Shown: positions 1 through 64,000 of the stretch, in pieces
Layout: every line of letters starts with the position of its first letter
How positions within the stretch are numbered: position 1 is the first letter of the stretch
From: Fulvivirgaceae bacterium JP3-4
Lineage (GTDB): Bacteria; Bacteroidota; Bacteroidia; Cytophagales; Cyclobacteriaceae
Assembly: GCA_029309925.1 (NCBI GenBank)
Contig: JARKND010000005.1
Span: forward strand, 1-64,000
Direction of reading: 5' to 3'
DNA length: 64,000 bases
Notes under the pieces: model-generated
Database searches by the model: none
What the model saw: the letters and a program-made list of their open reading frames with translations, nothing else
What the model was told of the DNA's origin: nothing
Made by a program: the position numbers and the translations under genes

Positions 1-51
1 AGTAATTAACTCCACATTGCTGTGGAGGGTCCGCTATCAATTATCATCCAT

Positions 52-60
52 TCAAAGAAC
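52..60 (-). promoter_or_regulatory. boxA-like element GTTCTTTGA
   Basis: The minus strand reads GTTCTTTGA. Bacteroidota 16S rRNA leaders commonly carry a GTTCTTTGA sequence, comparable to the antitermination boxA of other bacteria. The identification rests on this similarity and on the tandem promoters upstream of it. Confidence 0.35.
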
Positions 61-172
61 GTTTGGATTGTATCAGTTTCCCGATTTATCCATTGTGGTT
101 TTACAACCAATCTATCCAAGTTTCAGTTTCAGAATCCTTCCGATTTCTGCCCTCTTTCTTGAATTGGGAGTG

Positions 173-203
173 CAAAGGTAAGTGTTGCTTTTATTCTTTG
201 CAA
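173..203 (-). promoter_or_regulatory. Second leftward promoter, TTG-N20-TAnnTTTG
   Basis: On the minus strand TTG (203-201) is followed by 20 bases and TACCTTTG (180-173). Together with the promoter at 284-314 it forms a tandem pair 111 bp apart pointing the same way, as is common for strong stable-RNA operons. Confidence 0.45.
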
Positions 204-283
204 CTATCACTAAAATTTTTCTCGCTTTTTATCCGAGATATCGAATCTATCTCAAGCGATGTCCTTTTCTTCCAAAAGGGTCA

Positions 284-314
284 CAAATGTAAAAAGTGAT
301 TTGACAGTGGCAAA
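284..314 (-). promoter_or_regulatory. Promoter, TTTG-N19-TAnnTTTG, leftward
   Basis: On the minus strand TTTG (314-311) is followed by 19 bases and then TACATTTG (291-284). This is an exact match to the Bacteroidota primary sigma factor consensus. No gene inside the window lies downstream of it, so it must serve a transcript that leaves the left edge. Confidence 0.6.
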
Positions 315-342
315 AAAATCTGAAAAATAATTGTCAACATTT

Positions 343-867
343 TCAGGAAGCAGCGCGGGATTTTTTGAACACGGGAACCGTGCTGCAAGGTTCTCCGAAC
401 ATAATGCTTGATGCACAAGGCATTAGCAAACGCGTTGCTTCGACATAGACAGCAGCAGGAACTTCAACTTTGCTGCAGCCTTTGACAACAACTTTTGCAT
501 TGACGAATTTGTTCCAGTCCACTTTTGAAAGTGCCTCAAAAAAAATTTTCGTTTCCAAATCCTGCAATGAACCAAATACTATTGCCTGTGCGTACGGCTG
601 CAGCGCAGAAGTTAGCAGCATATAAGCCCAATGCGGAATAATCGCATCGGCTGAGCATGTGATAGCGACAAGTTTATTTTTGTAGGCAGACCAGTCCGTT
701 GTCCTGATAAAATTTCTGAAATCTTTTTCGCGCAGAATCAATTCCTGGAATAACTGATCCCTGATATCAATCAAAACACGTTCTCCCGGCTGGTACAATT
801 CCTCCAGATCGAAAGTAACGAGCGGGCTATTGGCCACACGGTTGACTATATCTTTTTCCGTTTCCAT
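343..867 (-). CDS. DUF2480 family protein
   Basis: A 174-residue protein recognised as the DUF2480 family, which is found in Bacteroidota and has no known function. The first methionine fitting the family is at 867 (METEKDIVNR); a longer frame reaching 978 would run back into tsaB and lacks family character. It is mostly alpha/beta with no signal peptide or membrane segment, so it is probably cytosolic. It follows tsaB by 11 bp and is the last gene of the rpmH-rnpA-S41-tsaB run. Its function cannot be told from the sequence. Confidence 0.85.
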   Translation of the reverse strand: METEKDIVNRVANSPLVTFDLEELYQPGERVLIDIRDQLFQELILREKDFRNFIRTTDWSAYKNKLVAITCSADAIIPHWAYMLLTSALQPYAQAIVFGSLQDLETKIFFEALSKVDWNKFVNAKVVVKGCSKVEVPAAVYVEATRLLMPCASSIMFGEPCSTVPVFKKSRAAS

Positions 868-878
868 CAATCTATTTT

Positions 879-1559
879 TCAAAAAACCGGTTGCGCTTTT
901 TTTGCCACAAACTCCTTCAAGTAAAACGGTGTAAACGCTACCAGGTCTGCAAAATTCCTGTTTTGAAAGTGCTGCCATGCTACTGCCCCAACAAAGCTTG
1001 CTTTTGGATACAATCCATCTACAAACTGAGCATTCCTATGGCGTATTACATCCTTGCACTTCCCAGCACCATCGCCAAAGAACAACACGGGTTGACGCTC
1101 TAAAAGTTCGTGAAATGAATCTTTATCAATGATGATCGCCTCTGTTGCAGATACAGCGTTCGCATTCCCGTCAAACATCTGAGCGTATACTTCCATTCGC
1201 CTCGCATCGATCATCGGACACAAAAATGCACTTTGATCCGCACCGGACAGATGATAGGCCATTGCGGTTAGGGTTTCCACGCTGATCAAAGGGATCTCCA
1301 AACCCATGCACAATCCCTTTGCCACAGAAGTGCCAATGCGTAAGCCGGTATAGGAGCCAGGACCGGATGAAACTGCGATCGCTGCCAGCTCTTTTGCAGA
1401 TATGGAAGTGGCTTTGAACATCTGCTGTACCAGAACTGCGAGCCTTGCTGCGTGAGCCTGTTGTTCGGCAACTTCTATCTCATGGAGGAGTTGACCCCCG
1501 CTATGAAGTGCAACGGAACACGCTGATGCTGAAGTTTCAATACTGAGGATGAGTGCCAT
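879..1559 (-). CDS. tsaB: tRNA threonylcarbamoyladenosine biosynthesis protein TsaB
   Basis: A 226-residue member of the TsaD/Gcp-like ASKHA family. TsaB pairs with TsaD and TsaE to transfer threonylcarbamoyl from TC-AMP to A37 of ANN-decoding tRNAs in the cytosol. The N terminus MALILSIETS and the SSGPGSYTGLRIG segment near residue 65 are typical of TsaB, and the length is normal. Its ATG shares one base with the TAA of the upstream S41 protease gene, which suggests translational coupling. TsaD and TsaE are not in this window. Confidence 0.95.
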   Translation of the reverse strand: MALILSIETSASACSVALHSGGQLLHEIEVAEQQAHAARLAVLVQQMFKATSISAKELAAIAVSSGPGSYTGLRIGTSVAKGLCMGLEIPLISVETLTAMAYHLSGADQSAFLCPMIDARRMEVYAQMFDGNANAVSATEAIIIDKDSFHELLERQPVLFFGDGAGKCKDVIRHRNAQFVDGLYPKASFVGAVAWQHFQNRNFADLVAFTPFYLKEFVAKKAQPVF

Positions 1560-3202
1560 TATAAAGGCGCCAGATACTTCTTGTAGCTGACAAGATCGTT
1601 CAGCAACTTCTTGCTTTCCAACACCTCGGGATCGCGCGCGAGTGAGATGCGAGCTGCTCCTTCCGATAAGGCATAATGAAAAGCTATTTGTTCTTCCAGC
1701 AACCAGACAATTTCCTTCTTAAAGCGAAGCAAGTCGTTCGACTTATTCGATTCGATCTTCGCTTTGAGACTGTTGAGTTCCTTTTCCATCTCAGGATAAA
1801 ACTTCTCTTTCTTCGCTGCCTCAATCAGTTCACGCGTATTCCGCTCGAGTTGCGTTGTGTACTGAAATTTCTGGGCCTTCACCCAATCCACAAACTTGAA
1901 ATATTCTTCGTCTGAAAGACGGAAGTTCTCGAGGGCTGGCAAAGTCTCGTGTTCGGCACAATACTTTGACGCGTACTCAAATAGCAGTCCATTGTTGATG
2001 AGCAGTTCCTCCACTGGTCCAAGAATATCTCCCTGAATCTCAACGTCCGGATCCAATCCTCCGCCATCAAATACTTTCCGTCCGCTCTTCGTTTTGAATT
2101 CTGCTTTCAAAGAGTCGGCAAACTTGTCAACCGATCCGTCATCCTTGCGATGTGCATAGTCGAGTGCCTGAATGCATCGTCCGCTTGGGATATAATATTT
2201 AGCTGTCGTTACTTTCAACTGAGCGTTATAGGAAAGCGGTCGTGTTGTCTGCACCAATCCTTTTCCGAAAGTTTTTTCACCGATCAGGATTGCGCGGTCG
2301 TAATCCTGGAGCGCGCCTGCCACGATTTCGGATGCAGATGCACTTCCACCGCTTGTAAGAACAACGAGTGGTATTTCCGTATCGACTGGCAGATTGAGCG
2401 TAGTGTATTTCTTGTTCCACTCGTCAGCTTTGCCTCTGGTGGAGACTACTTCCAATCCTTTCGGGATAAAAATATTGACGATGTTTACCGCCTCGTGCAG
2501 CAATCCGCCTGGATTGTCGCGCAGGTCGAGGATGAGTTTTTTTGCGCCTCGCTCTTTCAACTTAACCAACGCTTCAGACACTTCGCGGGATGCACCAGGG
2601 GTAAAGTCGTCAAGCTTGATATATCCGATTTCAGGATCAATAAGGTCTGCATGAGTCACGTTGCTGATGCTGATCTTTTCGCGTTTAATCTTGAAAGAAA
2701 TGTCTTTGCTCTGTCGTCTTACTTTGACTTCAACTTCAGATTTCGGCTGACCCTTGAGAAGTGCGCTAATTTCTGATGTCGACTTGCCCTGTACATTCTT
2801 GCCGGCAACAGAAATGATTTCATCCCCGACACGAATGCCGGCACGGTTCGCAGGAAATCCTTTGTAAGGTTCGGTGACTACGGCTTTTTTATTAATTATC
2901 CCGATAAGGGCGCCAATACCCGCATACTGACCGGTGGTGCTTATTCTGAACGATTCAATTTCGTCTTCCGGGATATAATCAGTGTAAGGATCCAATGACT
3001 GAAGCATTCCATCGATTCCTTTGCGGATGAGTTTCTCCGGATCGACATCGTCAACATAGTAAGCGTTAACTTCTTTAAAGAGTGTTGCAAAAATGTCAAG
3101 GCTTTTCGCGATGTCGAAATATTTTTCGGCAGGTTTGCGGAAGGCAAATGATACGACAACCAACAGGGCCAGGACTACAGGCCATTTATACTTTCTCCAC
3201 AT
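1559..3202 (-). CDS. S41 family C-terminal processing peptidase
   Basis: A 547-residue CtpA-type serine protease. An N-terminal membrane anchor (about residues 6-20) puts it in the periplasm. A PDZ domain follows at roughly 85-160 and the S41 catalytic domain at about 190-370. The SASASE segment near residue 287 holds the nucleophile serine and GEKTFGKG near 314 the lysine base. About 170 residues beyond the core form an extra helical tail. I chose the ATG at 3202 over a TTG at 3208. The gene overlaps the end of rnpA by 17 bp and the start of tsaB by one base. Confidence 0.93.
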   Translation of the reverse strand: MWRKYKWPVVLALLVVVSFAFRKPAEKYFDIAKSLDIFATLFKEVNAYYVDDVDPEKLIRKGIDGMLQSLDPYTDYIPEDEIESFRISTTGQYAGIGALIGIINKKAVVTEPYKGFPANRAGIRVGDEIISVAGKNVQGKSTSEISALLKGQPKSEVEVKVRRQSKDISFKIKREKISISNVTHADLIDPEIGYIKLDDFTPGASREVSEALVKLKERGAKKLILDLRDNPGGLLHEAVNIVNIFIPKGLEVVSTRGKADEWNKKYTTLNLPVDTEIPLVVLTSGGSASASEIVAGALQDYDRAILIGEKTFGKGLVQTTRPLSYNAQLKVTTAKYYIPSGRCIQALDYAHRKDDGSVDKFADSLKAEFKTKSGRKVFDGGGLDPDVEIQGDILGPVEELLINNGLLFEYASKYCAEHETLPALENFRLSDEEYFKFVDWVKAQKFQYTTQLERNTRELIEAAKKEKFYPEMEKELNSLKAKIESNKSNDLLRFKKEIVWLLEEQIAFHYALSEGAARISLARDPEVLESKKLLNDLVSYKKYLAPL

Positions 3203-3548
3203 GATCAAAACGGTTTAACGTCTTAACTAATCGTTCCTGAATTTGCGTAAAGGTTAGGATTTCTTTCGCAGTATAAATATAAGCAATCAACAGTTTACGT
3301 GAAGCGGGCAGCATGTTCTTATTTAGCCTGAAGGCTTCACGCATCCGTCTTTTCAGCAAATTACGGTCAACTGCTTTTTTAAAATTTCGTTTGGAAACCG
3401 AAAACATTACCTGATGAAACGGGAATTCAGGATCAGGATTGTTCAGCAGGTGGACTTTAAACGGGAACAAATAAAAAGAGGAGCCCCTTTCAAAAAGCTC
3501 CTTTATTAAAATTTCGTTATTAAGTCTTTCTTTCTTTACGAAACGCAT
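3186..3548 (-). CDS. rnpA: Ribonuclease P protein component
   Basis: A 120-residue basic protein that binds the catalytic RNA of RNase P and helps it mature the 5' ends of tRNAs. The signature around residues 50-70 (SVSKRNFKKAV, then RNLLKRRMRE) is the RNR motif of the family. It lies 99 bp downstream of rpmH, the usual arrangement in bacteria. Its 3' end overlaps the S41 protease gene by 17 bp, so the conserved rpmH-rnpA pair is tied into a longer operon here. Confidence 0.96.
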   Translation of the reverse strand: MRFVKKERLNNEILIKELFERGSSFYLFPFKVHLLNNPDPEFPFHQVMFSVSKRNFKKAVDRNLLKRRMREAFRLNKNMLPASRKLLIAYIYTAKEILTFTQIQERLVKTLNRFDHVEKV

Positions 3549-3647
3549 TCGGTTCTGATTTCATCGGACAGCATTGAAAATAACCGAATCGAACCAAAAA
3601 ACCTCAATGCACAGCGTTTCAATGATGGTCAGCCCATCAAGAAATGC

Positions 3648-3809
3648 TTATTTATGCTTAAGCGTTTTTTCGTCAGAAACTGTAAGCTTCTTTCTTCCTT
3701 TTCTTCTGCGGGAAGCCAATACTCTACGGCCGTTTGCAGAAGCCATTCTCTCACGGAACCCGTGCTTATTTTTTCTCTTTCTCTTCGATGGTTGAAAGGT
3801 ACGTTTCAT
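3648..3809 (-). CDS. rpmH: 50S ribosomal protein L34
   Basis: A 53-residue very basic protein that begins [20 protein letters not shown] and contains [18 protein letters not shown]. This is the standard bL34 sequence with a slightly longer tail ending SDEKTLKHK. It is part of the large ribosomal subunit. It lies directly upstream of rnpA on the minus strand, and the promoter proposed at 3844-3874 lies 35 bp before its start. Confidence 0.97.
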
Positions 3810-3843
3810 GCTTTTACTCGTTTACCTTAAAATTAAAGGGCTG

Positions 3844-3874
3844 CAAAGATGATTAGGAAAATGCTAAAATACAA
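3844..3874 (-). promoter_or_regulatory. Probable rpmH-rnpA promoter
   Basis: On the minus strand TTG (3874-3872) is followed by 20 bases and CATCTTTG (3851-3844). The TTTG half of the -7 element is perfect, but CA replaces TA. It lies 35 bp upstream of the rpmH start codon. Confidence 0.4.
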
Positions 3875-3907
3875 CCCCTAAATTCCCTAAAGGGGACTTT
3901 TAGCATT
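3860..3907 (-). terminator. Two-step hairpin after the adenosine kinase gene
   Basis: Arms AATGCTAAAA (3860-3869) and TTTTAGCATT (3898-3907) enclose a second pair, CCCCT (3875-3879) and AGGGG (3891-3895). It lies 24 bp past the adenosine kinase stop on the minus strand. There is no clean U-run, so it may instead be an mRNA-stabilising or partly terminating structure. Confidence 0.5.
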
Positions 3908-3930
3908 CGCTACTTAAGCTAAGACGTTGA

Positions 3931-4932
3931 CTACATGGCAATTAGGTCGCCTAAAACTTTCTTTACCTGCGCGGGTTCAAGGCGCGGACCAAATTGAGCC
4001 ACAACACGCGATGACGCCAACGAGGCAAGTTTTCCGGCTTCGGCATAGCTATGGCCGTGGGTTATGCCATATAAAAAGGCACCTGCAAACATGTCGCCTG
4101 CCCCGTTTGTATCGAGCGCTCTTACTTTATATGGTTCGATGCCAATAAACGTGTCGCCATCATAGATCATAGCACCGTTGGCGCCCATGGTTATTGCGAA
4201 ATGCTTAGCGACTCCTTTCAATTTCTCGCGCGCATCGCCAAGGTTGTCAGTGCCCGTGTAAATCATTGCTTCTTCTTCGTTGCAAAACAACATATCTACA
4301 CTTGCACCTACGATCTCCGACATCTGAGTGGAGAAGTATTTTACCATGCTCGGGTCTGAGAATGTCAGTGTGGTTTTTACATTATTTTTCTCGGCAATTT
4401 TTTTCGCCTCCTTCATTGCCTGAAGGCCGTTCGGGCTTGTCACCAGGTAGCCCTCGAGGTAAACAAATGCTGAGGCTTTGATCGCTTCTTCATCAAGGTT
4501 GTCGGGAGACAGATTTGAGCTGATGCCCAAAAATGTGTTCATTGTACGCTCAGCATCAGGGCTTGTCATCACGAGGCACTTTCCAGTGATGCCTTCGGGT
4601 GCTGCCTCAACACGGAGGTTTGTGTCAACTCCGTTTCTTCTGAGATCTTCAAGAAAAAATTTACCAAGTTCATCTTTAGCGACCAGGCAGGAGTAAAAGC
4701 TGGAGCCACCGAACTGGCTGACACCGATCATTGTGTTAGCTGCAGAGCCACCGCAGCTCATCTTACTTTTCTTCATGTCGATGACCTTCATGAGGTGGGC
4801 CTGACGCTTTTCATCAACCAGCGTCATGACACCTTTTTCGATTTCATTTTTTGTAAAGAAATCGAGATCTACTTCTGTTACGATATCAACGAGGGCATTC
4901 CCGATGTCATAGACGTCATATTTTTTGGTCAT
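3931..4932 (-). CDS. Adenosine kinase, PfkB family
   Basis: A 333-residue ribokinase-fold sugar kinase. The substrate-binding segment SCGGSAANT is near residue 58 and the C-terminal PfkB signature DTNGAGDMFAG, which contains the catalytic aspartate, is near 275. This architecture in Bacteroidota is annotated as adenosine kinase, phosphorylating adenosine to AMP for purine salvage. Other PfkB specificities cannot be excluded from sequence alone. The ATG at 4932 (MTKKYDVYDI) is where family similarity begins; a frame running back to 5034 is not supported. It lies 108 bp downstream of the glycerophosphodiesterase gene. Confidence 0.85.
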   Translation of the reverse strand: MTKKYDVYDIGNALVDIVTEVDLDFFTKNEIEKGVMTLVDEKRQAHLMKVIDMKKSKMSCGGSAANTMIGVSQFGGSSFYSCLVAKDELGKFFLEDLRRNGVDTNLRVEAAPEGITGKCLVMTSPDAERTMNTFLGISSNLSPDNLDEEAIKASAFVYLEGYLVTSPNGLQAMKEAKKIAEKNNVKTTLTFSDPSMVKYFSTQMSEIVGASVDMLFCNEEEAMIYTGTDNLGDAREKLKGVAKHFAITMGANGAMIYDGDTFIGIEPYKVRALDTNGAGDMFAGAFLYGITHGHSYAEAGKLASLASSRVVAQFGPRLEPAQVKKVLGDLIAM

Positions 4933-5040
4933 GTGTGATGAAATTTGATGCAAGGATACGGTAAATGACGTTTCAACGCAAAAGGTACGCCACAAAGACA
5001 GCCAAGAGCACAAAGGGGCACGAAGGATTCGCACGAATAA

Positions 5041-5955
5041 CTACTTCGCTGGGCGTGGGCGTTTGATGCCGAAGCCTAGCTTGTTTGCGCGATTGGGGTA
5101 GTCGGTGATCATGCCGTCAACACCGAGGGCCTGTACATTTTTCATATCCGCTTCCTCGTTGACTGTCCATGGAATGACGCGGATTTTCTGCTGATGCAAA
5201 TATTGCACGCCTTCTTTGTCAAGCAGCGTGAAGTGTGGGCTGTAGATGGAAGGTTTGAACCCGAGGTCCTCCAGGTTAGCACTTACAGACTTTTTATTTT
5301 CAACTAATGCTGCCAGTCTCACTTTCGGATATTTCTCGTGCCAGTATTTAAGCACACGGAAATCGAATGACTGGATGACGACTCTGTCCCATGGCAGATA
5401 TTGATCGATCGTATTGAAGACGAGGTCTGAAAACACTTCAGGGGTGGGATGGAATTTATTATCGCCATCGGGCGAAGATTTGATCTCTATATTATAATCG
5501 ACCTCGTATTGAGAAAAACTCTTGATGTGGTCTTCAATGGCTACGATAGCATCAACCAGTAAAGGTTTTGAGATTTTCATCTTCTCCTGTTCCGGGAATC
5601 GCTCGTTACCCTTCGAGCCACAGTCAAATGAACTTACCTCCCGATAATTCATCTGGTAGATGTTAAATTTCTTTTCGTCTTTGGCACTGATCGATGTGTT
5701 ATCAGGTTTGAGGCAAATTGAGGCGTTCATCCATGGTTCGTGTGAGACAATCAATTGTTTGTCTTTCGTAACTGCCAGGTCCATTTCCAAAGTTGTCACC
5801 CCGCTGTCGAGCGCAACGATGAATGCCGGTATTGTGTTCTCGGGTTTCAGGCCACGTGCACCACGATGGCCCTGCAGGTCGAACTTCGGGATGTAGATTT
5901 GGGCGTTCACGGATGCTATGCAAAAAAATAATACTGCAACGAAAAATCCTCTCAT
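5041..5955 (-). CDS. Glycerophosphodiester phosphodiesterase
   Basis: A 304-residue secreted GDPD-family enzyme that hydrolyses glycerophosphodiesters to glycerol-3-phosphate and an alcohol. A cleavable signal peptide (about residues 1-18) predicts a periplasmic protein. The metal and catalytic motif HRGARGLKPENT is near residue 30 and is followed by EMDLAVTKD and SHE, which supply the acidic ligands and second histidine of the TIM barrel. Length fits the family. It is transcribed in the same direction as the downstream adenosine kinase, but the 108-bp gap leaves it open whether they share a transcript. Confidence 0.9.
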   Translation of the reverse strand: MRGFFVAVLFFCIASVNAQIYIPKFDLQGHRGARGLKPENTIPAFIVALDSGVTTLEMDLAVTKDKQLIVSHEPWMNASICLKPDNTSISAKDEKKFNIYQMNYREVSSFDCGSKGNERFPEQEKMKISKPLLVDAIVAIEDHIKSFSQYEVDYNIEIKSSPDGDNKFHPTPEVFSDLVFNTIDQYLPWDRVVIQSFDFRVLKYWHEKYPKVRLAALVENKKSVSANLEDLGFKPSIYSPHFTLLDKEGVQYLHQQKIRVIPWTVNEEADMKNVQALGVDGMITDYPNRANKLGFGIKRPRPAK

Positions 5956-5985
5956 GAGGCGAAGATAACGTTTCAGAAGTTACCC

Positions 5986-6012
5986 GAAAAAAAAGAAGGG
6001 CAGTTACGCCCT
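5986..6012 (-). terminator. Rho-independent terminator after the beta-barrel gene
   Basis: On the minus strand AGGGC (6012-6008), a 6-nt loop and GCCCT (6001-5997) are followed by TCTTTTTTTT. It lies 28 bp after the stop codon of the beta-barrel gene and before the glycerophosphodiesterase gene. Confidence 0.75.
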
Positions 6013-6039
6013 CCCTTACCTAAACTTAAAATAAAACAA

Positions 6040-8841
6040 TTATCTGATCATCCGTATCATATTGCCGCCACGCCTCATTCCCATTGGATTCAGCTGTTTG
6101 TTCAAGGCGTATGTAAAGCTGACCATAAAAATTCTTCCCAGCGAGTTGGTTGTCTGACGTTCTGTATAGTTGAGGTTTGCCGTTTGTGTGATGCCAAGGG
6201 CCTTATCCAGCAGGTTGTTGACACCAACTTTCAACTCCCCCGCCTTATTTTTCAAGAGGAATCTTGAAACTGAAAGATTCAACAAAGGGATTGTTTGATA
6301 ATACTGATTGTTTTGGTTTTCATACTGAAGCAATTCAAAATCGCTGCTGAACTGGTAATTCTTGAGAAACGTAAGATTCGATTCAGCTGTGTAATTGTTG
6401 TTCAGAAAGATCTGATCGTTCTGGTCGAATTCATAATCGGTGAGCTGCCGTTCGATTCTTGCGCTCAGGCTGAAGTCAAAGATCTCTTTGTAACGGTATG
6501 TATATCTGACGTTGCCGCCCGCAGACTGTGAGTTGATTGTGCTGGTTATATCGTTGAGAACATTTATACTCTTGCGATTGCGAACATTGGCGCCTACGCT
6601 GAAACGACTCTTGATCTTATTGACAGGAAAACTTAGGGTAGCATTGCCCGTCACGTTTGTGTTGCCTGCCACGTTAACCGGTTTCGTTACAGAAATGAAT
6701 TGATCATTCACATAACGGGAATTTGTAATTGCATTCGAGATGTGATCAACATCGATGAACATGAAGAAACTCATGAAATTGACGGGATTGAAGGTGTTGA
6801 AATTGAAACGCCAGCTTTGCGCATAGGCTGGACGGAGGTTTGGATTTCCCTCATAGATATTCATCGGGTCGCTGTTGTCAACCACGGGCTGCAACTCCTG
6901 GATTGTAGGTTCCTGCACAGACGTTTCGTAATCAAAGCCGAGGCGCTTGGACGTGGAGAAATCATAGTTGAACCGGACAGTCGGGAGAATTCTCTGGTAG
7001 GTTACTGCAAGTGTTGTGTCTCGCAATTGCAGATTTCCATCGAGGTAGGTTTGTTGGAGACTCGCCCCTACGGTGAAATTGTACTTCGTACGATTCATCC
7101 GGAAGTTCAGACCGGCACGATGAAACTCGTAGGCGCTGGTGTACATGTTGCTCAATTGCTCATCATATACGGGAGCATCTCCGCTTACATCGTTGACAAT
7201 TCTTTTAACATCATTCGCATTCTGGCGGAAAGTATAATTTGCCTCGAGATATTTCCGTCCACCCAACGGTTCGGTGTAGGACACCGTTGCGCCATACGTC
7301 ATATTCTTTGTCACCTGATCGTTTGTCTGCCGGAAAATCGTGTCAGATGGATGTGAAAAATAATTTCTTGTGACAGCATCAAGAAATCCATCGCGAAGAT
7401 TTTCACCGTATGAGAACTGAAGGTTTGTGGAGAACGTTCTGCCCTTCTTTGCAAAGCGGTGTCTCCACAATAATGTAGAATTCAGTGATGTATTCGAGCC
7501 GCTTGACAGCGACAAACGATCAGTTTCATTTTGTATCACGTTTTCCGAGTTGAGGTTCCGGCTGGAACTTCGATTTTCTGAATTGGTTTCGTTGTAAGTG
7601 AAGCCCGTTGTAAGTTTCAAAGAATTGGCAGAGTCAAGTTTGTGATCGACAGTCAGGCTGAGGCGATGGTTTGCGTTTGTGTTATTCGTGACACTCCGCT
7701 GATCGAAATTAAAATTGTTGCGTGAACCGGATGCACCAGGAAGAAAATTCTCCCGAAAAGTGGTCTGGTCACGTTGATGATCGAGATAGTTGAAGAAATA
7801 GCTTCCATTGACGTCAGTCTTCTTTGACACCTGATTATTCAGGTTGACGCCACCGGCAATGTTTGACATTATTCCATTTGCACGATTGCCAAAATTCAAC
7901 GGCACACCGTTGGCATTGTCGCTGCTGAACGTGAGTCTCATCGCACCACCTCCGCCCATCATTTGCTGTGAGCCCCCGGTGAAGTTCATGTAGTCGTCCA
8001 TCGAAAACCCCTGTTGATTGATGTTGTTGCCCATACCGAGCACGGAGATCTGGCGTGACTTTGTAAACCGATTGAGACTTGCTCTTCCCTGATAACGGCC
8101 TTCAGTTCCAGCTCCAGCCATGAGCGTTCCGAACGCACCATTTCGCTTTTCTTCTTTGAGTTCAAGGTTAATAGTCTTTTCACGCGAGCCGTCATCGATA
8201 CCCGAGAAAGTTGCCTGATCGGACTTCTTGTCAAAGACCTGCACTTTATTGATAGCATCGGCTGGTAGATTTTTCGTGGCCAGCTTTGGATCGGTACCGA
8301 AAAACTTTTTTCCATCAACCGTCACATTTCTGACCTGCTCGCCCTGAGCGGTAATGTTTCCATCGTTATCCACTTCAACGCCTGGCAACTTTTTGAGCAG
8401 ATCCTCCACGACTCCATTTGGCTTAGTTTTAAAAGATGCCGCGTTAAATTCAATCGTATCCTTTTTGACTACTACCGGAGCCTTTTCCGCCTGGATTTCA
8501 ATTGCTTCAAGTTCGCTGCTTGCCGGAGTCATCGTTAGTTTTCCAAGCTCAATTATCTGTGGTGTCTCGGGCGTTGTGATCTTCTTTGTGAAATGGCGGA
8601 AGCCGATAAAACTCACTTTTATCAGGTGCTCGCCTTTGCTGACGTTCTTAATTGTAAAGTTTCCATTAGCGTCACCTACGACAAAGTTCACAAGCGATGA
8701 ATCTTTAGGGTTGAGTAACAAGACGGTGGCTGACGGCATTGGATTACTGAGCGTGTCGACCAGTTGTCCTTTGATCGAAAACTTCTGTGCGAAGGTCGCG
8801 GTGCTTACCAGCAGGAGAAGGAGGGGTAGGATTTTTTTCAT
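6040..8841 (-). CDS. Outer-membrane beta-barrel protein with CarboxypepD-like domain
   Basis: A 933-residue outer-membrane protein. It has a signal peptide (1-18), a carboxypeptidase-regulatory-like beta-sandwich (about 21-105), a plug-like region (about 125-235, with VTVDGKKFFG) and a long beta-barrel of the OMP_b-brl_3 type. It resembles TonB-dependent receptors, but I see no clear TonB box. A Gly/Met-rich patch lies near residue 300 (SQQMMGGGGAM) and the C terminus is Met/Arg-rich (MGMRRGGNMIRMIR). It lies 22 bp downstream of the GLPGLI gene, and that pairing recurs in Bacteroidota. The substrate is unknown; the Met-rich patches make a metal conceivable but this is speculation. Confidence 0.85.
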   Translation of the reverse strand: MKKILPLLLLLVSTATFAQKFSIKGQLVDTLSNPMPSATVLLLNPKDSSLVNFVVGDANGNFTIKNVSKGEHLIKVSFIGFRHFTKKITTPETPQIIELGKLTMTPASSELEAIEIQAEKAPVVVKKDTIEFNAASFKTKPNGVVEDLLKKLPGVEVDNDGNITAQGEQVRNVTVDGKKFFGTDPKLATKNLPADAINKVQVFDKKSDQATFSGIDDGSREKTINLELKEEKRNGAFGTLMAGAGTEGRYQGRASLNRFTKSRQISVLGMGNNINQQGFSMDDYMNFTGGSQQMMGGGGAMRLTFSSDNANGVPLNFGNRANGIMSNIAGGVNLNNQVSKKTDVNGSYFFNYLDHQRDQTTFRENFLPGASGSRNNFNFDQRSVTNNTNANHRLSLTVDHKLDSANSLKLTTGFTYNETNSENRSSSRNLNSENVIQNETDRLSLSSGSNTSLNSTLLWRHRFAKKGRTFSTNLQFSYGENLRDGFLDAVTRNYFSHPSDTIFRQTNDQVTKNMTYGATVSYTEPLGGRKYLEANYTFRQNANDVKRIVNDVSGDAPVYDEQLSNMYTSAYEFHRAGLNFRMNRTKYNFTVGASLQQTYLDGNLQLRDTTLAVTYQRILPTVRFNYDFSTSKRLGFDYETSVQEPTIQELQPVVDNSDPMNIYEGNPNLRPAYAQSWRFNFNTFNPVNFMSFFMFIDVDHISNAITNSRYVNDQFISVTKPVNVAGNTNVTGNATLSFPVNKIKSRFSVGANVRNRKSINVLNDITSTINSQSAGGNVRYTYRYKEIFDFSLSARIERQLTDYEFDQNDQIFLNNNYTAESNLTFLKNYQFSSDFELLQYENQNNQYYQTIPLLNLSVSRFLLKNKAGELKVGVNNLLDKALGITQTANLNYTERQTTNSLGRIFMVSFTYALNKQLNPMGMRRGGNMIRMIR

Positions 8842-8863
8842 ACCAGCGAGAATAATGGAAGAA

Positions 8864-9598
8864 TTAATTTCGGATCATCACGTTGGCGCCATTAGCACGC
8901 ATACGTTCCATCTGTTCATTCACCATTTTGCGGAATTCCGCCTGCGTTGTTTTTGTCCCCCCTGAAGGAACTTTCATCTCATTCTTCTTCAGGATCCGTA
9001 GCTCGATTTTTTTCGCAGTAATTGTTCGCTCACCGTCATTGATATCAACAAGCAGAACTGCGCCTGGCAGGGTGTTGAAGTTTTCAGGTCCGAGGAAGGG
9101 GCGGAGTTTATCTGTATACCACGCTGTTACGTTCTGTTTTCGTTCCTCATTGTAATACGTTGCCTGCTTGCAGACATATCCAAAAACTTCCTTTGTCTCA
9201 GTGCCGAACTTCCATGGCAGCACCGTCAGTGAATCTTCGATCAGGTACTTTTTACCCATGAAATCCTGGAGTAAAATACGTTTGGACTGTTCGTGGTTGG
9301 CGTATATCTCATTTTGTGGCCTGGCGATTACCATGCGCATACCTCCACCGTTATCGAACTGATCATCTTCGTCTTCAATGATCGGTTTGTGAAGTGATTC
9401 TGTCTCGTTGAAGACGAGCAGATCGTTTGTGATCCGGAATTCCGGTATCATGTTTTTCATTTCCTGCCGTTCAGCCGGCAGGTTCCGGTGCATGTTAATC
9501 TTCACTTCATAGGTGATTGCGCCCTCGGTCTGCGCAAAAACAACCTGCGCGGCAGTGACTGACACCAGTATGCCCAGAATCAATAGTATTTTCTTCAT
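8864..9598 (-). CDS. GLPGLI family protein
   Basis: A 244-residue secreted protein. A signal peptide of about 22 residues is followed by a beta-rich body. The family-defining GLPGLI segment appears here in the variant form TLPGAVLLVDIND near residue 180. The family is confined to Bacteroidota, and its members often sit beside beta-barrel genes, as here; the molecular function is not established. I chose the ATG at 9598 (MKKILLILG), which gives a normal signal peptide, over an upstream frame starting at 9616. The divergent histidine kinase begins 168 bp away. Confidence 0.82.
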   Translation of the reverse strand: MKKILLILGILVSVTAAQVVFAQTEGAITYEVKINMHRNLPAERQEMKNMIPEFRITNDLLVFNETESLHKPIIEDEDDQFDNGGGMRMVIARPQNEIYANHEQSKRILLQDFMGKKYLIEDSLTVLPWKFGTETKEVFGYVCKQATYYNEERKQNVTAWYTDKLRPFLGPENFNTLPGAVLLVDINDGERTITAKKIELRILKKNEMKVPSGGTKTTQAEFRKMVNEQMERMRANGANVMIRN

Positions 9599-9665
9599 GG
9601 TTTTTGAGATTATCATTTTTGCTGTACTACTGCTGTAAAAGTACGCTTAGAGATGGGCGGCTGCG

Positions 9666-9702
9666 GTTAATAGTTCTGAAAGGAATGTTAATTAAGGTTA
9701 AA
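9666..9702. promoter_or_regulatory. Three GTTAA direct repeats, candidate response-regulator site
   Basis: GTTAAT occurs at 9666-9671 and 9687-9692, and GTTAAA at 9697-9702. The starts are 21 and 10 bp apart, so all three lie on one face of the helix. OmpR-type regulators typically bind direct repeats with such spacing. The site lies between the GLPGLI gene and the kinase gene, whose partner is an OmpR-type regulator. The link is inference. Confidence 0.4.
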
Positions 9703-9765
9703 ATTGAACCACGATCCTGAAAAAGCACGTTATTTTTACAAGTGAATAATAAGGAGCGCCTGTCG

Positions 9766-11244
9766 ATGCAAAAAAGGAATTCGCTTGTGATCGGACTGAT
9801 GTGCAGCAGCATGTTGTTACTTCTATTGCTTCAATTTTTCTGGCTGAAGGGCGCGTACGAAAATGCTGCAGATGATTTCAGGAAAGAAACCAACGCACTC
9901 TTCAGAAACACCATCTTCTCGATGCACGACTCGCTCATTCAGCGAAGTATAATGCCCGTAGGTGATACAGCGTTGCCGAAACTGATGATGAGACGGAACA
10001 CAGCGATGTTCACAGAAACAATTGCAATTCGGGAAAACGTCAGAGATTCGCTCGACAGTTTTATGAAGGTGACAGAGAACGCTGCGCGAATTGAAATTTA
10101 TTCCAATGCAAAGGGAGACTCGCTCCGAAGAGTTTTGCGACCACTGGTGACGCGGATGCAGAAGGATAAGGAACCGAGGAGTTTTGTATTCCGTATCAGT
10201 GCCGACTCACTGAATCAGGACAGCATTCGATACTATTTCGAGCAGGCTTTGGACAAGGCCGGGATCGATTCGAAGTTCAGGATTGTAAAGGCAAGCGGGA
10301 GAAGAGTACTTCATCCACCCGACACTTTAAGGTTCAATGGAGAATTTGTCAGTGATTTCGTTCCATTCAGTCCGATGACTCACTACGCGGTCAGTTTTGC
10401 CGGTGCACCTTCCATTCTTTGGAAAGAAATTACACCCCAGGTGCTGTTTGCTGTTTTTCTGACGCTGCTTACAGGAGCATCATTCTTCGCAATGTATAGG
10501 AATCTCCGATCGCAGCAGCGCCTGATGGAGATCAAAAATGATTTTATCAGCAACGTTACACACGAATTGAAAACGCCAGTTGCAACGGTGAGTGTTGCCC
10601 TTGAAGCTTTGAAGAATTTCAATGCTCTCGAAGACCCACAAAGGACCCGCGAGTATCTTGAGATTGCGCAGCGGGAACTGAATCGCCTTACGCTGATGAC
10701 GGATAAAATTCTCAAGACTTCGGTGTATGAAGACCAGGGCGTTAAAATCAAATATGAAACGATCCGACTTGATGAACTGGTCGATCAGATCGTTTCTTCG
10801 ATGCAGCTCGTGTTTGAAAAAAAAGGGACAGATGTTCGCGTTGAAAAGGTCGGAACTGATTTCAGAATGGAGGGAAGCCTTGAGCATCTTACGAATGTTG
10901 TTTACAACCTGATTGATAACGCCTTAAAGTATGGTGGTGGTGAAGATCCTATCCTCCATATTGTGATAGCGGGTTCGGCTGACAAGATTACATTAAAAGT
11001 GCGTGACGCGGGAATCGGAATTCCGCTTGAGTACCAAAAGAAGATCTTCGAAAAATTCTTCAGAGTGCCATCCGGTGATGTTCATAATATTAAGGGGTAT
11101 GGACTTGGTCTAAATTACGTGGCAAGCGTTGTCAGTAGTCATCACGGTGAAATTGCAGTTCAGAGCGAGCCGGGCAAAGGAAGTTGTTTTACAATAGAAG
11201 TTCCAAGAAGCGCATCGGATACACGTGGCATTCAAAATCGATAA
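9766..11244 (+). CDS. Sensor histidine kinase
   Basis: A 492-residue membrane kinase. One transmembrane segment lies at about 8-28 and a second at about 222-245; between them is a roughly 190-residue periplasmic sensor region I do not recognise. The HisKA motif HELKTP holds the likely phosphorylated His266, and the ATPase domain shows the N box (NLIDNALKY), DAGIGI and GYGLGL motifs. I prefer the ATG at 9766 to a GTG at 9742 because it gives a compact N terminus before the first membrane segment. The partner response regulator starts 10 bp downstream. Confidence 0.92.
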   Translation: MQKRNSLVIGLMCSSMLLLLLLQFFWLKGAYENAADDFRKETNALFRNTIFSMHDSLIQRSIMPVGDTALPKLMMRRNTAMFTETIAIRENVRDSLDSFMKVTENAARIEIYSNAKGDSLRRVLRPLVTRMQKDKEPRSFVFRISADSLNQDSIRYYFEQALDKAGIDSKFRIVKASGRRVLHPPDTLRFNGEFVSDFVPFSPMTHYAVSFAGAPSILWKEITPQVLFAVFLTLLTGASFFAMYRNLRSQQRLMEIKNDFISNVTHELKTPVATVSVALEALKNFNALEDPQRTREYLEIAQRELNRLTLMTDKILKTSVYEDQGVKIKYETIRLDELVDQIVSSMQLVFEKKGTDVRVEKVGTDFRMEGSLEHLTNVVYNLIDNALKYGGGEDPILHIVIAGSADKITLKVRDAGIGIPLEYQKKIFEKFFRVPSGDVHNIKGYGLGLNYVASVVSSHHGEIAVQSEPGKGSCFTIEVPRSASDTRGIQNR

Positions 11245-11253
11245 CGATCAGAA

Positions 11254-11937
11254 ATGAAAACCAAAATTCTCTACGTTGAAGACGAGCCGTTCCTCGGACG
11301 AATTGTCAAGGAGAGCCTTGAGAGCCGCGACTTCGAAGTTAATATGCTTGCCGATGGCCGGGACGTTGTGAAACATTTTGAAAAGATCAATCCAGACATT
11401 TGCGTCCTCGACATCATGCTGCCCGTAAAAGACGGTTACACGATTGCCCGTGAGCTGCGCCAACTAAAGGCGAACGTGCCGATCATCTTTGTAACCGCAA
11501 AAGTACAGACCGAAGATCTGCTGAAAGGTTTTGAGTCTGGTGGAAATGATTATATCAGAAAGCCCTTCAGCATGGAGGAGTTGATTGCCCGCATCAACAA
11601 CCTGCTGCTGCTTGCGCAGAAGCCACGAGCTACTTCGCAATCCGAAAATATTGTCATCGGAAAATATGAATTCAACCCGTTGCGCTACGAACTTAAAATC
11701 GAAGAGAAAATTAAGAAGCTCTCGAGCCGCGAGGCCACGCTACTGGCAATCCTGGCGGAAAACCGGAATGCAACGACCAATCGCAAAGACATTCTGATGA
11801 AGCTGTGGGGAGACGATTCGTTCTTCAACTCGCGCAACCTCGATGTGTACATTACGAAGCTACGCGACTACCTCAAAGATGACCCAACGATTGAGATCAT
11901 TACGATCAAGGGTGTGGGTTATCACTTTGCCGTGTAA
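11254..11937 (+). CDS. OmpR-family response regulator
   Basis: A 227-residue two-domain regulator. The receiver domain (1-120) has the acidic pair at residues 10-11, phosphoacceptor Asp53 in VLDIMLP and a conserved lysine in YIRKPF. The C-terminal winged helix (about 130-225) is of the OmpR/PhoB DNA-binding type and ends YHFAV. It is cotranscribed with the kinase 10 bp upstream, and the likely target is the divergent GLPGLI and beta-barrel pair. Confidence 0.94.
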   Translation: MKTKILYVEDEPFLGRIVKESLESRDFEVNMLADGRDVVKHFEKINPDICVLDIMLPVKDGYTIARELRQLKANVPIIFVTAKVQTEDLLKGFESGGNDYIRKPFSMEELIARINNLLLLAQKPRATSQSENIVIGKYEFNPLRYELKIEEKIKKLSSREATLLAILAENRNATTNRKDILMKLWGDDSFFNSRNLDVYITKLRDYLKDDPTIEIITIKGVGYHFAV

Positions 11938-11945
11938 ATGATTCA

Positions 11946-12018
11946 TTCAGATTTCAGATTTCAGATTTCAGATATCAGATTTTAGATTTTAGATTTTAGA
12001 TTTAGAATTTGAGATTTG
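11946..12018. repeat. Degenerate 7-bp tandem repeat
   Basis: About ten copies of a heptad shift from TTCAGAT to TTTAGAT and finally degenerate forms. It lies between the response regulator and tRNA-Val(GAC). It is too short and unspaced to be CRISPR, and no coding frame is evident in it. Such low-complexity strings are common between genes in this group. Confidence 0.8.
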
Positions 12019-12050
12019 TAATAATGTTTTAGTAATATTAGTGCATCAAA

Positions 12051-12125
12051 GGGCATTTAGCTCAGCTGGTTTAGAGCACTACCTCGACAAGGTAGGGGTC
12101 ACAGGTTCGAATCCCGTAATGCCCA
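12051..12125 (+). tRNA. tRNA-Val (anticodon GAC)
   Basis: A 75-nt cloverleaf. The acceptor arms are GGGCATT (12051-12057) and AATGCCC (12118-12124). The anticodon stem CTACC/GGTAG encloses the loop TCGACAA, giving anticodon GAC at 12086-12088, which reads GUC and GUU valine codons. The T loop contains GGTTCGAATCC. CCA is not encoded. A TTTG at 12015-12018 with a weak -7 element may be its promoter. Confidence 0.93.
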
Positions 12126-12236
12126 CAACGGAGTCACTAGTCACTGGTTATTAGAAATTGGGAGGAATTGGGAAAAAAGAATTTAGGAAGGTGAGAAATT
12201 CTGACACACTGCGACAGACCCTGCTGCCTATTGCAA

Positions 12237-12752
12237 ATGGCCAATAGCTTTTCGATGAGATCAGCGGAATACTGGATTGAGAAACTCGGGTTAATTGCCC
12301 ATCCGGAGGGAGGATTTTACAGGGAGACTTATCGATCAGCAGAGAATATTCCGAAAGAAGGCCTTCCGCCACGTTTCAGTGGTCAGAGAAATTTTTCAAC
12401 ATCCATCTATTTTTTATTGAGGTCTCAGGATCGCTCACTTTTTCACCGGATCAAATCTGACGAACTCTGGCATTTTCACGCTGGCAGTTCCCTGACAATT
12501 TACATACTCCATGATGGACAGCTGGAACTGAAAAAGCTTGGCCCTGATCCCGACAAGGGAGAAGCATTACAAATTGTTGTTCCCGCTAACTGTTGGTTTG
12601 GTGGCCACATAAATTCTCAAGACGGTTATGTCCTTGCAGGTTGCACCGTTGCGCCCGGTTTCGACTTTAATGACTTTGAGCTTGCTTCCCGACATGAACT
12701 GCTTGAAGCGTTTCCGAAATTCGAAAAAGAAATAATCCGATTAACGAAGTAG
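12237..12752 (+). CDS. Cupin domain protein, DUF985 (Cupin_5) family
   Basis: A 171-residue small cupin of the Cupin_5/DUF985 group. The N-terminal family pattern GLIAHPEGGFYRETYRS and the double-stranded beta-helix motifs around ELWHFHAG and LAGCTVAPGFDF are visible. Related proteins are annotated as hypothetical or sugar-epimerase-like; no reaction can be assigned. There is no signal peptide, so it is probably cytosolic. The ATG at 12237 was taken, though a start at 12255 (MRSAEYW) would also cover the domain. It stands alone after the tRNA gene. Confidence 0.85.
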   Translation: MANSFSMRSAEYWIEKLGLIAHPEGGFYRETYRSAENIPKEGLPPRFSGQRNFSTSIYFLLRSQDRSLFHRIKSDELWHFHAGSSLTIYILHDGQLELKKLGPDPDKGEALQIVVPANCWFGGHINSQDGYVLAGCTVAPGFDFNDFELASRHELLEAFPKFEKEIIRLTK

Positions 12753-12810
12753 TCGCGTGAGCGGTGGCACTATATTCGCGGATTGGCCGTTAGTAAATTA
12801 AAATTTCCTG

Positions 12811-13458
12811 GTGCGGATTTGTCTCACAGTCTTATTTAGTCTATTCGTTACGTTCTGCAGCGCTCAGAAAGTTGTTAAGGGCATTGTGGTTGATTCCGCA
12901 TCATTCGCACCGCTTCCGTATGTCAATATTCAAATCAAAGGCTCTACCAGGGGAGCGACCACCGATGCTCAGGGAAATTTCAGCATTCTTGCGTCAGACA
13001 ATGACACCCTGATTTTTTCTCTTGTCGGATATCAGCGCATTGAGCTGCCGCTGTTTGATTATGAGGCCGGTGTCATTCGCATGGGCGAGAAGGTGACCGA
13101 GCTTAAACCAATCACTATTCTCGATACGAAAGCCGGCAATCCGTACGAGGGATTATTCGATGAACAGAATGCGGCTCTCGTCAGAAGAAAGCTTCCGTTT
13201 TACATGCCGAAAGCAAAAAAGGAAAAAATCTGGTTCGACAGGCTGAGGGCCGAGAATGTGCGCGTGAAAACTTATGTTGATCTTGTTATCAATAATCCAC
13301 AGACAAAGGCAGGGCTGATGAAGCGTTACAATCTGACGGAAGACCAGTATTATAAAACACTGACTAAGTTCAACGAGCGCTATTACAACGTTATGTATTA
13401 CCTGACGTCAGCGGAGCTTGAATCTTTCCTCAACAAATTTTTCGAGGCCGAGCACTGA
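12811..13458 (+). CDS. Secreted protein with carboxypeptidase-like regulatory domain
   Basis: A 215-residue protein with a signal peptide (about 1-18) and an N-terminal CarboxypepD_reg-like beta-sandwich (about 21-100, with GIVVDSASFAPLPYVNI). The remaining 110 residues are helical, basic and unrecognised. The only upstream start is GTG at 12811, and it directly precedes the hydrophobic signal sequence. The protein is probably periplasmic or membrane-associated. The stop codon abuts the stop of the convergent NYN gene with no gap. Confidence 0.8.
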   Translation: MRICLTVLFSLFVTFCSAQKVVKGIVVDSASFAPLPYVNIQIKGSTRGATTDAQGNFSILASDNDTLIFSLVGYQRIELPLFDYEAGVIRMGEKVTELKPITILDTKAGNPYEGLFDEQNAALVRRKLPFYMPKAKKEKIWFDRLRAENVRVKTYVDLVINNPQTKAGLMKRYNLTEDQYYKTLTKFNERYYNVMYYLTSAELESFLNKFFEAEH

Positions 13459-14208
13459 TTATTTTACGCGGACGTAGACGTGGCGCGTACCACCGTTCTC
13501 GCTTTGACGCTCATCGGTTTCAATACTGTCGATAGATTTCATCAGCAGGAGAAGTTTTTTGTACCCGTAGTTACGCGGATCGAAGTTGGGTTGCTTTTTT
13601 AAAATCAGCGTTCCGACTTCACCGAGAAATGCCCAGCCACTTTCATCAGCAAGGTCATTGATGCTGCTTTTGATGAGATTAACCGTGCGTTTGTCAATTT
13701 GCGGCAACTGTGCTTTTCCCTGTCGCTTGCTTCGGATATTTGTAGGTGCATCGTCCGTGGCAAGAATTTCAATGTAGATGAATTTGTCGCACGCTGTTAT
13801 AAAGGGCTCCGGTGTTTTTCGTTCACCGATGCCGATCACTTTCATGCCGGCCTCACGCAGACGTGTTGCGAGACGTGTGAAATCGCTGTCACTTGAAACG
13901 ATACAGAAGCCATCCACTCTCCCGGAGTAAAGAATATCCATGGCATCGATGATCATCGCAGAGTCCGTTGCGTTCTTGCCAACGGTGTAGCTATACTGCT
14001 GAATGGGAGTGATCGCATTTTCAAGCAACACGGATTTCCAGCCCGAGGTATTGGGCTTGGTCCAGTCACCGTAGATTCGTTTGAAGGTTGGTGTTCCGTA
14101 CTTTGCAATTTCCTCGAGCATTCCTTTAACGTTGGAATAAGGGACGTTGTCTGCGTCAATCAGAACAGCAAAACGTAAGTCGGTGGTTCTATCGGAGCTT
14201 GTTTTCAT
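13459..14208 (-). CDS. NYN domain ribonuclease-like protein with LOTUS domain
   Basis: A 249-residue cytosolic protein. The N-terminal NYN (PIN-like, LabA/DUF88) domain covers about 12-150 and keeps the acidic residues of the fold: Asp18 and Asp20 in LIDADN, those in TDSAMIIDAMD, and those in SSDSDF. A C-terminal OST-HTH/LOTUS domain follows at about 170-245 and probably binds RNA. NYN-LOTUS proteins are predicted RNases or RNA-processing factors, but the substrate is not known. It lies 2 bp downstream of the NTF2-like gene on the same strand. Confidence 0.88.
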   Translation of the reverse strand: MKTSSDRTTDLRFAVLIDADNVPYSNVKGMLEEIAKYGTPTFKRIYGDWTKPNTSGWKSVLLENAITPIQQYSYTVGKNATDSAMIIDAMDILYSGRVDGFCIVSSDSDFTRLATRLREAGMKVIGIGERKTPEPFITACDKFIYIEILATDDAPTNIRSKRQGKAQLPQIDKRTVNLIKSSINDLADESGWAFLGEVGTLILKKQPNFDPRNYGYKKLLLLMKSIDSIETDERQSENGGTRHVYVRVK

Positions 14209-14210
14209 TG

Positions 14211-14654
14211 TCAGCGCAACTCGGCATTTCCTGTTATGTATTTGAGATCGTATTTGAACTTGTCGATGCGCCAGCCGAAGTCGGTGAAACTGGCGTGAAG
14301 CTCGTAGGCGCCCACAAACTCGCGTGTGTTTCCGAGTGTGGCGGCTTTCTTAAAATGTGACGCGACTGCATAACAAAAAACTTTCGCCTGCACCTCGTCA
14401 TTGTAAAAGTCAACGATATAATTTCCAGCCTGATGATGAACATGGTCAATGCCGGCAAATCCTTCGCGCCACATATCGCAAATCGCGCTGGCGGTCATTT
14501 CTTTTGGTGTCCCACCTCCCATCGATGACATGTCGAAGAACACCTTCTCCTTAAAAACATCTTTAATGAGGAGATGCCATTGTTTAGAATCCGTGTAAAC
14601 GAACAGCTTGTTTACCAGCTCAATAACGGCCTCGCGTTTTGTTCTGACTTCCAT
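14211..14654 (-). CDS. NTF2-like/SnoaL-like domain protein
   Basis: A 147-residue cone-shaped alpha+beta protein of the NTF2-like superfamily, judged from the overall pattern: an N-terminal helix with a VYTDSKQW segment, HHQAGNYIVDF, and a final strand ending FGWRIDKFKYDLKY. Family members include isomerases, dehydratases and binding proteins, so the activity is open. It precedes the NYN gene by 2 bp, which indicates cotranscription. There is no signal peptide. Confidence 0.7.
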   Translation of the reverse strand: MEVRTKREAVIELVNKLFVYTDSKQWHLLIKDVFKEKVFFDMSSMGGGTPKEMTASAICDMWREGFAGIDHVHHQAGNYIVDFYNDEVQAKVFCYAVASHFKKAATLGNTREFVGAYELHASFTDFGWRIDKFKYDLKYITGNAELR

Positions 14655-14891
14655 AGTGTAATGTTACGAGAATATTCGGTAATAAAATCTCTTGCCACAA
14701 TGGCTTACCTGCCGGAAAGGCCGGAATTAAACTCAAATCCGCTGGTTGGTGCAACAAACATTATATCTGGTAAGCGGAAGTCGAACGCTTCGAAAGTAAG
14801 ATTTCTTGTCACAATCATTCAACTTGACCTTACATGGCGATGGTCGACCAGTAATTTTTTGCGACCTTAGACCAGCAATTGACCTGTAGTC

Positions 14892-16784
14892 ATGGAGTCC
14901 CCACATCTAGCTATTGTTGCGCTCGTTGCAGCATTGTGCATTTCTACGAATGCACAAGGTCAGCATGATGCATTTATAAAGTCGCTGACCGCAACCGCGT
15001 ACGACTCCTATCTTCACAATCCTGATACCGCAATTCAGTTGGGCAAGCAAGCCTATGAAATTGCAGTGCAAAATAATGATGTGTATCACGAAGGTTACGC
15101 AGCATTCGTGCTGTCAAAGGCATATTGGGTGAAAGCAAATTACAGGCTGAGCACTGAATATGGTTTCAAAGCAGTGAAAGTTTTTCATGATTCAAAATTC
15201 CGCCAGGAATACGGCATCAGTCTTTTGGCGCTGGCCAGAACGCTTGTTGAACTTGGGAATTTTTTGAAGGCCGAAGAGTTGCTGACGATGGCCCAACAAG
15301 TTGCGCGCGAGATTCCCGATGAGCGCCTACTGGCTGAAACTTTTCGCGAACGGTCTTACTATCTGACAGAACTCAACCAGCTTGATTCAGCTCTTCACTA
15401 CACCGATAAAGGGCTTGTGTTATTTCAAAAACTTGGCGATTCGCTTGACGTGAGCGTTCTCTATAGCCGCAAGTCACGGATACTTTTTGCAAAGAAGGAA
15501 TATCAGGCGAGCAGGCAATATGCATTTCGCGGCATGTTGATGGACACACTTGTAGGTAACCGGAGAGGTCTGGCGATTTCATATTTTCAGGCCGCGCAGA
15601 ATGAGCATCAGCTTCGGAACCTTGGCAACGCAGAACGGCTACTCCGCCACTCTATTCGGATCAATGAAGAAATCGGAAACCTGAGCTCACTGGTCAGGGC
15701 GCATGAGTTGCTTGCGACCGTGTACAGCGAAACAAAACGACCAGAGCTTGCGCTTGCAAACATGACCATTGCCAGTCACTATAAGGACAGCCTTTATAAT
15801 GCCGAGAAGAGCGGGCAGGTGCAGGAGATGCAGTCCCTTTATGAACTCGAAGGGAAAGAAAGTCGGATTCAGCTTCTTGAGCAGGAAAAGTCGCTGCGCG
15901 AGCAGGATGTGAAAAATCAACGGTTGTTTCTGATTGTCCTTCTTGTCGGCATGCTATTCCTTGTCGCAGTTCTCTTCTTTCTCACCAGGCTACGCTCCAT
16001 CCAAACGCGCACAAACAAAAACCTTGCGCTGAAGAATATTGCCATCGAACAACAGAAGGAAGAGATGCAGGCACAGGCCGAGAAGCTCCAGCAACTAAAC
16101 CAGCTTCAGACTAAACTTTTTTCCGTGATCAGTCATGACCTGCGAGGCCCGGTGGCGAATCTCCAGTCATTGCTCGACCTTCTGACGAAAAAGCTTCTGA
16201 CGCACGAGGAATTTCTGAGCGTATCCGACAAACTCAAGACGAATCTCAATGTAACGCAGCGGACCCTTGAGAACCTGCTGAGCTGGGCACTGAGCCAGAT
16301 GGACGGAATAAAAACAGAAAAGAAAAAAATTGACATCGAACTGTCCATCGATGAAGCATGTCGCCTGATGGACGAAGCAGCTACGCGCAAAGCGATCGCG
16401 ATTAAAAAGCAGGCAATGTCAGGCCTGATGGTAGAAGCTGATCCGGACCAGCTTCAACTCATTCTCAGAAATATCATTCACAACGGAATCAAGTTTTCCA
16501 AAGTTGGCGATGAGGTGAAAATTGAGACCACACGAACCAATGGCCACTGCGTAGTATCGGTCAAAGATTCCGGTATCGGAATGTCAAAAGAAGAAATTGA
16601 AACGCTCATGGGTAGTTCGCGTGAGTATTTTACAAAACGCGGAACGCAGCAGGAAAAAGGTACCGGCCTGGGTTTGCTTCTCTGCAAAGAATTTATCGAA
16701 CGCAATGATGGTACGATGAAGATCTCGAGCGAGACAAACAATGGAACAGAAGTCAGGTTTACCCTGAAGCTCGCTTCCTCTTAA
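14892..16784 (+). CDS. TPR-containing sensor histidine kinase
   Basis: A 630-residue protein. A signal peptide (about 1-23) is followed by a periplasmic tetratricopeptide-type helical array (about 30-310), a coiled coil, one transmembrane segment (about 345-365), a second coiled coil, and a HisKA domain with His415 in SHDLRGP. The ATPase domain has NIIHNGIKFS, DSGIGM and GTGLGL. This design, with TPRs sensing in the periplasm, is common in Bacteroidota. No response regulator gene lies beside it. Its stop overlaps that of the convergent CDGSH gene by 3 bp. Confidence 0.9.
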   Translation: MESPHLAIVALVAALCISTNAQGQHDAFIKSLTATAYDSYLHNPDTAIQLGKQAYEIAVQNNDVYHEGYAAFVLSKAYWVKANYRLSTEYGFKAVKVFHDSKFRQEYGISLLALARTLVELGNFLKAEELLTMAQQVAREIPDERLLAETFRERSYYLTELNQLDSALHYTDKGLVLFQKLGDSLDVSVLYSRKSRILFAKKEYQASRQYAFRGMLMDTLVGNRRGLAISYFQAAQNEHQLRNLGNAERLLRHSIRINEEIGNLSSLVRAHELLATVYSETKRPELALANMTIASHYKDSLYNAEKSGQVQEMQSLYELEGKESRIQLLEQEKSLREQDVKNQRLFLIVLLVGMLFLVAVLFFLTRLRSIQTRTNKNLALKNIAIEQQKEEMQAQAEKLQQLNQLQTKLFSVISHDLRGPVANLQSLLDLLTKKLLTHEEFLSVSDKLKTNLNVTQRTLENLLSWALSQMDGIKTEKKKIDIELSIDEACRLMDEAATRKAIAIKKQAMSGLMVEADPDQLQLILRNIIHNGIKFSKVGDEVKIETTRTNGHCVVSVKDSGIGMSKEEIETLMGSSREYFTKRGTQQEKGTGLGLLLCKEFIERNDGTMKISSETNNGTEVRFTLKLASS

Positions 16785-17206
16785 CCTACGAAGCCATTGC
16801 GCTTGTGCGAGCCATCGCAATACGGTTTATTTCCAGAACCGCCACAGCGACAAAATGCAGTCACATTATTTTTTCTCGTAATATTCCCTGCACTATCCTT
16901 TACGCTGACATTGCCGTAGACAAGCAATGGGCCGTTCTGCAAGGTCTCAACAATGGTCTCTGCTTCAACTTTTACAGGCTCTTCGCTGTCGCGATTGAGG
17001 TAGTAGCTCAATGCACCTGACGGACATTTTTTCACCTGCGTAATTATCCTGTCAGTGGCTGCGCCCTCAATTGTAACCCAGGGTCTTTTCCGTGGATCGA
17101 ACACTTCTCCGAGGCCGCGAAAACAGATTCCCGAATGGATACACTCAGATGGTTTCCAAACAACAGTAACTTCTCCGTTGGAATATTTTTTTGTTATGTC
17201 CTTCAT
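16781..17206 (-). CDS. Fused Fer4_19 and CDGSH iron-sulfur protein
   Basis: A 141-residue protein with two cluster-binding modules. The N-terminal Fer4_19 (divergent mono-cluster ferredoxin) region covers about 8-70, with cysteines at 22, 28 and 61. The C-terminal CDGSH region covers about 95-140, with Cys119, Cys121, Cys130 and His134 (CRCGG...CDGSH), the 3Cys:1His set of NEET 2Fe-2S proteins. Its role is probably electron transfer or cluster handling. The ATG at 17206 starts the domain; a longer frame to 17257 runs into OsmC. It is the last gene of the five-gene redox operon. Confidence 0.9.
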   Translation of the reverse strand: MKDITKKYSNGEVTVVWKPSECIHSGICFRGLGEVFDPRKRPWVTIEGAATDRIITQVKKCPSGALSYYLNRDSEEPVKVEAETIVETLQNGPLLVYGNVSVKDSAGNITRKNNVTAFCRCGGSGNKPYCDGSHKRNGFVG

Positions 17207-17249
17207 AAGCTCAGGCGTTTTGCGTTCACTCCGAACAAAGACTGGATTG

Positions 17250-17651
17250 CTAAGCAAGTTCCGTCAGCATTTCTATCGGATTTACGAGGATTTTATGGAT
17301 CGGACAAGCATTGGCAATCTGAAGCATCCTTTTTCTCTGTGCGTCATCGATTGCACCATTGATGATCACTTTCCGGTGGAAAATCGTTTTTCCATCTTTG
17401 CTCTCCGTTCCTACTTTCACTTCTATACTCCCGATCTGAAATTTTTTCCGGTTTGCGTACATCCGCAAGGTGATGGCCGTGCATGAGGCCAGTGAAGCCC
17501 TTAAAAGATCTTCGGGTGAAGGAGCAATGTCAGTACCACCGTTGCTAACAGGCTCGTCAGATACAAATGAATGGGTATCGGTGATGAGTTCAGTTTTATA
17601 TCGATCATTGCCGATCTTAGCCGATACCCACTTGATTGTTGAATTATCCAT
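17250..17651 (-). CDS. OsmC family peroxiredoxin-like protein
   Basis: A 133-residue OsmC/Ohr-fold protein. The two conserved cysteines of the family are Cys57 (LASCTAI) and Cys116 (NACPIHK). OsmC and Ohr proteins reduce organic hydroperoxides with a dithiol centre; which subgroup this belongs to is not certain. The start shares one base with the stop of the nitroreductase gene (TGATG), which implies coupled translation. It is the fourth gene of the redox operon. Confidence 0.9.
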   Translation of the reverse strand: MDNSTIKWVSAKIGNDRYKTELITDTHSFVSDEPVSNGGTDIAPSPEDLLRASLASCTAITLRMYANRKKFQIGSIEVKVGTESKDGKTIFHRKVIINGAIDDAQRKRMLQIANACPIHKILVNPIEMLTELA

Positions 17652-18247
17652 CAAAATATTTCGTTCCTGACAAATTCCTGACGAAGGTAACGCTCACGCG
17701 GAGCAAGTTCTCTTACTTTCAGATGCTCGGGCAGCAACTGCACATCGCCAGGGTAGCCTATGGCCAGCACAACCACTGCCTCGAAATTGTCCGGGATATT
17801 CAGATTCTGATTGAGCTTTTCCAGGCTGAATCCTCCCATCTGGTGAACATTAAGTCCATGGTGTGCGGCCTGAAGAGAAAGCAGTGCGTTGGCCGCACCA
17901 AGATCGTAACGAGCTGAGAGGTTCGGCATATCGTTGCGGCTGTGTGTTTTTCGGATCAGACTCACCACCAGCAGCGGTGCATGCTTTGCCCAGATCTTAT
18001 TACTCTCGTTTAGCGAATCAAATATACGGTTATAAAGGTCAGTCTGATCTTTTCTTGCGTAGAGGTAAACCCAGGGTTGCTCGTTCACGCTTGACGGGGC
18101 CCACCGCGCAGCTTCGAAAAGCGAATTGATCTTTTCCTGCTCGACAGGCTTTTCGGAATACGCCCTTCTGCTTCTTCGTTGCTGGATCACGTCCAGCACG
18201 GGCGATTCAAACGATGCAGATTTTTGCCGATTCACAAACGGTGTCAT
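17651..18247 (-). CDS. Nitroreductase family protein
   Basis: A 198-residue flavoprotein of the nitroreductase superfamily. FMN-contacting segments include RRSRRAYSEKPV near residue 25 and WAPSSVNEQPW near 55, followed by the ALLSLQAAHHGL helix. These enzymes use NAD(P)H to reduce quinones, nitro groups or similar acceptors, and the natural substrate is not evident. It sits between a pirin and OsmC in the redox operon, 63 bp after the pirin gene. Confidence 0.9.
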   Translation of the reverse strand: MTPFVNRQKSASFESPVLDVIQQRRSRRAYSEKPVEQEKINSLFEAARWAPSSVNEQPWVYLYARKDQTDLYNRIFDSLNESNKIWAKHAPLLVVSLIRKTHSRNDMPNLSARYDLGAANALLSLQAAHHGLNVHQMGGFSLEKLNQNLNIPDNFEAVVVLAIGYPGDVQLLPEHLKVRELAPRERYLRQEFVRNEIF

Positions 18248-18310
18248 ACAAATGATTGCCTCCGCAATATATAACAGTTAAAAATCGAAACAGTTCAAAT
18301 TGATGCCTGC

Positions 18311-19180
18311 TCAGTCCTCAATGAGAATTCCCATCTTTCCTTTCTGGTAATCCCGCATCGCCTCAAGGATCTCAGTTTCGGAATTCATCACAAACGGTCC
18401 ATGCGCCACGACTTTTTCATTTAGGGGAAGACCACTCATGAAAAGAACGGTTGAATCTTCACTTGCCGTGATCGACACACCATCGCCATCGCGGTCAAAC
18501 AAAACTGCGTGCAGCGGTTCAACCAGGCCGAATCCGCCAACTGAAATTTTTCCGTTGAGCAGATAGAGGAATACATTGTGATCGGCAGGTACGGGTATCG
18601 AAATACTTCCATTCACCTTCATCTCTAACGTGGATGCATTGACCGGAGCTGGCGTTGGTATGACACCCTGCAACCCGAGCAAGTTACCCGCGAATACATT
18701 TACTTTCACAAGACCATCGTCACTGACGTATTTTTTCGTTTCATCTGCCTGTACCGGATAGTACGCTGGCTGATCCATCTTATTTTTCTTTGGTGTGTTG
18801 ATCCAAAGCTGAATGATTTCCTGGCGACCACCGCGTTCGTGGATGTCGTGTGGAGGACGTTCGCTATGCAGGACGCCCATTCCGGCATTCATCCATTGTG
18901 CACCACCAGCATAAACCACACTGTCATTTCCGCGGCTGTCGCGATGGTGCACCCCTCCCTTGAAAATAAATGTGACGGGTGAAAATCCGCGATGCGGGTG
19001 CGGACCAACTCCAGCGTGATCCGGCTCTACGTGCGTAGGCACTTTCACATCGGCATGATGCAAGAGTAAAAACGGATCGTGCTGTTCAACTCTTCCTGTT
19101 GGAAAAGCCTGTCTTACCGGCATGCCTCCCATGTCAAACGTTTCCGCGTATAGCGTATGCGTGACTTTCCTGTTTTTCAT
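18311..19180 (-). CDS. Pirin family protein
   Basis: A 289-residue bicupin. The N-terminal cupin has the likely metal ligands His61 and His63 (HPHRG), His105 and Glu107 (HSERP), matching the ligand set of human pirin. Bacterial pirins include quercetin 2,3-dioxygenases and proteins of unknown role. Length and the C-terminal cupin are normal. It is the second gene of the redox operon, 42 bp after the other pirin. Confidence 0.92.
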   Translation of the reverse strand: MKNRKVTHTLYAETFDMGGMPVRQAFPTGRVEQHDPFLLLHHADVKVPTHVEPDHAGVGPHPHRGFSPVTFIFKGGVHHRDSRGNDSVVYAGGAQWMNAGMGVLHSERPPHDIHERGGRQEIIQLWINTPKKNKMDQPAYYPVQADETKKYVSDDGLVKVNVFAGNLLGLQGVIPTPAPVNASTLEMKVNGSISIPVPADHNVFLYLLNGKISVGGFGLVEPLHAVLFDRDGDGVSITASEDSTVLFMSGLPLNEKVVAHGPFVMNSETEILEAMRDYQKGKMGILIED

Positions 19181-19222
19181 TTTAGTATTACGCTCTCCTG
19201 CGAGCGATTCGATTTCAATTCG

Positions 19223-19933
19223 TTATTCCATTGGTACTTCCATCAGCAGCAACTCAGCATCCGAGTCTGCCTTGATCGAAATTTTATCAGTATCCCACAC
19301 GCCAAACCCATCGCGCTTGTTCAGCGACTGATTGTTGATGGTCACATCGCCTTTGATCACAAAAGCATACACGCCATTTCCTTTTTCCCTGATCGCGTAT
19401 TCTGTGGAAAATCCCTGTTTCAGATTTCCAAGATGGAAATACGCATCCTGGTTTATCCATACACCCTCATCATCTTGTCTTGCAGAGACAACCTGCTGGA
19501 GTTTATTCACACGATCCTGTGGATTGAACGTGCGCTGATCGTAGCGAGGCTGAATGTTGCGCTGCTTTGGAAATACCCAGATCTGGAGGAAATTGACTTT
19601 TGAATCTTTATTCTTATTGTATTCGGAATGATAAATGCCGGTTCCTGCACTCATGATCTGGACGTCATTCTGTTTGATCACTGCAACGTTGCCCATACTG
19701 TCTTTATGTTCGAGGTCACCTTCGATTGGAATGGAAATGATCTCCATATTATCGTGCGGGTGACGGCCGAAGCCCATTCCGCCATCGACAAAATCGTCAT
19801 TCAACACGCGCAGCGCGCCAAAATTCATCCTGGATGGATCGTAATAGTTTGCAAAGCTGAACGTGTGGTTTGTGTCGAGCCAGCCGTGGTTCGCATGGCC
19901 GCGGGTGTTGGCTTTGTGTAGTACGGTATTCAT
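19223..19933 (-). CDS. Pirin family protein, YhaK-like
   Basis: A 236-residue bicupin related to YhaK/YhhW. Metal ligands His58, His60 (HPHDNMEI), His102 and Glu104 (HSEYN) are conserved in the N-terminal cupin. Known relatives include quercetinases and redox-sensitive proteins of unclear role. The ATG at 19933 begins the family homology; the frame extends back to 20041 without support and would run through the operator at 20029-20042. It is the first gene of the five-gene redox operon and differs clearly from the second pirin, so it is not a recent duplicate. Confidence 0.9.
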   Translation of the reverse strand: MNTVLHKANTRGHANHGWLDTNHTFSFANYYDPSRMNFGALRVLNDDFVDGGMGFGRHPHDNMEIISIPIEGDLEHKDSMGNVAVIKQNDVQIMSAGTGIYHSEYNKNKDSKVNFLQIWVFPKQRNIQPRYDQRTFNPQDRVNKLQQVVSARQDDEGVWINQDAYFHLGNLKQGFSTEYAIREKGNGVYAFVIKGDVTINNQSLNKRDGFGVWDTDKISIKADSDAELLLMEVPME

Positions 19934-20028
19934 AGTCAGTAATTTACTTGTTAGGTTCGAATCTGTTTTCGGTCGTTTTCGATTCTGTGTTAAGTAACGA
20001 AAACCACATAATAAAGATACGTACAATT

Positions 20029-20042
20029 GTTGTATATACAAC
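20029..20042. promoter_or_regulatory. Palindromic operator upstream of the redox operon
   Basis: A perfect 14-bp palindrome, GTTGTATATACAAC. Its core TTGTA-N2-TACAA (20030-20041) recurs just upstream of the MarR gene at 23760-23771. It is 96 bp from the pirin start and 94 bp from the divergent permease start, so it could serve either or both. I read it as a MarR-family binding site. Confidence 0.55.
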
Positions 20043-20135
20043 TATTTTGGGATAAAATCGATCCCGACCTTCAACTAACTTCCTTATATTATACAAATAT
20101 GAAACATATAGATTATTTTCACGTTTGTAGAGCAT

Positions 20136-22769
20136 ATGCTTAAGGCGACTCCACCCCGATGGGCTGACCGGTTTCTCTCCTGGTATTGCAACCCTGAACT
20201 GCTGGAAGAGATTCAAGGTGACGTGTACGAGATTTTTGCACGCACGCTCAAATCTGGTAACAAGCGCATGGCTGACGTTGCGTTCGTCTGGAACGTCTTT
20301 CGGTTTTTTCGGTGGTCGAACATCAAGCGTACAAAGCGCTCACAACAAACTCCTCATCTTATGATGTTTCAGAATTATTACACTGTGTTCAAGCGAGGCT
20401 TTTTCAGGCAGAAAGGCTACTCGTTCCTGAACGTATTCGGACTGGCGATTGGTATTGCCTGTTTCCTGCTCATCACACTCTATATTAAAGACGAGTTCAG
20501 TTTCGACCGGATGCACAGCAAAGCTGACCGCATTTATCGCATTCACGAAATCTTTGAGGCCGATGGAGTAGGTGAGCGCTCAGCGAGTCAGCCATTCCCG
20601 CTGGCGGAGGCAATCAAGAACGACTACAACGGGCAGGTTGTCGAAGCAGTCCGTTTCTTCAACTTCCAGGCGCCTACCCTGGCCGTTGCAACGACTGACA
20701 ATACAAAGGAGTTTAATGAAGCGCGTCTCTTTTTCACCGACTCCACGTTTTTCAACATGTTTGATTTCAAGATTGTGAAAGGCGATGCAAAGTCAGCGCT
20801 TAGCAACACACATTCTATTGTGCTCACTCAAAGCATGAGTCAAAAGTATTTCGGGGATGTGGACCCGATGGGGAAGTTTCTGCGCTTTCAGGGCAATACC
20901 AACCTGCTTGTCACAGGCGTGATGGAGGATGTTCCCCCGAATACACATTTTCAATTCGACTTCCTCGTTTCTTTTCAAACCCTGAAGGAAAGTTACAATG
21001 GACAGCTTCCCGAGACCTGGTACTGGAATCCCTGCTGGACGTATTTGTTGTTGAAAGATCCTTCAGATGCGGCCAGGCTTGAGGCGCAGCTGCCAGCGTT
21101 CGTGCAGAAGTATTTTCCAGACTTCATTCGCAACGATGTAACACTTGAGCTTATCCCTTTAACTGACATCCACCTCAAATCACACATGGATTACGAAATT
21201 CAACCGAATAGCAGCATCACGACTATTTATGTGTTTGCTTCGATCGCGGCTTTCGTTCTGCTCATCGCGTGTATCAACTTCATCAACCTCAGCACAGCGC
21301 GTGCGGCTAAACGGGCGAAGGAAGTAGGCATGCGAAAAACCCTCGGCAGCGAGCGCACGCAACTGGTGACGCAATTCCTTTTTGAGTCAATCATGCTCAC
21401 GTTGCTTTCGGTTGTGTTCGCGGTGGCGATCGTCCTCCTCACGTTGCCGCTCTTCAATTCGTTTGCAGAAAAACAAATTGAGTGGACCAATCTGCTCGAA
21501 CCATTCTATATCCTGTTATTGCTGGGATTGCCACTCGCACTCGGATTCGTTTCAGGCATTTATCCGGCATTTGTGCTCTCATCGTTCCGTCCGATTACAG
21601 CACTGAAGTCGAATGCAAGTCAGGAGCGCGGTGCAACATTCCGAAAGGTGCTTGTCGTGGTACAATTTTCATTGTCGATCATCCTTCTGATCGGAACAGG
21701 TGTGGCCATCGACCAGCTCAACATGTTGCAGGAAAGTGACACAGGCTTTACAAAGGAAAATGTCATTATGATTCCCGTGTCCCGTTCACCTATTGCAAAC
21801 GTGTATGAGCCACTCCGGAACGAGCTGCTAAGAAATCCAAACGTCATCGAAGTGACAGCGCTCGAGGAAATCCTTGGCTCAAAGCATCAGGTAGGAAATT
21901 ACAACTTCGAAGGACTTGAGGAGTCGAAACCATTCCCACGACTGAACATTCGTCATCATTTCCTCAAAACATTTAACATCCCGGTCGTGGCCGGCCGTGA
22001 TTACTCAGAAGATATCGTGACGGATGACACGCTGGCACTTGTGGTAAACGAATCGCTGGTGAAGCAGATGGGATGGAAATCAAATGAAGAAGCGATAGGC
22101 AAAAAATTCAGTACACGGCCGAACCGGAAAATTGTTGGCGTTGTAAAGGATTTCAATTTCACATCTCGTCATCAGCCGATCCGTCCGCTTGTAATGGACC
22201 TGAACCTCAATCCGCGCGCATTTGATCTTTTCATCAAATACATGGCGGTACGCATCAGCAAAGATGACGTTGCAGGAACAATCGACTACATGCAGAAACA
22301 ATGGAAGGCACAAATGCCGGGATGGCCATTTGAATATTTCTTCCTGGAGAACAATCTTGAAAACCTGTACAAAGCTGAAAACAAGATGAGCAAGATCACT
22401 TTGATCTTTTCGGGATTATCGATTCTCGTGGCGTGTCTCGGTTTATTCGGACTCTCCACTTTTACTGCTGAGCAGAGAAAAAAGGAAATGAGCATCCGCA
22501 AAGTGATGGGAAGCTCCGACTCAGAAATTTTCCTGCTATTCTCGAAGCGATTTTTCGTTTTGATCCTGATCGCCAATGTGGTTGCGTTTCCGCTTGCCTA
22601 CATCATGATGAAGCAGTGGCTGGGAACATTTGCCTACCAGGTAGACATTGACTTCACCTTGTTTATTCTTGCAGCGTTGGCGGCTGCCCTGATCGCGTTT
22701 CTCACGATCTGCTACCAGGGTTTTCGCGCAGCCCATACCAATCCGGCTGAAGTATTGAAAAATGAATGA
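20136..22769 (+). CDS. FtsX/MacB-type ABC transporter permease with prefix domain
   Basis: An 877-residue membrane protein. The first 75 residues match the permease prefix domain that precedes some Bacteroidota MacB-like permeases. Then come a transmembrane helix, a MacB periplasmic core domain, three helices forming an FtsX unit (about 370-480), a second core domain (about 510-740) and a final FtsX unit (about 755-877). Such proteins belong to mechanotransmission ABC systems. No ATPase gene is adjacent, so the partner is encoded elsewhere or is absent. PadR follows after 57 bp. Confidence 0.9.
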   Translation: MLKATPPRWADRFLSWYCNPELLEEIQGDVYEIFARTLKSGNKRMADVAFVWNVFRFFRWSNIKRTKRSQQTPHLMMFQNYYTVFKRGFFRQKGYSFLNVFGLAIGIACFLLITLYIKDEFSFDRMHSKADRIYRIHEIFEADGVGERSASQPFPLAEAIKNDYNGQVVEAVRFFNFQAPTLAVATTDNTKEFNEARLFFTDSTFFNMFDFKIVKGDAKSALSNTHSIVLTQSMSQKYFGDVDPMGKFLRFQGNTNLLVTGVMEDVPPNTHFQFDFLVSFQTLKESYNGQLPETWYWNPCWTYLLLKDPSDAARLEAQLPAFVQKYFPDFIRNDVTLELIPLTDIHLKSHMDYEIQPNSSITTIYVFASIAAFVLLIACINFINLSTARAAKRAKEVGMRKTLGSERTQLVTQFLFESIMLTLLSVVFAVAIVLLTLPLFNSFAEKQIEWTNLLEPFYILLLLGLPLALGFVSGIYPAFVLSSFRPITALKSNASQERGATFRKVLVVVQFSLSIILLIGTGVAIDQLNMLQESDTGFTKENVIMIPVSRSPIANVYEPLRNELLRNPNVIEVTALEEILGSKHQVGNYNFEGLEESKPFPRLNIRHHFLKTFNIPVVAGRDYSEDIVTDDTLALVVNESLVKQMGWKSNEEAIGKKFSTRPNRKIVGVVKDFNFTSRHQPIRPLVMDLNLNPRAFDLFIKYMAVRISKDDVAGTIDYMQKQWKAQMPGWPFEYFFLENNLENLYKAENKMSKITLIFSGLSILVACLGLFGLSTFTAEQRKKEMSIRKVMGSSDSEIFLLFSKRFFVLILIANVVAFPLAYIMMKQWLGTFAYQVDIDFTLFILAALAAALIAFLTICYQGFRAAHTNPAEVLKNE

Positions 22770-22826
22770 TCGTTGCTGTACTCCCGCACAGGAAGACAGT
22801 GCTGAGAAAAAAATGATAAACTAAAG

Positions 22827-23162
22827 ATGAAAGGAACATACATCGGAGAACTTGAAGAACTAGTGTTACTGACCGTAGGTGTTTTGTACAACGATGCCTA
22901 TGGCGTTGCCGTGATGGACGAAATTGAAAAGCAAACGGGTCGCAGTCTAAATATCAGCGCGGTTCACGCGGTGCTGAAACGCCTCGAAGAAAAAGGTCTT
23001 GTCAATTCACAAATGAGCGACCCCACCAACGAGCGCGGTGGACGCAGAAAACGAATTTTTACGCTGACAGCTGCCGGAAGAAAAGCACTGGCCGATGCCA
23101 ATGAACTGAGAAATCAATTGTACAATCAGATTCCGAAGGTATCGTTGCAGTTCCAGGCATGA
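22827..23162 (+). CDS. PadR family transcriptional regulator
   Basis: A 111-residue winged-helix protein. The PadR pattern is clear: LEELVLLTVGVL at the start, a recognition helix with SAVHAVLKRLEEKGLV, and a wing with RKRIFTLTAAGRKAL. Members repress genes for stress or detoxification transport, often the neighbouring operon. Its position 57 bp after the prefix-domain permease suggests they are one transcript and that it controls the permease; this pairing recurs in Bacteroidota. Confidence 0.92.
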   Translation: MKGTYIGELEELVLLTVGVLYNDAYGVAVMDEIEKQTGRSLNISAVHAVLKRLEEKGLVNSQMSDPTNERGGRRKRIFTLTAAGRKALADANELRNQLYNQIPKVSLQFQA

Positions 23163-23196
23163 GGGCAAGTTCCAGGTTCCAGGTGCCAGGTTCCAA

Positions 23197-23267
23197 GATC
23201 CAAATACCAAGGATCAAAACGAAAGAAGACAACTCGCCATTTGGTTTTTCGATCTTGGTATTTGGAT
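23197..23267. terminator. Bidirectional hairpin between padR-type and marR-type genes
   Basis: Arms at 23197-23215 and 23251-23267 pair almost perfectly around a GATCCAAATACCAAG core, with an AAAA/TTTTT context on both sides. It lies between the convergent ends of the PadR and MarR genes and probably terminates both. The flanks carry imperfect GGTTCCAG and TTTGGATT repeats. Confidence 0.6.
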
Positions 23268-23285
23268 TTTGGATTTTGGATCTTT

Positions 23286-23738
23286 TTACCCCCTGAGTTT
23301 ATCCAGAATTCTGTTCAGCTCCATTGCTTCCTGCTTCGTGATGTTCTTCAGCATTGACATCCAGGTTGCTTCATCCTGATCAATTGATTTAAGAACACTA
23401 AGGCCCTTCTCTGTAATCGAGATATCGACTTGCCTGCGATTGTTCTCGCAAATCTCGCGGCTGACACAATCTTTTTGACGGAGCTTCTCAACCAAACGAG
23501 TTGCGTTGCTGTTCTTGTCGAGCATGCGTGAGGTAATTTCAGCGAGCATCAAAGGTTTGGGATGACTCCCCCGAAGAATGCGAAGCACGTTGAATTGTTC
23601 AGGCGTTATGTCGTGCTTCTTAAGGCGCGATGCATTCAGGCTGTGAAGCCAACTGCTCGTGAACAAAATATTCACTGCAGCTTTCTCGTGCTCGGTGGCA
23701 AACCGTTCCTGCTGAATTTCCTTTTCCAATGACGCCAT
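23286..23738 (-). CDS. MarR family transcriptional regulator
   Basis: A 150-residue dimeric winged-helix regulator. The DNA-binding core spans about 45-115: TPEQFNVLRILRG, a recognition helix near 75-88 and a wing with RRQVDISITEKG. Two cysteines, Cys91 and Cys97, lie between the recognition helix and the wing and could make it redox-sensitive, though this is only suggested by position. Palindromes lie directly upstream of its start and a matching one lies before the redox operon. The convergent PadR gene ends 123 bp downstream. Confidence 0.92.
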   Translation of the reverse strand: MASLEKEIQQERFATEHEKAAVNILFTSSWLHSLNASRLKKHDITPEQFNVLRILRGSHPKPLMLAEITSRMLDKNSNATRLVEKLRQKDCVSREICENNRRQVDISITEKGLSVLKSIDQDEATWMSMLKNITKQEAMELNRILDKLRG

Positions 23739-23746
23739 ATGTAAAT

Positions 23747-23772
23747 GTACAAACGATAATTGTACCTACAAT
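23747..23772. promoter_or_regulatory. Overlapping palindromes upstream of the MarR gene
   Basis: Two inverted repeats overlap: GTACAA-N7-TTGTAC (23747-23765) and ATTGTA-CC-TACAAT (23759-23772). They start 9 bp upstream of the MarR ATG, ideal for autorepression. The core TTGTA-N2-TACAA matches the palindrome upstream of the pirin operon in all ten non-central bases. Confidence 0.6.
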
Positions 23773-23825
23773 GGTTCCGTTCTCGCTTTGCAGAACGCGT
23801 TTCAGTGCCATTGCCACGTTCATTT

Positions 23826-26045
23826 CTAATTCAGAAGCTGGTTAAGAAGCTGAATCACTTCATTTTGATTGGTGAGGCTGAATTTCGCTGCTGTGTTTCC
23901 CGGGCCGATCTTGATCGTCACCGCCCTGTCGATCAGCGCGCGAAACATATCTTCATCCGTTTTGTCATCGCCTACAGCGAGCACGAAATCGTAGTCATCG
24001 CCCTCAAGCAGTTTTGAGGCTACGGTCCCTTTGTCGATTCCCGACAATCGCACTTCAATCACTTTATTTCCGTCAACAACATTAAGCGGTGTGTTTCGCA
24101 GCAGGTGATGCAGGCTGTCGAGCAACTCACGTGACCGTACAAACCCAAGTTCCGGATCAACATTCCGGTAATGCCATGCAAGTGTGTGACCTTTCTCCTC
24201 CACCATCGATCCGGGACTGCGTTGTGTGAACAATTCCAGTGTGGGCCTGATCAAAGGCTTCCACGATTGATCGAGATCCTTTTCTATCTGCCAGTCTCCG
24301 TTTTTCATTCTCACTGCAGCGCCATGCTCGGCAATGAGATTCACCGGAACGTTCTTAAACCATTGTTCGAGCGTTTTGCTGTCCCGGCCACTGATGATCG
24401 TAGCTTCGGTTTTTGTATCAGCCGAAAGAATGTTGAGCAGACGAATAAGGTCTTCATTCGGAATTGCAAGCTTCGGATGTTTGACCAATGGTACAAGCGT
24501 TCCATCATAATCAAGAAGAAGATGTCTTCGATGTGCACGTTTGAATCTCACACCGATTTCCAACAGCTCCGATTTCGAAAGATGCTTCGTTGCCTGGATG
24601 CGTTGATTCTCCTTGACGGCCGCAAGCTCTTTGAGAAAATCGTTCACCCAGTGAATGACCGTGTAGTCTTTCAGTCGCTGCTGGATTACCTCGAGGCGCT
24701 GCACCTGCTCCTCCTTCGGCATCGTAAGACCTGTGAGGATGGCGGAAGCGACTTCGCGCTTATCCATGGGGTTGACGAGAACAGCTTCACCCATTTCATT
24801 TGCCGCCCCGGCAAACTCACTCAGGATCAGAACTCCTTTATCCTGGCAACTCGCTACATATTCCTTCGCTACGAGGTTCATCCCATCGCGAAGCGGTGTA
24901 ATCAGCCCGATGTCAGACGCCTCGTATAGTGCGCAAAGTTCAGTAAACGATAGATGATTGTATCGATAGATGATCGGTTGCCAATGTAGGGTTGAATATT
25001 TTCCATTGAGCCGGCCAACCTGTTCTTCGATCATTTTTCGCCTCTCCGAATATTTGGCGATGATCTGTCGTGATGGAACAACAACGAGGACGAACACCAC
25101 CTTCTCGCGCCACTCCGGATGTTGTTCGAGAAAAAACTCGAACCCTGACAAACGGTGATTGATTCCCTTGGTATAATCAAGACGATCAACAGAAAAAATG
25201 ATCTTCCGGTGGTTAAAGTTTTGCAGGATGTCTGCCCTCTCATTTTTTACTTCAGGGAGCTCGGAAGCATTGTGAAATTTATTGAAGTCTATGCCAAGCG
25301 GAAACAAGTCTGCCTTAACCAACCGGTCCGGCAGCATGATGTTGCGGAACTGATGATCGAGGCCGGCAACCATCTGAACTGTTTTCAGAAAATGCTGAAC
25401 GTATTCGTGTGTATGAAATCCCACCAGGTCAGCACCGAGCAGACCCTTCACAATCTTTTGTTTCCATGGCGTGTGAAGCAAACGAAACACTTCAAATGAT
25501 GGAAAGGGGATGTGGAGAAAAAATCCGATTGTAATATCCGGCATTTGCTCGCGCACCATGCCCGGTACGAGCATGAGTTGATAGTCGTGGATCCATAGCA
25601 CATCGCCAGGCTTCACAAACTCAAGAATCTTATCCGCAAAAATTCTGTTTACTTCTTCGTATGCCTCAAAAGTTGTTTCATCGAATTCGACCATCGAAGG
25701 AAAATAATGAAACAATGGCCATAGTGTTGCATTACAAAATCCGTTGTAATACTTGTTATAGGTTTTGCTTTCAATGAACAACGGTTCCACCTGAAAGGAA
25801 CCAGTGGCGTTGTCTTGTTTAGCAAATTTCTTCCATCGTTTTTCCGGAAACTCGCCAGAGCCGATCCACCATTTCTCACGCAGTGTTCCTCCATGCTGGT
25901 CGCCATCGAAGTAACTTTTCAATGCGCTCACGAGACCGCCATCGCTTTCTTTCAGAACGATTTCATTGTCCTTCTCAAGAAGCTGAAAAGGCAACCGGTT
26001 TGAAACAACAATCAATCTTCCGTTATGTTCGTTCGTATTCGTCAC
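23826..26045 (-). CDS. otsAB: Bifunctional trehalose-6-phosphate synthase/phosphatase
   Basis: A 739-residue fusion. The N-terminal GT20 domain (about 8-470) makes trehalose-6-phosphate from UDP-glucose and glucose-6-phosphate; SVDRLDYTKGI and LRDGMNLVAKEY are typical. The C-terminal HAD-type phosphatase (about 500-739, with LLLDYDGTLVPL and GDDKTDEDMF) removes the phosphate to release trehalose, a stress protectant and osmolyte. A GTG at 26045 is the start; it lies directly before the conserved RLIVVSNRLPF segment. It is cytosolic. The divergent Nudix-type regulator starts 210 bp away. Confidence 0.95.
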   Translation of the reverse strand: MTNTNEHNGRLIVVSNRLPFQLLEKDNEIVLKESDGGLVSALKSYFDGDQHGGTLREKWWIGSGEFPEKRWKKFAKQDNATGSFQVEPLFIESKTYNKYYNGFCNATLWPLFHYFPSMVEFDETTFEAYEEVNRIFADKILEFVKPGDVLWIHDYQLMLVPGMVREQMPDITIGFFLHIPFPSFEVFRLLHTPWKQKIVKGLLGADLVGFHTHEYVQHFLKTVQMVAGLDHQFRNIMLPDRLVKADLFPLGIDFNKFHNASELPEVKNERADILQNFNHRKIIFSVDRLDYTKGINHRLSGFEFFLEQHPEWREKVVFVLVVVPSRQIIAKYSERRKMIEEQVGRLNGKYSTLHWQPIIYRYNHLSFTELCALYEASDIGLITPLRDGMNLVAKEYVASCQDKGVLILSEFAGAANEMGEAVLVNPMDKREVASAILTGLTMPKEEQVQRLEVIQQRLKDYTVIHWVNDFLKELAAVKENQRIQATKHLSKSELLEIGVRFKRAHRRHLLLDYDGTLVPLVKHPKLAIPNEDLIRLLNILSADTKTEATIISGRDSKTLEQWFKNVPVNLIAEHGAAVRMKNGDWQIEKDLDQSWKPLIRPTLELFTQRSPGSMVEEKGHTLAWHYRNVDPELGFVRSRELLDSLHHLLRNTPLNVVDGNKVIEVRLSGIDKGTVASKLLEGDDYDFVLAVGDDKTDEDMFRALIDRAVTIKIGPGNTAAKFSLTNQNEVIQLLNQLLN

Positions 26046-26255
26046 GCTTTTCGAATTAAGTTTTGTGCATCCAGAATAGGCGTTATCCGGTCAACACGTT
26101 AACAGTTTTATGCAAGCGGTTCTGAGGGGAAGGAGAAATTTACGAGCCGCTCCAACGAACCATCCGAAAAAAAATCGTTCCAACCCGGTGAAAAAGCTAC
26201 CGTTCTTGACCGTGAATCCGTATTTTGTTATCAAACCCATTGAAATACCTGGTAA

Positions 26256-27023
26256 ATGATCAAACAACCGAGGCTCACGCTGTCTGAATTTTTTGAAAAA
26301 GGCGATCAGTTTTATATTCCACAACTTTCGATTGACTGCGTCATTTTCGGTTTTCACGAAGGGGAATTAAAGGTGCTGTTACTTCAGTGGAAGGATTCAA
26401 AAAAATGGTGTCTCCCAGGAGGCTTCGTGCTCAAGCAGGAGCACATCGATGATGCTGCTGTAAGAATTCTCCAGAACAGAACGGGTCTCAATAATATTTA
26501 TCTTCAGCAGTTTTACACATTTGGTGATCCGGAGCGTGCGCGCAAAACGCATGGTGCACGCAAGCCAGGTGATGTTACAGGAAAGAGCTGGCTGACTGAA
26601 CGATTTATCACGGTAGGCTACTGGGCGCTGGTAGAGTTTTCAAAAGTCGATCCAACGCCAGACGATTTCTCCCTCGACTGCAAGTGGTGGGACATCAACA
26701 AAGTGCCTTCGCTCATTCTCGATCACAACGCAATTCTCGATAAAGCTTTGAGCTCTCTCCGCATCCACATTTATGACTATCCAGTGGGCAAGGATCTGCT
26801 GCCGCAAAAATTTACAATGCCTGAGTTGCAGACGCTGTATGAGACGATTCTTGGCAAGGACCTCGATCGTAGAAATTTTCAGAAAAAAATGTTGTCGATG
26901 GGAATTCTTGAGCGGTTGAAAGAACGCAAACAGGGCGGAGCACACAAAGCTCCTTACCTCTATCGATTCGACAGCAAGAAATATCAGCTGGCCATGAAAC
27001 AGGGCTTGAAATTTGGAATCTGA
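26256..27023 (+). CDS. Nudix-fold transcriptional regulator (NrtR/AraR-like)
   Basis: A 255-residue protein with an N-terminal Nudix fold (about 25-160) and a C-terminal winged helix (about 180-250). The Nudix box position reads G-x5-E-x7-R but the REUXEE core is replaced by RILQNR, so the metal-binding glutamates are missing and hydrolase activity is unlikely. This matches the NrtR/AraR-type regulators in which the dead Nudix domain senses an effector such as ADP-ribose or a sugar. It is divergent from the trehalose gene, an obvious candidate target. Confidence 0.82.
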   Translation: MIKQPRLTLSEFFEKGDQFYIPQLSIDCVIFGFHEGELKVLLLQWKDSKKWCLPGGFVLKQEHIDDAAVRILQNRTGLNNIYLQQFYTFGDPERARKTHGARKPGDVTGKSWLTERFITVGYWALVEFSKVDPTPDDFSLDCKWWDINKVPSLILDHNAILDKALSSLRIHIYDYPVGKDLLPQKFTMPELQTLYETILGKDLDRRNFQKKMLSMGILERLKERKQGGAHKAPYLYRFDSKKYQLAMKQGLKFGI

Positions 27024-27037
27024 TTTTGCAAAAACAA

Positions 27038-27066
27038 AAAAGAGACGTTGGTATACCGTCTCTTTT
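27038..27066. terminator. Bidirectional terminator
   Basis: A 10-bp perfect stem, AAAAGAGACG (27038-27047) and CGTCTCTTTT (27057-27066), with a 9-nt loop. It lies between the convergent Nudix-regulator and beta-barrel genes and has A and T runs on both sides. Confidence 0.85.
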
Positions 27067-27089
27067 CGTTTTTATAACCTGCTTGTAAA

Positions 27090-30032
27090 CTAGTCTGCTT
27101 TTTTCGCGTTGAGATTGAATGTTCTGAATTCGCCCATCGCCATGGTTCCCTGCATCGCTTTGTCGTTGATCATTGTTTTGATCGTTACAGGCACTGTGTT
27201 TCCTCCGAATGTCACTGAATATGTCAATGTAATATCGTTTCCTTTCACGGCAACTGACGTGAACGCTGTTTCCTGCGGCATTCTCTCCGTTTTGATCGTT
27301 CCGCTGTAAACACCATTTTCTTTTTTGATGACGATTACACCAGTTCCGCCCTGTGGAGAATCAATTGTAAAATTCCACGTGCCGGCAGGCTCAAACACTA
27401 CACCTTCGGCAGGTTTTGGAAGTGTATTCTGAGGAGCCGCAGGTTGCTGCATCTGAGGTTGTCCGCCCTGGCGCTGACCTCCGGCTGGCATCTGCACTCC
27501 GCCTCCGCCACCACCCTGAGGGCCACCGCCACCTTGCTGACCACCACCCATGTCTCCTCCGCCATCGCCTTCTTTCAAGTCGTCATTGTTAATTCCACGC
27601 GCTCTTCTTCTTGGACGATTTTCCATACTCATCTTTCCGATACGGTAACTGAAGTTCACACGAACGCCTGAGTTGTACATGATGTTCGTGCTGCGCTGCG
27701 CAAGCACCGGTGACTCGAGGTTTGTTTTAATCTTGATGTTCGGCTGTGCGAAGTTTTCAAATCCGATTCCGACACTTCCGCGCTTTTCGTTAAATTCTTT
27801 TCTTACAGCGAGGCTATACATATAGAAGCTGCCCTGTGTTCCCTGAAGCTGAACCTGGCGCCCGCGGCCGAAGCTGAAAAATTGAAGTCCCCATCCTTTG
27901 TCGAGATTGTAGCTTCCAAAAATTCTTCCGTTCAGTACCCAGCCCTCGTTTGAAGCGCGATACGTGGGATCAGGATTGTTGTTGTCAAGCATGGCATAAA
28001 ATACATCGCCACCACCATTCAGCGTAAGCTTGCCGATGTTCACGCTCATGAAAAGACTTCCGCCATATGCATTTTCAGAACCGATATTCTGATAAGTGGT
28101 TCTCACCGTGTCAGGATCGCTAGGATTGTTGGCGAATACATCGCGAACACTTTGAATTCCATCATTCGTGTTGCGATAAAAGCCTGTGACGTTGATGGTT
28201 GTTCCTTTGATGAATGTGCTATAACCAAGTTCATAGTTGTTGGTGAACTCCGGATCGAGGGACGGATTACCCACTGTCACGTTAAGCGGGTTTGGCGCCT
28301 GAATGTTCGGGTTGAGGAAACGAATTGAAGGACGCTGAATTCTTCTGTTGTAAGATGCCTTCAACGTGTTGCCACCTTTCAATTTCTTGGACACATTCAC
28401 GCTTGGTACAACAACACCATATGATGGAATCTCAATGTTGTCGTCAGTTTGCGTATAAGCATTGATGGTAGTGTACTCATAGCGACTGCCAGCTTTTATG
28501 CTATAACCTTTTTTAAGCGACAATGTGTATGCGAGATATCCTGCCGTTACATTCTGATCGTAATTCAGGTTGTTGCTGAGGTCGCGGTCAGTGTTGAGAA
28601 TGAATTCGCCATCTGATCCATCTGCGCGGAAATACGTGAAGTCGCTTACCGCTTTCCTGAGAATATTCTTACCACCGATTTCAAACATCTGATTAGTGCT
28701 GATAGGTGTCTGGTAATCCACCTGGAAGGTCATTTCCTGGTTGTAGCTGTCGTTAAGGTTTTTCGTGCGCGACAGAATTGATTCATCTGAAGTGTTGTAT
28801 TCGTTGTTGATGAAGTCGTTCACGTTGTTGTTTCTGCTATACAAACCCTGGAAGCTCAGTTCACGCGATGGCTTAGCATAAAGGTGTGTGTAAGTGAGGC
28901 TCACATCAACGTTGTTGGAAGCATTATCCGACACGGCATCGCGCAAATCGGTGCGGAGCAACGTTTCATCAGGGCTGTACAGTTCCGAGATCAAACCATC
29001 CTGAAAATTCTTGTGGTTGCGAACACCAAAGCGCACAGATGCAGCGAGTGTGTTTTTGTCGTTGATATCATAATCCCACCCAAAATTGTAATTTCCAAAC
29101 ATACCGCGGTTGCGGTTGGAAGAGTACTGACGATTGATCGACAGCAGGTCGTATTGCTGCGTAGCGTCATTCAGTCCAAAAACACGCTGTTCGTTCTCAA
29201 ACTCGCCCTTAACGTTGTAGTTTGCTCGTCCCCACCCACCAAGTGAGAAGCCCATTTTTCCCTTGCGATAATTTCCATTCAGACCGAGGTTCGAGCCGCG
29301 ATTCCCCACGCCAACATCAACGCCAAGGGTAAGTCCCTGTAAATTATTTTTCTTTGTGACGATGTTGATGATACCGGCAGAACCTTCCGCGTCATATTTC
29401 GCTGATGGAGATGTAATTACTTCAACCGTTTTGATCTGATCGGCCGGAATCTGCTTCAACGCATCAGCCACGTTGCTTGCTACGATCGTTGAAGGCTTGT
29501 TATTAATGAGTACTGTAATGTTCTGATTTCCGCGAAGCGAAACGTTGCCGTCCATATCCACCGAAAGCAACGGAACGCGCTTGAGCACATCAGTCGCATC
29601 GCCTCCTTTTGCAGTCTGGTCGTTTTCAGCATTGTATACAGTCCGGTCAACACGTTCTTCTATGATTGCGCGTTCACCTTCCACTGTCACCTCTTTCAGT
29701 TGTTGTGCAACCGGGCTGATCCTGATTGTGCCCAGATCAATTTCCTTTTTGTCACCAACCCGCACCGGAATATTTTTCGTATCGAAGCCGATGAATGAAA
29801 TGCTGATAATGTAATTGCCGTCTGCCACTTTGGTTAGCGTAAACTTACCCTGATCGTCAGCGATAGTTCCATCAACTGGCTTGTTGGTCGTTGGATCGTT
29901 CAGTGCGATGGTGGCAAATTCAACCGGTTTGCCGCTTGTTGAATCGGAAACGGTACCTGTGATCTTTGAATTCCCTTGCGCTAAAGCCGTAAACGAGCAA
30001 GCGAAAGCTAAAAGGGTAAAGAGTGTTCTCAT
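27090..30032 (-). CDS. TonB-dependent-receptor-like beta-barrel with C-terminal extension
   Basis: A 980-residue outer-membrane protein. It has a signal peptide (1-18), a CarboxypepD_reg-like domain (about 21-110), a plug domain (about 125-230, with VLINNKPSTIV) and a beta-barrel to about residue 800. It does not stop there: an 80-residue linker rich in Gly, Gln and Pro is followed by a predicted beta-sheet domain of about 98 residues (882-980, GTWNFTIDSP onward) that resembles lipocalin-like folds. That extension is unusual for a barrel protein. It is divergent from a LytS/LytTR pair. Confidence 0.85.
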   Translation of the reverse strand: MRTLFTLLAFACSFTALAQGNSKITGTVSDSTSGKPVEFATIALNDPTTNKPVDGTIADDQGKFTLTKVADGNYIISISFIGFDTKNIPVRVGDKKEIDLGTIRISPVAQQLKEVTVEGERAIIEERVDRTVYNAENDQTAKGGDATDVLKRVPLLSVDMDGNVSLRGNQNITVLINNKPSTIVASNVADALKQIPADQIKTVEVITSPSAKYDAEGSAGIINIVTKKNNLQGLTLGVDVGVGNRGSNLGLNGNYRKGKMGFSLGGWGRANYNVKGEFENEQRVFGLNDATQQYDLLSINRQYSSNRNRGMFGNYNFGWDYDINDKNTLAASVRFGVRNHKNFQDGLISELYSPDETLLRTDLRDAVSDNASNNVDVSLTYTHLYAKPSRELSFQGLYSRNNNVNDFINNEYNTSDESILSRTKNLNDSYNQEMTFQVDYQTPISTNQMFEIGGKNILRKAVSDFTYFRADGSDGEFILNTDRDLSNNLNYDQNVTAGYLAYTLSLKKGYSIKAGSRYEYTTINAYTQTDDNIEIPSYGVVVPSVNVSKKLKGGNTLKASYNRRIQRPSIRFLNPNIQAPNPLNVTVGNPSLDPEFTNNYELGYSTFIKGTTINVTGFYRNTNDGIQSVRDVFANNPSDPDTVRTTYQNIGSENAYGGSLFMSVNIGKLTLNGGGDVFYAMLDNNNPDPTYRASNEGWVLNGRIFGSYNLDKGWGLQFFSFGRGRQVQLQGTQGSFYMYSLAVRKEFNEKRGSVGIGFENFAQPNIKIKTNLESPVLAQRSTNIMYNSGVRVNFSYRIGKMSMENRPRRRARGINNDDLKEGDGGGDMGGGQQGGGGPQGGGGGGVQMPAGGQRQGGQPQMQQPAAPQNTLPKPAEGVVFEPAGTWNFTIDSPQGGTGVIVIKKENGVYSGTIKTERMPQETAFTSVAVKGNDITLTYSVTFGGNTVPVTIKTMINDKAMQGTMAMGEFRTFNLNAKKAD

Positions 30033-30111
30033 TATCTACTGTGTTTTTTAAGGAAAAGGTTCGGGCGACAAATGTCTTATATGAATGACAAACGACAAAG
30101 TAAGGGGTTGG

Positions 30112-30123
30112 TTCCCCGGGGAA
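30112..30123. promoter_or_regulatory. Perfect 12-bp palindrome in the divergent region
   Basis: TTCCCCGGGGAA lies 79 bp upstream of the beta-barrel gene start and 186 bp upstream of the LytS-type kinase. It is GC-rich against an AT-rich background. It could bind a dimeric regulator, but no factor can be named. Confidence 0.3.
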
Positions 30124-30251
30124 TCAGATTATTAGACAATCTTTGTGGTTTATTCGACATCCTGGCTGTTCTTCAATGTTGGGCAAAGGTACTTTTTCGC
30201 GTGACGAATGGTCGATCCTTTTTTTCAAACGGTCGAAAAATGCCCATGAAA

Positions 30252-30272
30252 CATCCCGTACTCAACGGGATG
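30252..30272. promoter_or_regulatory. 8-bp inverted repeat before the LytS-type kinase
   Basis: CATCCCGT (30252-30259) and ACGGGATG (30265-30272) form a perfect stem with a 5-nt loop, 37 bp before the kinase start. No U-run follows, so a terminator is unlikely. It could be an operator or a 5'-UTR hairpin. Confidence 0.35.
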
Positions 30273-30308
30273 CTATACCTTTAACAAACATTTTGCGTTC
30301 TTGTTCCC

Positions 30309-31352
30309 ATGCAATCCATGCTACATCGAAACCGGGTTATTCTGGTTCACATTTCTTTCTGGTGCGTCTACCTGTCGTTTTTCTTTTATACCATCAGTAA
30401 TTTCAGACATGGACGTGACATAGACTGGGGCAAAGCAACTGCAAACGGTTTCGTACAGCTTGTGGTAACAATGATCATTGCGTACCTCAACTATTTCATC
30501 TTCCTGCCCAGGTTTCTTGCACACAAGAAGGTGTGGCGTTATCTCCTTGAATTTCTGATTCCCTTTGTCGTGCTGATCACCGCGCGCATTCATCTGCAAC
30601 GTTTTCTGATCGATGGCTATACTTATCAGCGCATGCACTTTTACTCTACATTCTATATAGTAGAGGTTTGTGTGATCACGCTCTTCATCGCCATATTCGT
30701 TTCAATGCTTCGCTTTGCAGCGGATTGGTTTGAACTTGCTGCCAGACAGAAGGAAATCGAAAATGAAAGGCTGACCGCTGAGTTGAATTTCCTCAAGGCC
30801 CAGATCAATCCTCATTTCCTGTTCAACACGCTGAACAATCTCTACTACCTCGCATACACGCAATCGGCAAACACAACGGAGGTGATCGCAAAGCTTTCCC
30901 AGATGATGCGCTACATGATCTACGACTCCAACTACCTTCAGGTACCGTTGAGCAAAGAGATCGAGTACATGCAAAACTATGTTAGCCTCGAGCGATTGCG
31001 ACTCAACGACCAGATCCCAATCTCTTTTTCCGTACAGGGAAGTACGGAAGGTGTGTTGATCGCTCCGCTCATATTCATAACATTTCTGGAAAATGCGTTC
31101 AAGCATGGTGTGAGCAACAATGACAAAAATGCGTTTGTAAAACTGTCGCTTACGCTGGATGGTAAAGAATGCATTTATACTGTCGAGAATAGTAAGCTCC
31201 CTTCCACGAAGCCGGAAGCTCAAGAAAAATCCGGGATCGGGTTGCAAAATGTGAAAAGAAGGCTCGAACTTAGTTACCCGAACCGGTATACGCTCGAAAC
31301 CGAAGACAAGCCGGATCGCTATTCCGTTCGCCTGAAACTTACGCTTACGTGA
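30309..31352 (+). CDS. LytS-type sensor histidine kinase
   Basis: A 347-residue kinase of the His_kinase (LytS/YehU) group. Four transmembrane helices occupy about 10-140 with very short loops, so the sensor lies within the membrane. A coiled coil leads to the phosphorylation motif with His169 in NPHFLFN, followed by the ATPase domain (FLENAFKHG, GIGLQN). It overlaps the LytTR regulator gene by one base (TGATG) and is divergent from the large beta-barrel gene. Confidence 0.92.
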   Translation: MQSMLHRNRVILVHISFWCVYLSFFFYTISNFRHGRDIDWGKATANGFVQLVVTMIIAYLNYFIFLPRFLAHKKVWRYLLEFLIPFVVLITARIHLQRFLIDGYTYQRMHFYSTFYIVEVCVITLFIAIFVSMLRFAADWFELAARQKEIENERLTAELNFLKAQINPHFLFNTLNNLYYLAYTQSANTTEVIAKLSQMMRYMIYDSNYLQVPLSKEIEYMQNYVSLERLRLNDQIPISFSVQGSTEGVLIAPLIFITFLENAFKHGVSNNDKNAFVKLSLTLDGKECIYTVENSKLPSTKPEAQEKSGIGLQNVKRRLELSYPNRYTLETEDKPDRYSVRLKLTLT

Positions 31353-32080
31353 TGCAGCACACTTGCCTGATTGTAGAAGATGAACCGCTTGCGCGGAATT
31401 TGCTGACGGAGTACGTCAAAAAAGTTTCGTTTCTTAATCTGGTGAAGGCATGCTCCAATCCGATGGAAGCACTTGAGGTATTGCGCACAAATCCTGTTGA
31501 CATCCTTTTTCTCGATATTCAAATGCCGGAGATCACAGGCATCACGCTGCTGAAGATCCTGCAAAAAAAACCGATGGTGATTCTTACCACGGCCTATTCT
31601 GAATATGCACTCGAAAGTTACGAGCTCGATGTAGTGGATTACCTGCTCAAGCCGATCACATTTGACAGGTTTCTGAAAGCAGTGGATAAAGCTTCCCAGC
31701 GATTGACATCTCCGGCTCCGGCAATGGCGATCCCGGATAAAATGCAGACAGAACAGTCGCCTGATTTTGTGTTTGTTAAAGACGGAACGAAGCTCGTGAA
31801 AATTGTTTTCGATGACATTCTTTATGTTGAAGGCTTAAAAGATTATGTCACCATCCACACGAAGACGCAAAAGGTAGTGACGCTGCAGCGGTTGAAATCT
31901 TTGGAAATGCAATTGCCGGCAGACAAATTTATCCGCATTCACCACTCTTTTATCATTGCGCTCAAGGCGATCGATGTCATCCACAAAGGCGAAGTGCAGA
32001 TCGGCAACGCCATGATTCCCATCAGCGACAGCTATAAAAAAGCTTTTAAAGATCTGATCGACAAAAACCAGATGCAGTAG
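31352..32080 (+). CDS. LytTR family response regulator
   Basis: A 242-residue regulator. The receiver domain (1-120) has phosphoacceptor Asp55 in FLDIQMP. The LytTR DNA-binding domain (about 140-240) shows the VEGLKDYVTIHT strand and the IRIHHSFII segment. I chose the ATG at 31352, which overlaps the kinase stop by one base, over the GTG at 31349. It pairs with that kinase; the divergent beta-barrel gene is a possible target. Confidence 0.93.
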   Translation: MQHTCLIVEDEPLARNLLTEYVKKVSFLNLVKACSNPMEALEVLRTNPVDILFLDIQMPEITGITLLKILQKKPMVILTTAYSEYALESYELDVVDYLLKPITFDRFLKAVDKASQRLTSPAPAMAIPDKMQTEQSPDFVFVKDGTKLVKIVFDDILYVEGLKDYVTIHTKTQKVVTLQRLKSLEMQLPADKFIRIHHSFIIALKAIDVIHKGEVQIGNAMIPISDSYKKAFKDLIDKNQMQ

Positions 32081-32113
32081 CGCACGAACAGATTCGTAGC
32101 GTCCCCATCACAA

Positions 32114-33034
32114 CTACCGTGCATTGATCAATGCATCCAGTGCTTGATTGAGGGTTTCATATCGGAAAGTGAAGCCTTGGTCCAGCAAACGTTTTGGATA
32201 AACCTTCCGGCTTTTCAGCACAAGTTCCGTCTCGGTGCGGATAAATAAAGCACCAAGTTCGAGCAACCATGCAGGCGAAGGAAGCGCGAGTGGCGCACCG
32301 AGCTTTCGCCTCAGTAATTTCATGAACTCATCATTCGTTAGCGGAACCGGAGCTGTGATATTATACGCGCCAGAAGCCTTTTCATTTTGTATGAGCCATT
32401 CAATTGAACGACAGAAATCGTCAATGTGGATCCAGCTGCAGAATTGTCTCCCGTCACCCTGTCTCCCACCCAGCCCGAACCGCACGAGATTGCGAAGGGC
32501 TGGCAACGCTGCACCATCCCATCCGAGCACAATCGAAGTGCGCAGCACGACCTTGCGTGTGCCTGGGGTATTGGATGAATTGAAAGTTTCTTCCCATCGT
32601 TTACAAACTGTCATCGAGAAATCGTCACCAATCTCACCGTGCGCTTCAGTCATCAATTTATCATAAGAGGCAACGTAAATCGTAGCGGAGCTTGCATTGA
32701 GCCAAACCTTCGGTGGAGTTTTACAGCTGGCGATCGCTTCTCCGATCACCTCTGTTGATTTGAGGCGCGAGTAGAAGATCGCTTGCTTATTTTTTTCAGT
32801 ATATCTGCAATTCACATTCTTGCCGGCAAGATTAATTACCGCGTCCGCGTCCTCAAGTGAGCGCGTCCATTCGCCTTTGGTTTGTCCATCCCATGCAATC
32901 CACGTTATTTTCGATGACACCGGCACCGGCCTGCGAGCGATTACCACAATCCTTTCAGCTATCGGACTGAAATATTTTACCAGGGACTGTCCCAGAAATC
33001 CGTTTCCTCCTGTGATGACGATCTTTGCGAGCAT
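32114..33034 (-). CDS. TIGR01777 family NAD(P)-binding oxidoreductase
   Basis: A 306-residue extended short-chain dehydrogenase. The Rossmann motif GGNGFLG (residues 9-15) binds the nucleotide and a C-terminal DUF1731-type domain (about 250-300) completes the TIGR01777 architecture. This family resembles nucleoside-diphosphate-sugar epimerases, but its substrate is unknown. It is the last gene of the operon headed by the GbsR-type regulator, 9 bp after the SRPBCC gene. Confidence 0.9.
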   Translation of the reverse strand: MLAKIVITGGNGFLGQSLVKYFSPIAERIVVIARRPVPVSSKITWIAWDGQTKGEWTRSLEDADAVINLAGKNVNCRYTEKNKQAIFYSRLKSTEVIGEAIASCKTPPKVWLNASSATIYVASYDKLMTEAHGEIGDDFSMTVCKRWEETFNSSNTPGTRKVVLRTSIVLGWDGAALPALRNLVRFGLGGRQGDGRQFCSWIHIDDFCRSIEWLIQNEKASGAYNITAPVPLTNDEFMKLLRRKLGAPLALPSPAWLLELGALFIRTETELVLKSRKVYPKRLLDQGFTFRYETLNQALDALINAR

Positions 33035-33043
33035 AAATGATTG

Positions 33044-33520
33044 TCAATTGTCTAACACTTTTCGCCATTCACCTGACTCGGCCAGGCGCTTGATTGTTTT
33101 GTTTCGTTCGATCAGCAGATTCGTCATGTAGCGCTTCAACACTAGGCGATCGAAGACTTTCCCAAGTATACCGAATGGTGTTTCGTACTCAAACTTATCG
33201 GACATAATTGTTTTTCCGTGCTCAGCGGTGAAGTGATGTTCGTGCTTCATCCATCTGAACGGGCCATCGATCATCTCATCCACAAAGTATCGGAATTCTT
33301 TCATCTCCGTGATCTGCACAGTCATGGTTTGTGGAATCCCGAAGTGAACAGCTTTCCATTTCACCCACTCACCTTCTTCGATAAGCCCTCGCGTTCGTCC
33401 ACCGATTGCCTGTTCATTGGTGCCGTGTGTCGAAAGCTTGTGCACATCTATGCTGCGGGAAAGGTCAAAGCATACGTCACGTGTTGCCTTGATGCGCATC
33501 TGAAGTTCAATGGTGGTCAT
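33044..33520 (-). CDS. SRPBCC (START-like) family protein
   Basis: A 158-residue START-like protein with the helix-grip fold. The N-terminal strand TTIELQMRIKATRDVCFDL, the central strands and the long C-terminal helix (KRYMTNLLIERNKTIKRL) fit the polyketide-cyclase/SRPBCC pattern. These proteins bind hydrophobic ligands. Its start overlaps the stop of the DCC1-like gene by 4 bp. The pairing with a TIGR01777 oxidoreductase recurs in bacteria and suggests lipid-like substrates, which is inference. Confidence 0.85.
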   Translation of the reverse strand: MTTIELQMRIKATRDVCFDLSRSIDVHKLSTHGTNEQAIGGRTRGLIEEGEWVKWKAVHFGIPQTMTVQITEMKEFRYFVDEMIDGPFRWMKHEHHFTAEHGKTIMSDKFEYETPFGILGKVFDRLVLKRYMTNLLIERNKTIKRLAESGEWRKVLDN

Positions 33521-34329
33521 AAGAGAAACATTAAGATTAAGATGCGATAGGTCACCCAGCCTGCGGTCATCACCCGTGGAAGTTTCAAAAGTTTTACTCT
33601 CCGGATATGTTCCACGAACATGAGACTAACCACAGCAGCGAAAATGCCTGCAGAGGCTATGGGCACTAAAAAAGTTTCGAACGCTAAGGCAATCAATAGC
33701 AGCAGCGCGCCAGCGAAGGAAATGGTCATCATGTTACCGAGATATTCCCAGGTTTTTTTGCGATCAACTATGGCGATGACCATCGCCTGAAACACGATCT
33801 GTCCACCACAGATGGCGAACTCCCGGTAAAAGTTTGTTGGCGGGATCAAGGGCACCAGCGCAGCTGCAAACTTCGCGAGTACGAATGATGTGAGAAGCCA
33901 CGTCAACACGATGTACAGTACTCTGTACCTTAAATTAAAATTCGGGCGACATGCGTTGATGTTAGTGATATCTTTTCCAGGAATGATCACCTTTCTGTTG
34001 AAGGAGATAAAAGCATAGAACTTTCTGACGATCGCTCTGAATAAACGGAGTTTAAAAAGGTGTTTGAAGAACGGAAACCGATTCTCCAAAATTTTCATCA
34101 GGCTGTCGACCCCATAGAGTACGCCACCTGTTTTCACGTTTACAAGCGTGATTTCATCGCACGCCTTTGAACGGTCTACTCCATTGAAGCTGATAATCTC
34201 ATTCGCGTCCGTGAAAGCGACCCGACCGTCTTTGTCAAGCATGTGGGTTTTTACAAATGCATTTGTGTAGAGGTCGCACATAGGGCACTCGTTGTCGTAA
34301 AGAATAACATGGTCTTTAAGCGTTTCCAT
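33517..34329 (-). CDS. DCC1-like thiol-disulfide oxidoreductase (DUF393), membrane-linked
   Basis: A 270-residue protein. The N-terminal DUF393 domain (about 8-115) has the redox motif CPMC (Cys15, Cys18) after LYDNE. The rest holds four or five transmembrane helices (about 135-270), a longer C-terminal part than in stand-alone DUF393 proteins. Family members are predicted thiol-disulfide oxidoreductases. I chose the ATG at 34329 over the TTG at 34338. It is the third gene of the operon, 12 bp after the membrane-protein gene. Confidence 0.85.
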   Translation of the reverse strand: METLKDHVILYDNECPMCDLYTNAFVKTHMLDKDGRVAFTDANEIISFNGVDRSKACDEITLVNVKTGGVLYGVDSLMKILENRFPFFKHLFKLRLFRAIVRKFYAFISFNRKVIIPGKDITNINACRPNFNLRYRVLYIVLTWLLTSFVLAKFAAALVPLIPPTNFYREFAICGGQIVFQAMVIAIVDRKKTWEYLGNMMTISFAGALLLLIALAFETFLVPIASAGIFAAVVSLMFVEHIRRVKLLKLPRVMTAGWVTYRILILMFLL

Positions 34330-34336
34330 ATTTTTC

Positions 34337-34351
34337 AAGTTTTAGAAACTG
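34337..34351. promoter_or_regulatory. Imperfect AAGTTT palindrome before the DUF393 gene
   Basis: AAGTTT-TAG-AAACTG, five of six pairs matched, lies in the 12-bp gap and end of the membrane-protein gene. It resembles the site at 34735-34748 and may be a further binding site for the operon's regulator, but AT-rich sequence makes chance matches likely. Confidence 0.2.
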
Positions 34352-34716
34352 ATGTTTGGAAGGAACTTGCCGCGGTCACTTGCTGCGTAATACCAGCGCC
34401 AGGTTATGACGTAGTAGAAGATCGCCAGGCTCCAGCATGGAATGAAGAAGGCGAGCGCGATGATTGCATCATTTGTGCCGTGGTAGTTGTTGCCGAGCCA
34501 ATAGCTTGAGGCAAGCGCGATAACTGACAGCCCGAGATGCCAGGCCTTCATTTTACGAAAGTCGCGGTATGCAATAACGGAGATAACACTGCTGAGAAAC
34601 TGCCAGGTGCCAATAAAGAACTGACCGATCAACAGACCGTACCCGCTTAGAAAGACAAGAAGCAGCGCTGTTGCTACGAACAGTCCTGTCTGCACTTTAA
34701 AGTCAATGTATCTCAT
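34342..34716 (-). CDS. Small membrane protein of unknown function
   Basis: A 124-residue protein with four predicted transmembrane helices (about 8-27, 33-48, 58-75 and 83-105) and a short polar C terminus. I do not recognise a family with certainty. It follows the GbsR-type regulator by 46 bp and precedes the DUF393 gene by 12 bp, so it is probably a component of the same membrane-lipid or redox process. The ATG at 34716 is the first start in frame after the upstream stop. Confidence 0.75.
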   Translation of the reverse strand: MRYIDFKVQTGLFVATALLLVFLSGYGLLIGQFFIGTWQFLSSVISVIAYRDFRKMKAWHLGLSVIALASSYWLGNNYHGTNDAIIALAFFIPCWSLAIFYYVITWRWYYAASDRGKFLPNISF

Positions 34717-34734
34717 ATATTTTGAATTTTCAGG

Positions 34735-34748
34735 AAGTTTTGAAACTT
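34735..34748. promoter_or_regulatory. Perfect palindrome AAGTTT-TG-AAACTT
   Basis: This 14-bp inverted repeat lies 18 bp upstream of the small membrane-protein gene, in the gap after the GbsR-type gene. Its half-site matches those in the regulator's own upstream region, so it may be a second operator in the operon. Confidence 0.4.
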
Positions 34749-34762
34749 ATTGATAAAAAAAT

Positions 34763-35266
34763 TTACTTCATCATTTTAAGAACAGTGTTCCAGAACCAGC
34801 TCTCTTCAGCCTTGATGAAAGTCTCGAGCAGGTTATCAGATTTTTCCGCGAAATTCTTCAGCTCTTTCACCACTTTTTTAAATTCTTTCGATTCGTCCGA
34901 ACTATCGGTTTGCGCCTCGTTTACTTCTTTCAATACTTTCAGAATGGGCTCAAGCTCGCGTTTTCTTCGCTCGCGGGCTACCTGCCTAGCCAGCGCCCAG
35001 ATATCTTTCTCAGATTTAAAGTACTCTTTACGTTCGCCTGGCAGGGCAACTTTCGATACGATTCCCCAATCCATTAACGCCCTGATATTCATATTCGCAT
35101 TGCCGCGGGAGATGGACAGTTCTTCCATAATGTCTTCCGTGGAAAGTGGTTTTGGCGAAATCATCAGCAACGCATGGATCTGCCCCATCGTCTTGTTCAG
35201 ACCCCAGCTGCTTCCCAGGTTTCCCCAAGCCTGGATCAGTTCCTGCTTTGCCTCTGTATATTTCAT
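34763..35266 (-). CDS. GbsR/MarR family transcriptional regulator
   Basis: A 167-residue regulator of the GbsR type. The winged helix spans about 25-95: GQIHALLMISPKPLSTEDI, then SISRGNANMNIRALMDWG as the recognition region and KEYFKSEKD as the wing. A long charged helix follows at the C terminus. GbsR proteins respond to small osmolytes such as choline in Bacillus, but the effector here is unknown. The ATG at 35266 is favoured because an upstream extension to 35422 would run through the operator and tRNA promoter. It heads the five-gene operon. Confidence 0.88.
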   Translation of the reverse strand: MKYTEAKQELIQAWGNLGSSWGLNKTMGQIHALLMISPKPLSTEDIMEELSISRGNANMNIRALMDWGIVSKVALPGERKEYFKSEKDIWALARQVARERRKRELEPILKVLKEVNEAQTDSSDESKEFKKVVKELKNFAEKSDNLLETFIKAEESWFWNTVLKMMK

Positions 35267-35290
35267 ACGATAAAGATGAGGAATTGTTTC

Positions 35291-35318
35291 TAAACTTTCA
35301 ATACTTTCTGAAAGTTTA
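35291..35318. promoter_or_regulatory. Operator-like repeats upstream of the GbsR-type gene
   Basis: TAAACTTTC (35291-35299) and GAAAGTTTA (35310-35318) form a 9-bp inverted repeat; inside it ACTTTC-T-GAAAGT (35303-35315) is a second perfect palindrome. It is 25 bp upstream of the start codon, suited to autoregulation. Confidence 0.5.
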
Positions 35319-35365
35319 TTTAATGAGATGTGGCTGGACGTAAATTCAAAAAAACGGGACACTTT

Positions 35366-35396
35366 TTTGCAGAAATAGATTTCTCTTATACATTTG
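35366..35396 (+). promoter_or_regulatory. Promoter of tRNA-Val(TAC)
   Basis: TTTG (35366-35369), 19 bases, then TACATTTG (35389-35396): an exact Bacteroidota promoter. It ends 42 bp before the tRNA. Confidence 0.75.
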
Positions 35397-35438
35397 CAGT
35401 CCCAAAACGGAGCAAGATTCAATAATCGGGCACCAAAC

Positions 35439-35513
35439 GGGAGCTTAGCTCAGCTGGTTCAGAGCATCTGCCTTACAAGCAGAGGGTCGGGGGTTCGAAT
35501 CCCTCAGCTCCCA
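35439..35513 (+). tRNA. tRNA-Val (anticodon TAC)
   Basis: A 75-nt cloverleaf. The acceptor arms are GGGAGCT (35439-35445) and AGCTCCC (35506-35512). The anticodon stem TCTGC/GCAGA encloses the loop CTTACAA, giving anticodon TAC, which reads GUA and GUG valine codons. CCA is not encoded. A perfect promoter lies upstream and a strong terminator directly downstream. Confidence 0.95.
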
Positions 35514-35520
35514 CACATTG

Positions 35521-35550
35521 AAAGCCACTTATGATAAGTGGCTTTTTCTT
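35521..35550 (+). terminator. Terminator of tRNA-Val(TAC)
   Basis: An 11-bp perfect stem (AAAGCCACTTA/TAAGTGGCTTT, 35521-35531 and 35535-35545), a 3-nt loop and a T-rich tail. It begins 8 bp after the tRNA. Confidence 0.9.
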
Positions 35551-35573
35551 TTTATATATGATCGCGCGCTGAC

Positions 35574-35667
35574 GGGGTTCGAAACCGAACGAAGCGATAG
35601 CGTAGTGAGGTTCACGAGGGAAAGTGCGCATGAAGGCGCGGACGAGTAATCCCTCAGCTCCCACACA
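35574..35667 (+). repeat. Interrupted duplicate of the tRNA-Val(TAC) 3' end
   Basis: GGGGTTCGAA at 35574-35583 repeats the T-arm bases 35490-35499. About 64 bases later a 20-nt segment at 35648-35667 is identical to 35498-35517, the T stem and acceptor of the tRNA plus the bases after it. The 20-mers are exactly 150 bp apart. It is a tRNA remnant split by an unrelated insert, and it is followed by its own terminator. Confidence 0.75.
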
Positions 35668-35676
35668 TAATCCATC

Positions 35677-35702
35677 AAAGCTGCACACAATGCAGCTTTT
35701 TT
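35677..35702 (+). terminator. Terminator after the tRNA remnant
   Basis: A 9-bp stem (AAAGCTGCA/TGCAGCTTT, 35677-35685 and 35691-35699) with a CACAA loop and a T run. It stands 9 bp after the tRNA remnant, the same arrangement as at the true tRNA but with a different stem sequence. Confidence 0.85.
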
Positions 35703-35878
35703 GTTTTATGATACTTCCCTATCCTGTACTCGGCATCGGATATCCTCAAAGAATGCGATATTTTTTCGGCACGATCTCCTACAAAAAAACGGCATGCTCA
35801 TACAATAAACACACTACTTTCCGATCTATCGGTGTTGCTTCCCGAGTTTCGTTGTGTAATCATCAAACCCCCATTATC

Positions 35879-36586
35879 ATGAAACTCTACATCCTTGTTT
35901 CAGCGTTATTTCTTTTCCTTCCGTTCCGATGTAACGACAACCCGCCCGATCCACCGCCTGCCACCCCGACTTACACGCTGACCGTACACGGCCGCGACAA
36001 TTGTATACTGCTCAACACTTCTGTCGCTGTACCTACGGGTATCAGCCCAGGTTCATTTCCTGTGACGGTAAGTGGTGACGCCTTTTTTGCTCCAGGCGCG
36101 AGTCACAAAAACGTCTTCCTTCGCTATTCTGGTTCTGACGATGATCACCTTGCTATGCTTCCGATCGGTGGAACAAGAACATTGGGACTTCGGGCAGGAA
36201 AGATGTTTGCCTTCTTTGCCGACTGGTCTGATATCAATGACAACTCTGGCGATGCATTCGTGTCGTTTGGGAACACTTCCATTACCGTGAACGGAAAAGA
36301 CAACTGCATCTTTCTGGACAACAGTGTTGCCGCAAGAACTACAATCCCGGCTGGGGTTTACAAAGTAAAAGTCACGGGCAACGCATACTTCGCTCCTGAC
36401 GCCACACACTACGATGTACTGGTGCGCTATGCAGGCACTGCTGACGATGAACTTGACATTCTCCCGATTGGCGGTGAAAAAACACTCAGCCTTCGAAACG
36501 GTTATGGATTCTATGCATTCTTTGCCGACTGGGATAACATTGACGACAATAGTGGGACCGTAACACTTGAATTCTATAAACAATAA
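35879..36586 (+). CDS. Secreted protein with two tandem lectin-like domains
   Basis: A 235-residue protein. A signal sequence ends near Cys18 (FLPFRC), possibly a lipoprotein site although the lipobox is not canonical; a Pro-rich spacer follows. Two repeats of about 95 residues (about 35-130 and 135-233) share xDNCIxL, FAPxAxHxxVxxRY, LPIGG and FFADWxxIxDNSG. The acidic DxxxDNSG end resembles the calcium site of PA-IL-type galactose lectins, which is a suggestion only. The ATG at 35879 was chosen because it starts the signal peptide. The LytTR/kinase operon follows. Confidence 0.7.
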   Translation: MKLYILVSALFLFLPFRCNDNPPDPPPATPTYTLTVHGRDNCILLNTSVAVPTGISPGSFPVTVSGDAFFAPGASHKNVFLRYSGSDDDHLAMLPIGGTRTLGLRAGKMFAFFADWSDINDNSGDAFVSFGNTSITVNGKDNCIFLDNSVAARTTIPAGVYKVKVTGNAYFAPDATHYDVLVRYAGTADDELDILPIGGEKTLSLRNGYGFYAFFADWDNIDDNSGTVTLEFYKQ

Positions 36587-36614
36587 TGTCTATGGTGATC
36601 AGTGATGCGCATGC

Positions 36615-36646
36615 TTTGGTAATGTAAGCGAATAACCATAAATTCG
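36615..36646 (+). promoter_or_regulatory. Promoter of the LytTR/propeller-kinase operon
   Basis: TTTG (36615-36618), 20 bases, then TAAATTCG (36639-36646), one mismatch from TAnnTTTG. It ends 18 bp before the response-regulator start codon. Confidence 0.5.
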
Positions 36647-36664
36647 GTAACCAACCTCAGGGTC

Positions 36665-37429
36665 ATGCTGTCACTGCTCACCGCCCTTGTTGTAGACGAT
36701 GAAGAGAAGGCCGTAATCCTTTTAAAGAAATTACTGTCTGACACGAACCAGTTTTCCGAAATCCGCTCGGCAACATCGTGTATCACTGCATCACACGAAA
36801 TGAAATCATTTGATCCTGACCTGATTTTCCTTGACATCAACATGCCAGGAATGAATGGCATTCAGTTTCTGAAAAACCTCCTGCAGCAAAAAGTCAGGTC
36901 GGAAATTATTTTCGTTACTGCATTTGATCAATATGCCCTCGAGGCGATCAGGAATCACGCCTTCGGATACCTTCTGAAACCCGTGAGCAGAAAAGAGCTC
37001 GCAGATTGTATTGTACACTTCAGGGAGCATCGCAGATCGGACGAAGAGGCATCGCGAATACAGAAACTCATCGCTGAGTTGAAAGGTCAACACAGGCTTC
37101 GCATCAGTACGCGATCGGGTTATTATTTCATCGACCCGAACGACATTCTTTTTTGCGAGGCAGATGGCAACTATACGCGAATTGAACTGGGTGACCGCAA
37201 TTACCTTTGCACATTGCAACTGGGCGTTTTGAAAACATTGTTACCGGCTCAGTCATTTGTGCGCACGGGCCGGTCCCTGATCATCAACTACAATAAGATT
37301 CGCAACGTTGACAAGAAAGCCCACCTTATCAACTTCGAAAAAGGAGCCCTTGTCCTGCCACTGAAAGTATCGCGGTCTCAATTGAAAGATCTTGAAACCG
37401 GGATGGCACATGAATCGATACCTCAGTAA
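36665..37429 (+). CDS. LytTR family response regulator
   Basis: A 254-residue regulator with a receiver domain (1-125; phosphoacceptor Asp57 in FLDINMP, lysine in YLLKPVS) and a C-terminal LytTR DNA-binding domain (about 145-245; CEADGNYTRIEL and VRTGRSLIINYNKI). It is the partner of the propeller kinase that follows; the two genes overlap by 20 bp. The secreted two-domain gene upstream is a possible target. Confidence 0.92.
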   Translation: MLSLLTALVVDDEEKAVILLKKLLSDTNQFSEIRSATSCITASHEMKSFDPDLIFLDINMPGMNGIQFLKNLLQQKVRSEIIFVTAFDQYALEAIRNHAFGYLLKPVSRKELADCIVHFREHRRSDEEASRIQKLIAELKGQHRLRISTRSGYYFIDPNDILFCEADGNYTRIELGDRNYLCTLQLGVLKTLLPAQSFVRTGRSLIINYNKIRNVDKKAHLINFEKGALVLPLKVSRSQLKDLETGMAHESIPQ

Positions 37430-39494
37430 GTTCCTTACCTCCACGTTCCTGTGGGCATTGATCCCGACTGTCATTGTCTCATTCTTCGTTCGTGACATCG
37501 GCACTCCATATATATTATCTCAGCAGTCGGGGCTTATTCAGAAAGAAGATCAGATCTTTTTCCACGATCTCAACGGTGATGGAACGACTGAACAAATCCA
37601 TTCAAAGCCGGGAGAGCCACTGAACAATTTGCCCATTATGACCAACGATGGCAAGTACTACGATCAGTGGAACGTGGGTGAAACGTTTGTGCCGGAAATT
37701 TCAGAACTGATTTTCGGTGACTATGACCATGATGGGCTTTCAGAGATCTACGTCTTTTCTATGAATCGCGACACCATCTTTCTGAATGCACTTGAAGCGT
37801 TCGACTCATCGGGCTTGCGTCTAAGGAGGCACTACGTCACTGTGGTGAACCTTGTTGAGGGCCAAAACAACTCGGTCATCAAACCGGTCGGATTTTTTGA
37901 TTACGATAAAGATGGTTTTAAAGAATTCTATTTTGCCATCACGACAGGCTTCGGTCTGTGGCCCCGCAACTGTTATCTCTTCAACCTGAAAACGCTCAAA
38001 CTCTTTACCAGCGCATCATTCGGGGTAAACTTCGACAAACCAACTTTCGCAGATCTCGATAATGATTCGGTACCGGAAATTATCACGTCATCAAGTTCAC
38101 CTGGAAATCAAAAATCAAAACAACCCTTGAGTGACCGGAGTGCATGGCTGATGGTGCTGGGTCCAAATCTCGAATTTATTTTTCCGCCTCGCGAATTCTC
38201 AGGATTTGGAGGCCGCATTGATGTTGAACCCTTAAAGGCAGCAGGAGGAAGCAATCTGCTGGTCATCTACAATTACAGCGGAAGCAAGACACCTGAGGTC
38301 CCACCCGGCTTCCAAATTTTTAGCCGCGAAGGAAAACGCGTTGCAGAAAAATCCTTTGCTTCGATCGGTTTGCAAAAAGCGATGCCGATAATCGTCACAG
38401 ACAAAGAGCGGAAAGAATTTGCGATGCTTTCAAACCGGGTCTCAGTCTTCAATTCCAATCTTGAAATCATCAGGTCGATATCATTGCCGTTCTCATCTGA
38501 TTTCACTTTCCGGCTTGTGGATCTGACCGGGGATGGCAGCAATGAAATATTTTTATATTCAGCAGCAGAAGGCAGGCTGGTCCTTTGTACGAGCAACTTC
38601 GCAGTGATGAGTGTGCTCGACATAGACTTTCCCGAAGGCGCCTGGACCGTGTCCGTAGTCAGAGAGCAAGGGGAGCTCAACCGCATCCATATTCGTTCCG
38701 GTGAGAAGCAGTGGAACATTACCCTGGAGGGAAATCCGGCCTATTTTTTCCGACACGCGATCTATGCTGGCATTTATCTCGGATTTTTCGTGCTGATCCT
38801 TATCACAAGAAGGATAAGTACCGCGCAGGTTAAAAAGCAGGAGGCGCTAAAAAAGAAATTGCTCACCCTTCAGCTGCAAAGTATTAAAAGCCAGCTCGAC
38901 CCGCACTTTACGTTCAACGCACTTAACTCCATTTCATCTCTTCTTTATATGGACGACCGCAAAACTGCGTACGATGCGCTCAACATCTTCACCAGGTTGT
39001 TGCGGCAGCTTCTCAACGATGCCGATAAGGTGTTTCGTCCGCTGCGAGAAGAGCTGGAGTTTGTAACCCGGTATCTCGAACTCGAAAAAATCAGGTTCAG
39101 TCATTTTAAGTATGCGATTGACATGGCAGATAATGTGTCCGGGGATGAGCTCATCCCCAAAATGGCTGTGCAACTATTTGCCGAAAACAGCATCAAACAT
39201 GGTTTAGTACCAAAGGGAAAGGATGGATTTCTTTCAATAAGGGTGCACCGAACGATCAATACGCTCGTACTTACAATTGAGGACAACGGTATTGGACGAA
39301 AGCAGTCAGCGTTGGAGAGCACGGCTCATGGAAAAGGGATTAAAATAAATAATGACTTCTACGAAACACTTTCGCAGCTGACAGGAAAAACTGTTCAGAC
39401 AAAATTCACCGATTTATATGATGAGAAGGGGAATGCTGAAGGAACGAGGGTTGAAGTTTTTATTCCGATCGATGCACAACACAACTTCAATTGA
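37410..39494 (+). CDS. Sensor histidine kinase with FG-GAP propeller sensor
   Basis: A 694-residue kinase. A membrane helix (about 5-25) is followed by a periplasmic region of about 410 residues with at least five FG-GAP/VCBS-type calcium repeats (LNGDGTTE, YDHDGLSE, YDKDGFKE, LDNDSVPE, LTGDGSNE). A second helix (about 445-467) leads to a coiled coil and a LytS-type His_kinase domain with His499 in DPHFTFN and an ATPase domain (FAENSIKHG, DNGIGR). The ATG at 37410 overlaps the regulator by 20 bp. An integrin-like propeller as a kinase sensor is uncommon. Confidence 0.85.
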   Translation: MNRYLSKFLTSTFLWALIPTVIVSFFVRDIGTPYILSQQSGLIQKEDQIFFHDLNGDGTTEQIHSKPGEPLNNLPIMTNDGKYYDQWNVGETFVPEISELIFGDYDHDGLSEIYVFSMNRDTIFLNALEAFDSSGLRLRRHYVTVVNLVEGQNNSVIKPVGFFDYDKDGFKEFYFAITTGFGLWPRNCYLFNLKTLKLFTSASFGVNFDKPTFADLDNDSVPEIITSSSSPGNQKSKQPLSDRSAWLMVLGPNLEFIFPPREFSGFGGRIDVEPLKAAGGSNLLVIYNYSGSKTPEVPPGFQIFSREGKRVAEKSFASIGLQKAMPIIVTDKERKEFAMLSNRVSVFNSNLEIIRSISLPFSSDFTFRLVDLTGDGSNEIFLYSAAEGRLVLCTSNFAVMSVLDIDFPEGAWTVSVVREQGELNRIHIRSGEKQWNITLEGNPAYFFRHAIYAGIYLGFFVLILITRRISTAQVKKQEALKKKLLTLQLQSIKSQLDPHFTFNALNSISSLLYMDDRKTAYDALNIFTRLLRQLLNDADKVFRPLREELEFVTRYLELEKIRFSHFKYAIDMADNVSGDELIPKMAVQLFAENSIKHGLVPKGKDGFLSIRVHRTINTLVLTIEDNGIGRKQSALESTAHGKGIKINNDFYETLSQLTGKTVQTKFTDLYDEKGNAEGTRVEVFIPIDAQHNFN

Positions 39495-39556
39495 GAATCT
39501 TTGAACAAGTGATCGCGTGTGAAGATCTCACGAAAATAGTTCAAATTGTCATGAGG

Positions 39557-40309
39557 CTATTGCACTTTCATTCCTTCCGCCAGGTTTGTGCGGATGCTGG
39601 CCATCAGATTAATGGGTGATATCAGATCTTTTTCTTTCCTGTAACGATAGTAGTTGTTAAATGCACTTCTGAAACGCCTTTCAAAATTGATAGCTTCTTT
39701 CCCGCTCGGGTCATCAATGTTATGCCCGATGAAATTCGGATTTGTTGAAGCGCTGTTGTAATGACATCTGTAATATTTGATATAGCTGGAAAGATTGCGC
39801 ACTTGATAGGAGACATGACCAAATTCATGCGCAAGAATCCAAAGTGACTTCTTTGCAATACAGACGGCAACACTAACGGTTCGGTCTCCATAAACCGAGT
39901 TGTAAGTGTCTTCATCCGAGATTGAATGTGCCAATGAAGTCGTTCCCTGAGCTTGTACACTAGCGTCTTCTATTGGAATAAACTTTACATAGACGTCCGT
40001 TACGCAGCCGTTGATATCGGTCAGGGAGTTTATGTGGTGATAAAGGTCTGGAGCGATTTCTTTAAATTGATCGAGCATTTTTTCAGTCATCTCATAACAC
40101 GTGAGGAACTTCATCAACCGCTGAATCTGCAATTTCAATTTCTTTTTCTCGGACCTTGATAAGTTTTTTTCCATTTGCAAAATTTCGCAAAGCCGTTGTA
40201 ACGACATTCGGTGCGCAGTCATCTCTTGTTCATATCCGTTTTTTATCTCCGGGTAAACGCTAACAGGAGCGGCAGCATACAAGCAAAGAAAAATGCATAG
40301 TGCTTTCAT
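39557..40309 (-). CDS. Secreted HExxH metalloprotease-like protein
   Basis: A 250-residue protein with a signal peptide (about 1-18) and the zinc motif HEFGH at 161-165. The motif is preceded by KSLWILA, as in zincins, and followed about 30 residues later by DPSGKEAINFE, which could provide the third ligand. No family is recognised. It is probably periplasmic or secreted. It is convergent with the propeller-kinase gene and lies downstream of the hybrid two-component system with a 276-bp gap, so it could be a target of that regulator, without direct evidence. Confidence 0.7.
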   Translation of the reverse strand: MKALCIFLCLYAAAPVSVYPEIKNGYEQEMTAHRMSLQRLCEILQMEKNLSRSEKKKLKLQIQRLMKFLTCYEMTEKMLDQFKEIAPDLYHHINSLTDINGCVTDVYVKFIPIEDASVQAQGTTSLAHSISDEDTYNSVYGDRTVSVAVCIAKKSLWILAHEFGHVSYQVRNLSSYIKYYRCHYNSASTNPNFIGHNIDDPSGKEAINFERRFRSAFNNYYRYRKEKDLISPINLMASIRTNLAEGMKVQ

Positions 40310-40585
40310 AACAGTCTCGATTAAGTGACTGAAAGGTTTTTGACAAAAAATCAGGTAGGCCCACCCAACAGATTAGGAAATAATGTGGTCAGCACCCAAT
40401 GCCGGCTCACATGACAAGGATACAATCTGTTTTTTTTACGGAATTTTAGGCAAGCATCTTTGAATAATGATTTTACTTCATGCTCTTGAACCGTGCATGA
40501 GGCCTGTTAAATGGCGGGAAATCTATTCTAGTAATCTTTCATCTTCTTGCACTTATTCTTCATCGGAACTGCCAAGCATACTTTC

Positions 40586-43500
40586 CTACGGCAACCTCAC
40601 ATTAGCCTTAATGTAATTACCGGGTGTTACACCAAACTGCTCTTTAAAACAACGATTGAAGTACGACACATTTGAAAACCCAACGCTGTAAGCGATCTGC
40701 GCAATTGAGTCAAACTTTTTTGACAGTAGATCCGCTGCACGTTTCAGGCGTATGGTGCGCAGGAATATGCTGGGTGTTTGTCCTGTGAGTGCTTTGATTT
40801 TACGGTAAAACTGAACTTCGCTATAGCCGACCTGTCTTGCGAAATCTTCAATGGAAAAGTGTTCATCATCCATATGCGTTTCGATGATCGATAATGCATT
40901 TTGAAGAAATTTCTCATCCATCGAAGAAACGGAAACGTGCCTCGGTTCCAATGTAATTTCCCTGGCATATCGCTCCCGCATTTTGCGTTGTTCATCTATT
41001 CTGTTTCTGACGATAAGCCTGAGTTCATCTTCATCGAATGGTTTCGACAGATAATCATCCGCGCCAATATCGAGCCCTGTAAGAACGCTTTCCCGTTCAA
41101 CGCGTGCTGTAAGCATAATGACCGGAATGTGACTGGTAATGCGATTGCTCTTTACAAGCTTACACAATTGATAGCCGTCCATCCCTGGCATCATAACATC
41201 AGTAATGATCAAATCAGGTATAATCTGTTCGGCTAGGGCAAGGCCTTCGGTTCCATTTACCGCATGACTGATCGAATAACTCTGCAGGGTCATTGCCAGA
41301 TAGTGACGCATGTCCGAGTTGTCTTCAACAATAAGAATTTTTGGTGAGTGCTCATCGTGTTGAATTTCGTTCGCAGGACTAACCTCAAGGGTCGTGTTCT
41401 CTGAAACAACGATGTCTGAATATGCGACTTTGCGAGGCAGGTCGTATACAATGTTCTTTTCAGCGAAATGATCTTTGCCAAGGAGCAGGCTAATTGTAAA
41501 TGTTGAGCCCGAGCCCAACTTGCTCTGCACCGTAATGCTGCCGCTATGCAACTCCACCAGCTCCTTTGCAAGTGACATTCCGATGCCGCTGCCTTCATAG
41601 CTCCGAATGTTAGAATTGTCAACCTGGTAAAACCGGTCAAATATTTTACTTTGCTCTTCTTCGGAGATCCCAATGCCATCATCCTTGATATTAATAACGC
41701 ATTGTTTGGCAGTAACATTCACATGCACAATTATTTCGCCTCCATTGGGAGTAAACTTGAATGCGTTTGACAGAATGTTATGGATGACAGTCTCGATTTT
41801 TTCTTGATCGATGTAAACAATTAGTTCATCGGCTTCTGAATAAAAGACGAGCCGCACCTGGCGGCTATCAGCCAGGGATTGATATGATGATAAAATATTT
41901 CGAAGTACAAGAATGATGTTTGAAGGTGATACTGTCACTTTCATTCGTTTCGCATCAATCTTACTTAGATCGAGTAAATGATTGACAAGTGAAAGAAGCC
42001 GTGTACCATTGTTCTTCATCATGATGAAAATCTTCCGATCTCTATCATCAGTAGCTTTCGCAATCAGGTTGTTGAGAGGCGCCAGGAGTAATGTTATCGG
42101 TGTTCGGAATTCGTGAGAAATATTCGCGAAAAATCGACTTTTCAAACTGTCCAGTTCAAGGAGGTTTTCCGCACGATGTTTTAATTTAATGCGGTTGAGA
42201 TCATACTTCCGCCACCCTATCAGTAACGCAAGCAGCACCAAAGCGTAACCCAGATATGCCCACCATGTTTTCCAGGGAGGAGGAAGAATTATGATACGGA
42301 GCGTTTGCTCTTTCTCACTCCACCTTCCGTGATGATTCGAGGCGGATATTCTGAACAGATATGTTCCCGCGTCAAGATTTGTATAGGCTGCCTTTCGGTG
42401 ATTCCAGTCTGTTTCAATCCAGCCGTTGTCGAAACCCTCCAGTCGATAACGATATTTATTTTTCCTTGGAGCGGTCATTGACATTCCGGAAAACTCCAGG
42501 GCAAAATTGTTGTGCTCGTAGTCAAGAACGAGTTCATCGAGAAGCGTGATCTCCGAAGCAATCGCAAAATCGGAATCATTTGGCGCAGCTCTACCAACCA
42601 CTTCACGATGATTGACCTCAAGTTTCGTTATGATCGGCTCAGTTGCGTTGCCGCTGGTTTCAAATGAAGCCGGATCAATAACGGAAAATCCATCCGCACC
42701 GGCTGCAATGATTAGCCCGGATTTTGTTTTTAATAGCCAATCGATTTCCTGTATTCCGGTCAGGTGATTAAAACCATCCTCCGTTGAAAATTCTGTCATA
42801 GTAGAGTTATCCGGATTGAAGCAGGAGATTGCACCCTCAGCGTACAGCCAGAGTCTGCCAGTGTCATCATCCATAATATTGACGACTCGCAGATCTCGGA
42901 TCACAGGCTTGGGATCAAGGTAAAAGCTGTCGCTAGTCTGAGTAACGCGGAATAGCCCCCTGTTCGATGATAAATAGCGGATACCATTTCGCGCCCGATA
43001 AAAAATGGAAGCCCGTTGCGGAGTCTTGACAACGGCTAACGACTTGCCGCTATCAGTAGGTATTGTTCCTATTCGCCTTAACGTACAAGTCATGTCGCTG
43101 AGAACCCACATCGATTTTTCATCTTCCGGATATATGTAGGTGCCGTGTAACCTTGATCCATACCTGATGACACTTTCCTTACGTCCATACGGTACACCGG
43201 TGTTGATGCGCTCTATTCCGTTACCCTGGGTAAGAATCCACAGATTTTCCTCGGCATCTTCAAAAAGGTTTCCGATCCCATCCATACTGATGGTGTTTAT
43301 GTTATTGGGGTCATGTTTGAATGTGATAGCGTTCTCTTGCTTTATCTTACCTGTTATCTGGTCGATCGGATAGCCGATGATTCCTCCCCAGAATGGAACA
43401 ACCCAAAAATATCGCTTCCCCTGGAGCATCTTGATTATTGGCCGTTCAAACCTTGGTAAGATCGGTTGAAAGGATAAGGCTTCAGGCCGTTTGTCATCAA

Positions 43501-44698
43501 GCTTTGCAATTTCAATCTGCTTCTGCGCTGAAGCCCAATTCGCCATCATTAGATACTGCACACCTTCCCGATCGGTAAAAATAGTTGCTGACCAGATCAT
43601 GCCATTCATGACCTCGTGATTTATGACACGAACCTCTTGTCGTTTTAATTTGCTAATTCCTCGATCCGTTCCAACCCACACGTTCTGTTCCCGATCAACG
43701 ATGACATCATAAACCATGTTAGACGGTAATGAATTAGGATCGGTTGGGTCGTGAGTTATTTTTGTAAATGTTGTGTCACGTGTGTCGAACTTATACAGCC
43801 CGTCATTCGAGCCCCATTGGCTTGGGTACCAGAGCACGCCATCTTTATCACATGCAGCATTCGCTGGTACAACTTTCTCTGGCAAATCCAGCTTTTGAAG
43901 AATCGAGAACTGATCATCAATCTTCAAAAAATGATGTTGTGTTATAATCCAAATGTGTTTGTCGTGCTGCGTTGCCGGGTTTATAAAACCTGTAACATTC
44001 AAACCATTAAATAGCAGCGAATCTTTCGCAGGAGGGCGCAAGAAATATTTCCGCTGTTTGTCGAACAGCCAGAGTCCATCACCAGAAGTACCAATGAGTA
44101 AATAGTGTCCAAATTGTTTCATTGCCGAAATCGATTTGCCCGGCCGTGTCGCATAAGACGCTACCGAATCCATTGAGGTCAACTCCTGGTTTTTGAAATC
44201 ATACAGAAATAACCGCTTGTTGTCAGTGGCTATCCATATCGCTGCTCCATTGTTTTCATACAAGTACCTGACTTCAATGGCACCCGGTAAGTCAAACTCG
44301 TATTTTACAAAACCATCGGTCGTTCTATTGTATCGGATTATGTTTCGCTTTCGGCCTTTAATAGGCCTCCTGTCAGGAATTGAAATTTCATTGGTCGGAT
44401 CTTTTAAAATAAAACCCAGGGGTGAGGTCAAAACCTTCCTTAGCGAATCGGTGGCATCATGTTGATATGTCTTAAAGCTGTAGCCATCGAAACGGGACAA
44501 TCCACCATAATAAGCTATCCAGATGAAGCCGAGGCTATCTTGCTTAAGTCGATCTGCGAAATTATTTAACAGCCCGTCCTTTCGGTCGAAATTTTCAAAT
44601 CTGTAGTTAGACTGGTGTAAAGCTTGAGCGACAACAGGAGACTCTAAAAGCCATAAAAATCCAAAAAGCAAAAAGACGTTTATTGCTTTGGGTTGCAT
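40586..44698 (-). CDS. Hybrid two-component system sensor/regulator
   Basis: A 1370-residue single-chain system. In order: signal peptide (1-25), two seven-bladed Reg_prop propellers (about 30-710), a Y_Y_Y domain (about 730-795), a transmembrane helix (about 810-830), HisKA (ISHEFRTP near 867), HATPase (GIGISEEE, GSGIGMSL), a receiver (about 1105-1215, TDVMMPGMDG) and an AraC-type HTH (about 1260-1365). Such proteins bind oligosaccharides in the periplasm and switch on polysaccharide-use loci. No SusC/SusD or glycoside hydrolase genes are near, so it is an orphan here. Confidence 0.93.
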   Translation of the reverse strand: MQPKAINVFLLFGFLWLLESPVVAQALHQSNYRFENFDRKDGLLNNFADRLKQDSLGFIWIAYYGGLSRFDGYSFKTYQHDATDSLRKVLTSPLGFILKDPTNEISIPDRRPIKGRKRNIIRYNRTTDGFVKYEFDLPGAIEVRYLYENNGAAIWIATDNKRLFLYDFKNQELTSMDSVASYATRPGKSISAMKQFGHYLLIGTSGDGLWLFDKQRKYFLRPPAKDSLLFNGLNVTGFINPATQHDKHIWIITQHHFLKIDDQFSILQKLDLPEKVVPANAACDKDGVLWYPSQWGSNDGLYKFDTRDTTFTKITHDPTDPNSLPSNMVYDVIVDREQNVWVGTDRGISKLKRQEVRVINHEVMNGMIWSATIFTDREGVQYLMMANWASAQKQIEIAKLDDKRPEALSFQPILPRFERPIIKMLQGKRYFWVVPFWGGIIGYPIDQITGKIKQENAITFKHDPNNINTISMDGIGNLFEDAEENLWILTQGNGIERINTGVPYGRKESVIRYGSRLHGTYIYPEDEKSMWVLSDMTCTLRRIGTIPTDSGKSLAVVKTPQRASIFYRARNGIRYLSSNRGLFRVTQTSDSFYLDPKPVIRDLRVVNIMDDDTGRLWLYAEGAISCFNPDNSTMTEFSTEDGFNHLTGIQEIDWLLKTKSGLIIAAGADGFSVIDPASFETSGNATEPIITKLEVNHREVVGRAAPNDSDFAIASEITLLDELVLDYEHNNFALEFSGMSMTAPRKNKYRYRLEGFDNGWIETDWNHRKAAYTNLDAGTYLFRISASNHHGRWSEKEQTLRIIILPPPWKTWWAYLGYALVLLALLIGWRKYDLNRIKLKHRAENLLELDSLKSRFFANISHEFRTPITLLLAPLNNLIAKATDDRDRKIFIMMKNNGTRLLSLVNHLLDLSKIDAKRMKVTVSPSNIILVLRNILSSYQSLADSRQVRLVFYSEADELIVYIDQEKIETVIHNILSNAFKFTPNGGEIIVHVNVTAKQCVINIKDDGIGISEEEQSKIFDRFYQVDNSNIRSYEGSGIGMSLAKELVELHSGSITVQSKLGSGSTFTISLLLGKDHFAEKNIVYDLPRKVAYSDIVVSENTTLEVSPANEIQHDEHSPKILIVEDNSDMRHYLAMTLQSYSISHAVNGTEGLALAEQIIPDLIITDVMMPGMDGYQLCKLVKSNRITSHIPVIMLTARVERESVLTGLDIGADDYLSKPFDEDELRLIVRNRIDEQRKMRERYAREITLEPRHVSVSSMDEKFLQNALSIIETHMDDEHFSIEDFARQVGYSEVQFYRKIKALTGQTPSIFLRTIRLKRAADLLSKKFDSIAQIAYSVGFSNVSYFNRCFKEQFGVTPGNYIKANVRLP

Positions 44699-44798
44699 AG
44701 GGAGGGGATATCATTTATAATATACAAATTATAATGATATTCCCCGCCAGTTCAGGCCTTACAAATCGCTATCTCAAGCGCGCGACATTGCAGTTGTT

Positions 44799-47738
44799 CT
44801 ACATTCCAGATCTGTTTTGCGCAATATTCGAAGCCAGTTCAGTATAAAGCTTTTCCACTTCCTGCCCTTTTTCCATCTCCTTATTTATATAATACATCCG
44901 GGCAATCTCACCAAGAATTGCCATGTTCAGATTCAGGTCGCTGCCGTATCGTTTTTCTTCGAAATAGTATTTTGCCAAATCATACGATCGCTGCTTCATT
45001 GTGTCGGCCATGTCAATGGCGCGCTGCTTTTCGCCTAACGCAAAGAGCAGCTGAACGGTCTCAAGCGATGCAACATCGAAACGAACTCCGTGGTCTGGCA
45101 TCGCATCAAGACTTAGCTCAACAATTTCGCTGGCGCGCGTCTCATCACCTTCCTGGAGCAAGGCAATGGCAAGTTTGTTGAGGTTGTTGCGATGGTTCTG
45201 CACGGCTCTGCGATAATCGTCTGAGAAATAGGCAGTCGAATCGTTCAGACCGCGAAACTGGAATTCATTGATCACGCGCGTGTATCCGTCATGCGTGTTG
45301 ACCAGTTCTTCATCGGTATCCGGGTTTTGCAAAGGCATCACGCGAAACACATTTCCTTCACGCACCACGTATGGAGTCAGGTCAACGTTGAATTGCTGCA
45401 GCGCAGTCGGTGTCACATAAATGGGCCGCGTCCATTCGCTCGTTGCGAGAATGTCCAGGAAAGCGAGATCTTTCACTTCAAGACCATTGCCTTTCAGCAT
45501 CAGGTGCATCTCAGGCACGATCAGCTCCTGAAGATTCGCGGGCACGATCTTCATAGCCTTCACTTTCTCTACATCGACCTGAAGCACGATGTCCTTGGTG
45601 GGAATGACATTAGCTGTTGGATAAACTTTCAGTCCTTTGTGCTCTTTTCTCAGCAGATCGAGGTACTGCTTCAGATCCATCGCCTTGATGTTCGCATCAT
45701 AGTACGGCAGGTATGGATTGTTAGGGCCGCCTTCGCGGTAATGATGCCTGGTGAGCGTATAGGGAAACGGTTGTGACTTATTCGTCTGCCGCATGGTCTG
45801 CCCAATGTACCATGCAGTGTTAAAATAACTCCCAACAACAACACGCACATCTGTTCGAATACCCTCAACTTCCTGCACGTACCACTGCACAAAGGTATCG
45901 TTGTCGCCACCGGTGAAGAGGATCGAGTCTGGCGCACAACTCTGCAGATCATTGATCGCGGTATCAATCGAGAAATAACGGCCTGACCGATTGTGATCAT
46001 CCCAATTCTGTGCCAGCATCATTGCCGGTGCAGACAAACAGATCGCGGTAGCAAGACCACTGGCCACCACTGGCTTTGCTATAAAGCGCTTTAACAATTG
46101 TGTGACCGCAATGACTGAAAATCCAACCCAGAAGGCATAGGCATAGTATGATCCAACATAGATATAATCACGCGCTCTTGGCTCACCGGGCGGTGAGTTC
46201 AGATACACAACGAGGGCTACACCCGTCAAAATGAAGAGCAATGCCAACACGAAGAAGTTGCGTGTGTCGCGGATGGCGTGGAAATACATACCAACCAGAC
46301 CGAGGACAAATGGAAGCATGAAATAGTTATTTCTCCCCTTGTTTTCCGCAAGAAGTTGTGGCACATCTTTAAACCAATGTGACGGCCCAAACCAGTTCGC
46401 GTCCTTGTCGTCACTCTCCCTGCCCGCAAAGTTGAAGAAGAAATAGCGCACATACATCCACCCGATCTGATGCTGAAACATGAAAGTGAGGTTGTCGACA
46501 AAGTTTGGTTTTTCATTCGCTCTGAGTCCAAGGATATCCCGATAGGCTTTCTGATCATTCTCTTCGGAACTCCAAATCCGAGGAAGGATTGTTTGCTCCT
46601 TGGGATTGTACTTCACATCAAATTTATGGTCTGTCACTTCGTACTTTTCTTGCCCCTTGCGATAAACGGGTTCACCTTGCTCCCAATCAACAACCTTCGC
46701 ATAGAAATATGGTCCATAGAGCAGCGGTCGCGTTCCGTACTGCTCGCGCTTCAGATAACGAACAAAGCTCACGATGTCTGACGGATCATTTTCATTGATG
46801 GGAGGATTGAACCCCGATCGCACCAGCACCATCACATACGATGAATAGCCGACCAGAATGAACGTAAACGCAAGCAGAAATGTGTTCAGCACGATCTTAC
46901 TTTTGCGCTGCGAATAGATAATTGCAGCAATCAAGCCTGCGAAGAGGACGACTCCGAATAATACAACTCCTGCACCGAACGGTAAGCCAACAGAATTAAC
47001 AAAAAATATTTCCCAGCTGCCGGCCCAGGTGGGTAATCCGGGAATGACCAGATCGTTAATAAAAATTATGATGAACAAACTGATCGCCAACGTGAAGGCT
47101 ATTCCCATTCCGGAAGGCTTGTGTTTCCGGTAATAATAAATGAGTGCAAGCGCAGGGATGGTTACAAGGTTGAGCAGGTGGACACCGATGGAGAGGCCCA
47201 TCATGTAGAATATGAAGATCAGCCATCGATTTGCTTTCGCGTCATCGTCAATAGTTTCCCAACGCAACATTGCCCAGAAGACAAAAGCTGTGAAAAAAGA
47301 CGACATCGAATACACCTCTGCTTCAACGGCTGAAAACCAAGCCGAATCACAAAAGGTATAGGTAAGCGCTCCTACAATGCCTGCACCAAAAATGCCGAAG
47401 CGGTTTTCATCTGGTTTAGAAAAGGATTTTCGCGCAAGCAGAACAATTGACCAGTAAAGCAGCGCTGCCGTGAGAGCACCAGCCAGTACACTCGAGAAAT
47501 TAATCCAGTACGCAACTTTAGAAACGTCTCCGAAGGAGAGGAACGAAAAGAGTCTCCCGATGAGCAGGAACAATGGTGCGCCAGGCGGATGCGGAACCTG
47601 CAGCTTGTATGATGCAGCGATGAATTCACCGCAGTCCCAAAAGCTAGCCGTTGGTTCCATGGTGAGCCAGTAGACGATGAAGGCAATGAAAAATATGCTC
47701 CATCCGACAATAGTATTTTGTTTATTGAACGATTGCAT
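44799..47738 (-). CDS. DUF2723 family membrane protein, predicted O-mannosyltransferase-like
   Basis: A 979-residue integral membrane protein. The N terminus holds the family motif FWDCGEF near residue 35, within a run of about eleven or twelve transmembrane helices up to residue 560; a long soluble region follows, with helical repeat-like segments after about 850. DUF2723 proteins are GT-C-like; the human relative TMEM260 is a protein O-mannosyltransferase, so a protein glycosyltransferase role is plausible. The ATG at 47738 begins the homology. It stands alone between a hybrid regulator and a small secreted protein. Confidence 0.85.
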   Translation of the reverse strand: MQSFNKQNTIVGWSIFFIAFIVYWLTMEPTASFWDCGEFIAASYKLQVPHPPGAPLFLLIGRLFSFLSFGDVSKVAYWINFSSVLAGALTAALLYWSIVLLARKSFSKPDENRFGIFGAGIVGALTYTFCDSAWFSAVEAEVYSMSSFFTAFVFWAMLRWETIDDDAKANRWLIFIFYMMGLSIGVHLLNLVTIPALALIYYYRKHKPSGMGIAFTLAISLFIIIFINDLVIPGLPTWAGSWEIFFVNSVGLPFGAGVVLFGVVLFAGLIAAIIYSQRKSKIVLNTFLLAFTFILVGYSSYVMVLVRSGFNPPINENDPSDIVSFVRYLKREQYGTRPLLYGPYFYAKVVDWEQGEPVYRKGQEKYEVTDHKFDVKYNPKEQTILPRIWSSEENDQKAYRDILGLRANEKPNFVDNLTFMFQHQIGWMYVRYFFFNFAGRESDDKDANWFGPSHWFKDVPQLLAENKGRNNYFMLPFVLGLVGMYFHAIRDTRNFFVLALLFILTGVALVVYLNSPPGEPRARDYIYVGSYYAYAFWVGFSVIAVTQLLKRFIAKPVVASGLATAICLSAPAMMLAQNWDDHNRSGRYFSIDTAINDLQSCAPDSILFTGGDNDTFVQWYVQEVEGIRTDVRVVVGSYFNTAWYIGQTMRQTNKSQPFPYTLTRHHYREGGPNNPYLPYYDANIKAMDLKQYLDLLRKEHKGLKVYPTANVIPTKDIVLQVDVEKVKAMKIVPANLQELIVPEMHLMLKGNGLEVKDLAFLDILATSEWTRPIYVTPTALQQFNVDLTPYVVREGNVFRVMPLQNPDTDEELVNTHDGYTRVINEFQFRGLNDSTAYFSDDYRRAVQNHRNNLNKLAIALLQEGDETRASEIVELSLDAMPDHGVRFDVASLETVQLLFALGEKQRAIDMADTMKQRSYDLAKYYFEEKRYGSDLNLNMAILGEIARMYYINKEMEKGQEVEKLYTELASNIAQNRSGM

Positions 47739-47876
47739 GTGTGACAGTTTAAAACAGGGCGCGGGCAGTTCCACTTTCAGCGGAATGCACTCGTGCCATA
47801 GTAAATGGAAATGCATGGGGCGATCGCCTCACGCTTGAAAAAATTCGAAAGGTTCAGCGGAAAAAACGCTGACGGA

Positions 47877-48413
47877 TTACGCCAGCTGGGGCGGATGAAT
47901 TATCCTGGAGACAAAACTGTCGAGAAAAATACTTGTACGCCCGTATTTTACAACGTCTGTAACGAGCCGTCCGGAGGTCTCGGAAATTTTCGAAGGGCCT
48001 GACAGATACTCCCGAATAAAAACCGGGAGGATGATAAGCTGCTGCTCATCATCTTGTGTCTTCTCACTGAATGATCTGGCGTAGTCTGCGAGTGCGTGGC
48101 GGATGAGTGTTCCCCTCTCATCTTTAATGAACACAATGTGAAATGTGTCTTTGTATAAACGTTGCTTGACGAGACGGAATACCTGTCCGTCATGTACGAA
48201 CTCGCCATCGATCCGATCGTATGTTTCCGATCCCGGATTCCCCGGCAGCGGAATTTTCAATGAACGTGTTTCGGTTTCAGCATACGTTCCTGCATTGATC
48301 CGGGAAACGAGGTTCTGGGTATTTCTATACTGCAATCCAACCAAAAGACCGTAGTAACCCATTACGTTCATGAGCACCAGCGCGACCAGTATGATTGAAA
48401 TGCTTCTTTTCAT
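47877..48413 (-). CDS. Membrane-anchored protein of unknown function
   Basis: A 178-residue protein with one N-terminal membrane helix (about 5-24) and the remainder presumably periplasmic. I recognise no domain. The body is rich in charged residues and contains DRIDGEFVHDGQVFRLVKQR. The ATG at 48413 fits the hydrophobic start. It lies on the minus strand between the DUF2723 gene (138 bp downstream) and the divergent AsmA gene. Confidence 0.65.
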   Translation of the reverse strand: MKRSISIILVALVLMNVMGYYGLLVGLQYRNTQNLVSRINAGTYAETETRSLKIPLPGNPGSETYDRIDGEFVHDGQVFRLVKQRLYKDTFHIVFIKDERGTLIRHALADYARSFSEKTQDDEQQLIILPVFIREYLSGPSKISETSGRLVTDVVKYGRTSIFLDSFVSRIIHPPQLA

Positions 48414-48545
48414 TTCGGATTACTTATCTAAAGATACACAATAGGCCAAATTTTTGCCTGTTAAAATAGAACGATGGATTCCAGTACGGGTTCAAATAAA
48501 ACATCGTTTTTTAGTTGTAATGAAGGCACATTCGCTTTTCACTCG

Positions 48546-48553
48546 TATTTTTG
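48546..48553 (+). promoter_or_regulatory. -7 element of the AsmA gene
   Basis: TATTTTTG is an exact TAnnTTTG. It lies 16 bp upstream of the TTG start codon at 48570, so the leader is very short. No -33 TTTG stands at the normal distance. Confidence 0.4.
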
Positions 48554-48569
48554 CCAAACGATATAATCC

Positions 48570-51044
48570 TTGAAAACGGTCCGCAGGGTATTTTTTTATC
48601 TTTTGTTAGCTTTTGGCGTCCTGCTGATAGCCCTGGTCGGCTCGGTATTTCTTTTTAAGGACCGAATCATCAAGCAATTCATCGTTGAAGCCAATAAACA
48701 CCTGAGCACACCGGTAAAGGTTGGCAAGATTGAAGTCTCTGTGTTTGAGCAGTTTCCCCAGCTTTCAATCGTGCTGAATGATGTTTATGTTGAAGACAGT
48801 CATTCGGGTCAATATCCACTTCTTACAGCGCGAAGGATTTCGTTCCAAATGAATCCGATTGAGGTGTGGGGTGGCAGTTATTCCATCAAGGGCCTGAAAG
48901 TAGAAGACAGCGAGACGAACCTGAAGATCGACAAACAGGGAGAGAACAACTACCAGGTGGTCAAGGCGAGCGGCAGTAAAGGATCGGGCAGCATCGGCTT
49001 TGAACTCAAGGATGTCGTGCTAGTCAACACGACTGTCCACTATACGGACATTCGGCTGAACCAGGATTTTGACTTTACGAGCAAGACGCTGAATGCATCG
49101 ATCAAAACACAGAACGATCTTTACACCATAGACGGCACCGGCCAGCTGACGACTGAAAAGATCTCAATCAACAACAGTCTGTTTCTCGCGGGCAAATCTT
49201 TTTCCATCACTACGCAGCTCATCTACGATGATCTCCGCAAGTCGCTTGCCATCAACCCGTCAACGCTCGAGCTCCGTAAGGCTAAATTCCTTGTGGCAGG
49301 AACCTATGACTGGAAAACCAAAAACCTGATTGACATTACAACCAAGGGTGAAAACACAGATATTCAGACGCTGATCTCTCTTTTCCCCGAAGGGGTCTCA
49401 AAGAAGCTTGAACAATATGAAAGCAATGGTGACGTGTATTTCAACTCCCATTTAAAAGGCGAGATCAGCCGGACTAAAAACCCTTCGTTCACGGTAAACT
49501 TTGGATTCAACGATGCAACGGTTTTCCATCCTGACTACAAGTCGCGCATTGAGGATGCTTCCTTTGAAGGCAGTTATGCCACGAGCGACCTGGGCGAGCA
49601 GCGGAACGCAACACTCATTCTGAAAAACATTTCGGGAAAACTGAACAAGGAATCTTTTCAGGCAAACTTTGTCATGAGCAACCTTGTCGATCCATCTGTG
49701 ATCATGGATTTCAAGGGACGCGTTGACGCGCCCGCACTCTTAAGTTTTTACCCGATCGAAGAGTTGCAGAACGTTTCCGGGGCTATGGTTGTCGATGTCT
49801 CGTTCGAAGGCAAGCTGTCGCTGCTGAAAACAAAATCGACCGCGCAAAAAGTATCTACACAGGGAACTGTTGAATTGCAGAACATCAGCCTCGACTACGG
49901 CAAAGAAAAAATTCCAATGCATCACCTGACCGGCAACCTGCAGTTCAATAACAATGATCTGGCGCTGAGCAACGTGTCGGGTACACTTGGAAATTCCGAT
50001 TTTGTTTTAAATGGTTTCTTCAAGAATATAATAACGTTCGTTCTTTTCGAAAATCAGCCCATCGGTATCGAGGCCGACCTTCAGTCGCGCTTTATCGATC
50101 TGGATCAGATGTTCGCGATCACGTTCGGCAATTCATCGGAAGATGCAAACCAGGAATATACGTTCAGCATTTCCAAAAATGTGAGCCTCAACTTCAACTG
50201 CGATATTAAAGCCTTACGATATAAGAAGTTTCGTTCCACCAATCTGAAGGGAGATTTACTTGTAAAGAACGAAATGGCGGTCAGCCGGAAGTTTGCACTG
50301 CAGACGATGGGTGGCTCGCTTGAGCTGTCCGGTATTGTTGACGCGAAAAATCAAAAGGCGATCGATATCGTTACCACTGCGAAGCTGAATGGGATTCACG
50401 TTGACAGCGCATTTTATGTCTTCGAGAATTTCCAGCAGGATTTCATCCAGGATCGTCACCTCAAAGGGCAGGCTTCTGCTGATGTGACACTGGAGCTGAC
50501 GATGAATCAGCACCTTAAAATGTTTCCTGAAACACTTATCGCGGATATTGGCGCCACCATCAAAAACGGTCAGCTCAACAATTTTGAGCCGATGAAAAAA
50601 CTCAGCCGCTACCTCGATGACGAAGGGCTTAGCAAGCTTCGCTTTTCAGATCTGAAAAATGACATCCATATCGAAAACAAAACGGTATACATTCCGCAGA
50701 TGGAAGTGCGAAGCAATGTCACAGACCTGACGATCAGTGGCACACACACCTTCGACCAGCACATCGACTACCGTGTGGTGACTCCGCTCCGGAAAAAGCG
50801 GCCGAGAGATCCGGAAGCTCTTCTCGCAGTGGAGGAAGACGCGCAAGGCGGGGCAAAACTCTTTCTGAAAATTACGGGCACAACAGACGATTACCGGATT
50901 CAATACGACACTGAGGCCGTGCGCAAAAAAATTGCTAGTGATTTCCGCAAGGAAGTCAGGGAGTTGAAAGATGCTTTTAAGACAAAGGGCAAGCAAAAGC
51001 AGAAAGAAGTAGAACTTGAAAAAGATGATTACTTCGACTGGTAA
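48570..51044 (+). CDS. AsmA family protein
   Basis: An 824-residue envelope protein. An N-terminal membrane anchor (about 5-28) is followed by the AsmA N-domain pattern (PVKVGKIEVSVFEQFPQLSI) and a long repetitive beta region ending in an AsmA C-domain; the last 40 residues are charged and helical. AsmA-like proteins are thought to move phospholipids across the periplasm. The only start at the anchor is TTG at 48570; the next methionine is too far in. A -7 element close upstream supports that start. Confidence 0.88.
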   Translation: MKTVRRVFFYLLLAFGVLLIALVGSVFLFKDRIIKQFIVEANKHLSTPVKVGKIEVSVFEQFPQLSIVLNDVYVEDSHSGQYPLLTARRISFQMNPIEVWGGSYSIKGLKVEDSETNLKIDKQGENNYQVVKASGSKGSGSIGFELKDVVLVNTTVHYTDIRLNQDFDFTSKTLNASIKTQNDLYTIDGTGQLTTEKISINNSLFLAGKSFSITTQLIYDDLRKSLAINPSTLELRKAKFLVAGTYDWKTKNLIDITTKGENTDIQTLISLFPEGVSKKLEQYESNGDVYFNSHLKGEISRTKNPSFTVNFGFNDATVFHPDYKSRIEDASFEGSYATSDLGEQRNATLILKNISGKLNKESFQANFVMSNLVDPSVIMDFKGRVDAPALLSFYPIEELQNVSGAMVVDVSFEGKLSLLKTKSTAQKVSTQGTVELQNISLDYGKEKIPMHHLTGNLQFNNNDLALSNVSGTLGNSDFVLNGFFKNIITFVLFENQPIGIEADLQSRFIDLDQMFAITFGNSSEDANQEYTFSISKNVSLNFNCDIKALRYKKFRSTNLKGDLLVKNEMAVSRKFALQTMGGSLELSGIVDAKNQKAIDIVTTAKLNGIHVDSAFYVFENFQQDFIQDRHLKGQASADVTLELTMNQHLKMFPETLIADIGATIKNGQLNNFEPMKKLSRYLDDEGLSKLRFSDLKNDIHIENKTVYIPQMEVRSNVTDLTISGTHTFDQHIDYRVVTPLRKKRPRDPEALLAVEEDAQGGAKLFLKITGTTDDYRIQYDTEAVRKKIASDFRKEVRELKDAFKTKGKQKQKEVELEKDDYFDW

Positions 51045-51102
51045 AAGAATTGTTGGTTAAGATTTTGTGATTTTCTTATAATTGCGCTCAACGAGTCAGC
51101 GC

Positions 51103-51489
51103 ATGAGCCTCAGCCCAAAATCCTTTCTTATCGTAGACGATAGTTATATCGATCGTCTGGTATCGGGCATGCTCGTAAAAAGAACTTTCAACATTCACGA
51201 TGTTCACGAAGTGCCGGGCGGCAACGAAGCACTTGAATTTCTCCACACGCACACATTCACGGGCAAGCTCATCATTCTTCTCGACATCATGATGCCACGC
51301 ATGAACGGATTCGAATTCCTCGATCAGTTTGAGTTGCTGGACGCCTCCCTCAAATCCCGGGTCGACATTGTAATTCTTTCCTCAACCTTTGATGACAACG
51401 ACATGAAGCGCGGGAATTCTCACCCCGCAGTAAAAAAGATGCTCAGCAAGCCGCTCTCGGCAAACGAGCTGCGCGAGCTGGTGGTTTAG
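51103..51489 (+). CDS. Single-domain response regulator
   Basis: A 128-residue stand-alone receiver. The acidic pair is at 12-13 (VDD), the phosphoacceptor Asp61 lies in LLDIMMPR and the lysine in MLSKPLS. It has no output domain, so it probably acts by protein contact or as a phosphorelay shuttle. The ATG at 51103 is preferred over the TTG at 51082. No kinase lies next to it. It overlaps the convergent DUF2461 gene by 4 bp. Confidence 0.88.
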   Translation: MSLSPKSFLIVDDSYIDRLVSGMLVKRTFNIHDVHEVPGGNEALEFLHTHTFTGKLIILLDIMMPRMNGFEFLDQFELLDASLKSRVDIVILSSTFDDNDMKRGNSHPAVKKMLSKPLSANELRELVV

Positions 51490-52148
51490 CTTTGTGCTTC
51501 GCGGATAAAATCGTTCAGTGGCTTGATCGCCTTGGCATGGGTCACCACGTTCTTGACGAATTTTTTGTCGCGCACTTCCTTGTCGGTGAAGCTGTGCGAC
51601 ACGATTATACTTTTCAATTTGAGCCATTCGATATGCGGGTGGTCCTTCGCATATCCCTTTGGCATTGTTTTCAGTTTGTCGAATTCGTCAAAACCTTCGA
51701 ATGAATTTTTGAAACTTTTGGCGCTAACGACCTTCTTCAGCTTCTGTCCATTATAATCGATCTCCTGCCTGATCTTCGTAAGGTTTGCAGCATCGGGCAT
51801 GTAAATTCCGCCCGCAACAAAACTTTTGTTTCCAGGTTCAAGATGGATGTAATAGCCAGGCTCCTGGACAAGTTTTCCGTTCGGAGAAAAGCCTGCGCCC
51901 ATGTTTACCTTGTAAGGACTTTTGTCTTTGCTGAAGCGTACATCGCGATAGATCCTGAAGGGAAGTTTTTTCGGATCGAGTCCTCCAAGGCCTGCATCGA
52001 ATTTTGTAAACTCCTTTAGCAGTTCGGCAACAAGATCCTCAAAGGTCTGCTTCGCCACGAGGTAACGCGATTTATTTTTTTCGAACCATTCGCGATCGTT
52101 GTTCTTGCGAATGTCTTTCAGGAACTTCAATACATTTTCAAGATTCAT
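51486..52148 (-). CDS. DUF2461 family protein
   Basis: A 220-residue protein of the DUF2461 (TIGR02453) family, recognised from KFLKDIRKNNDREWFEKNK at the start, RDVRFSKDKSPYK and GGIYMPDA. Its function is unknown. The ATG at 52148 begins the usual family N terminus; a GTG at 52169 overlaps the murF stop and is the alternative. It follows murF on the same strand and is likely cotranscribed with it. Confidence 0.88.
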   Translation of the reverse strand: MNLENVLKFLKDIRKNNDREWFEKNKSRYLVAKQTFEDLVAELLKEFTKFDAGLGGLDPKKLPFRIYRDVRFSKDKSPYKVNMGAGFSPNGKLVQEPGYYIHLEPGNKSFVAGGIYMPDAANLTKIRQEIDYNGQKLKKVVSAKSFKNSFEGFDEFDKLKTMPKGYAKDHPHIEWLKLKSIIVSHSFTDKEVRDKKFVKNVVTHAKAIKPLNDFIREAQS

Positions 52149-52165
52149 AGCGGGGTTAGATTTTG

Positions 52166-53452
52166 TCACAGCAGATCAACAACAGTCTCAAGCCCGATGC
52201 CACGCGATGCCTTGACGAGCACTGTCGCGTTTGTGATCGGATATTGCTTTAGCTCGAGCGCGAGCTGATCTTTCTTTTCAAAATATTTTGCGTGAGGGAT
52301 TTCACGCAATGCAGCTTTGAACATTGAGCCGCACAGATAGACTTTATCAAAACCTTTTTCCTTGATCAACGCCCCGATCGCCTGATGTTCTTTATCGGCT
52401 TCCCCTTCGAGTTCAAACATATCGCCAAGCATCAGCACTTTGTTGTTGACGTTCATTGCGGCAAGGTTCTCGATCGCTGCCTGCATGGAACTTGGATTCG
52501 CATTGTATGCGTCAAGAATTATGGTGTTAGTCTGTTTTTTCACCACCTGCGAACGCATATTTCCCGGAATATATTCCGCGATAGCTTTATTGGCAGCCTT
52601 TGCATCAACACCGAAAAACTTGCCGATGCACAGAGCTGCGGCAATGTTTTCAAAATTGTAGCCACCGACAAGGTTGGTTTCAACAATATCTCCGTTCTCT
52701 GCGCGGATCGTGACCATCGGATCGGAGCCGAGGAGGTGCGCCTGGTAAAAATCTTTCGGTCCCGGATAGAAGATCGGATTAGTGAACCGCTTCGCCATGT
52801 TGAACAGGATGGGATTGGCAGAATTAATAAACACCTGGCCGTTATTTGTGATCAGGTGCTGATACAATTCAGATTTTCCCCGCACAATGTTATCAAAACC
52901 GCCAAACGTCCCGATGTGCGCTTTCCCGATATTGGTGATGAATCCATGCGTTGGATTCGCAATCGAGCACAGCAAGGCAATTTCTCCCACATGGTTTGCG
53001 CCCATCTCAATGACGGCAAACTCGGTTGTCTCGTCAATTGAAAGGATTGTCAGCGGAACACCGATGTGATTGTTGAGGTTTCCCTTTGTCGCGAGCGTCT
53101 TAAACTTCCTGCTGAGCACCGCGTGGACAAGTTCTTTGCTGGTAGTCTTCCCGTTGGACCCCGTGAGCCCAAGCACCGGAATGTGCAGCTGATTACGGTG
53201 GTGACGCGCAAGTTGCTGCAATGTTTCCAGAACGTTATCGACAAGGAAATAACGATCGCCTTTTGTGAATTTCTCTTCGTCAATCACCGCGTAGCTCGCA
53301 CCTTTCTCCAGCGCCTCCGCAGCGAACTCGTTGGCATTGAACTTGTCGCCTTTTAGCGCGAAGAATACCGAACCAGGGGTGATCTGCCGTGTATCTGTGG
53401 AAATTCGTTTGTTCTCTAAATATTTCTGATATAATTTTTCAATTTCAGCCAT
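52166..53452 (-). CDS. murF: UDP-N-acetylmuramoyl-tripeptide--D-alanyl-D-alanine ligase
   Basis: A 428-residue Mur ligase that adds D-Ala-D-Ala to UDP-MurNAc-tripeptide with ATP in the cytosol, an essential step of peptidoglycan synthesis. The ATP-binding motif GSNGKT is at 98-103, followed by the substrate motif EMGANHVGEI and, in the C-terminal domain, DAYNANPSSM. Length is normal. It stands outside a dcw cluster and is followed by DUF2461. Confidence 0.95.
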   Translation of the reverse strand: MAEIEKLYQKYLENKRISTDTRQITPGSVFFALKGDKFNANEFAAEALEKGASYAVIDEEKFTKGDRYFLVDNVLETLQQLARHHRNQLHIPVLGLTGSNGKTTSKELVHAVLSRKFKTLATKGNLNNHIGVPLTILSIDETTEFAVIEMGANHVGEIALLCSIANPTHGFITNIGKAHIGTFGGFDNIVRGKSELYQHLITNNGQVFINSANPILFNMAKRFTNPIFYPGPKDFYQAHLLGSDPMVTIRAENGDIVETNLVGGYNFENIAAALCIGKFFGVDAKAANKAIAEYIPGNMRSQVVKKQTNTIILDAYNANPSSMQAAIENLAAMNVNNKVLMLGDMFELEGEADKEHQAIGALIKEKGFDKVYLCGSMFKAALREIPHAKYFEKKDQLALELKQYPITNATVLVKASRGIGLETVVDLL

Positions 53453-53559
53453 TGTTCACAACGCTTTTTAAGGATTCGAACGTTATATTATCGTTTGAAT
53501 TTGGTGGAGCAAGATAACAGGTGACGGTGGTCTCCACTCAACAGCCGACAATTTTTTTA

Positions 53560-55749
53560 ATGCGCGTACTCATTGTTTTAATGCTGGTGTTGCCGCTTGG
53601 TGTAAAAGCGCAATTTACCTATTCAATCGACCAGTCGGTGCCGGTGAGAAAGCAGGACGGCTCGGCCTTCACGCTGCCCTGGGCAGGCGGACTAAATTCA
53701 GTGCAAACCAACACCATGGATCTCGATCATGACGGAGACGATGACCTCGTGCTTTTTGATCGCATGGGGAACAAAGTGCTCACGTACCTCCGCGGTGACA
53801 ATGGATTCACCTACAATCCGGAATATGAAGCCTTCTTTCCGGGTGAAATCCTCAACTGGGTTTTGCTGCGCGACTTTAACTGCGATGGAAGAAAAGACCT
53901 GTTCACGGGTGACAACCTCGGGATGAAAGTGTTTACGAATACAACACAAAGCAATGGAGCACCTTCATGGCAGCAATTCTTTTTTTCAACCGGTTTCCCG
54001 GGAAGCAAAAGCGGAGTGTTGCTCTCCAAAGGATTTTCAAACAAGATAAATGTACAGGTCCAGTTCGATGATCTGCCTTCCATATCGGATGCCGATGGTG
54101 ATGGCGATCTTGACATTTTCACGATGCGCTATGTTGGCAACGGGCAGGTCGAGTTTCACAAAAATTTCAGCAAGGAACGCTATGGTACATGTGACTCACT
54201 TGATTTCGAGCGCATCACGCAAAGTTGGGGCAACATGCGCGAGTGCAGCTGCGGACGTTTTGCTTTCGATGGTGACGACTGTGCCAGCGGAGGCCGGACG
54301 AAGCACGCTGGGGGAAAAAGTTTACTTGCGCTTGATCTTAACAATGACAAGGCCACCGAGCTCTTGTTTTCCGAATCAGAATGTTCGCAGTTGTTTCAGT
54401 TTCCAAACCATGGGACAACAATGGCTCCGGTGGTCAATACCGCTTCCGGTTTCCCGACTTCAGCGCCTGCTACAATTGTCACTTATCCTGCGCCCTACTT
54501 TGAAGATATCGATGGTGATGGTGTGAAAGACCTGATGGTGAGTTCGAACCTGTTTGTACGGGAATTTCTGAACTCAAACTTTTCGAGCTCCAACTATTTT
54601 TATAAAAATAACGGCACAAATGCGAACCCCAATTTTACACTTGTGCAGCGCGACTTTCTCCAGTCAGAAATGATAGACCTCGGGGACAACACAGTACCTG
54701 CGCTCTTTGATTTTGATGGCGATGATGATCTCGATCTCTTTATCAGCAGTCATAACGGATCGACTGTGCGTTCCCCGGTTTATCTTTATGAAAATGTCGG
54801 AACACCAGCCAATCCGGATTTTCAACTTTATACAAATGATTTATTAGGCTTCTCATTTCAAAATGATTTCAACCGAAAGATCCAGTTTGCCGACATCGAC
54901 AATAACAAAACAATGGATCTGGTGTACACCTCCACTGACGGAAATTCCGGAGTTACGTCATTGAACTTCGTTTCAAACAAGAACCAGACAGGGCTCGATT
55001 TTGAAAACCCCACGATCACGCAGGTGCAGTTCCAGATCAACCGAAACGAGAACGTGCATGTTTTCGATGTCGATGGTGACGGATCAAGCGATCTTCTGGT
55101 CGGGCGGTCTGATGGATCCTTAGAGCTATGGACGCAGACCGGCCCGCTCATGTTCACGTTGAGTGACCCGGAATTTCTTGGCCTTGGTTCTTCTGTCTTG
55201 CGACAAAACATCTCAATCGCTGTGGCTGACCTCGATGCTGATGGAAAGCTGGACTTTGTCTATGGCGATCAAAGTGGAGTCATCAAGATCGTTTCCGACT
55301 TTAAAAATGTTACGAATGCTGATGAAGCCGCGGTAACGAATATTGTTTTTAACTCCCTTCAGGAAAATTACATTGCCCAAAACCTTGGCGGAAGAATCTG
55401 GCCCGTTGCAGCCAATCTGTTTGGAAGCACGCGCCAATCGTTGATCGTTGGCAATGCGATGGGTGGCCTTTATATATTAAATAGTGAGGGACCTGAACTT
55501 CCTGGCGCTCCTGTTATTGACGTCTACCCCAACCCATTATTTGAAACGCAACGTCTCTCTGTGCGTATAGACCGACCTGCAGTTATGGAAATCTATTCGA
55601 TGCTTGGACAACGTGTTTCAGATCCCGTTCGTCTCCAACCGTTTGCGATACTCGAGACCGAGCTCGCTTCGCTCAGGTCTGGAATGTATATTCTCAAGTT
55701 CACCGTGGGCAAGAAAAGTTATTCAAAGAAACTTGTTGTCGACCGCTGA
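53560..55749 (+). CDS. Secreted FG-GAP repeat protein with type IX secretion tag
   Basis: A 729-residue secreted protein. The signal peptide (about 1-18) is followed by at least nine FG-GAP/VCBS-type repeats with calcium loops (for example LDHDGDDD, ADGDGDLD, FDGDDDLD, VDGDGSSD) that form beta-propeller blades. A C-terminal domain of about 80 residues (from VYPNPLFETQ to the end KKLVVDR) is a type A sorting signal of the type IX secretion system, so the protein is exported to the cell surface. The ATG at 53560 fits the signal peptide better than the GTG at 53521. The ligand is unknown. Confidence 0.88.
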   Translation: MRVLIVLMLVLPLGVKAQFTYSIDQSVPVRKQDGSAFTLPWAGGLNSVQTNTMDLDHDGDDDLVLFDRMGNKVLTYLRGDNGFTYNPEYEAFFPGEILNWVLLRDFNCDGRKDLFTGDNLGMKVFTNTTQSNGAPSWQQFFFSTGFPGSKSGVLLSKGFSNKINVQVQFDDLPSISDADGDGDLDIFTMRYVGNGQVEFHKNFSKERYGTCDSLDFERITQSWGNMRECSCGRFAFDGDDCASGGRTKHAGGKSLLALDLNNDKATELLFSESECSQLFQFPNHGTTMAPVVNTASGFPTSAPATIVTYPAPYFEDIDGDGVKDLMVSSNLFVREFLNSNFSSSNYFYKNNGTNANPNFTLVQRDFLQSEMIDLGDNTVPALFDFDGDDDLDLFISSHNGSTVRSPVYLYENVGTPANPDFQLYTNDLLGFSFQNDFNRKIQFADIDNNKTMDLVYTSTDGNSGVTSLNFVSNKNQTGLDFENPTITQVQFQINRNENVHVFDVDGDGSSDLLVGRSDGSLELWTQTGPLMFTLSDPEFLGLGSSVLRQNISIAVADLDADGKLDFVYGDQSGVIKIVSDFKNVTNADEAAVTNIVFNSLQENYIAQNLGGRIWPVAANLFGSTRQSLIVGNAMGGLYILNSEGPELPGAPVIDVYPNPLFETQRLSVRIDRPAVMEIYSMLGQRVSDPVRLQPFAILETELASLRSGMYILKFTVGKKSYSKKLVVDR

Positions 55750-55766
55750 GGCTGTCGCCCTTCGTT

Positions 55767-55774
55767 TATCTTTG
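55767..55774 (+). promoter_or_regulatory. -7 element upstream of the HAD gene
   Basis: TATCTTTG matches TAnnTTTG and lies 21 bp before the start codon. A -33 TTG at the normal distance is not present, so confidence is limited. Confidence 0.35.
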
Positions 55775-55795
55775 CGACCACTAATTTTATAAGCA

Positions 55796-56443
55796 ATGGT
55801 CGGTTTTATTTTTGACATGGATGGTGTGATCATCGACAGCAATCCTTTCCACAAGATCGCACTGAAGCAATTCTGTCAGAAATATGGTCACGACCTTTCC
55901 GAGGAGCAGCTCCGTGAAAAGATTTACGGGCGCACAAACAAGGACTGGATTGCAAACGTATTTGGACAGATTGACGAAGCGAAGCTGAGAAGCTATGCGG
56001 ATGAAAAAGAGGCGTTATTCCGAAAACTTTATGAACATGATATTCATGTGCTGAACGGACTTATTTCATTTCTTGAAGCAATGGACCGCCTTGGCATTCC
56101 ACGTGCGATCGCGACATCCGCACCTCGCGCAAATGTCGATTTTACAGTAGGCCGCACCGGGATCGAGAAATATTTCCCTGTTATTCTGGACGACTCTTTT
56201 GTATCCAAGGGTAAACCAGACCCCGAAATCTACCTGAAGGCTGCCGCGGCATTGAAGCTGGCGCCCGGGAATTGCGTGGTGTTTGAGGATTCGCTGTCGG
56301 GCGTTGCAGCCGGGAAGGCGGCAGGATGCAAGGTGGTTGGAATTACGACTACCCATTCCATAGAAGAATTGTCGGAAACCGACCTGGTGGTGGGTGATTT
56401 TAGAGAAATAGAGCCTAAAGCTTTGATAACTAAGCTCTTTTGA
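55796..56443 (+). CDS. HAD-family hydrolase, beta-phosphoglucomutase-like
   Basis: A 215-residue HAD-superfamily hydrolase of subfamily IA. The DxD motif with Asp7 and Asp9 (FDMDGVIID) is at the N terminus, the threonine/serine motif (IATSAPRAN) near residue 103, KGKPDPEIY near 141, and the final acidic motif VFEDSLSGVAAG near 163. Substrate specificity within the subfamily is not clear; phosphoglucomutase or a small phosphatase are both possible. It is cytosolic. Confidence 0.88.
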   Translation: MVGFIFDMDGVIIDSNPFHKIALKQFCQKYGHDLSEEQLREKIYGRTNKDWIANVFGQIDEAKLRSYADEKEALFRKLYEHDIHVLNGLISFLEAMDRLGIPRAIATSAPRANVDFTVGRTGIEKYFPVILDDSFVSKGKPDPEIYLKAAAALKLAPGNCVVFEDSLSGVAAGKAAGCKVVGITTTHSIEELSETDLVVGDFREIEPKALITKLF

Positions 56444-56519
56444 TTCTGTCGTGCGGTGTGCCGCGATAGCTCAAAAGTCCTGATCTTGTGCATTATTCTT
56501 AAAATAATCGCAAACGTGC

Positions 56520-56552
56520 TTTGGATAATTGGGGGTGTTTTAGCGATATTTG
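56520..56552 (+). promoter_or_regulatory. Probable promoter of the rpmB-rpmG operon
   Basis: TTTG (56520-56523), 21 bases, then GATATTTG (56545-56552); only the T of the TA pair is replaced. It ends 37 bp upstream of rpmB. Confidence 0.45.
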
Positions 56553-56589
56553 CAGTCCCTTTCGAGAAGGGCTAAAAAATCAAGCTTAT

Positions 56590-56829
56590 ATGGCACGTGT
56601 TTGTCAAATTACCGGAAAGAGACCACAGGTTGGAAACAATGTTTCCCACGCGAACAATAAAACCAAGCGCAGATTCTATCCAAATCTTCAGAAGAAGCGT
56701 TTCTTCATTCCTGAAGAAGACAAATGGATCACGCTGAAGGTTTCTACCAAGGCGATCAAGACCATCAACAAGCATGGTATTTCTGCTGTTTTAAAAGAAG
56801 CAAGAGCTAACGGAATGTTGGCCCTTTAA
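56590..56829 (+). CDS. rpmB: 50S ribosomal protein L28
   Basis: A 79-residue bL28, starting [20 protein letters not shown] and ending with an RANGMLAL tail. It is part of the large ribosomal subunit. Length is normal for the phylum. It is the first gene of a conserved ribosomal run with rpmG and the DUF4295 protein. The ATG at 56590 starts the conserved sequence. Confidence 0.97.
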
Positions 56830-56848
56830 TAAAAAATTATAAAGAATC

Positions 56849-57031
56849 ATGGCAAAGAAAGGCAACAGGGTTCAAGTGATCTTAGAATGCACCGAGCATA
56901 AGGCAACTGGTCAGCCAGGGATGAGCCGTTACATCACAACCAAGAACCGTAAGAACACAACGGAAAGATTGGAGCTGAAGAAGTACAATCCGATTCTGAA
57001 AAAATATACTAGTCACAAAGAAATTAAATAA
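56849..57031 (+). CDS. rpmG: 50S ribosomal protein L33
   Basis: A 60-residue bL33 ([14 protein letters not shown] onward, [21 protein letters not shown]). Only one cysteine is present, so it is the zinc-free type. It follows rpmB by 19 bp and precedes the DUF4295 gene by 2 bp. Confidence 0.97.
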
Positions 57032-57033
57032 TC

Positions 57034-57189
57034 ATGGCAAAGAAAGTAGTTGCTACCCTTAAGAAAGGTGACGGAAAGAGCTTTGCAAAAGTGATCCGTG
57101 CCGTAAAGTCTGACAAAACTGGTGCTTATACCTTCAGAGAAGAAATCGTACCGGCTGAGTTGGTAAAAGAAACGCTCGCGAAGAAGTAA
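57034..57189 (+). CDS. DUF4295 family small basic protein
   Basis: A 51-residue basic protein (MAKKVVATLKKGDGKSFAKV onward) of the DUF4295 family, restricted to Bacteroidota and encoded after rpmB and rpmG. I recall it being reported as a phylum-specific large-subunit ribosomal protein, named bL38, in the Flavobacterium johnsoniae ribosome; I cannot confirm this here. It follows rpmG by 2 bp and is followed by a terminator at 57213-57236. Confidence 0.88.
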   Translation: MAKKVVATLKKGDGKSFAKVIRAVKSDKTGAYTFREEIVPAELVKETLAKK

Positions 57190-57212
57190 TTTGATTCGCA
57201 CAAGAAATTGAG

Positions 57213-57236
57213 AAGTCCCCGAGTGGGACTTTTTTT
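57213..57236 (+). terminator. Terminator of the rpmB-rpmG-DUF4295 operon
   Basis: A 7-bp stem (AAGTCCC/GGGACTT, 57213-57219 and 57225-57231) with a short loop and a T run. It lies 23 bp after the DUF4295 stop. Confidence 0.88.
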
Positions 57237-57384
57237 GTTTAAAGACCATGGAAATGATCAATGATTAATGATCAAATTCCAAACAGAACAGACTTAGCGA
57301 CCAAGTGCCGGCCTCTAAGCAAGAAATAGCGACCGGTTTTTGTTATTTTTGATATCCCCCAAAAGAAATGCGAAAGCAAATTTT

Positions 57385-57741
57385 ATGGGAAGGATATATG
57401 ACTTGGAGCAGCGAACTGAAAGATTCGCGAGTGATTGCCGAAAACTAATTCGGAGAATCCCGATGGACATTTCCAATCGCGAGGACTGCAGGCAGTTGAC
57501 CAGAGCATCCGGTTCAGTCGCTGCAAATTATATTGAAGCAAACGAGCATCTTAGCAAAAAAGATTTCGTTTTCCGAATCAGGGTTTGTAAGAAAGAATCA
57601 AAGGAGAGTAAGCTTTGGCTCAATCTTTTATATATAATTGAAACTGAATTGGATAATCAAAGAAAGTCCCTGTGCCACGAGGCAAATGAATTAGTCAAGA
57701 TATTCAATTCAATCATATTGAAATTCCCACCAGAGTCTTGA
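57385..57741 (+). CDS. Four-helix bundle protein (S23/TIGR02436 family)
   Basis: A 118-residue protein of the S23 four-helix-bundle family (MGRIYDLEQRTERFASDCRK, ASGSVAANYIEANE, WLNLLYIIETEL). Relatives were first found in intervening sequences of 23S rRNA genes and now appear as stand-alone genes in many genomes; their function is unclear. The ATG at 57385 begins the family homology. Here it stands between a ribosomal operon and ftsY. Confidence 0.88.
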   Translation: MGRIYDLEQRTERFASDCRKLIRRIPMDISNREDCRQLTRASGSVAANYIEANEHLSKKDFVFRIRVCKKESKESKLWLNLLYIIETELDNQRKSLCHEANELVKIFNSIILKFPPES

Positions 57742-57826
57742 TGTGCTGACGTTCGTGGTCTTCACTTTCGTCTTTGGATTTTGGAATTTGATTATTGGTT
57801 ATTGGTGCTTTTACCGTTACGACAGC

Positions 57827-58777
57827 ATGTTTGGATTATTTTCAAAGGAAAAAAAGGACTCCCTCGACCGGGGCCTCGAAAAAACCAAAGACAGTTTCTT
57901 TTCGAAGCTCAGTAAGGCAATTGTCGGAAAATCCACAGTGGATGATGAGGTGCTCGACAACCTCGAGGAAATCCTGGTGAGTTCCGATGTAGGCGTTGAG
58001 ACCACGCTGAAGATCATACAGCGAATTCAGGAGCGCGTGGCCCGCGACAAATACGTAAGCACTTCTGAACTCGATCGCATTCTCCGTGAAGAAGTCGCAG
58101 CACTCATGACGGAAAGCAACACAGTAGATCTGGATGATTTCGAAGTTCCGCCCGGCATAAAACCTTATGTGATCATGGTTGTAGGCGTGAATGGTGTTGG
58201 AAAAACGACAACGATCGGAAAGCTCTCATCGCAGTTCAAGAAAAAAGGAAAGAAGGTTGTGCTCGGTGCAGCAGATACCTTCCGCGCTGCTGCTGTTGAT
58301 CAGCTCAAGCTCTGGGGCGAGCGTGTAGGCGTGCCGGTGGTTGCAAAAGGTATGAATACGGATCCTTCGGCAGTTGCGTTCGATGCTGTTCAGGAGGGTG
58401 TTAATCAGAATGCGGATATCGTTATCGTAGATACTGCAGGGCGCCTTCATACAAAAGTGAACCTGATGAATGAGCTTACCAAGATCAAGCGTGTGATGCA
58501 GAAGGTTATTGCCGATGCCCCTCACGAAGTTCTCCTCGTACTTGACGGAAGTACTGGCCAGAACGCTACCATTCAGGCAAGGGAATTCACCAAGGCAACT
58601 GATGTCACCGCGCTGGCGATCACTAAGCTGGATGGCACAGCGAAGGGTGGTGTTGTGATCGGAATCTCGGATGAATTTAAGATTCCGGTGAAGTACATTG
58701 GCGTTGGCGAGAAGGCAGAAGATCTCCAGGTGTTCAACCGGAAGGAATTTGTCGATTCACTCTTCCAAAAAAAGTAA
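57827..58777 (+). CDS. ftsY: Signal recognition particle receptor FtsY
   Basis: A 316-residue SRP receptor GTPase that docks SRP-ribosome complexes at the inner membrane. The short N-terminal acidic helix is followed by the N domain (about 20-100) and the G domain: G1 at 120-128 (GVNGVGKTT), DTAGRLHTK and TKLDGTAKGG. The ATG at 57827 (MFGLFSKEKK) is the usual FtsY start; an extension to 57743 is unsupported. AT-rich repeats lie just upstream. Confidence 0.96.
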   Translation: MFGLFSKEKKDSLDRGLEKTKDSFFSKLSKAIVGKSTVDDEVLDNLEEILVSSDVGVETTLKIIQRIQERVARDKYVSTSELDRILREEVAALMTESNTVDLDDFEVPPGIKPYVIMVVGVNGVGKTTTIGKLSSQFKKKGKKVVLGAADTFRAAAVDQLKLWGERVGVPVVAKGMNTDPSAVAFDAVQEGVNQNADIVIVDTAGRLHTKVNLMNELTKIKRVMQKVIADAPHEVLLVLDGSTGQNATIQAREFTKATDVTALAITKLDGTAKGGVVIGISDEFKIPVKYIGVGEKAEDLQVFNRKEFVDSLFQKK

Positions 58778-58783
58778 CCGCAT

Positions 58784-59485
58784 TTATTTCTTTTTTGCTG
58801 GCGGCAGCGGTGGTGCAGGTCTGAATGGAATCCTGAAAAATATCTGGTAGTTGAATCCCCAGGCTGTTTCTTTATCTGTTCTGCCGTAGCCTGGCACATC
58901 GTGCGACAGCATTTCGTTCTGGCCTTTTCCTTTCAAGCCGAATTTGAATCGCGCAGTGTACCCGAGCCAGATGAATTTATAGATCTTCACTTTGATTCCT
59001 GTAGTCAGTTCAAGCCATCGTGCGGTAGCAGCCGCATTCTCATAGCTGTCAGTGTTTGCTCCCCACACATCGTCATCGGAAATCACGGTCATTTGCTCAT
59101 TGTATCGCGCGCGACCGTAGCGGAGACCGAGGAAGAACATATTTCGCTCGACATCCTTCAGCAGGAAGTTTACATCCACGCCAACGCGCCAGTAGCGACC
59201 GTCATTCTGATAGGTTGCGCTATCAGTGAGAAAGTTTCTTCCCCATGAGCCGTAGTCGACCGCAAGATAATAACGGTTGAAATCTACATCAGCGTTGATC
59301 TCCCAACCCTTGAAGTCATCCTGGCGCTGTGTCTTGATCAGTGCGATAACATCTGTGCCTATACGGATGCCAGTAGGTAAAAAGCGGTTCTTCACAGTAT
59401 CGACTGATACCGTGAGGGTGTCTTTTGGTTGCGCGAAAGTTGCGAACGCACTTAATAAAAACGCTATGCTAAAAAGTGATCTCAA
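58784..59485 (-). CDS. DUF6048 family protein
   Basis: A 233-residue predicted outer-membrane beta-barrel protein of the DUF6048 family, ending in a Pro-rich tail PAPPLPPAKKK. The signal peptide LRSLFSIAFLLSAFATFA has no ATG in front; the best start is TTG at 59485, giving a 17-bp overlap with the DUF6452 gene. A longer frame to 59620 would lose the signal peptide. It is cotranscribed with DUF6452; the pair recurs in Bacteroidota and its function is unknown. Confidence 0.8.
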   Translation of the reverse strand: MRSLFSIAFLLSAFATFAQPKDTLTVSVDTVKNRFLPTGIRIGTDVIALIKTQRQDDFKGWEINADVDFNRYYLAVDYGSWGRNFLTDSATYQNDGRYWRVGVDVNFLLKDVERNMFFLGLRYGRARYNEQMTVISDDDVWGANTDSYENAAATARWLELTTGIKVKIYKFIWLGYTARFKFGLKGKGQNEMLSHDVPGYGRTDKETAWGFNYQIFFRIPFRPAPPLPPAKKK

Positions 59486-60269
59486 TGTTAGTCTGGTTTG
59501 GATCCTGAATAGCTTTTCTTCTGACTGTGGCTGCAGTGAACGTGTGACTTGTAACCGTAAGCTCCGAGATGATGACCTGCTCACCGCATGCTCCGAAGAG
59601 CGTATCAAACTCCCGGTCATAATTCAACACAAGGTCTTTGGTGGTTCCGTCTGCAAACGTGAATTTGACGGACGACTGAGATTCCGTTGTATTTAGTGGA
59701 ACTAGTATCGTACTGACGGGAGTTGCTGATCCTGTGATAGGATCAGAATAACCAGTTTCAATTTTCGAAATTGTCACCTGAGAAATAAAACGGATTTTGA
59801 TCCGGCTTGTATTGGGGCAGCGGAAAACTTCAATGTTTGTGCCGGGGCCGTCCTGAGACTTCGGTGTTGATGATGCTACGCGAACGGAGTCAAATGTTTG
59901 GGACGCTGCGCGCAGGCCCGTGATCACATACTTTGCGCCACAGTCTTCAGAAACAAACTGTGCTTTTGAAGTGTAGTCCAGTTTCAGGTCGTACATCTGC
60001 CCTCCTGCCTCAACAACGAATGTGGTACTGTTGGTGTAAAGGTTGAGTGGCAGGTTAACACTCGTCTGCACCGCGTCATTAGGAACAAATTCGACTCCGG
60101 CACCATCGGCAATGATCCGGGTAATCCCGATCGTATCAGCCCGGTTATTTGACAATCTTTTAAAACTGATCCCTACGATGTTGTTATTAAGGCTAAAGCA
60201 GTCGGGCTGGTCGAGGCAGGAAACGGCCATCAGCGAAAAAACGAGAAACCAAAGCGAGCGTTTTACCAT
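59469..60269 (-). CDS. DUF6452 family lipoprotein
   Basis: A 266-residue secreted protein. The signal sequence ends LMAVSC, a good lipobox with Cys18, so it is probably a lipoprotein in the periplasm or outer membrane. Two related halves of about 115 residues each (from about residue 25 and 150) share similar FKRL/FISQ starts and LTSHTF/LRAASQTF ends, a tandem duplication. It is followed by DUF6048 with overlap, and rimO is divergent. Confidence 0.82.
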   Translation of the reverse strand: MVKRSLWFLVFSLMAVSCLDQPDCFSLNNNIVGISFKRLSNNRADTIGITRIIADGAGVEFVPNDAVQTSVNLPLNLYTNSTTFVVEAGGQMYDLKLDYTSKAQFVSEDCGAKYVITGLRAASQTFDSVRVASSTPKSQDGPGTNIEVFRCPNTSRIKIRFISQVTISKIETGYSDPITGSATPVSTILVPLNTTESQSSVKFTFADGTTKDLVLNYDREFDTLFGACGEQVIISELTVTSHTFTAATVRRKAIQDPNQTNIEITF

Positions 60270-60283
60270 GAGAAATACGGCAG

Positions 60284-60291
60284 CAAAGATA
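60284..60291 (-). promoter_or_regulatory. -7 element upstream of DUF6452
   Basis: On the minus strand TATCTTTG, an exact TAnnTTTG, lies 14 bp upstream of the start codon. The -33 position has only a weak TGTG. Confidence 0.4.
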
Positions 60292-60372
60292 AAACCAGTC
60301 TTGGAAGCACACAGGCCCTGAACGATAAATCCGGGCTTTTCTCACGACTTTATTACAACGGCCGGGACGGAT

Positions 60373-60403
60373 TTTCGGATTCGGGCGTGAACCCCTAACT
60401 TTG
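60373..60403 (+). promoter_or_regulatory. Promoter of rimO
   Basis: TTTC (60373-60376), 19 bases, then TAACTTTG (60396-60403), a perfect -7 element with one mismatch in the -33. The start codon of rimO lies 78 bp downstream. Confidence 0.55.
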
Positions 60404-60481
60404 ACGCGGAAAACCACTAAAAGTTCAAAAAAAACTGAATCTAACGGCCGCGGCAGGTGTTTCAGTTCAATACCCCACGAA

Positions 60482-61795
60482 ATGAAGACCAAAGGAAACC
60501 GTAAAACCAAAGTGAATGTAGTTACGCTCGGGTGCTCGAAAAATCTCGTTGACTCCGAAGTACTGCTGACACAACTGAAGGGAAACGGTATTGATGCAGT
60601 TCACGAGTCTAGGCAGGACGATGCCAACGTGGTCGTGATCAACACCTGCGGTTTTATCGATAACGCCAAGCAGGAGTCGATAGACACAATTCTTCGCTAT
60701 GTTGACGCCAAGCAGGAAGGTATTGTCGATAAAGTTTACGTGACAGGTTGTCTTTCACAGCGTTATAAGGATGATCTTGAAAAGGAAATTCCTGAGGTTG
60801 ACGCATGGTTCGGGACACGCGATCTTTCCCGATTGCTAAAAGTATTTAAGGCGAATTACAGGCATGAGCTTGTTGGCGAACGGATCCTTACGAATCCGAG
60901 CCACTTTGCTTATTTGAAAATTTCAGAGGGATGTGACCGGCCATGCTCGTTCTGTGCCATTCCGCTGATGCGCGGCAAACATATTTCACGGCCGATCGAA
61001 GAGCTCGTAACCGAAGCAAAGAACCTTGCAAAAAACGGAACGCGCGAATTGCTGATCATTGCACAGGATTCAACCTACTACGGTCTGGATCTTTACAAAA
61101 AAAGAAATCTTGCTGATCTGCTAAAGAATCTTTCAGATGTGGAAGGTATCGACTGGATCCGTCTGCATTATGCATTCCCATCAGGCTTTCCGCTGGATGT
61201 ACTCGATGTGATGGCAGAACGTCCGAACATCTGCAAATACCTGGACATTCCATTGCAACACGGATCAACCCGTATGCTGCAGCTGATGCGCAGGGGGATC
61301 ACGCGTGAAAAGACGGAAGAACTACTTGCCACTATCCGATCGAAAGTTCCGGGCATTGCCATCCGAACTACGATGATCTCCGGTCACCCTGGAGAAACCG
61401 ATGATGACTTTTTGGAGATGATGACCTTCATTGAAAAGTCGCGCTTTGAACGATTGGGAATTTTCAACTACTCGCATGAAGAGAATACGCACTCACACAG
61501 CATGAAGGATGACGTTCCTGCGGAGATCAAGCAGCAACGTGCAGACGCTGTGATGGAATTGCAGGAAAGAATTTCGCTGGAGTTGAATGAGGCGCGAATT
61601 GGCCAGACGCTCAAAGTGATAGTTGACCGCAAAGAAGGTGGAAATTATATAGGACGGACAGAATTTGATTCACCCGAAGTTGACAATGAACTCACCATTG
61701 AAGGCGCTGACAACTACCTCCGTATTGGTGATTTTGTCAATGTGAAAGTGACGGGCGCAACCGAGTTCGACCTCACCGGGAAAGTCGTTCTGTAA
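60482..61795 (+). CDS. rimO: Ribosomal protein S12 methylthiotransferase RimO
   Basis: A 437-residue radical-SAM enzyme that methylthiolates an aspartate of ribosomal protein S12. The UPF0004 domain (about 10-125) has cysteines 18, 56 and 90 for the auxiliary 4Fe-4S cluster; the radical-SAM motif C151-x3-C155-x2-C158 (CDRPCSFC) follows, and a C-terminal TRAM domain (about 370-437) completes it. The ATG at 60482 starts the conserved sequence; the frame extends back to 60401 without support. Confidence 0.95.
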   Translation: MKTKGNRKTKVNVVTLGCSKNLVDSEVLLTQLKGNGIDAVHESRQDDANVVVINTCGFIDNAKQESIDTILRYVDAKQEGIVDKVYVTGCLSQRYKDDLEKEIPEVDAWFGTRDLSRLLKVFKANYRHELVGERILTNPSHFAYLKISEGCDRPCSFCAIPLMRGKHISRPIEELVTEAKNLAKNGTRELLIIAQDSTYYGLDLYKKRNLADLLKNLSDVEGIDWIRLHYAFPSGFPLDVLDVMAERPNICKYLDIPLQHGSTRMLQLMRRGITREKTEELLATIRSKVPGIAIRTTMISGHPGETDDDFLEMMTFIEKSRFERLGIFNYSHEENTHSHSMKDDVPAEIKQQRADAVMELQERISLELNEARIGQTLKVIVDRKEGGNYIGRTEFDSPEVDNELTIEGADNYLRIGDFVNVKVTGATEFDLTGKVVL

Positions 61796-61883
61796 CCGAC
61801 AGAAAACGTTAAACCTTATCGATAAAATGTCGTTATTCGGGTTATGGTTTACCAGAATTCCACCACCCTGACCTGTTGTTCCC

Positions 61884-63458
61884 ATGCAGCTTAAGAAAGT
61901 TCCGCTTGCAAAAACCCATGCTTTCACACCTTTCTTTCTCGACTACGTTGATCAGAAAAATACATTAACACCTTTCTTCGGAAGGTATCCGAAAATTGAA
62001 AACTTCGGCCCGCAGATCCAGGAAAAAGCTAAATCCTTTCCACTCGAAAACCGTAAGGTGCTTGTGCAGGTGCTCGAGGCACAATACGCACATCTCAAAG
62101 TGACTGAGCCTGTTTCGGCAAACATCAAAGCACTCGCGAGTCCGAAAACCTTTACGGTAACTACAGGTCATCAACTGAACATCTTTACCGGTCCGCTCTA
62201 TTTCATTTTCAAGATTGTCACGGTTGTCAACGCATGCAAAAAATTAAAGGCAGCGTATCCCGACTATGATTTTGTACCGGTCTACTGGATGGCATCGGAG
62301 GACCACGACTATGATGAAATAAAATATTTCCGTTTGTACGGGAAGAAGTACACGTGGGAAACGAAACAACAAGGCGCGGTAGGTCGGTTCAATACGGAAG
62401 GATTCGCTAAAATTATCGCGGAGCTTCCTGGGGATGTCTCTATTTTCCGCGAAGCATATCTTAAAAACCGAAAACTCAGCGATGCAGTCCGCGCATATGT
62501 CAATACACTTTTCGCGAGTGAAGGCCTTGTAGTGATCGATGGCGACAACAAAGAACTCAAGTCACTATTCAAAAAGGTGATCTACGAGGATGTGATCGAG
62601 TGTGGAACGTTGCCGCTGGTGGAGAGCGACAACAAGAAGCTTGAAGCTCTTGGCTACAAAACACAGATCTTTTGTCGCGATATCAATTTTTTCTATCTCG
62701 ATGACCAGATTAGGGAGCGGATCCAAAAAGACAACGATCAATACAGGGTGTTGGGAACACACCTTCATTTCTCCGAAACGGAAATGAAGAAATTGATCGA
62801 GGACCACCCCGAGAAATTCAGCCCGAACGTTATACTTCGTCCACTTTACCAGGAAATGATCTTGCCAAACATCGCGTACACGGGTGGTCCGGCAGAAGTG
62901 ATTTACTGGCTACAGCTGAAATCTGTTTTCGAAAAATATAACGTACCATTCCCGATCCTGTTGCCGAGAAATTTCGCGATGATCGTTGACCATACTGTAG
63001 AACGTAAATTCAGCAAACTTGGGCTCACCTACGAGCAGTTGTTCGAGGATAAGAATTTTCTCTTTAACGACTGGACACTGAAGCATGCGAATCACAAACT
63101 GGGCGTTGGCGAAGAACGCAATGCAGTGATCGAGACGTTTGAGAAACTGAAGCAGCGGGCTTCTGCGATCGATCCAACGCTGGGGCCATTTTTGAGCGCT
63201 GAGGGTAAGCGTGCCCTGAACAGTCTCGAGAAAATTGAACGCAAAATGTTACGTGCTGAAAAGCGTTTACAGTCTGACAAGCTGAGACAGATCGAGGAAG
63301 TAAAAGACTCATTGTTTCCAAACGGCAGCTTACAGGAGCGCACGGACAATTTTTTGAATTTTTATCAGAAGGATAATGCCTTCATTTCAAAACTCATGAT
63401 GTATCTTGACCCCTTTGATTTGAGGTTCCATATCTTAACATATCCCAGCCATGAATAA
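61884..63458 (+). CDS. bshC: Bacillithiol biosynthesis cysteine-adding enzyme BshC
   Basis: A 524-residue enzyme that joins cysteine to glucosaminyl-malate to form bacillithiol, a low-molecular-weight thiol found in Firmicutes and Bacteroidota. Recognisable family segments include FTVTTGHQLNIFTGPLYF near 90, YWMASEDHDYDEI near 135 and PNIAYTGGPAEVIYWLQLK near 330. A C-terminal coiled coil spans about 415-470. BshA and BshB are not in the window. It overlaps the next gene by 8 bp. Confidence 0.95.
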   Translation: MQLKKVPLAKTHAFTPFFLDYVDQKNTLTPFFGRYPKIENFGPQIQEKAKSFPLENRKVLVQVLEAQYAHLKVTEPVSANIKALASPKTFTVTTGHQLNIFTGPLYFIFKIVTVVNACKKLKAAYPDYDFVPVYWMASEDHDYDEIKYFRLYGKKYTWETKQQGAVGRFNTEGFAKIIAELPGDVSIFREAYLKNRKLSDAVRAYVNTLFASEGLVVIDGDNKELKSLFKKVIYEDVIECGTLPLVESDNKKLEALGYKTQIFCRDINFFYLDDQIRERIQKDNDQYRVLGTHLHFSETEMKKLIEDHPEKFSPNVILRPLYQEMILPNIAYTGGPAEVIYWLQLKSVFEKYNVPFPILLPRNFAMIVDHTVERKFSKLGLTYEQLFEDKNFLFNDWTLKHANHKLGVGEERNAVIETFEKLKQRASAIDPTLGPFLSAEGKRALNSLEKIERKMLRAEKRLQSDKLRQIEEVKDSLFPNGSLQERTDNFLNFYQKDNAFISKLMMYLDPFDLRFHILTYPSHE

Positions 63459-64000
63459 GGAGCAACTTCGTAAGCTGTATATTCAAAAACGAAAGGCCTT
63501 ATCAGACGTTGAGTTCAAGCAACTGAACAAGGCGGTGGTCGATAATTTTTTTAAAGGCATCGATCTTTCTCCTGTGAAAGTGCTTCACACGTTCCTGCCG
63601 ATTGAAAAACAGCGTGAAGTGAACACGTGGCTTATCATCAGCAAAATCAAAGCTGATTTTCCCCATATCAAAGTTTCGGTTCCGCGCATCAATAATCAGT
63701 CAGCGATGATTGAAAATTTTTACTATGAAAAAGCCGAGCAGCTGGAGCTGAATATGTGGGACATTCCTGAACCAAAGCAAGGGATGCCTACTGACGTGAA
63801 TGACCTTGACCTTGTGCTGGTGCCACTTCTTGCATTCGATCGTGCAGGCAACAGGGTTGGTTATGGAAGAGGCTTCTACGATAAATTTCTCGTCACCGTT
63901 CCTGAAAAAGCGCTAAAAGTCGGATTGTCTTTATTTCCCCCTGTCAAAGAAATTGAGGGTATGAGCAACAGCGATGTCCCGCTTGACAAAGCTGTTACTC
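63451..64000 (+). CDS. 5-formyltetrahydrofolate cyclo-ligase (partial)
   Basis: The first 183 residues of a protein of the 5-FTHF cyclo-ligase/MTHFS family; the 3' end lies beyond the window. It uses ATP to convert 5-formyltetrahydrofolate to methenyltetrahydrofolate. The start MNKEQLRKLYIQKRKAL, the FLPIEKQREV segment and the signature GYGRGFYDKFL, which holds the phosphate-binding glycines, are clear. It overlaps bshC by 8 bp. Confidence 0.92.
   Translation, partial: MNKEQLRKLYIQKRKALSDVEFKQLNKAVVDNFFKGIDLSPVKVLHTFLPIEKQREVNTWLIISKIKADFPHIKVSVPRINNQSAMIENFYYEKAEQLELNMWDIPEPKQGMPTDVNDLDLVLVPLLAFDRAGNRVGYGRGFYDKFLVTVPEKALKVGLSLFPPVKEIEGMSNSDVPLDKAVT

Follow-up and report, generated by a model that had tools for sequence, protein, structure and literature searches.

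The locus described here raises the question of whether two similar palindromes, one upstream of an operon headed by pirin genes and the other directly upstream of a gene for a MarR-family regulator, are operators of that regulator. The window, i.e., the whole stretch of 64,000 nucleotides that was analyzed, carries TTGTATATACAA at positions 20030–20041, before the pirin operon, and TTGTACCTACAA at 23760–23771, before marR. The former is contained in a perfect 14-bp palindrome, GTTGTATATACAAC (20029–20042), which the initial annotation had reported correctly, together with the coordinates of both palindromes and the identity of their ten non-central bases. The operon had been described as pirin-nitroreductase-OsmC-CDGSH, and this composition was confirmed except that the pirin genes are two and not one. 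The relevant features are as follows:

16781–17257, minus strand: Fer4_19 plus CDGSH iron-sulfur protein, final gene of the operon (start codon uncertain)
17250–17654, minus strand: OsmC-like protein (start codon uncertain)
17651–18247, minus strand: nitroreductase family protein
18311–19180, minus strand: pirin 2 (Pirin plus Pirin_C)
19223–19933, minus strand: pirin 1 (Pirin plus quercetinase-type C-terminal cupin domain)
20012–20019, minus strand: predicted -7 box of the pirin promoter, TATCTTTA, at an offset of 22 nt from the core start
20024–20047, minus strand: putative operator of the pirin operon, AAATAGTTGTATATACAACAATTG read towards pirin (core 20030–20041)
20136–22769, plus strand: FtsX/MacB-type permease, divergent from the pirin operon
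22827–23162, plus strand: PadR gene
23286–23738, minus strand: MarR-family regulator, proposed repressor (recognition-helix Thr80; Cys91 and Cys97)
23742–23749, minus strand: predicted -7 box of the marR promoter, TACATTTA, at an offset of 22 nt from the core start
23754–23777, minus strand: putative operator of marR, GAACCATTGTAGGTACAATTATCG read towards marR (core 23760–23771)

The marR gene and the pirin operon are therefore separated by the permease and PadR genes. Membership of the regulator in the MarR family was supported by a PF01047 score of 37.7 bits (gathering score, 24.6). PadR and FtsX/MacB-type permease genes also recur beside marR in relatives (L117, L119, L120), in another arrangement.

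Rarity and Genome-Wide Ranking of the Palindrome

The conserved 24-bp site has the consensus CAATAGTTGTATATACAACTATTG, with TTGTANNTACAA as its core, and it very probably serves as a genuine switch of gene expression. A chance match between the two palindromes would agree with the count within the window, where four matches with up to one mismatch were found against 1.7 expected, which is not striking; the window alone consequently proves nothing, and the proof lies in the comparative data. Likewise, when the flanked motif was sought in the whole genome with one mismatch, the 71 and 64 matches on the two strands did not exceed those of the control (80 and 99), so that a one-mismatch scan, as suggested in the initial annotation, is uninformative. 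In contrast, the exact core is rare, with five copies in the 5.8-Mb genome compared to 14 for the reversed control pattern. Two of these five cores lie 3.7 kb apart, and the probability that any two would be so close was estimated at about 0.013. The third copy is situated just downstream of sucD (L001), the fourth within a histidine-kinase gene (L003), and the fifth in a stretch devoid of complete open reading frames of at least 100 amino acids (L002).

A 24-bp profile trained exclusively on 17 marR-promoter sites of other genomes was then applied to the whole JP3-4 genome. The pirin promoter (20024–20046) ranked first with an E value of 0.002, followed by the marR promoter (23755–23776; E 1.6), whose site is thus the weaker of the two, and by a locus within a gene (E 2.2). 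Since both window sites occupy the top ranks and the third match is intragenic, the regulon in this genome probably consists of just the pirin and marR transcription units. Along with the rarity of the exact core, these ranks, the conservation of the site in relatives and its constant promoter offset (see below) make a match by chance extremely improbable.

Conservation of the Site before marR and Pirin Genes

The initial annotation had proposed that a single operator is common to marR and the pirin operon, and that this could be examined in related genomes. Twenty marR orthologues were considered, comprising that of JP3-4, those of 12 genomes of the same family and those of seven further Bacteroidota records; they share at least 62% identity and form a clade with 99% SH-aLRT support. 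The site was present in the own promoter of 18 of them, with no more than one of the ten core bases deviating, and a good site was not found before marR in the two others (G015 and G094). In several relatives, marR is located immediately upstream of pirin or other regulon genes.

G015 and G094 (L113, L114) are themselves devoid of a close pirin 1; in both, marR lies beside a nitroreductase gene and its operator has decayed.

With regard to pirin, a weight matrix derived only from marR promoters of other genomes was scanned over the 300 bp preceding pirin 1. Block-shuffled sequences gave a 99% level of 8.5 and a maximum of 18.6, the latter being used as the pass mark. A site was detected in all 12 genomes possessing both genes, with scores ranging from 19.4 to 32.2. 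In contrast, among 60 pirin homologues from genomes of the family that lack the MarR of the window, only four had one (Fisher p 1e-10, without correction for relatedness). Due to this relatedness, independent contrasts are few: the pirin tree yielded only two on well-supported branches, and for both, most random pairings gave a difference of the expected sign. Thus, the motif is both rare and present before the orthologues of both genes, in line with the proposal of a common operator.

Two of the four exceptions (G012 and G025) harbor a sister MarR with a TTGT-type operator. Profile matches in control genomes without the MarR of the window were mostly weak; of the two strongest, that in G016 adjoins an operon of a Thr80 MarR with FMN reductase and pirin genes, and that in G012 precedes a nitroreductase gene, the pirin promoter of G012 being matched as well.

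These data also bear on the possibility that another regulator, either a MarR paralogue or a protein of a different family, binds the palindrome and that marR is merely one of its targets. The genome encodes two or more additional MarR paralogues of the superfamily, and G138 carries a TTGT-type site, TTGTAAATACAACTAT, with a MerR-type gene on one side and an ECF-sigma and carotenoid-type cluster on the other (L109:6570–10500); this site is possibly an operator of the MerR-type protein and not of a MarR, so that palindromes of this sort may serve other proteins. However, the pirin site tracks the clade of the window's MarR in the comparison given above, the site is a promoter feature of the marR clade itself, and the promoters of the paralogues of JP3-4 (L182, L183) do not contain such a palindrome. 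We therefore regard control by another regulator as very unlikely and favor the product of 23286–23738 as the cognate protein.

Promoter Geometry and Proposed Mechanism of Repression

Autoregulation is common among MarR proteins, and the -33 region is a classical position at which a repressor keeps RNA polymerase away. The -7 element of Bacteroidota promoters has the consensus TAnnTTTG (PMC7366714). With the sites oriented to their genes, TAnnTTT began at an offset of exactly 22 nt from the first core base in 21 of 34 cases, and it was hardly seen at other offsets. The operator consequently overlaps the -33 region, which predicts repression by blocking of RNA polymerase as well as autoregulation. 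In JP3-4, the ATG of marR comes 3 nt after the -7 box, with a similar spacing in most orthologues, and this proximity suggests a conserved leaderless or nearly leaderless marR message.

The same geometry was informative about the divergent permease gene (20136–22769), which the site might control instead of, or besides, the pirin operon. Both in JP3-4 and in G133 the site is situated between two divergent starts, but in the remaining genomes that were read the gene is absent beside the pirin site, and the -7 box at offset 22 faces pirin, with none on the permease side. Regulation of the permease was accordingly not favored, and we consider it distinctly unlikely.

Based on these features, we hold it highly likely that the MarR protein of 23286–23738 has its operator in this palindrome and would repress both promoters. 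In this model, a MarR dimer would occupy the 24-bp site, so that RNA polymerase could reach neither the marR promoter nor that of the pirin1-pirin2-nitroreductase-OsmC-CDGSH operon. The proposed inducer is a small electrophile, with a quinone or a compound of the catechol type being most likely; it would bind MarR and release it from the DNA, and this release would induce the enzymes that remove the inducing compound. The sites, their conservation, their co-occurrence with MarR and the fixed promoter geometry emerge directly from the comparison of sequences, and at this level the link between marR and pirin is well supported. From them we infer binding of MarR to the sites and repression, and the evidence argues strongly for the repression mechanism as outlined.

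Conservation of the MarR Cysteines

The initial annotation had also considered redox control through two cysteines beside the DNA-reading part of the protein, i.e., a thiol switch formed by Cys91 and Cys97. Cys97 is found in 19 of the 20 orthologues and, judging from the alignment, at the base of the wing beside the recognition helix. It is, however, equally frequent superfamily-wide, since 67 of 82 other homologues (paralogues) with different or no operators have it too. Cys91 is unique to the JP3-4 protein, being absent from the other 19 orthologues, which excludes a conserved intramolecular pair. In addition, the functionally similar MhqR is described as sensing quinones without thiol chemistry, with Cys95 being dispensable (PMC6798810). 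The two-cysteine switch is thus unlikely, although Cys97 by itself may play a part.

Wider Regulon in Relatives and Comparison with Known Systems

In other genomes, the same operator precedes a YceI gene with a LigB-type dioxygenase gene (G133, G137) and a DoxX-like gene followed by pirin, FMN reductase and further genes (L036). A blind scan for TTGTATATACAAYWAT in 292 genomes of the order gave matches in 25 genomes, and the loci that were read mostly lie next to genes for MarR, pirin, YceI, OsmC, FMN reductase or Old Yellow Enzyme. The YceI-LigB genes of JP3-4 (C5:704 kb, L285) have no operator and were therefore left out of its regulon.

Beside one of the Old Yellow Enzyme genes, which has the palindrome in its start region, lies a gene (L295:1534–2553) for a predicted protein that joins a 2Fe-2S ferredoxin domain to an adenylate/guanylate cyclase domain.

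Several MarR-type systems invite comparison. The operator of OhrR, the MarR-family repressor that senses organic hydroperoxides and controls OsmC/Ohr-type genes, is built from TACAAT/ATTGTA elements. OhrR has a reactive cysteine near its N-terminus, whereas the JP3-4 protein contains only Cys91 and Cys97 and a cysteine before residue 70 was found in none of the 20 orthologues; moreover, the OsmC protein of the operon scored far under the Ohr-family cut-off (21.3 versus 88.85 bits). The core of marO in Escherichia coli is TTGCCNNGGCAA, and E. coli MarR resembles the present regulator in its 12-bp core with a two-base center and in its autoregulation. The two differ in the half-site bases and in their targets, a regulator cascade in E. 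coli and detoxification enzymes here, and the JP3-4 protein scored far under the MarR equivalog cut-off (25.3 versus 240 bits). HpaR (TIGR02337), the closest NCBIfam equivalog by score, reached 40 bits, below its cut-off of 121.2.

A functional parallel is MhqR of Bacillus subtilis and Staphylococcus aureus, a MarR-type protein that represses its own operon together with detoxification genes. MhqR, YodB and CatR are described as jointly covering nitroreductases, quinone reductases and ring-cleavage dioxygenases, a set resembling that found here across relatives (PMC6798810). Because of this resemblance to quinone-stress regulons, a quinone or similar electrophile is proposed as the ligand. MhqR itself senses quinones, whereas the link to quinones here derives from gene content; this is the least certain part of the model, with the chances for and against such a ligand roughly balanced. 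The MhqR operator given in that source, the 9-9 bp sequence TATCTCGAA-aTCGAaATA near the transcription start, differs from CAATAGTTGTATATACAACTATTG, which lies over the -33 region, and the conserved site does not match it; pirin, OsmC, CDGSH and YceI are not named in the part of the account consulted (PMC6798810). By analogy, the regulon appears functionally like that of MhqR but with a different operator.

Taken as a whole, this is a small stress regulon of an ordinary kind, that of a predicted MarR autorepressor, and apparently undescribed before: among open-licence papers, no MarR-pirin regulon was found described in Bacteroidota, nor any MarR regulon of such a type in Cyclobacteriaceae and their neighbors. 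What had been a guess from two sites becomes a regulon that is defined by the profile of its operator, the clade of its regulator and the geometry of its promoters. It also provides pirin, a widespread protein whose bacterial role is unclear, with a regulatory setting that includes nitroreductase, OsmC, FMN reductase, Old Yellow Enzyme, YceI and LigB dioxygenase, and this company points to quinone or other electrophile stress.

Operator Dialects and Residue 80 of the Recognition Helix

Related MarR proteins (about 39–52% identity) often carry ATGTNNNNACAT in their own promoters, and the same sequence is present in many pirin promoters of genomes without the MarR clade of the window. Residue 80, in the recognition helix, was the most informative and best-separating column with respect to operator class: of 32 proteins with TTGT operators, 30 have Thr at this position and two are exceptions, and Ser occupies it in all 17 proteins whose operator is of the ATGT type. 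Eight of the Thr80 proteins were retrieved through matches to the DNA profile or pattern and not by protein similarity. The equivalent residue in the recognition helix of E. coli MarR is also a Thr. The pattern could be explained by shared ancestry, as it involves only one to three independent changes on the tree. We tentatively suggest that residue 80 (Thr/Ser) of Bacteroidota MarR proteins may read the outer operator base pair (TTGTNNNNACAA/ATGTNNNNACAT), and that pirin-headed electrophile-detoxification operons may have switched dialects in evolution, an idea that is plausible but somewhat less than probable. If true, the Thr80/Ser80 pattern would represent a simple test case for the avoidance of cross-talk among MarR paralogues.

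Individual occurrences of ATGTNNNNACAT were located 30–44 bp before MarR starts at L019, L026, L029–L031, L034, L226, L230 and other loci, and in the pirin promoters of L128, L150, L153 and L162.

Follow-up and report, generated by a model that had tools for sequence, protein, structure and literature searches.

In the genome of Fulvivirgaceae bacterium JP3-4 (5.8 Mb), the gene for a small exported protein stands directly before the genes for a LytTR response regulator and for a histidine kinase with calcium-type loops in its sensor, which raises the question whether these three genes form one sensory system and what the sensor and the exported protein would contribute to it. The trio lies in a stretch of 64,000 nucleotides that was analyzed as a whole and is called the window here (contig JARKND010000005.1, positions 1 to 64,000).

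Gene arrangement and the kinase/regulator pair

The positions of the three genes (Table 1) and the 20-bp overlap of regulator and kinase were exactly as claimed in the original prediction, with the kinase ATG at 37410 and the regulator stop ending at 37429. The gene of the exported protein is located 5' of the other two on the same strand, and the 78-bp gap that follows it contains no terminator-like site. The G+C content of the trio genes is ordinary relative to the window. A promoter scan at the trio gave results at chance level, and no regulator-binding site was demonstrated there.

Table 1. Positions of the trio, its domains and related elements (window coordinates unless a locus is named)
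Feature	Location	Strand	Basis or description
Tandem-domain exported protein	35879..36586	+	235 aa; 64% identical homologue beside the G1009 kinase
First tandem domain, residues 32-132	35972..36274	+	AlphaFold2 model
Second tandem domain, residues 133-235	36275..36583	+	Domain alignment
LytTR response regulator, receiver and LytTR DNA-binding domain	36665..37429	+	Pfam
LytS-type histidine kinase, 694 aa	37410..39494	+	TM1 - VCBS/FG-GAP propeller - TM2 - His_kinase/HATPase
Periplasmic sensor, kinase residues 31-445	37500..38744	+	Five DxDxDG-type loops, hydrophobic segments either side
tRNA-trailing element	35515-35710; L060 (G133), reverse strand; G000:C5:869360-869519; G000:C1:775412-775449		
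One-component regulators	L037:644-2344; L038:7350-9044; L039:7649-9289		Helix, VCBS-type propeller, helix, LytTR

In Pfam searches, the regulator matches the receiver domain (PF00072, 86.3 bits, E 2e-24) and the LytTR DNA-binding domain (PF04397, 65.0 bits, E 7e-18). On the basis of its match to His_kinase (PF06580, 73.7 bits against a cut-off of 25.2) and of the H-box LDPHF at residue 496, the kinase is classified as LytS-type; its match to HATPase_c (25.7 bits) is slightly below the cut-off of 26.4. It is not a canonical LytS protein, as it possesses only two hydrophobic segments (residues ~8-31 and ~446-469) and no LytS multi-helix membrane-sensor domain was found in Pfam at E<=1, nor is it a hybrid two-component system (HTCS) protein, since Reg_prop, Y_Y_Y and AraC matches are absent from its Pfam results. 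The kinase core with its LDPHF H-box, the receiver and LytTR output and the overlapping genes are thus shared with LytS/LytTR two-component systems, whereas the sensor of the window kinase is a periplasmic VCBS propeller placed between two helices.

The propeller sensor and its relatives

The sensor scores above the Pfam cut-offs of both FG-GAP_3 (PF13517, 41.8 bits against 26.9) and FG-GAP (24.4 against 22.1), and by these matches is assigned to the VCBS/FG-GAP_3 type of propeller. Counting with the pattern D-x-[DNT]-x-[DNGS]-x3-[DEN] gave five DxDxDG-type loops (residues 53, 104, 164, 215 and 371), whereas 20,000 shuffles of the sensor contained 0.22 loops on average and three at most, none reaching five. 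The prediction of a LytS-type kinase with FG-GAP-type calcium repeats between two membrane helices was therefore borne out by Pfam and by the loop count. The loops are 51, 60, 51 and 156 residues apart, the last distance being about three times 52, and from this spacing we infer a fit to seven blades, two of them with degenerate loops. The blade number is thus a reading of the spacing, the single-sequence AlphaFold model of the sensor being unusable (pLDDT 35).

Propellers of the integrin type are defined by the FG-GAP/Cage motif (PMC3192720). Since neither strict nor relaxed residues gave a Cage pattern in the sensor, and a GAP tripeptide is absent as well, VCBS-like (PF13517) is a better name for it than integrin-type; what had been described as an integrin-like propeller is indeed a sensor of the FG-GAP/VCBS type, but is not integrin-like in the strict sense. 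Together with the integrin and tachylectin propellers, those of the VCBS type make up a single supercluster, to which the fungal lectin PVL, a sugar binder, also belongs (PMC8023676). With VCBS/FG-GAP propellers (PF13517; PVL and the alpha-integrins among them) the window protein shares DxDxDG loops every ~50-60 residues, and it differs from them in serving as a kinase sensor and in missing the integrin motif. Bacterial propellers of this kind are widespread and mostly unexplained, and a propeller that forms the clear input domain of kinases or one-component regulators offers a route to its ligand, because signalling gives a readout. A search of the open-access literature (subscription papers being outside its scope) found no paper joining FG-GAP, histidine kinase and LytTR, and none on a sensor kinase with propeller and calcium together with FG-GAP. 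In the PDB, the sensor profile matched PL11 lyases and a protein related to hemolysin, but only weakly and in the DxDxDG loops (E 0.02-0.1). Nothing was found for the sensor in the viral contigs searched, and the scan of contigs for the kinase returned nothing beyond weak FG-GAP matches, at E about 1e-5, in MAGs of Acidobacteriota. In a separate search, the viral fold library yielded no specific match and none at E<=0.001.

A three-sequence profile of the sensor detected homologues, complete or partial, in 12 of the 397 genomes of the GTDB family, that of the window included. A LytS kinase with a LytTR regulator is found in the window, G1009, G975, G080 and G072, and probably also in G1001, where the locus is cut by the contig end. 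G912 combines the LytS kinase with a LuxR-type regulator, while in G820 a PAS/HisKA kinase is followed, at a contig end, by a receiver protein that is NtrC-like by sequence. In G865, G807 and G825 the sensor continues directly into a LytTR DNA-binding domain, without a kinase. In G081 the homologue runs into a contig end. The three fusions correspond to membrane one-component regulators (TTRs; PMC10269533), unlike the window system with its separate kinase and regulator.

The fusions are also followed by lipoprotein genes, one of them putative. Directly after that of G825 (L039) a lipoprotein with a laminin-G/concanavalin-type domain is encoded (E 8e-20). The lipoprotein after the G865 fusion runs off the contig at LLAWYPFN, a stretch resembling the start of what is probably another laminin-G-type domain, and the G807 fusion is followed by a putative lipoprotein of 103 amino acids. 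These loci invite a wider reading, in which calcium-loaded VCBS propellers would be modular membrane receptors of this Bacteroidota family for glycans or surface contact, connected to LytS/LytTR, LuxR, NtrC or direct LytTR outputs and in several cases accompanied by a lectin-fold lipoprotein (PA-IL-like in the window and G1009, laminin-G-like in G825 and probably G865). We consider this generalization rather unlikely; the lectin-fold theme was spotted post hoc on few loci and does not amount to a test.

The sensors of nine genomes can be aligned for the greater part of their length; 14 columns are invariant, loop residues among them, and the other eight sensors are 19-41% identical to that of the window. 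Among the residues invariant in all nine, F102, D121, P185, R186, N233, D242 and G308 (37410-38822) lie outside the loops and may mark a shared ligand-binding or signalling face. The loop positions recur in most relatives, and some relatives are without individual loops and have the same architecture. Both observations bear on the idea that the propeller itself is the calcium sensor, with occupancy of the DxDxDG loops switching the kinase. Five loops at positions conserved in most relatives would agree with such a switch, but the corresponding sites of integrins are said to have a structural role and to be permanently filled in the extracellular space (PMC3192720), and the loss of single loops in relatives left the architecture intact. 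We regard a calcium switch as very improbable; the calcium in the propeller would more likely be structural than a signal. The gene beside the kinase/regulator pair of G975 (L034:4635-6845, minus strand) encodes a secreted protein in which FG-GAP_3 occurs six times, along with HYR and a type IX sorting domain.

The tandem-domain protein

The exported protein encoded upstream consists of two tandem beta domains of ~100 amino acids, which are 53% identical over 99 residues and both end in D-W-x4-D-N-S-G, in agreement with the original prediction of two similar domains ending in DNSG. No Pfam match was obtained at E<=1, and no convincing sequence relative is present in the PDB. The protein had been described as small and secreted; export is upheld, and the description can be refined, as Cys18 is invariant in the window protein and its homologue in G1009 (239 amino acids) and aligns with the canonical lipobox LASC of the latter. 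The cysteine is followed by QELEED in G1009 (LASC-QELEED) and by NDNPPD in the window protein (PFRC-NDNPPD), whose lipobox is non-canonical. The exported protein is thus probably a lipoprotein. Surface-exposed lipoproteins of Bacteroidota carry the LES, an acidic export signal after the lipobox cysteine (PMC5080379).

A resemblance to the calcium lectin PA-IL (LecA) had also been suggested. The first domain was modelled with AlphaFold2 from no sequences other than the two window domains, and the model reached moderate confidence (pLDDT 72, pTM 0.66). Among the 50 PDB matches listed by Foldseek, the three highest TM-scores (0.62, 0.58 and 0.58) were those of LecA/PA-IL entries, lectins with a jelly-roll beta-sandwich fold, the best being 2vxj, and PllA and the N-terminal domain of EclA were also listed. 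The E-values for PA-IL were 0.006 or worse, no PDB fold match reached E 0.001, and cupin, GOLD and GGCX folds scored against the model as well. The PA-IL family (PF07828) was matched neither by the whole protein at E<=1 nor by any of the four domains of the window and G1009 proteins at E<=10. A search of the entire genome for PF07828 had no match either, but is uninformative, as it gave none in any control genome. D84, D90, N91, S92 and G93 (numbering of domain 1) are invariant in all four. The D-x5-D-N-S-G loop that they form is similar to that of EclA-N, where D114, D121 and N122 are the calcium ligands, and EclA-N illustrates that such a domain can retain calcium yet lose galactose binding (PMC11875179). 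In contrast to the PA-IL lectins, the window domains have ~100 instead of ~120 residues, their aspartates are spaced one residue closer, and they occur in tandem in a putative lipoprotein. The PA-IL idea is thus reasonable at the level of the modelled fold and unproven as homology; membership of the family is not supported by sequence. If the lipoprotein truly has the PA-IL fold, this lectin fold would extend to the envelope of Bacteroidota and be tied there to a dedicated regulator.

All three genes recur in G1009, which belongs to a different genus, and the lipoprotein is better conserved (64% identity) than the regulator (54%) and the kinase (45-46%). The gene order is lipoprotein-regulator-kinase in the window and regulator-kinase-lipoprotein in G1009, where regulator and kinase overlap by 4 bp and the lipoprotein gene starts ~290 bp downstream of the kinase. 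The first window domain is 63% identical to the first domain of the G1009 protein and 51% to its own second domain; since first domains match each other best, the duplication predates the split between the two lineages. The lipoprotein was found in no other genome of the samples searched, which overlap (397 of the family, 63 of the genus of G1009, 292 of the order and 396 of the phylum), and weak matches were inspected and judged unrelated. Those in G001, G040, G362 and G345 turned out on reading to be fasciclin-type lipoproteins, a large outer-membrane-type protein and an unrelated open reading frame. Searches of plasmids, phages and viral contigs for the lipoprotein gave nothing.

In these samples the lipoprotein was therefore seen only in the two genomes with a close kinase and never without that kinase, whereas the kinase/regulator pairs of G080, G072 and G975 are without it. 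The original prediction, which offered a calcium- or glycan-dependent surface-sensing circuit as a possibility, had counted absence of the secreted gene beside other kinase pairs as evidence against it; such absence applies to these three loci, while the survey of the neighbourhood also showed the trio retained in G1009 with rearranged order. The lipoprotein is thus not obligate to the sensor family, and the partnership looks real because the trio recurs in one other genus with different gene order. The link of lipoprotein and kinase is real and confined to one branch, the sensor tree being too divergent to say more.

Proposed function and genomic surroundings

We propose, with about equal expectation of being right and wrong, that the locus encodes a LytS/LytTR system with a calcium-stabilized VCBS propeller as sensor and its own partner lipoprotein, which is likely a target of the regulator. 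Architecture, topology pattern, tandem domains, gene overlap and recurrence of the trio are read from the sequence; the steps concerning ligand and regulation are inferred from these. The propeller would bind a ligand in the envelope or at the surface, either protein or glycan, and thereby alter the activity of the kinase, which would phosphorylate the LytTR regulator. The regulator would in turn control nearby genes, most likely including that of the lipoprotein. The latter would be exported and anchored in the envelope, where its two PA-IL-like domains may hold a ligand through calcium, for example a sugar.

Alternatively, the lipoprotein could act as an accessory sensor: having captured the ligand, either at the surface or within the periplasm, it would pass it on to the propeller, in the manner of the auxiliary binding proteins that serve other kinases. 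Tight adjacency in both genomes despite the rearrangement, the leading position of the lipoprotein gene in the window with its uninterrupted gap to the regulator, and the two repeated domains, which suit multivalent binding, are in line with such a role. However, sensors of the same family occur in other genera without the lipoprotein, a surface-exposed lipoprotein, if it is one, could not touch a periplasmic propeller, and the long region upstream of the G1009 lipoprotein gene would better suit a target under its own regulation. A role as accessory sensor is accordingly possible but stays well short of an even chance, and because the G1009 lipoprotein gene has its own long upstream region we prefer the lipoprotein as target of the regulator.

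A further possibility is that the lipoprotein is a bystander that moved with regulator and kinase in a mobile or variable segment beside a tRNA-Val gene and has no functional link to them. Neither of the two available congeners (G085 and G133) has the trio; they carry other genes around the same tRNA-Val(UAC) gene and thereby place the trio in a variable stretch, and a duplicate of the tRNA 3' end is found just upstream of the trio. Yet gene order and context differ in G1009, for which co-transfer of a single segment is no simple explanation, and no homologue of the lipoprotein was seen apart from the kinase. We therefore judge mere co-transfer improbable and retain a functional partnership, with the lipoprotein as the likely regulator target.

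In the window, the tRNA-Val(UAC) gene is followed by a terminator and then by an element which starts with the T-loop-like GGGGTTCGAA and ends in 21 bp identical to the 3' end of the tRNA, after which a second terminator is found. Three tandem copies of ~170 bp follow the same tRNA-Val gene in G133, and none in G085. A similar element after a tRNA-Cys gene of the same genome copies the T-arm of tRNA-Cys instead. The element has the look of a repeat that trails tRNA genes, its core conserved and its ends specific to the tRNA in question. Near the trio, the window further encodes a hybrid two-component regulator (40586-44698, minus strand) that combines Reg_prop, Y_Y_Y, HisKA, receiver and AraC domains. 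Together with type IX sorting domains in genomes of the family, this HTCS provides grounds from gene content for placing the genome in Bacteroidota. An exported protein of 250 amino acids (39557-40309, minus strand) is a possible zinc peptidase; it contains AHEFGH, which fits the HExxH motif, and matches nothing significantly in Pfam. A second pair, kinase/LytTR-like by its sequence, is located 3 kb upstream of the trio (30309-32080, plus strand), and a similar pair lies directly upstream of the same tRNA-Val gene in G085.
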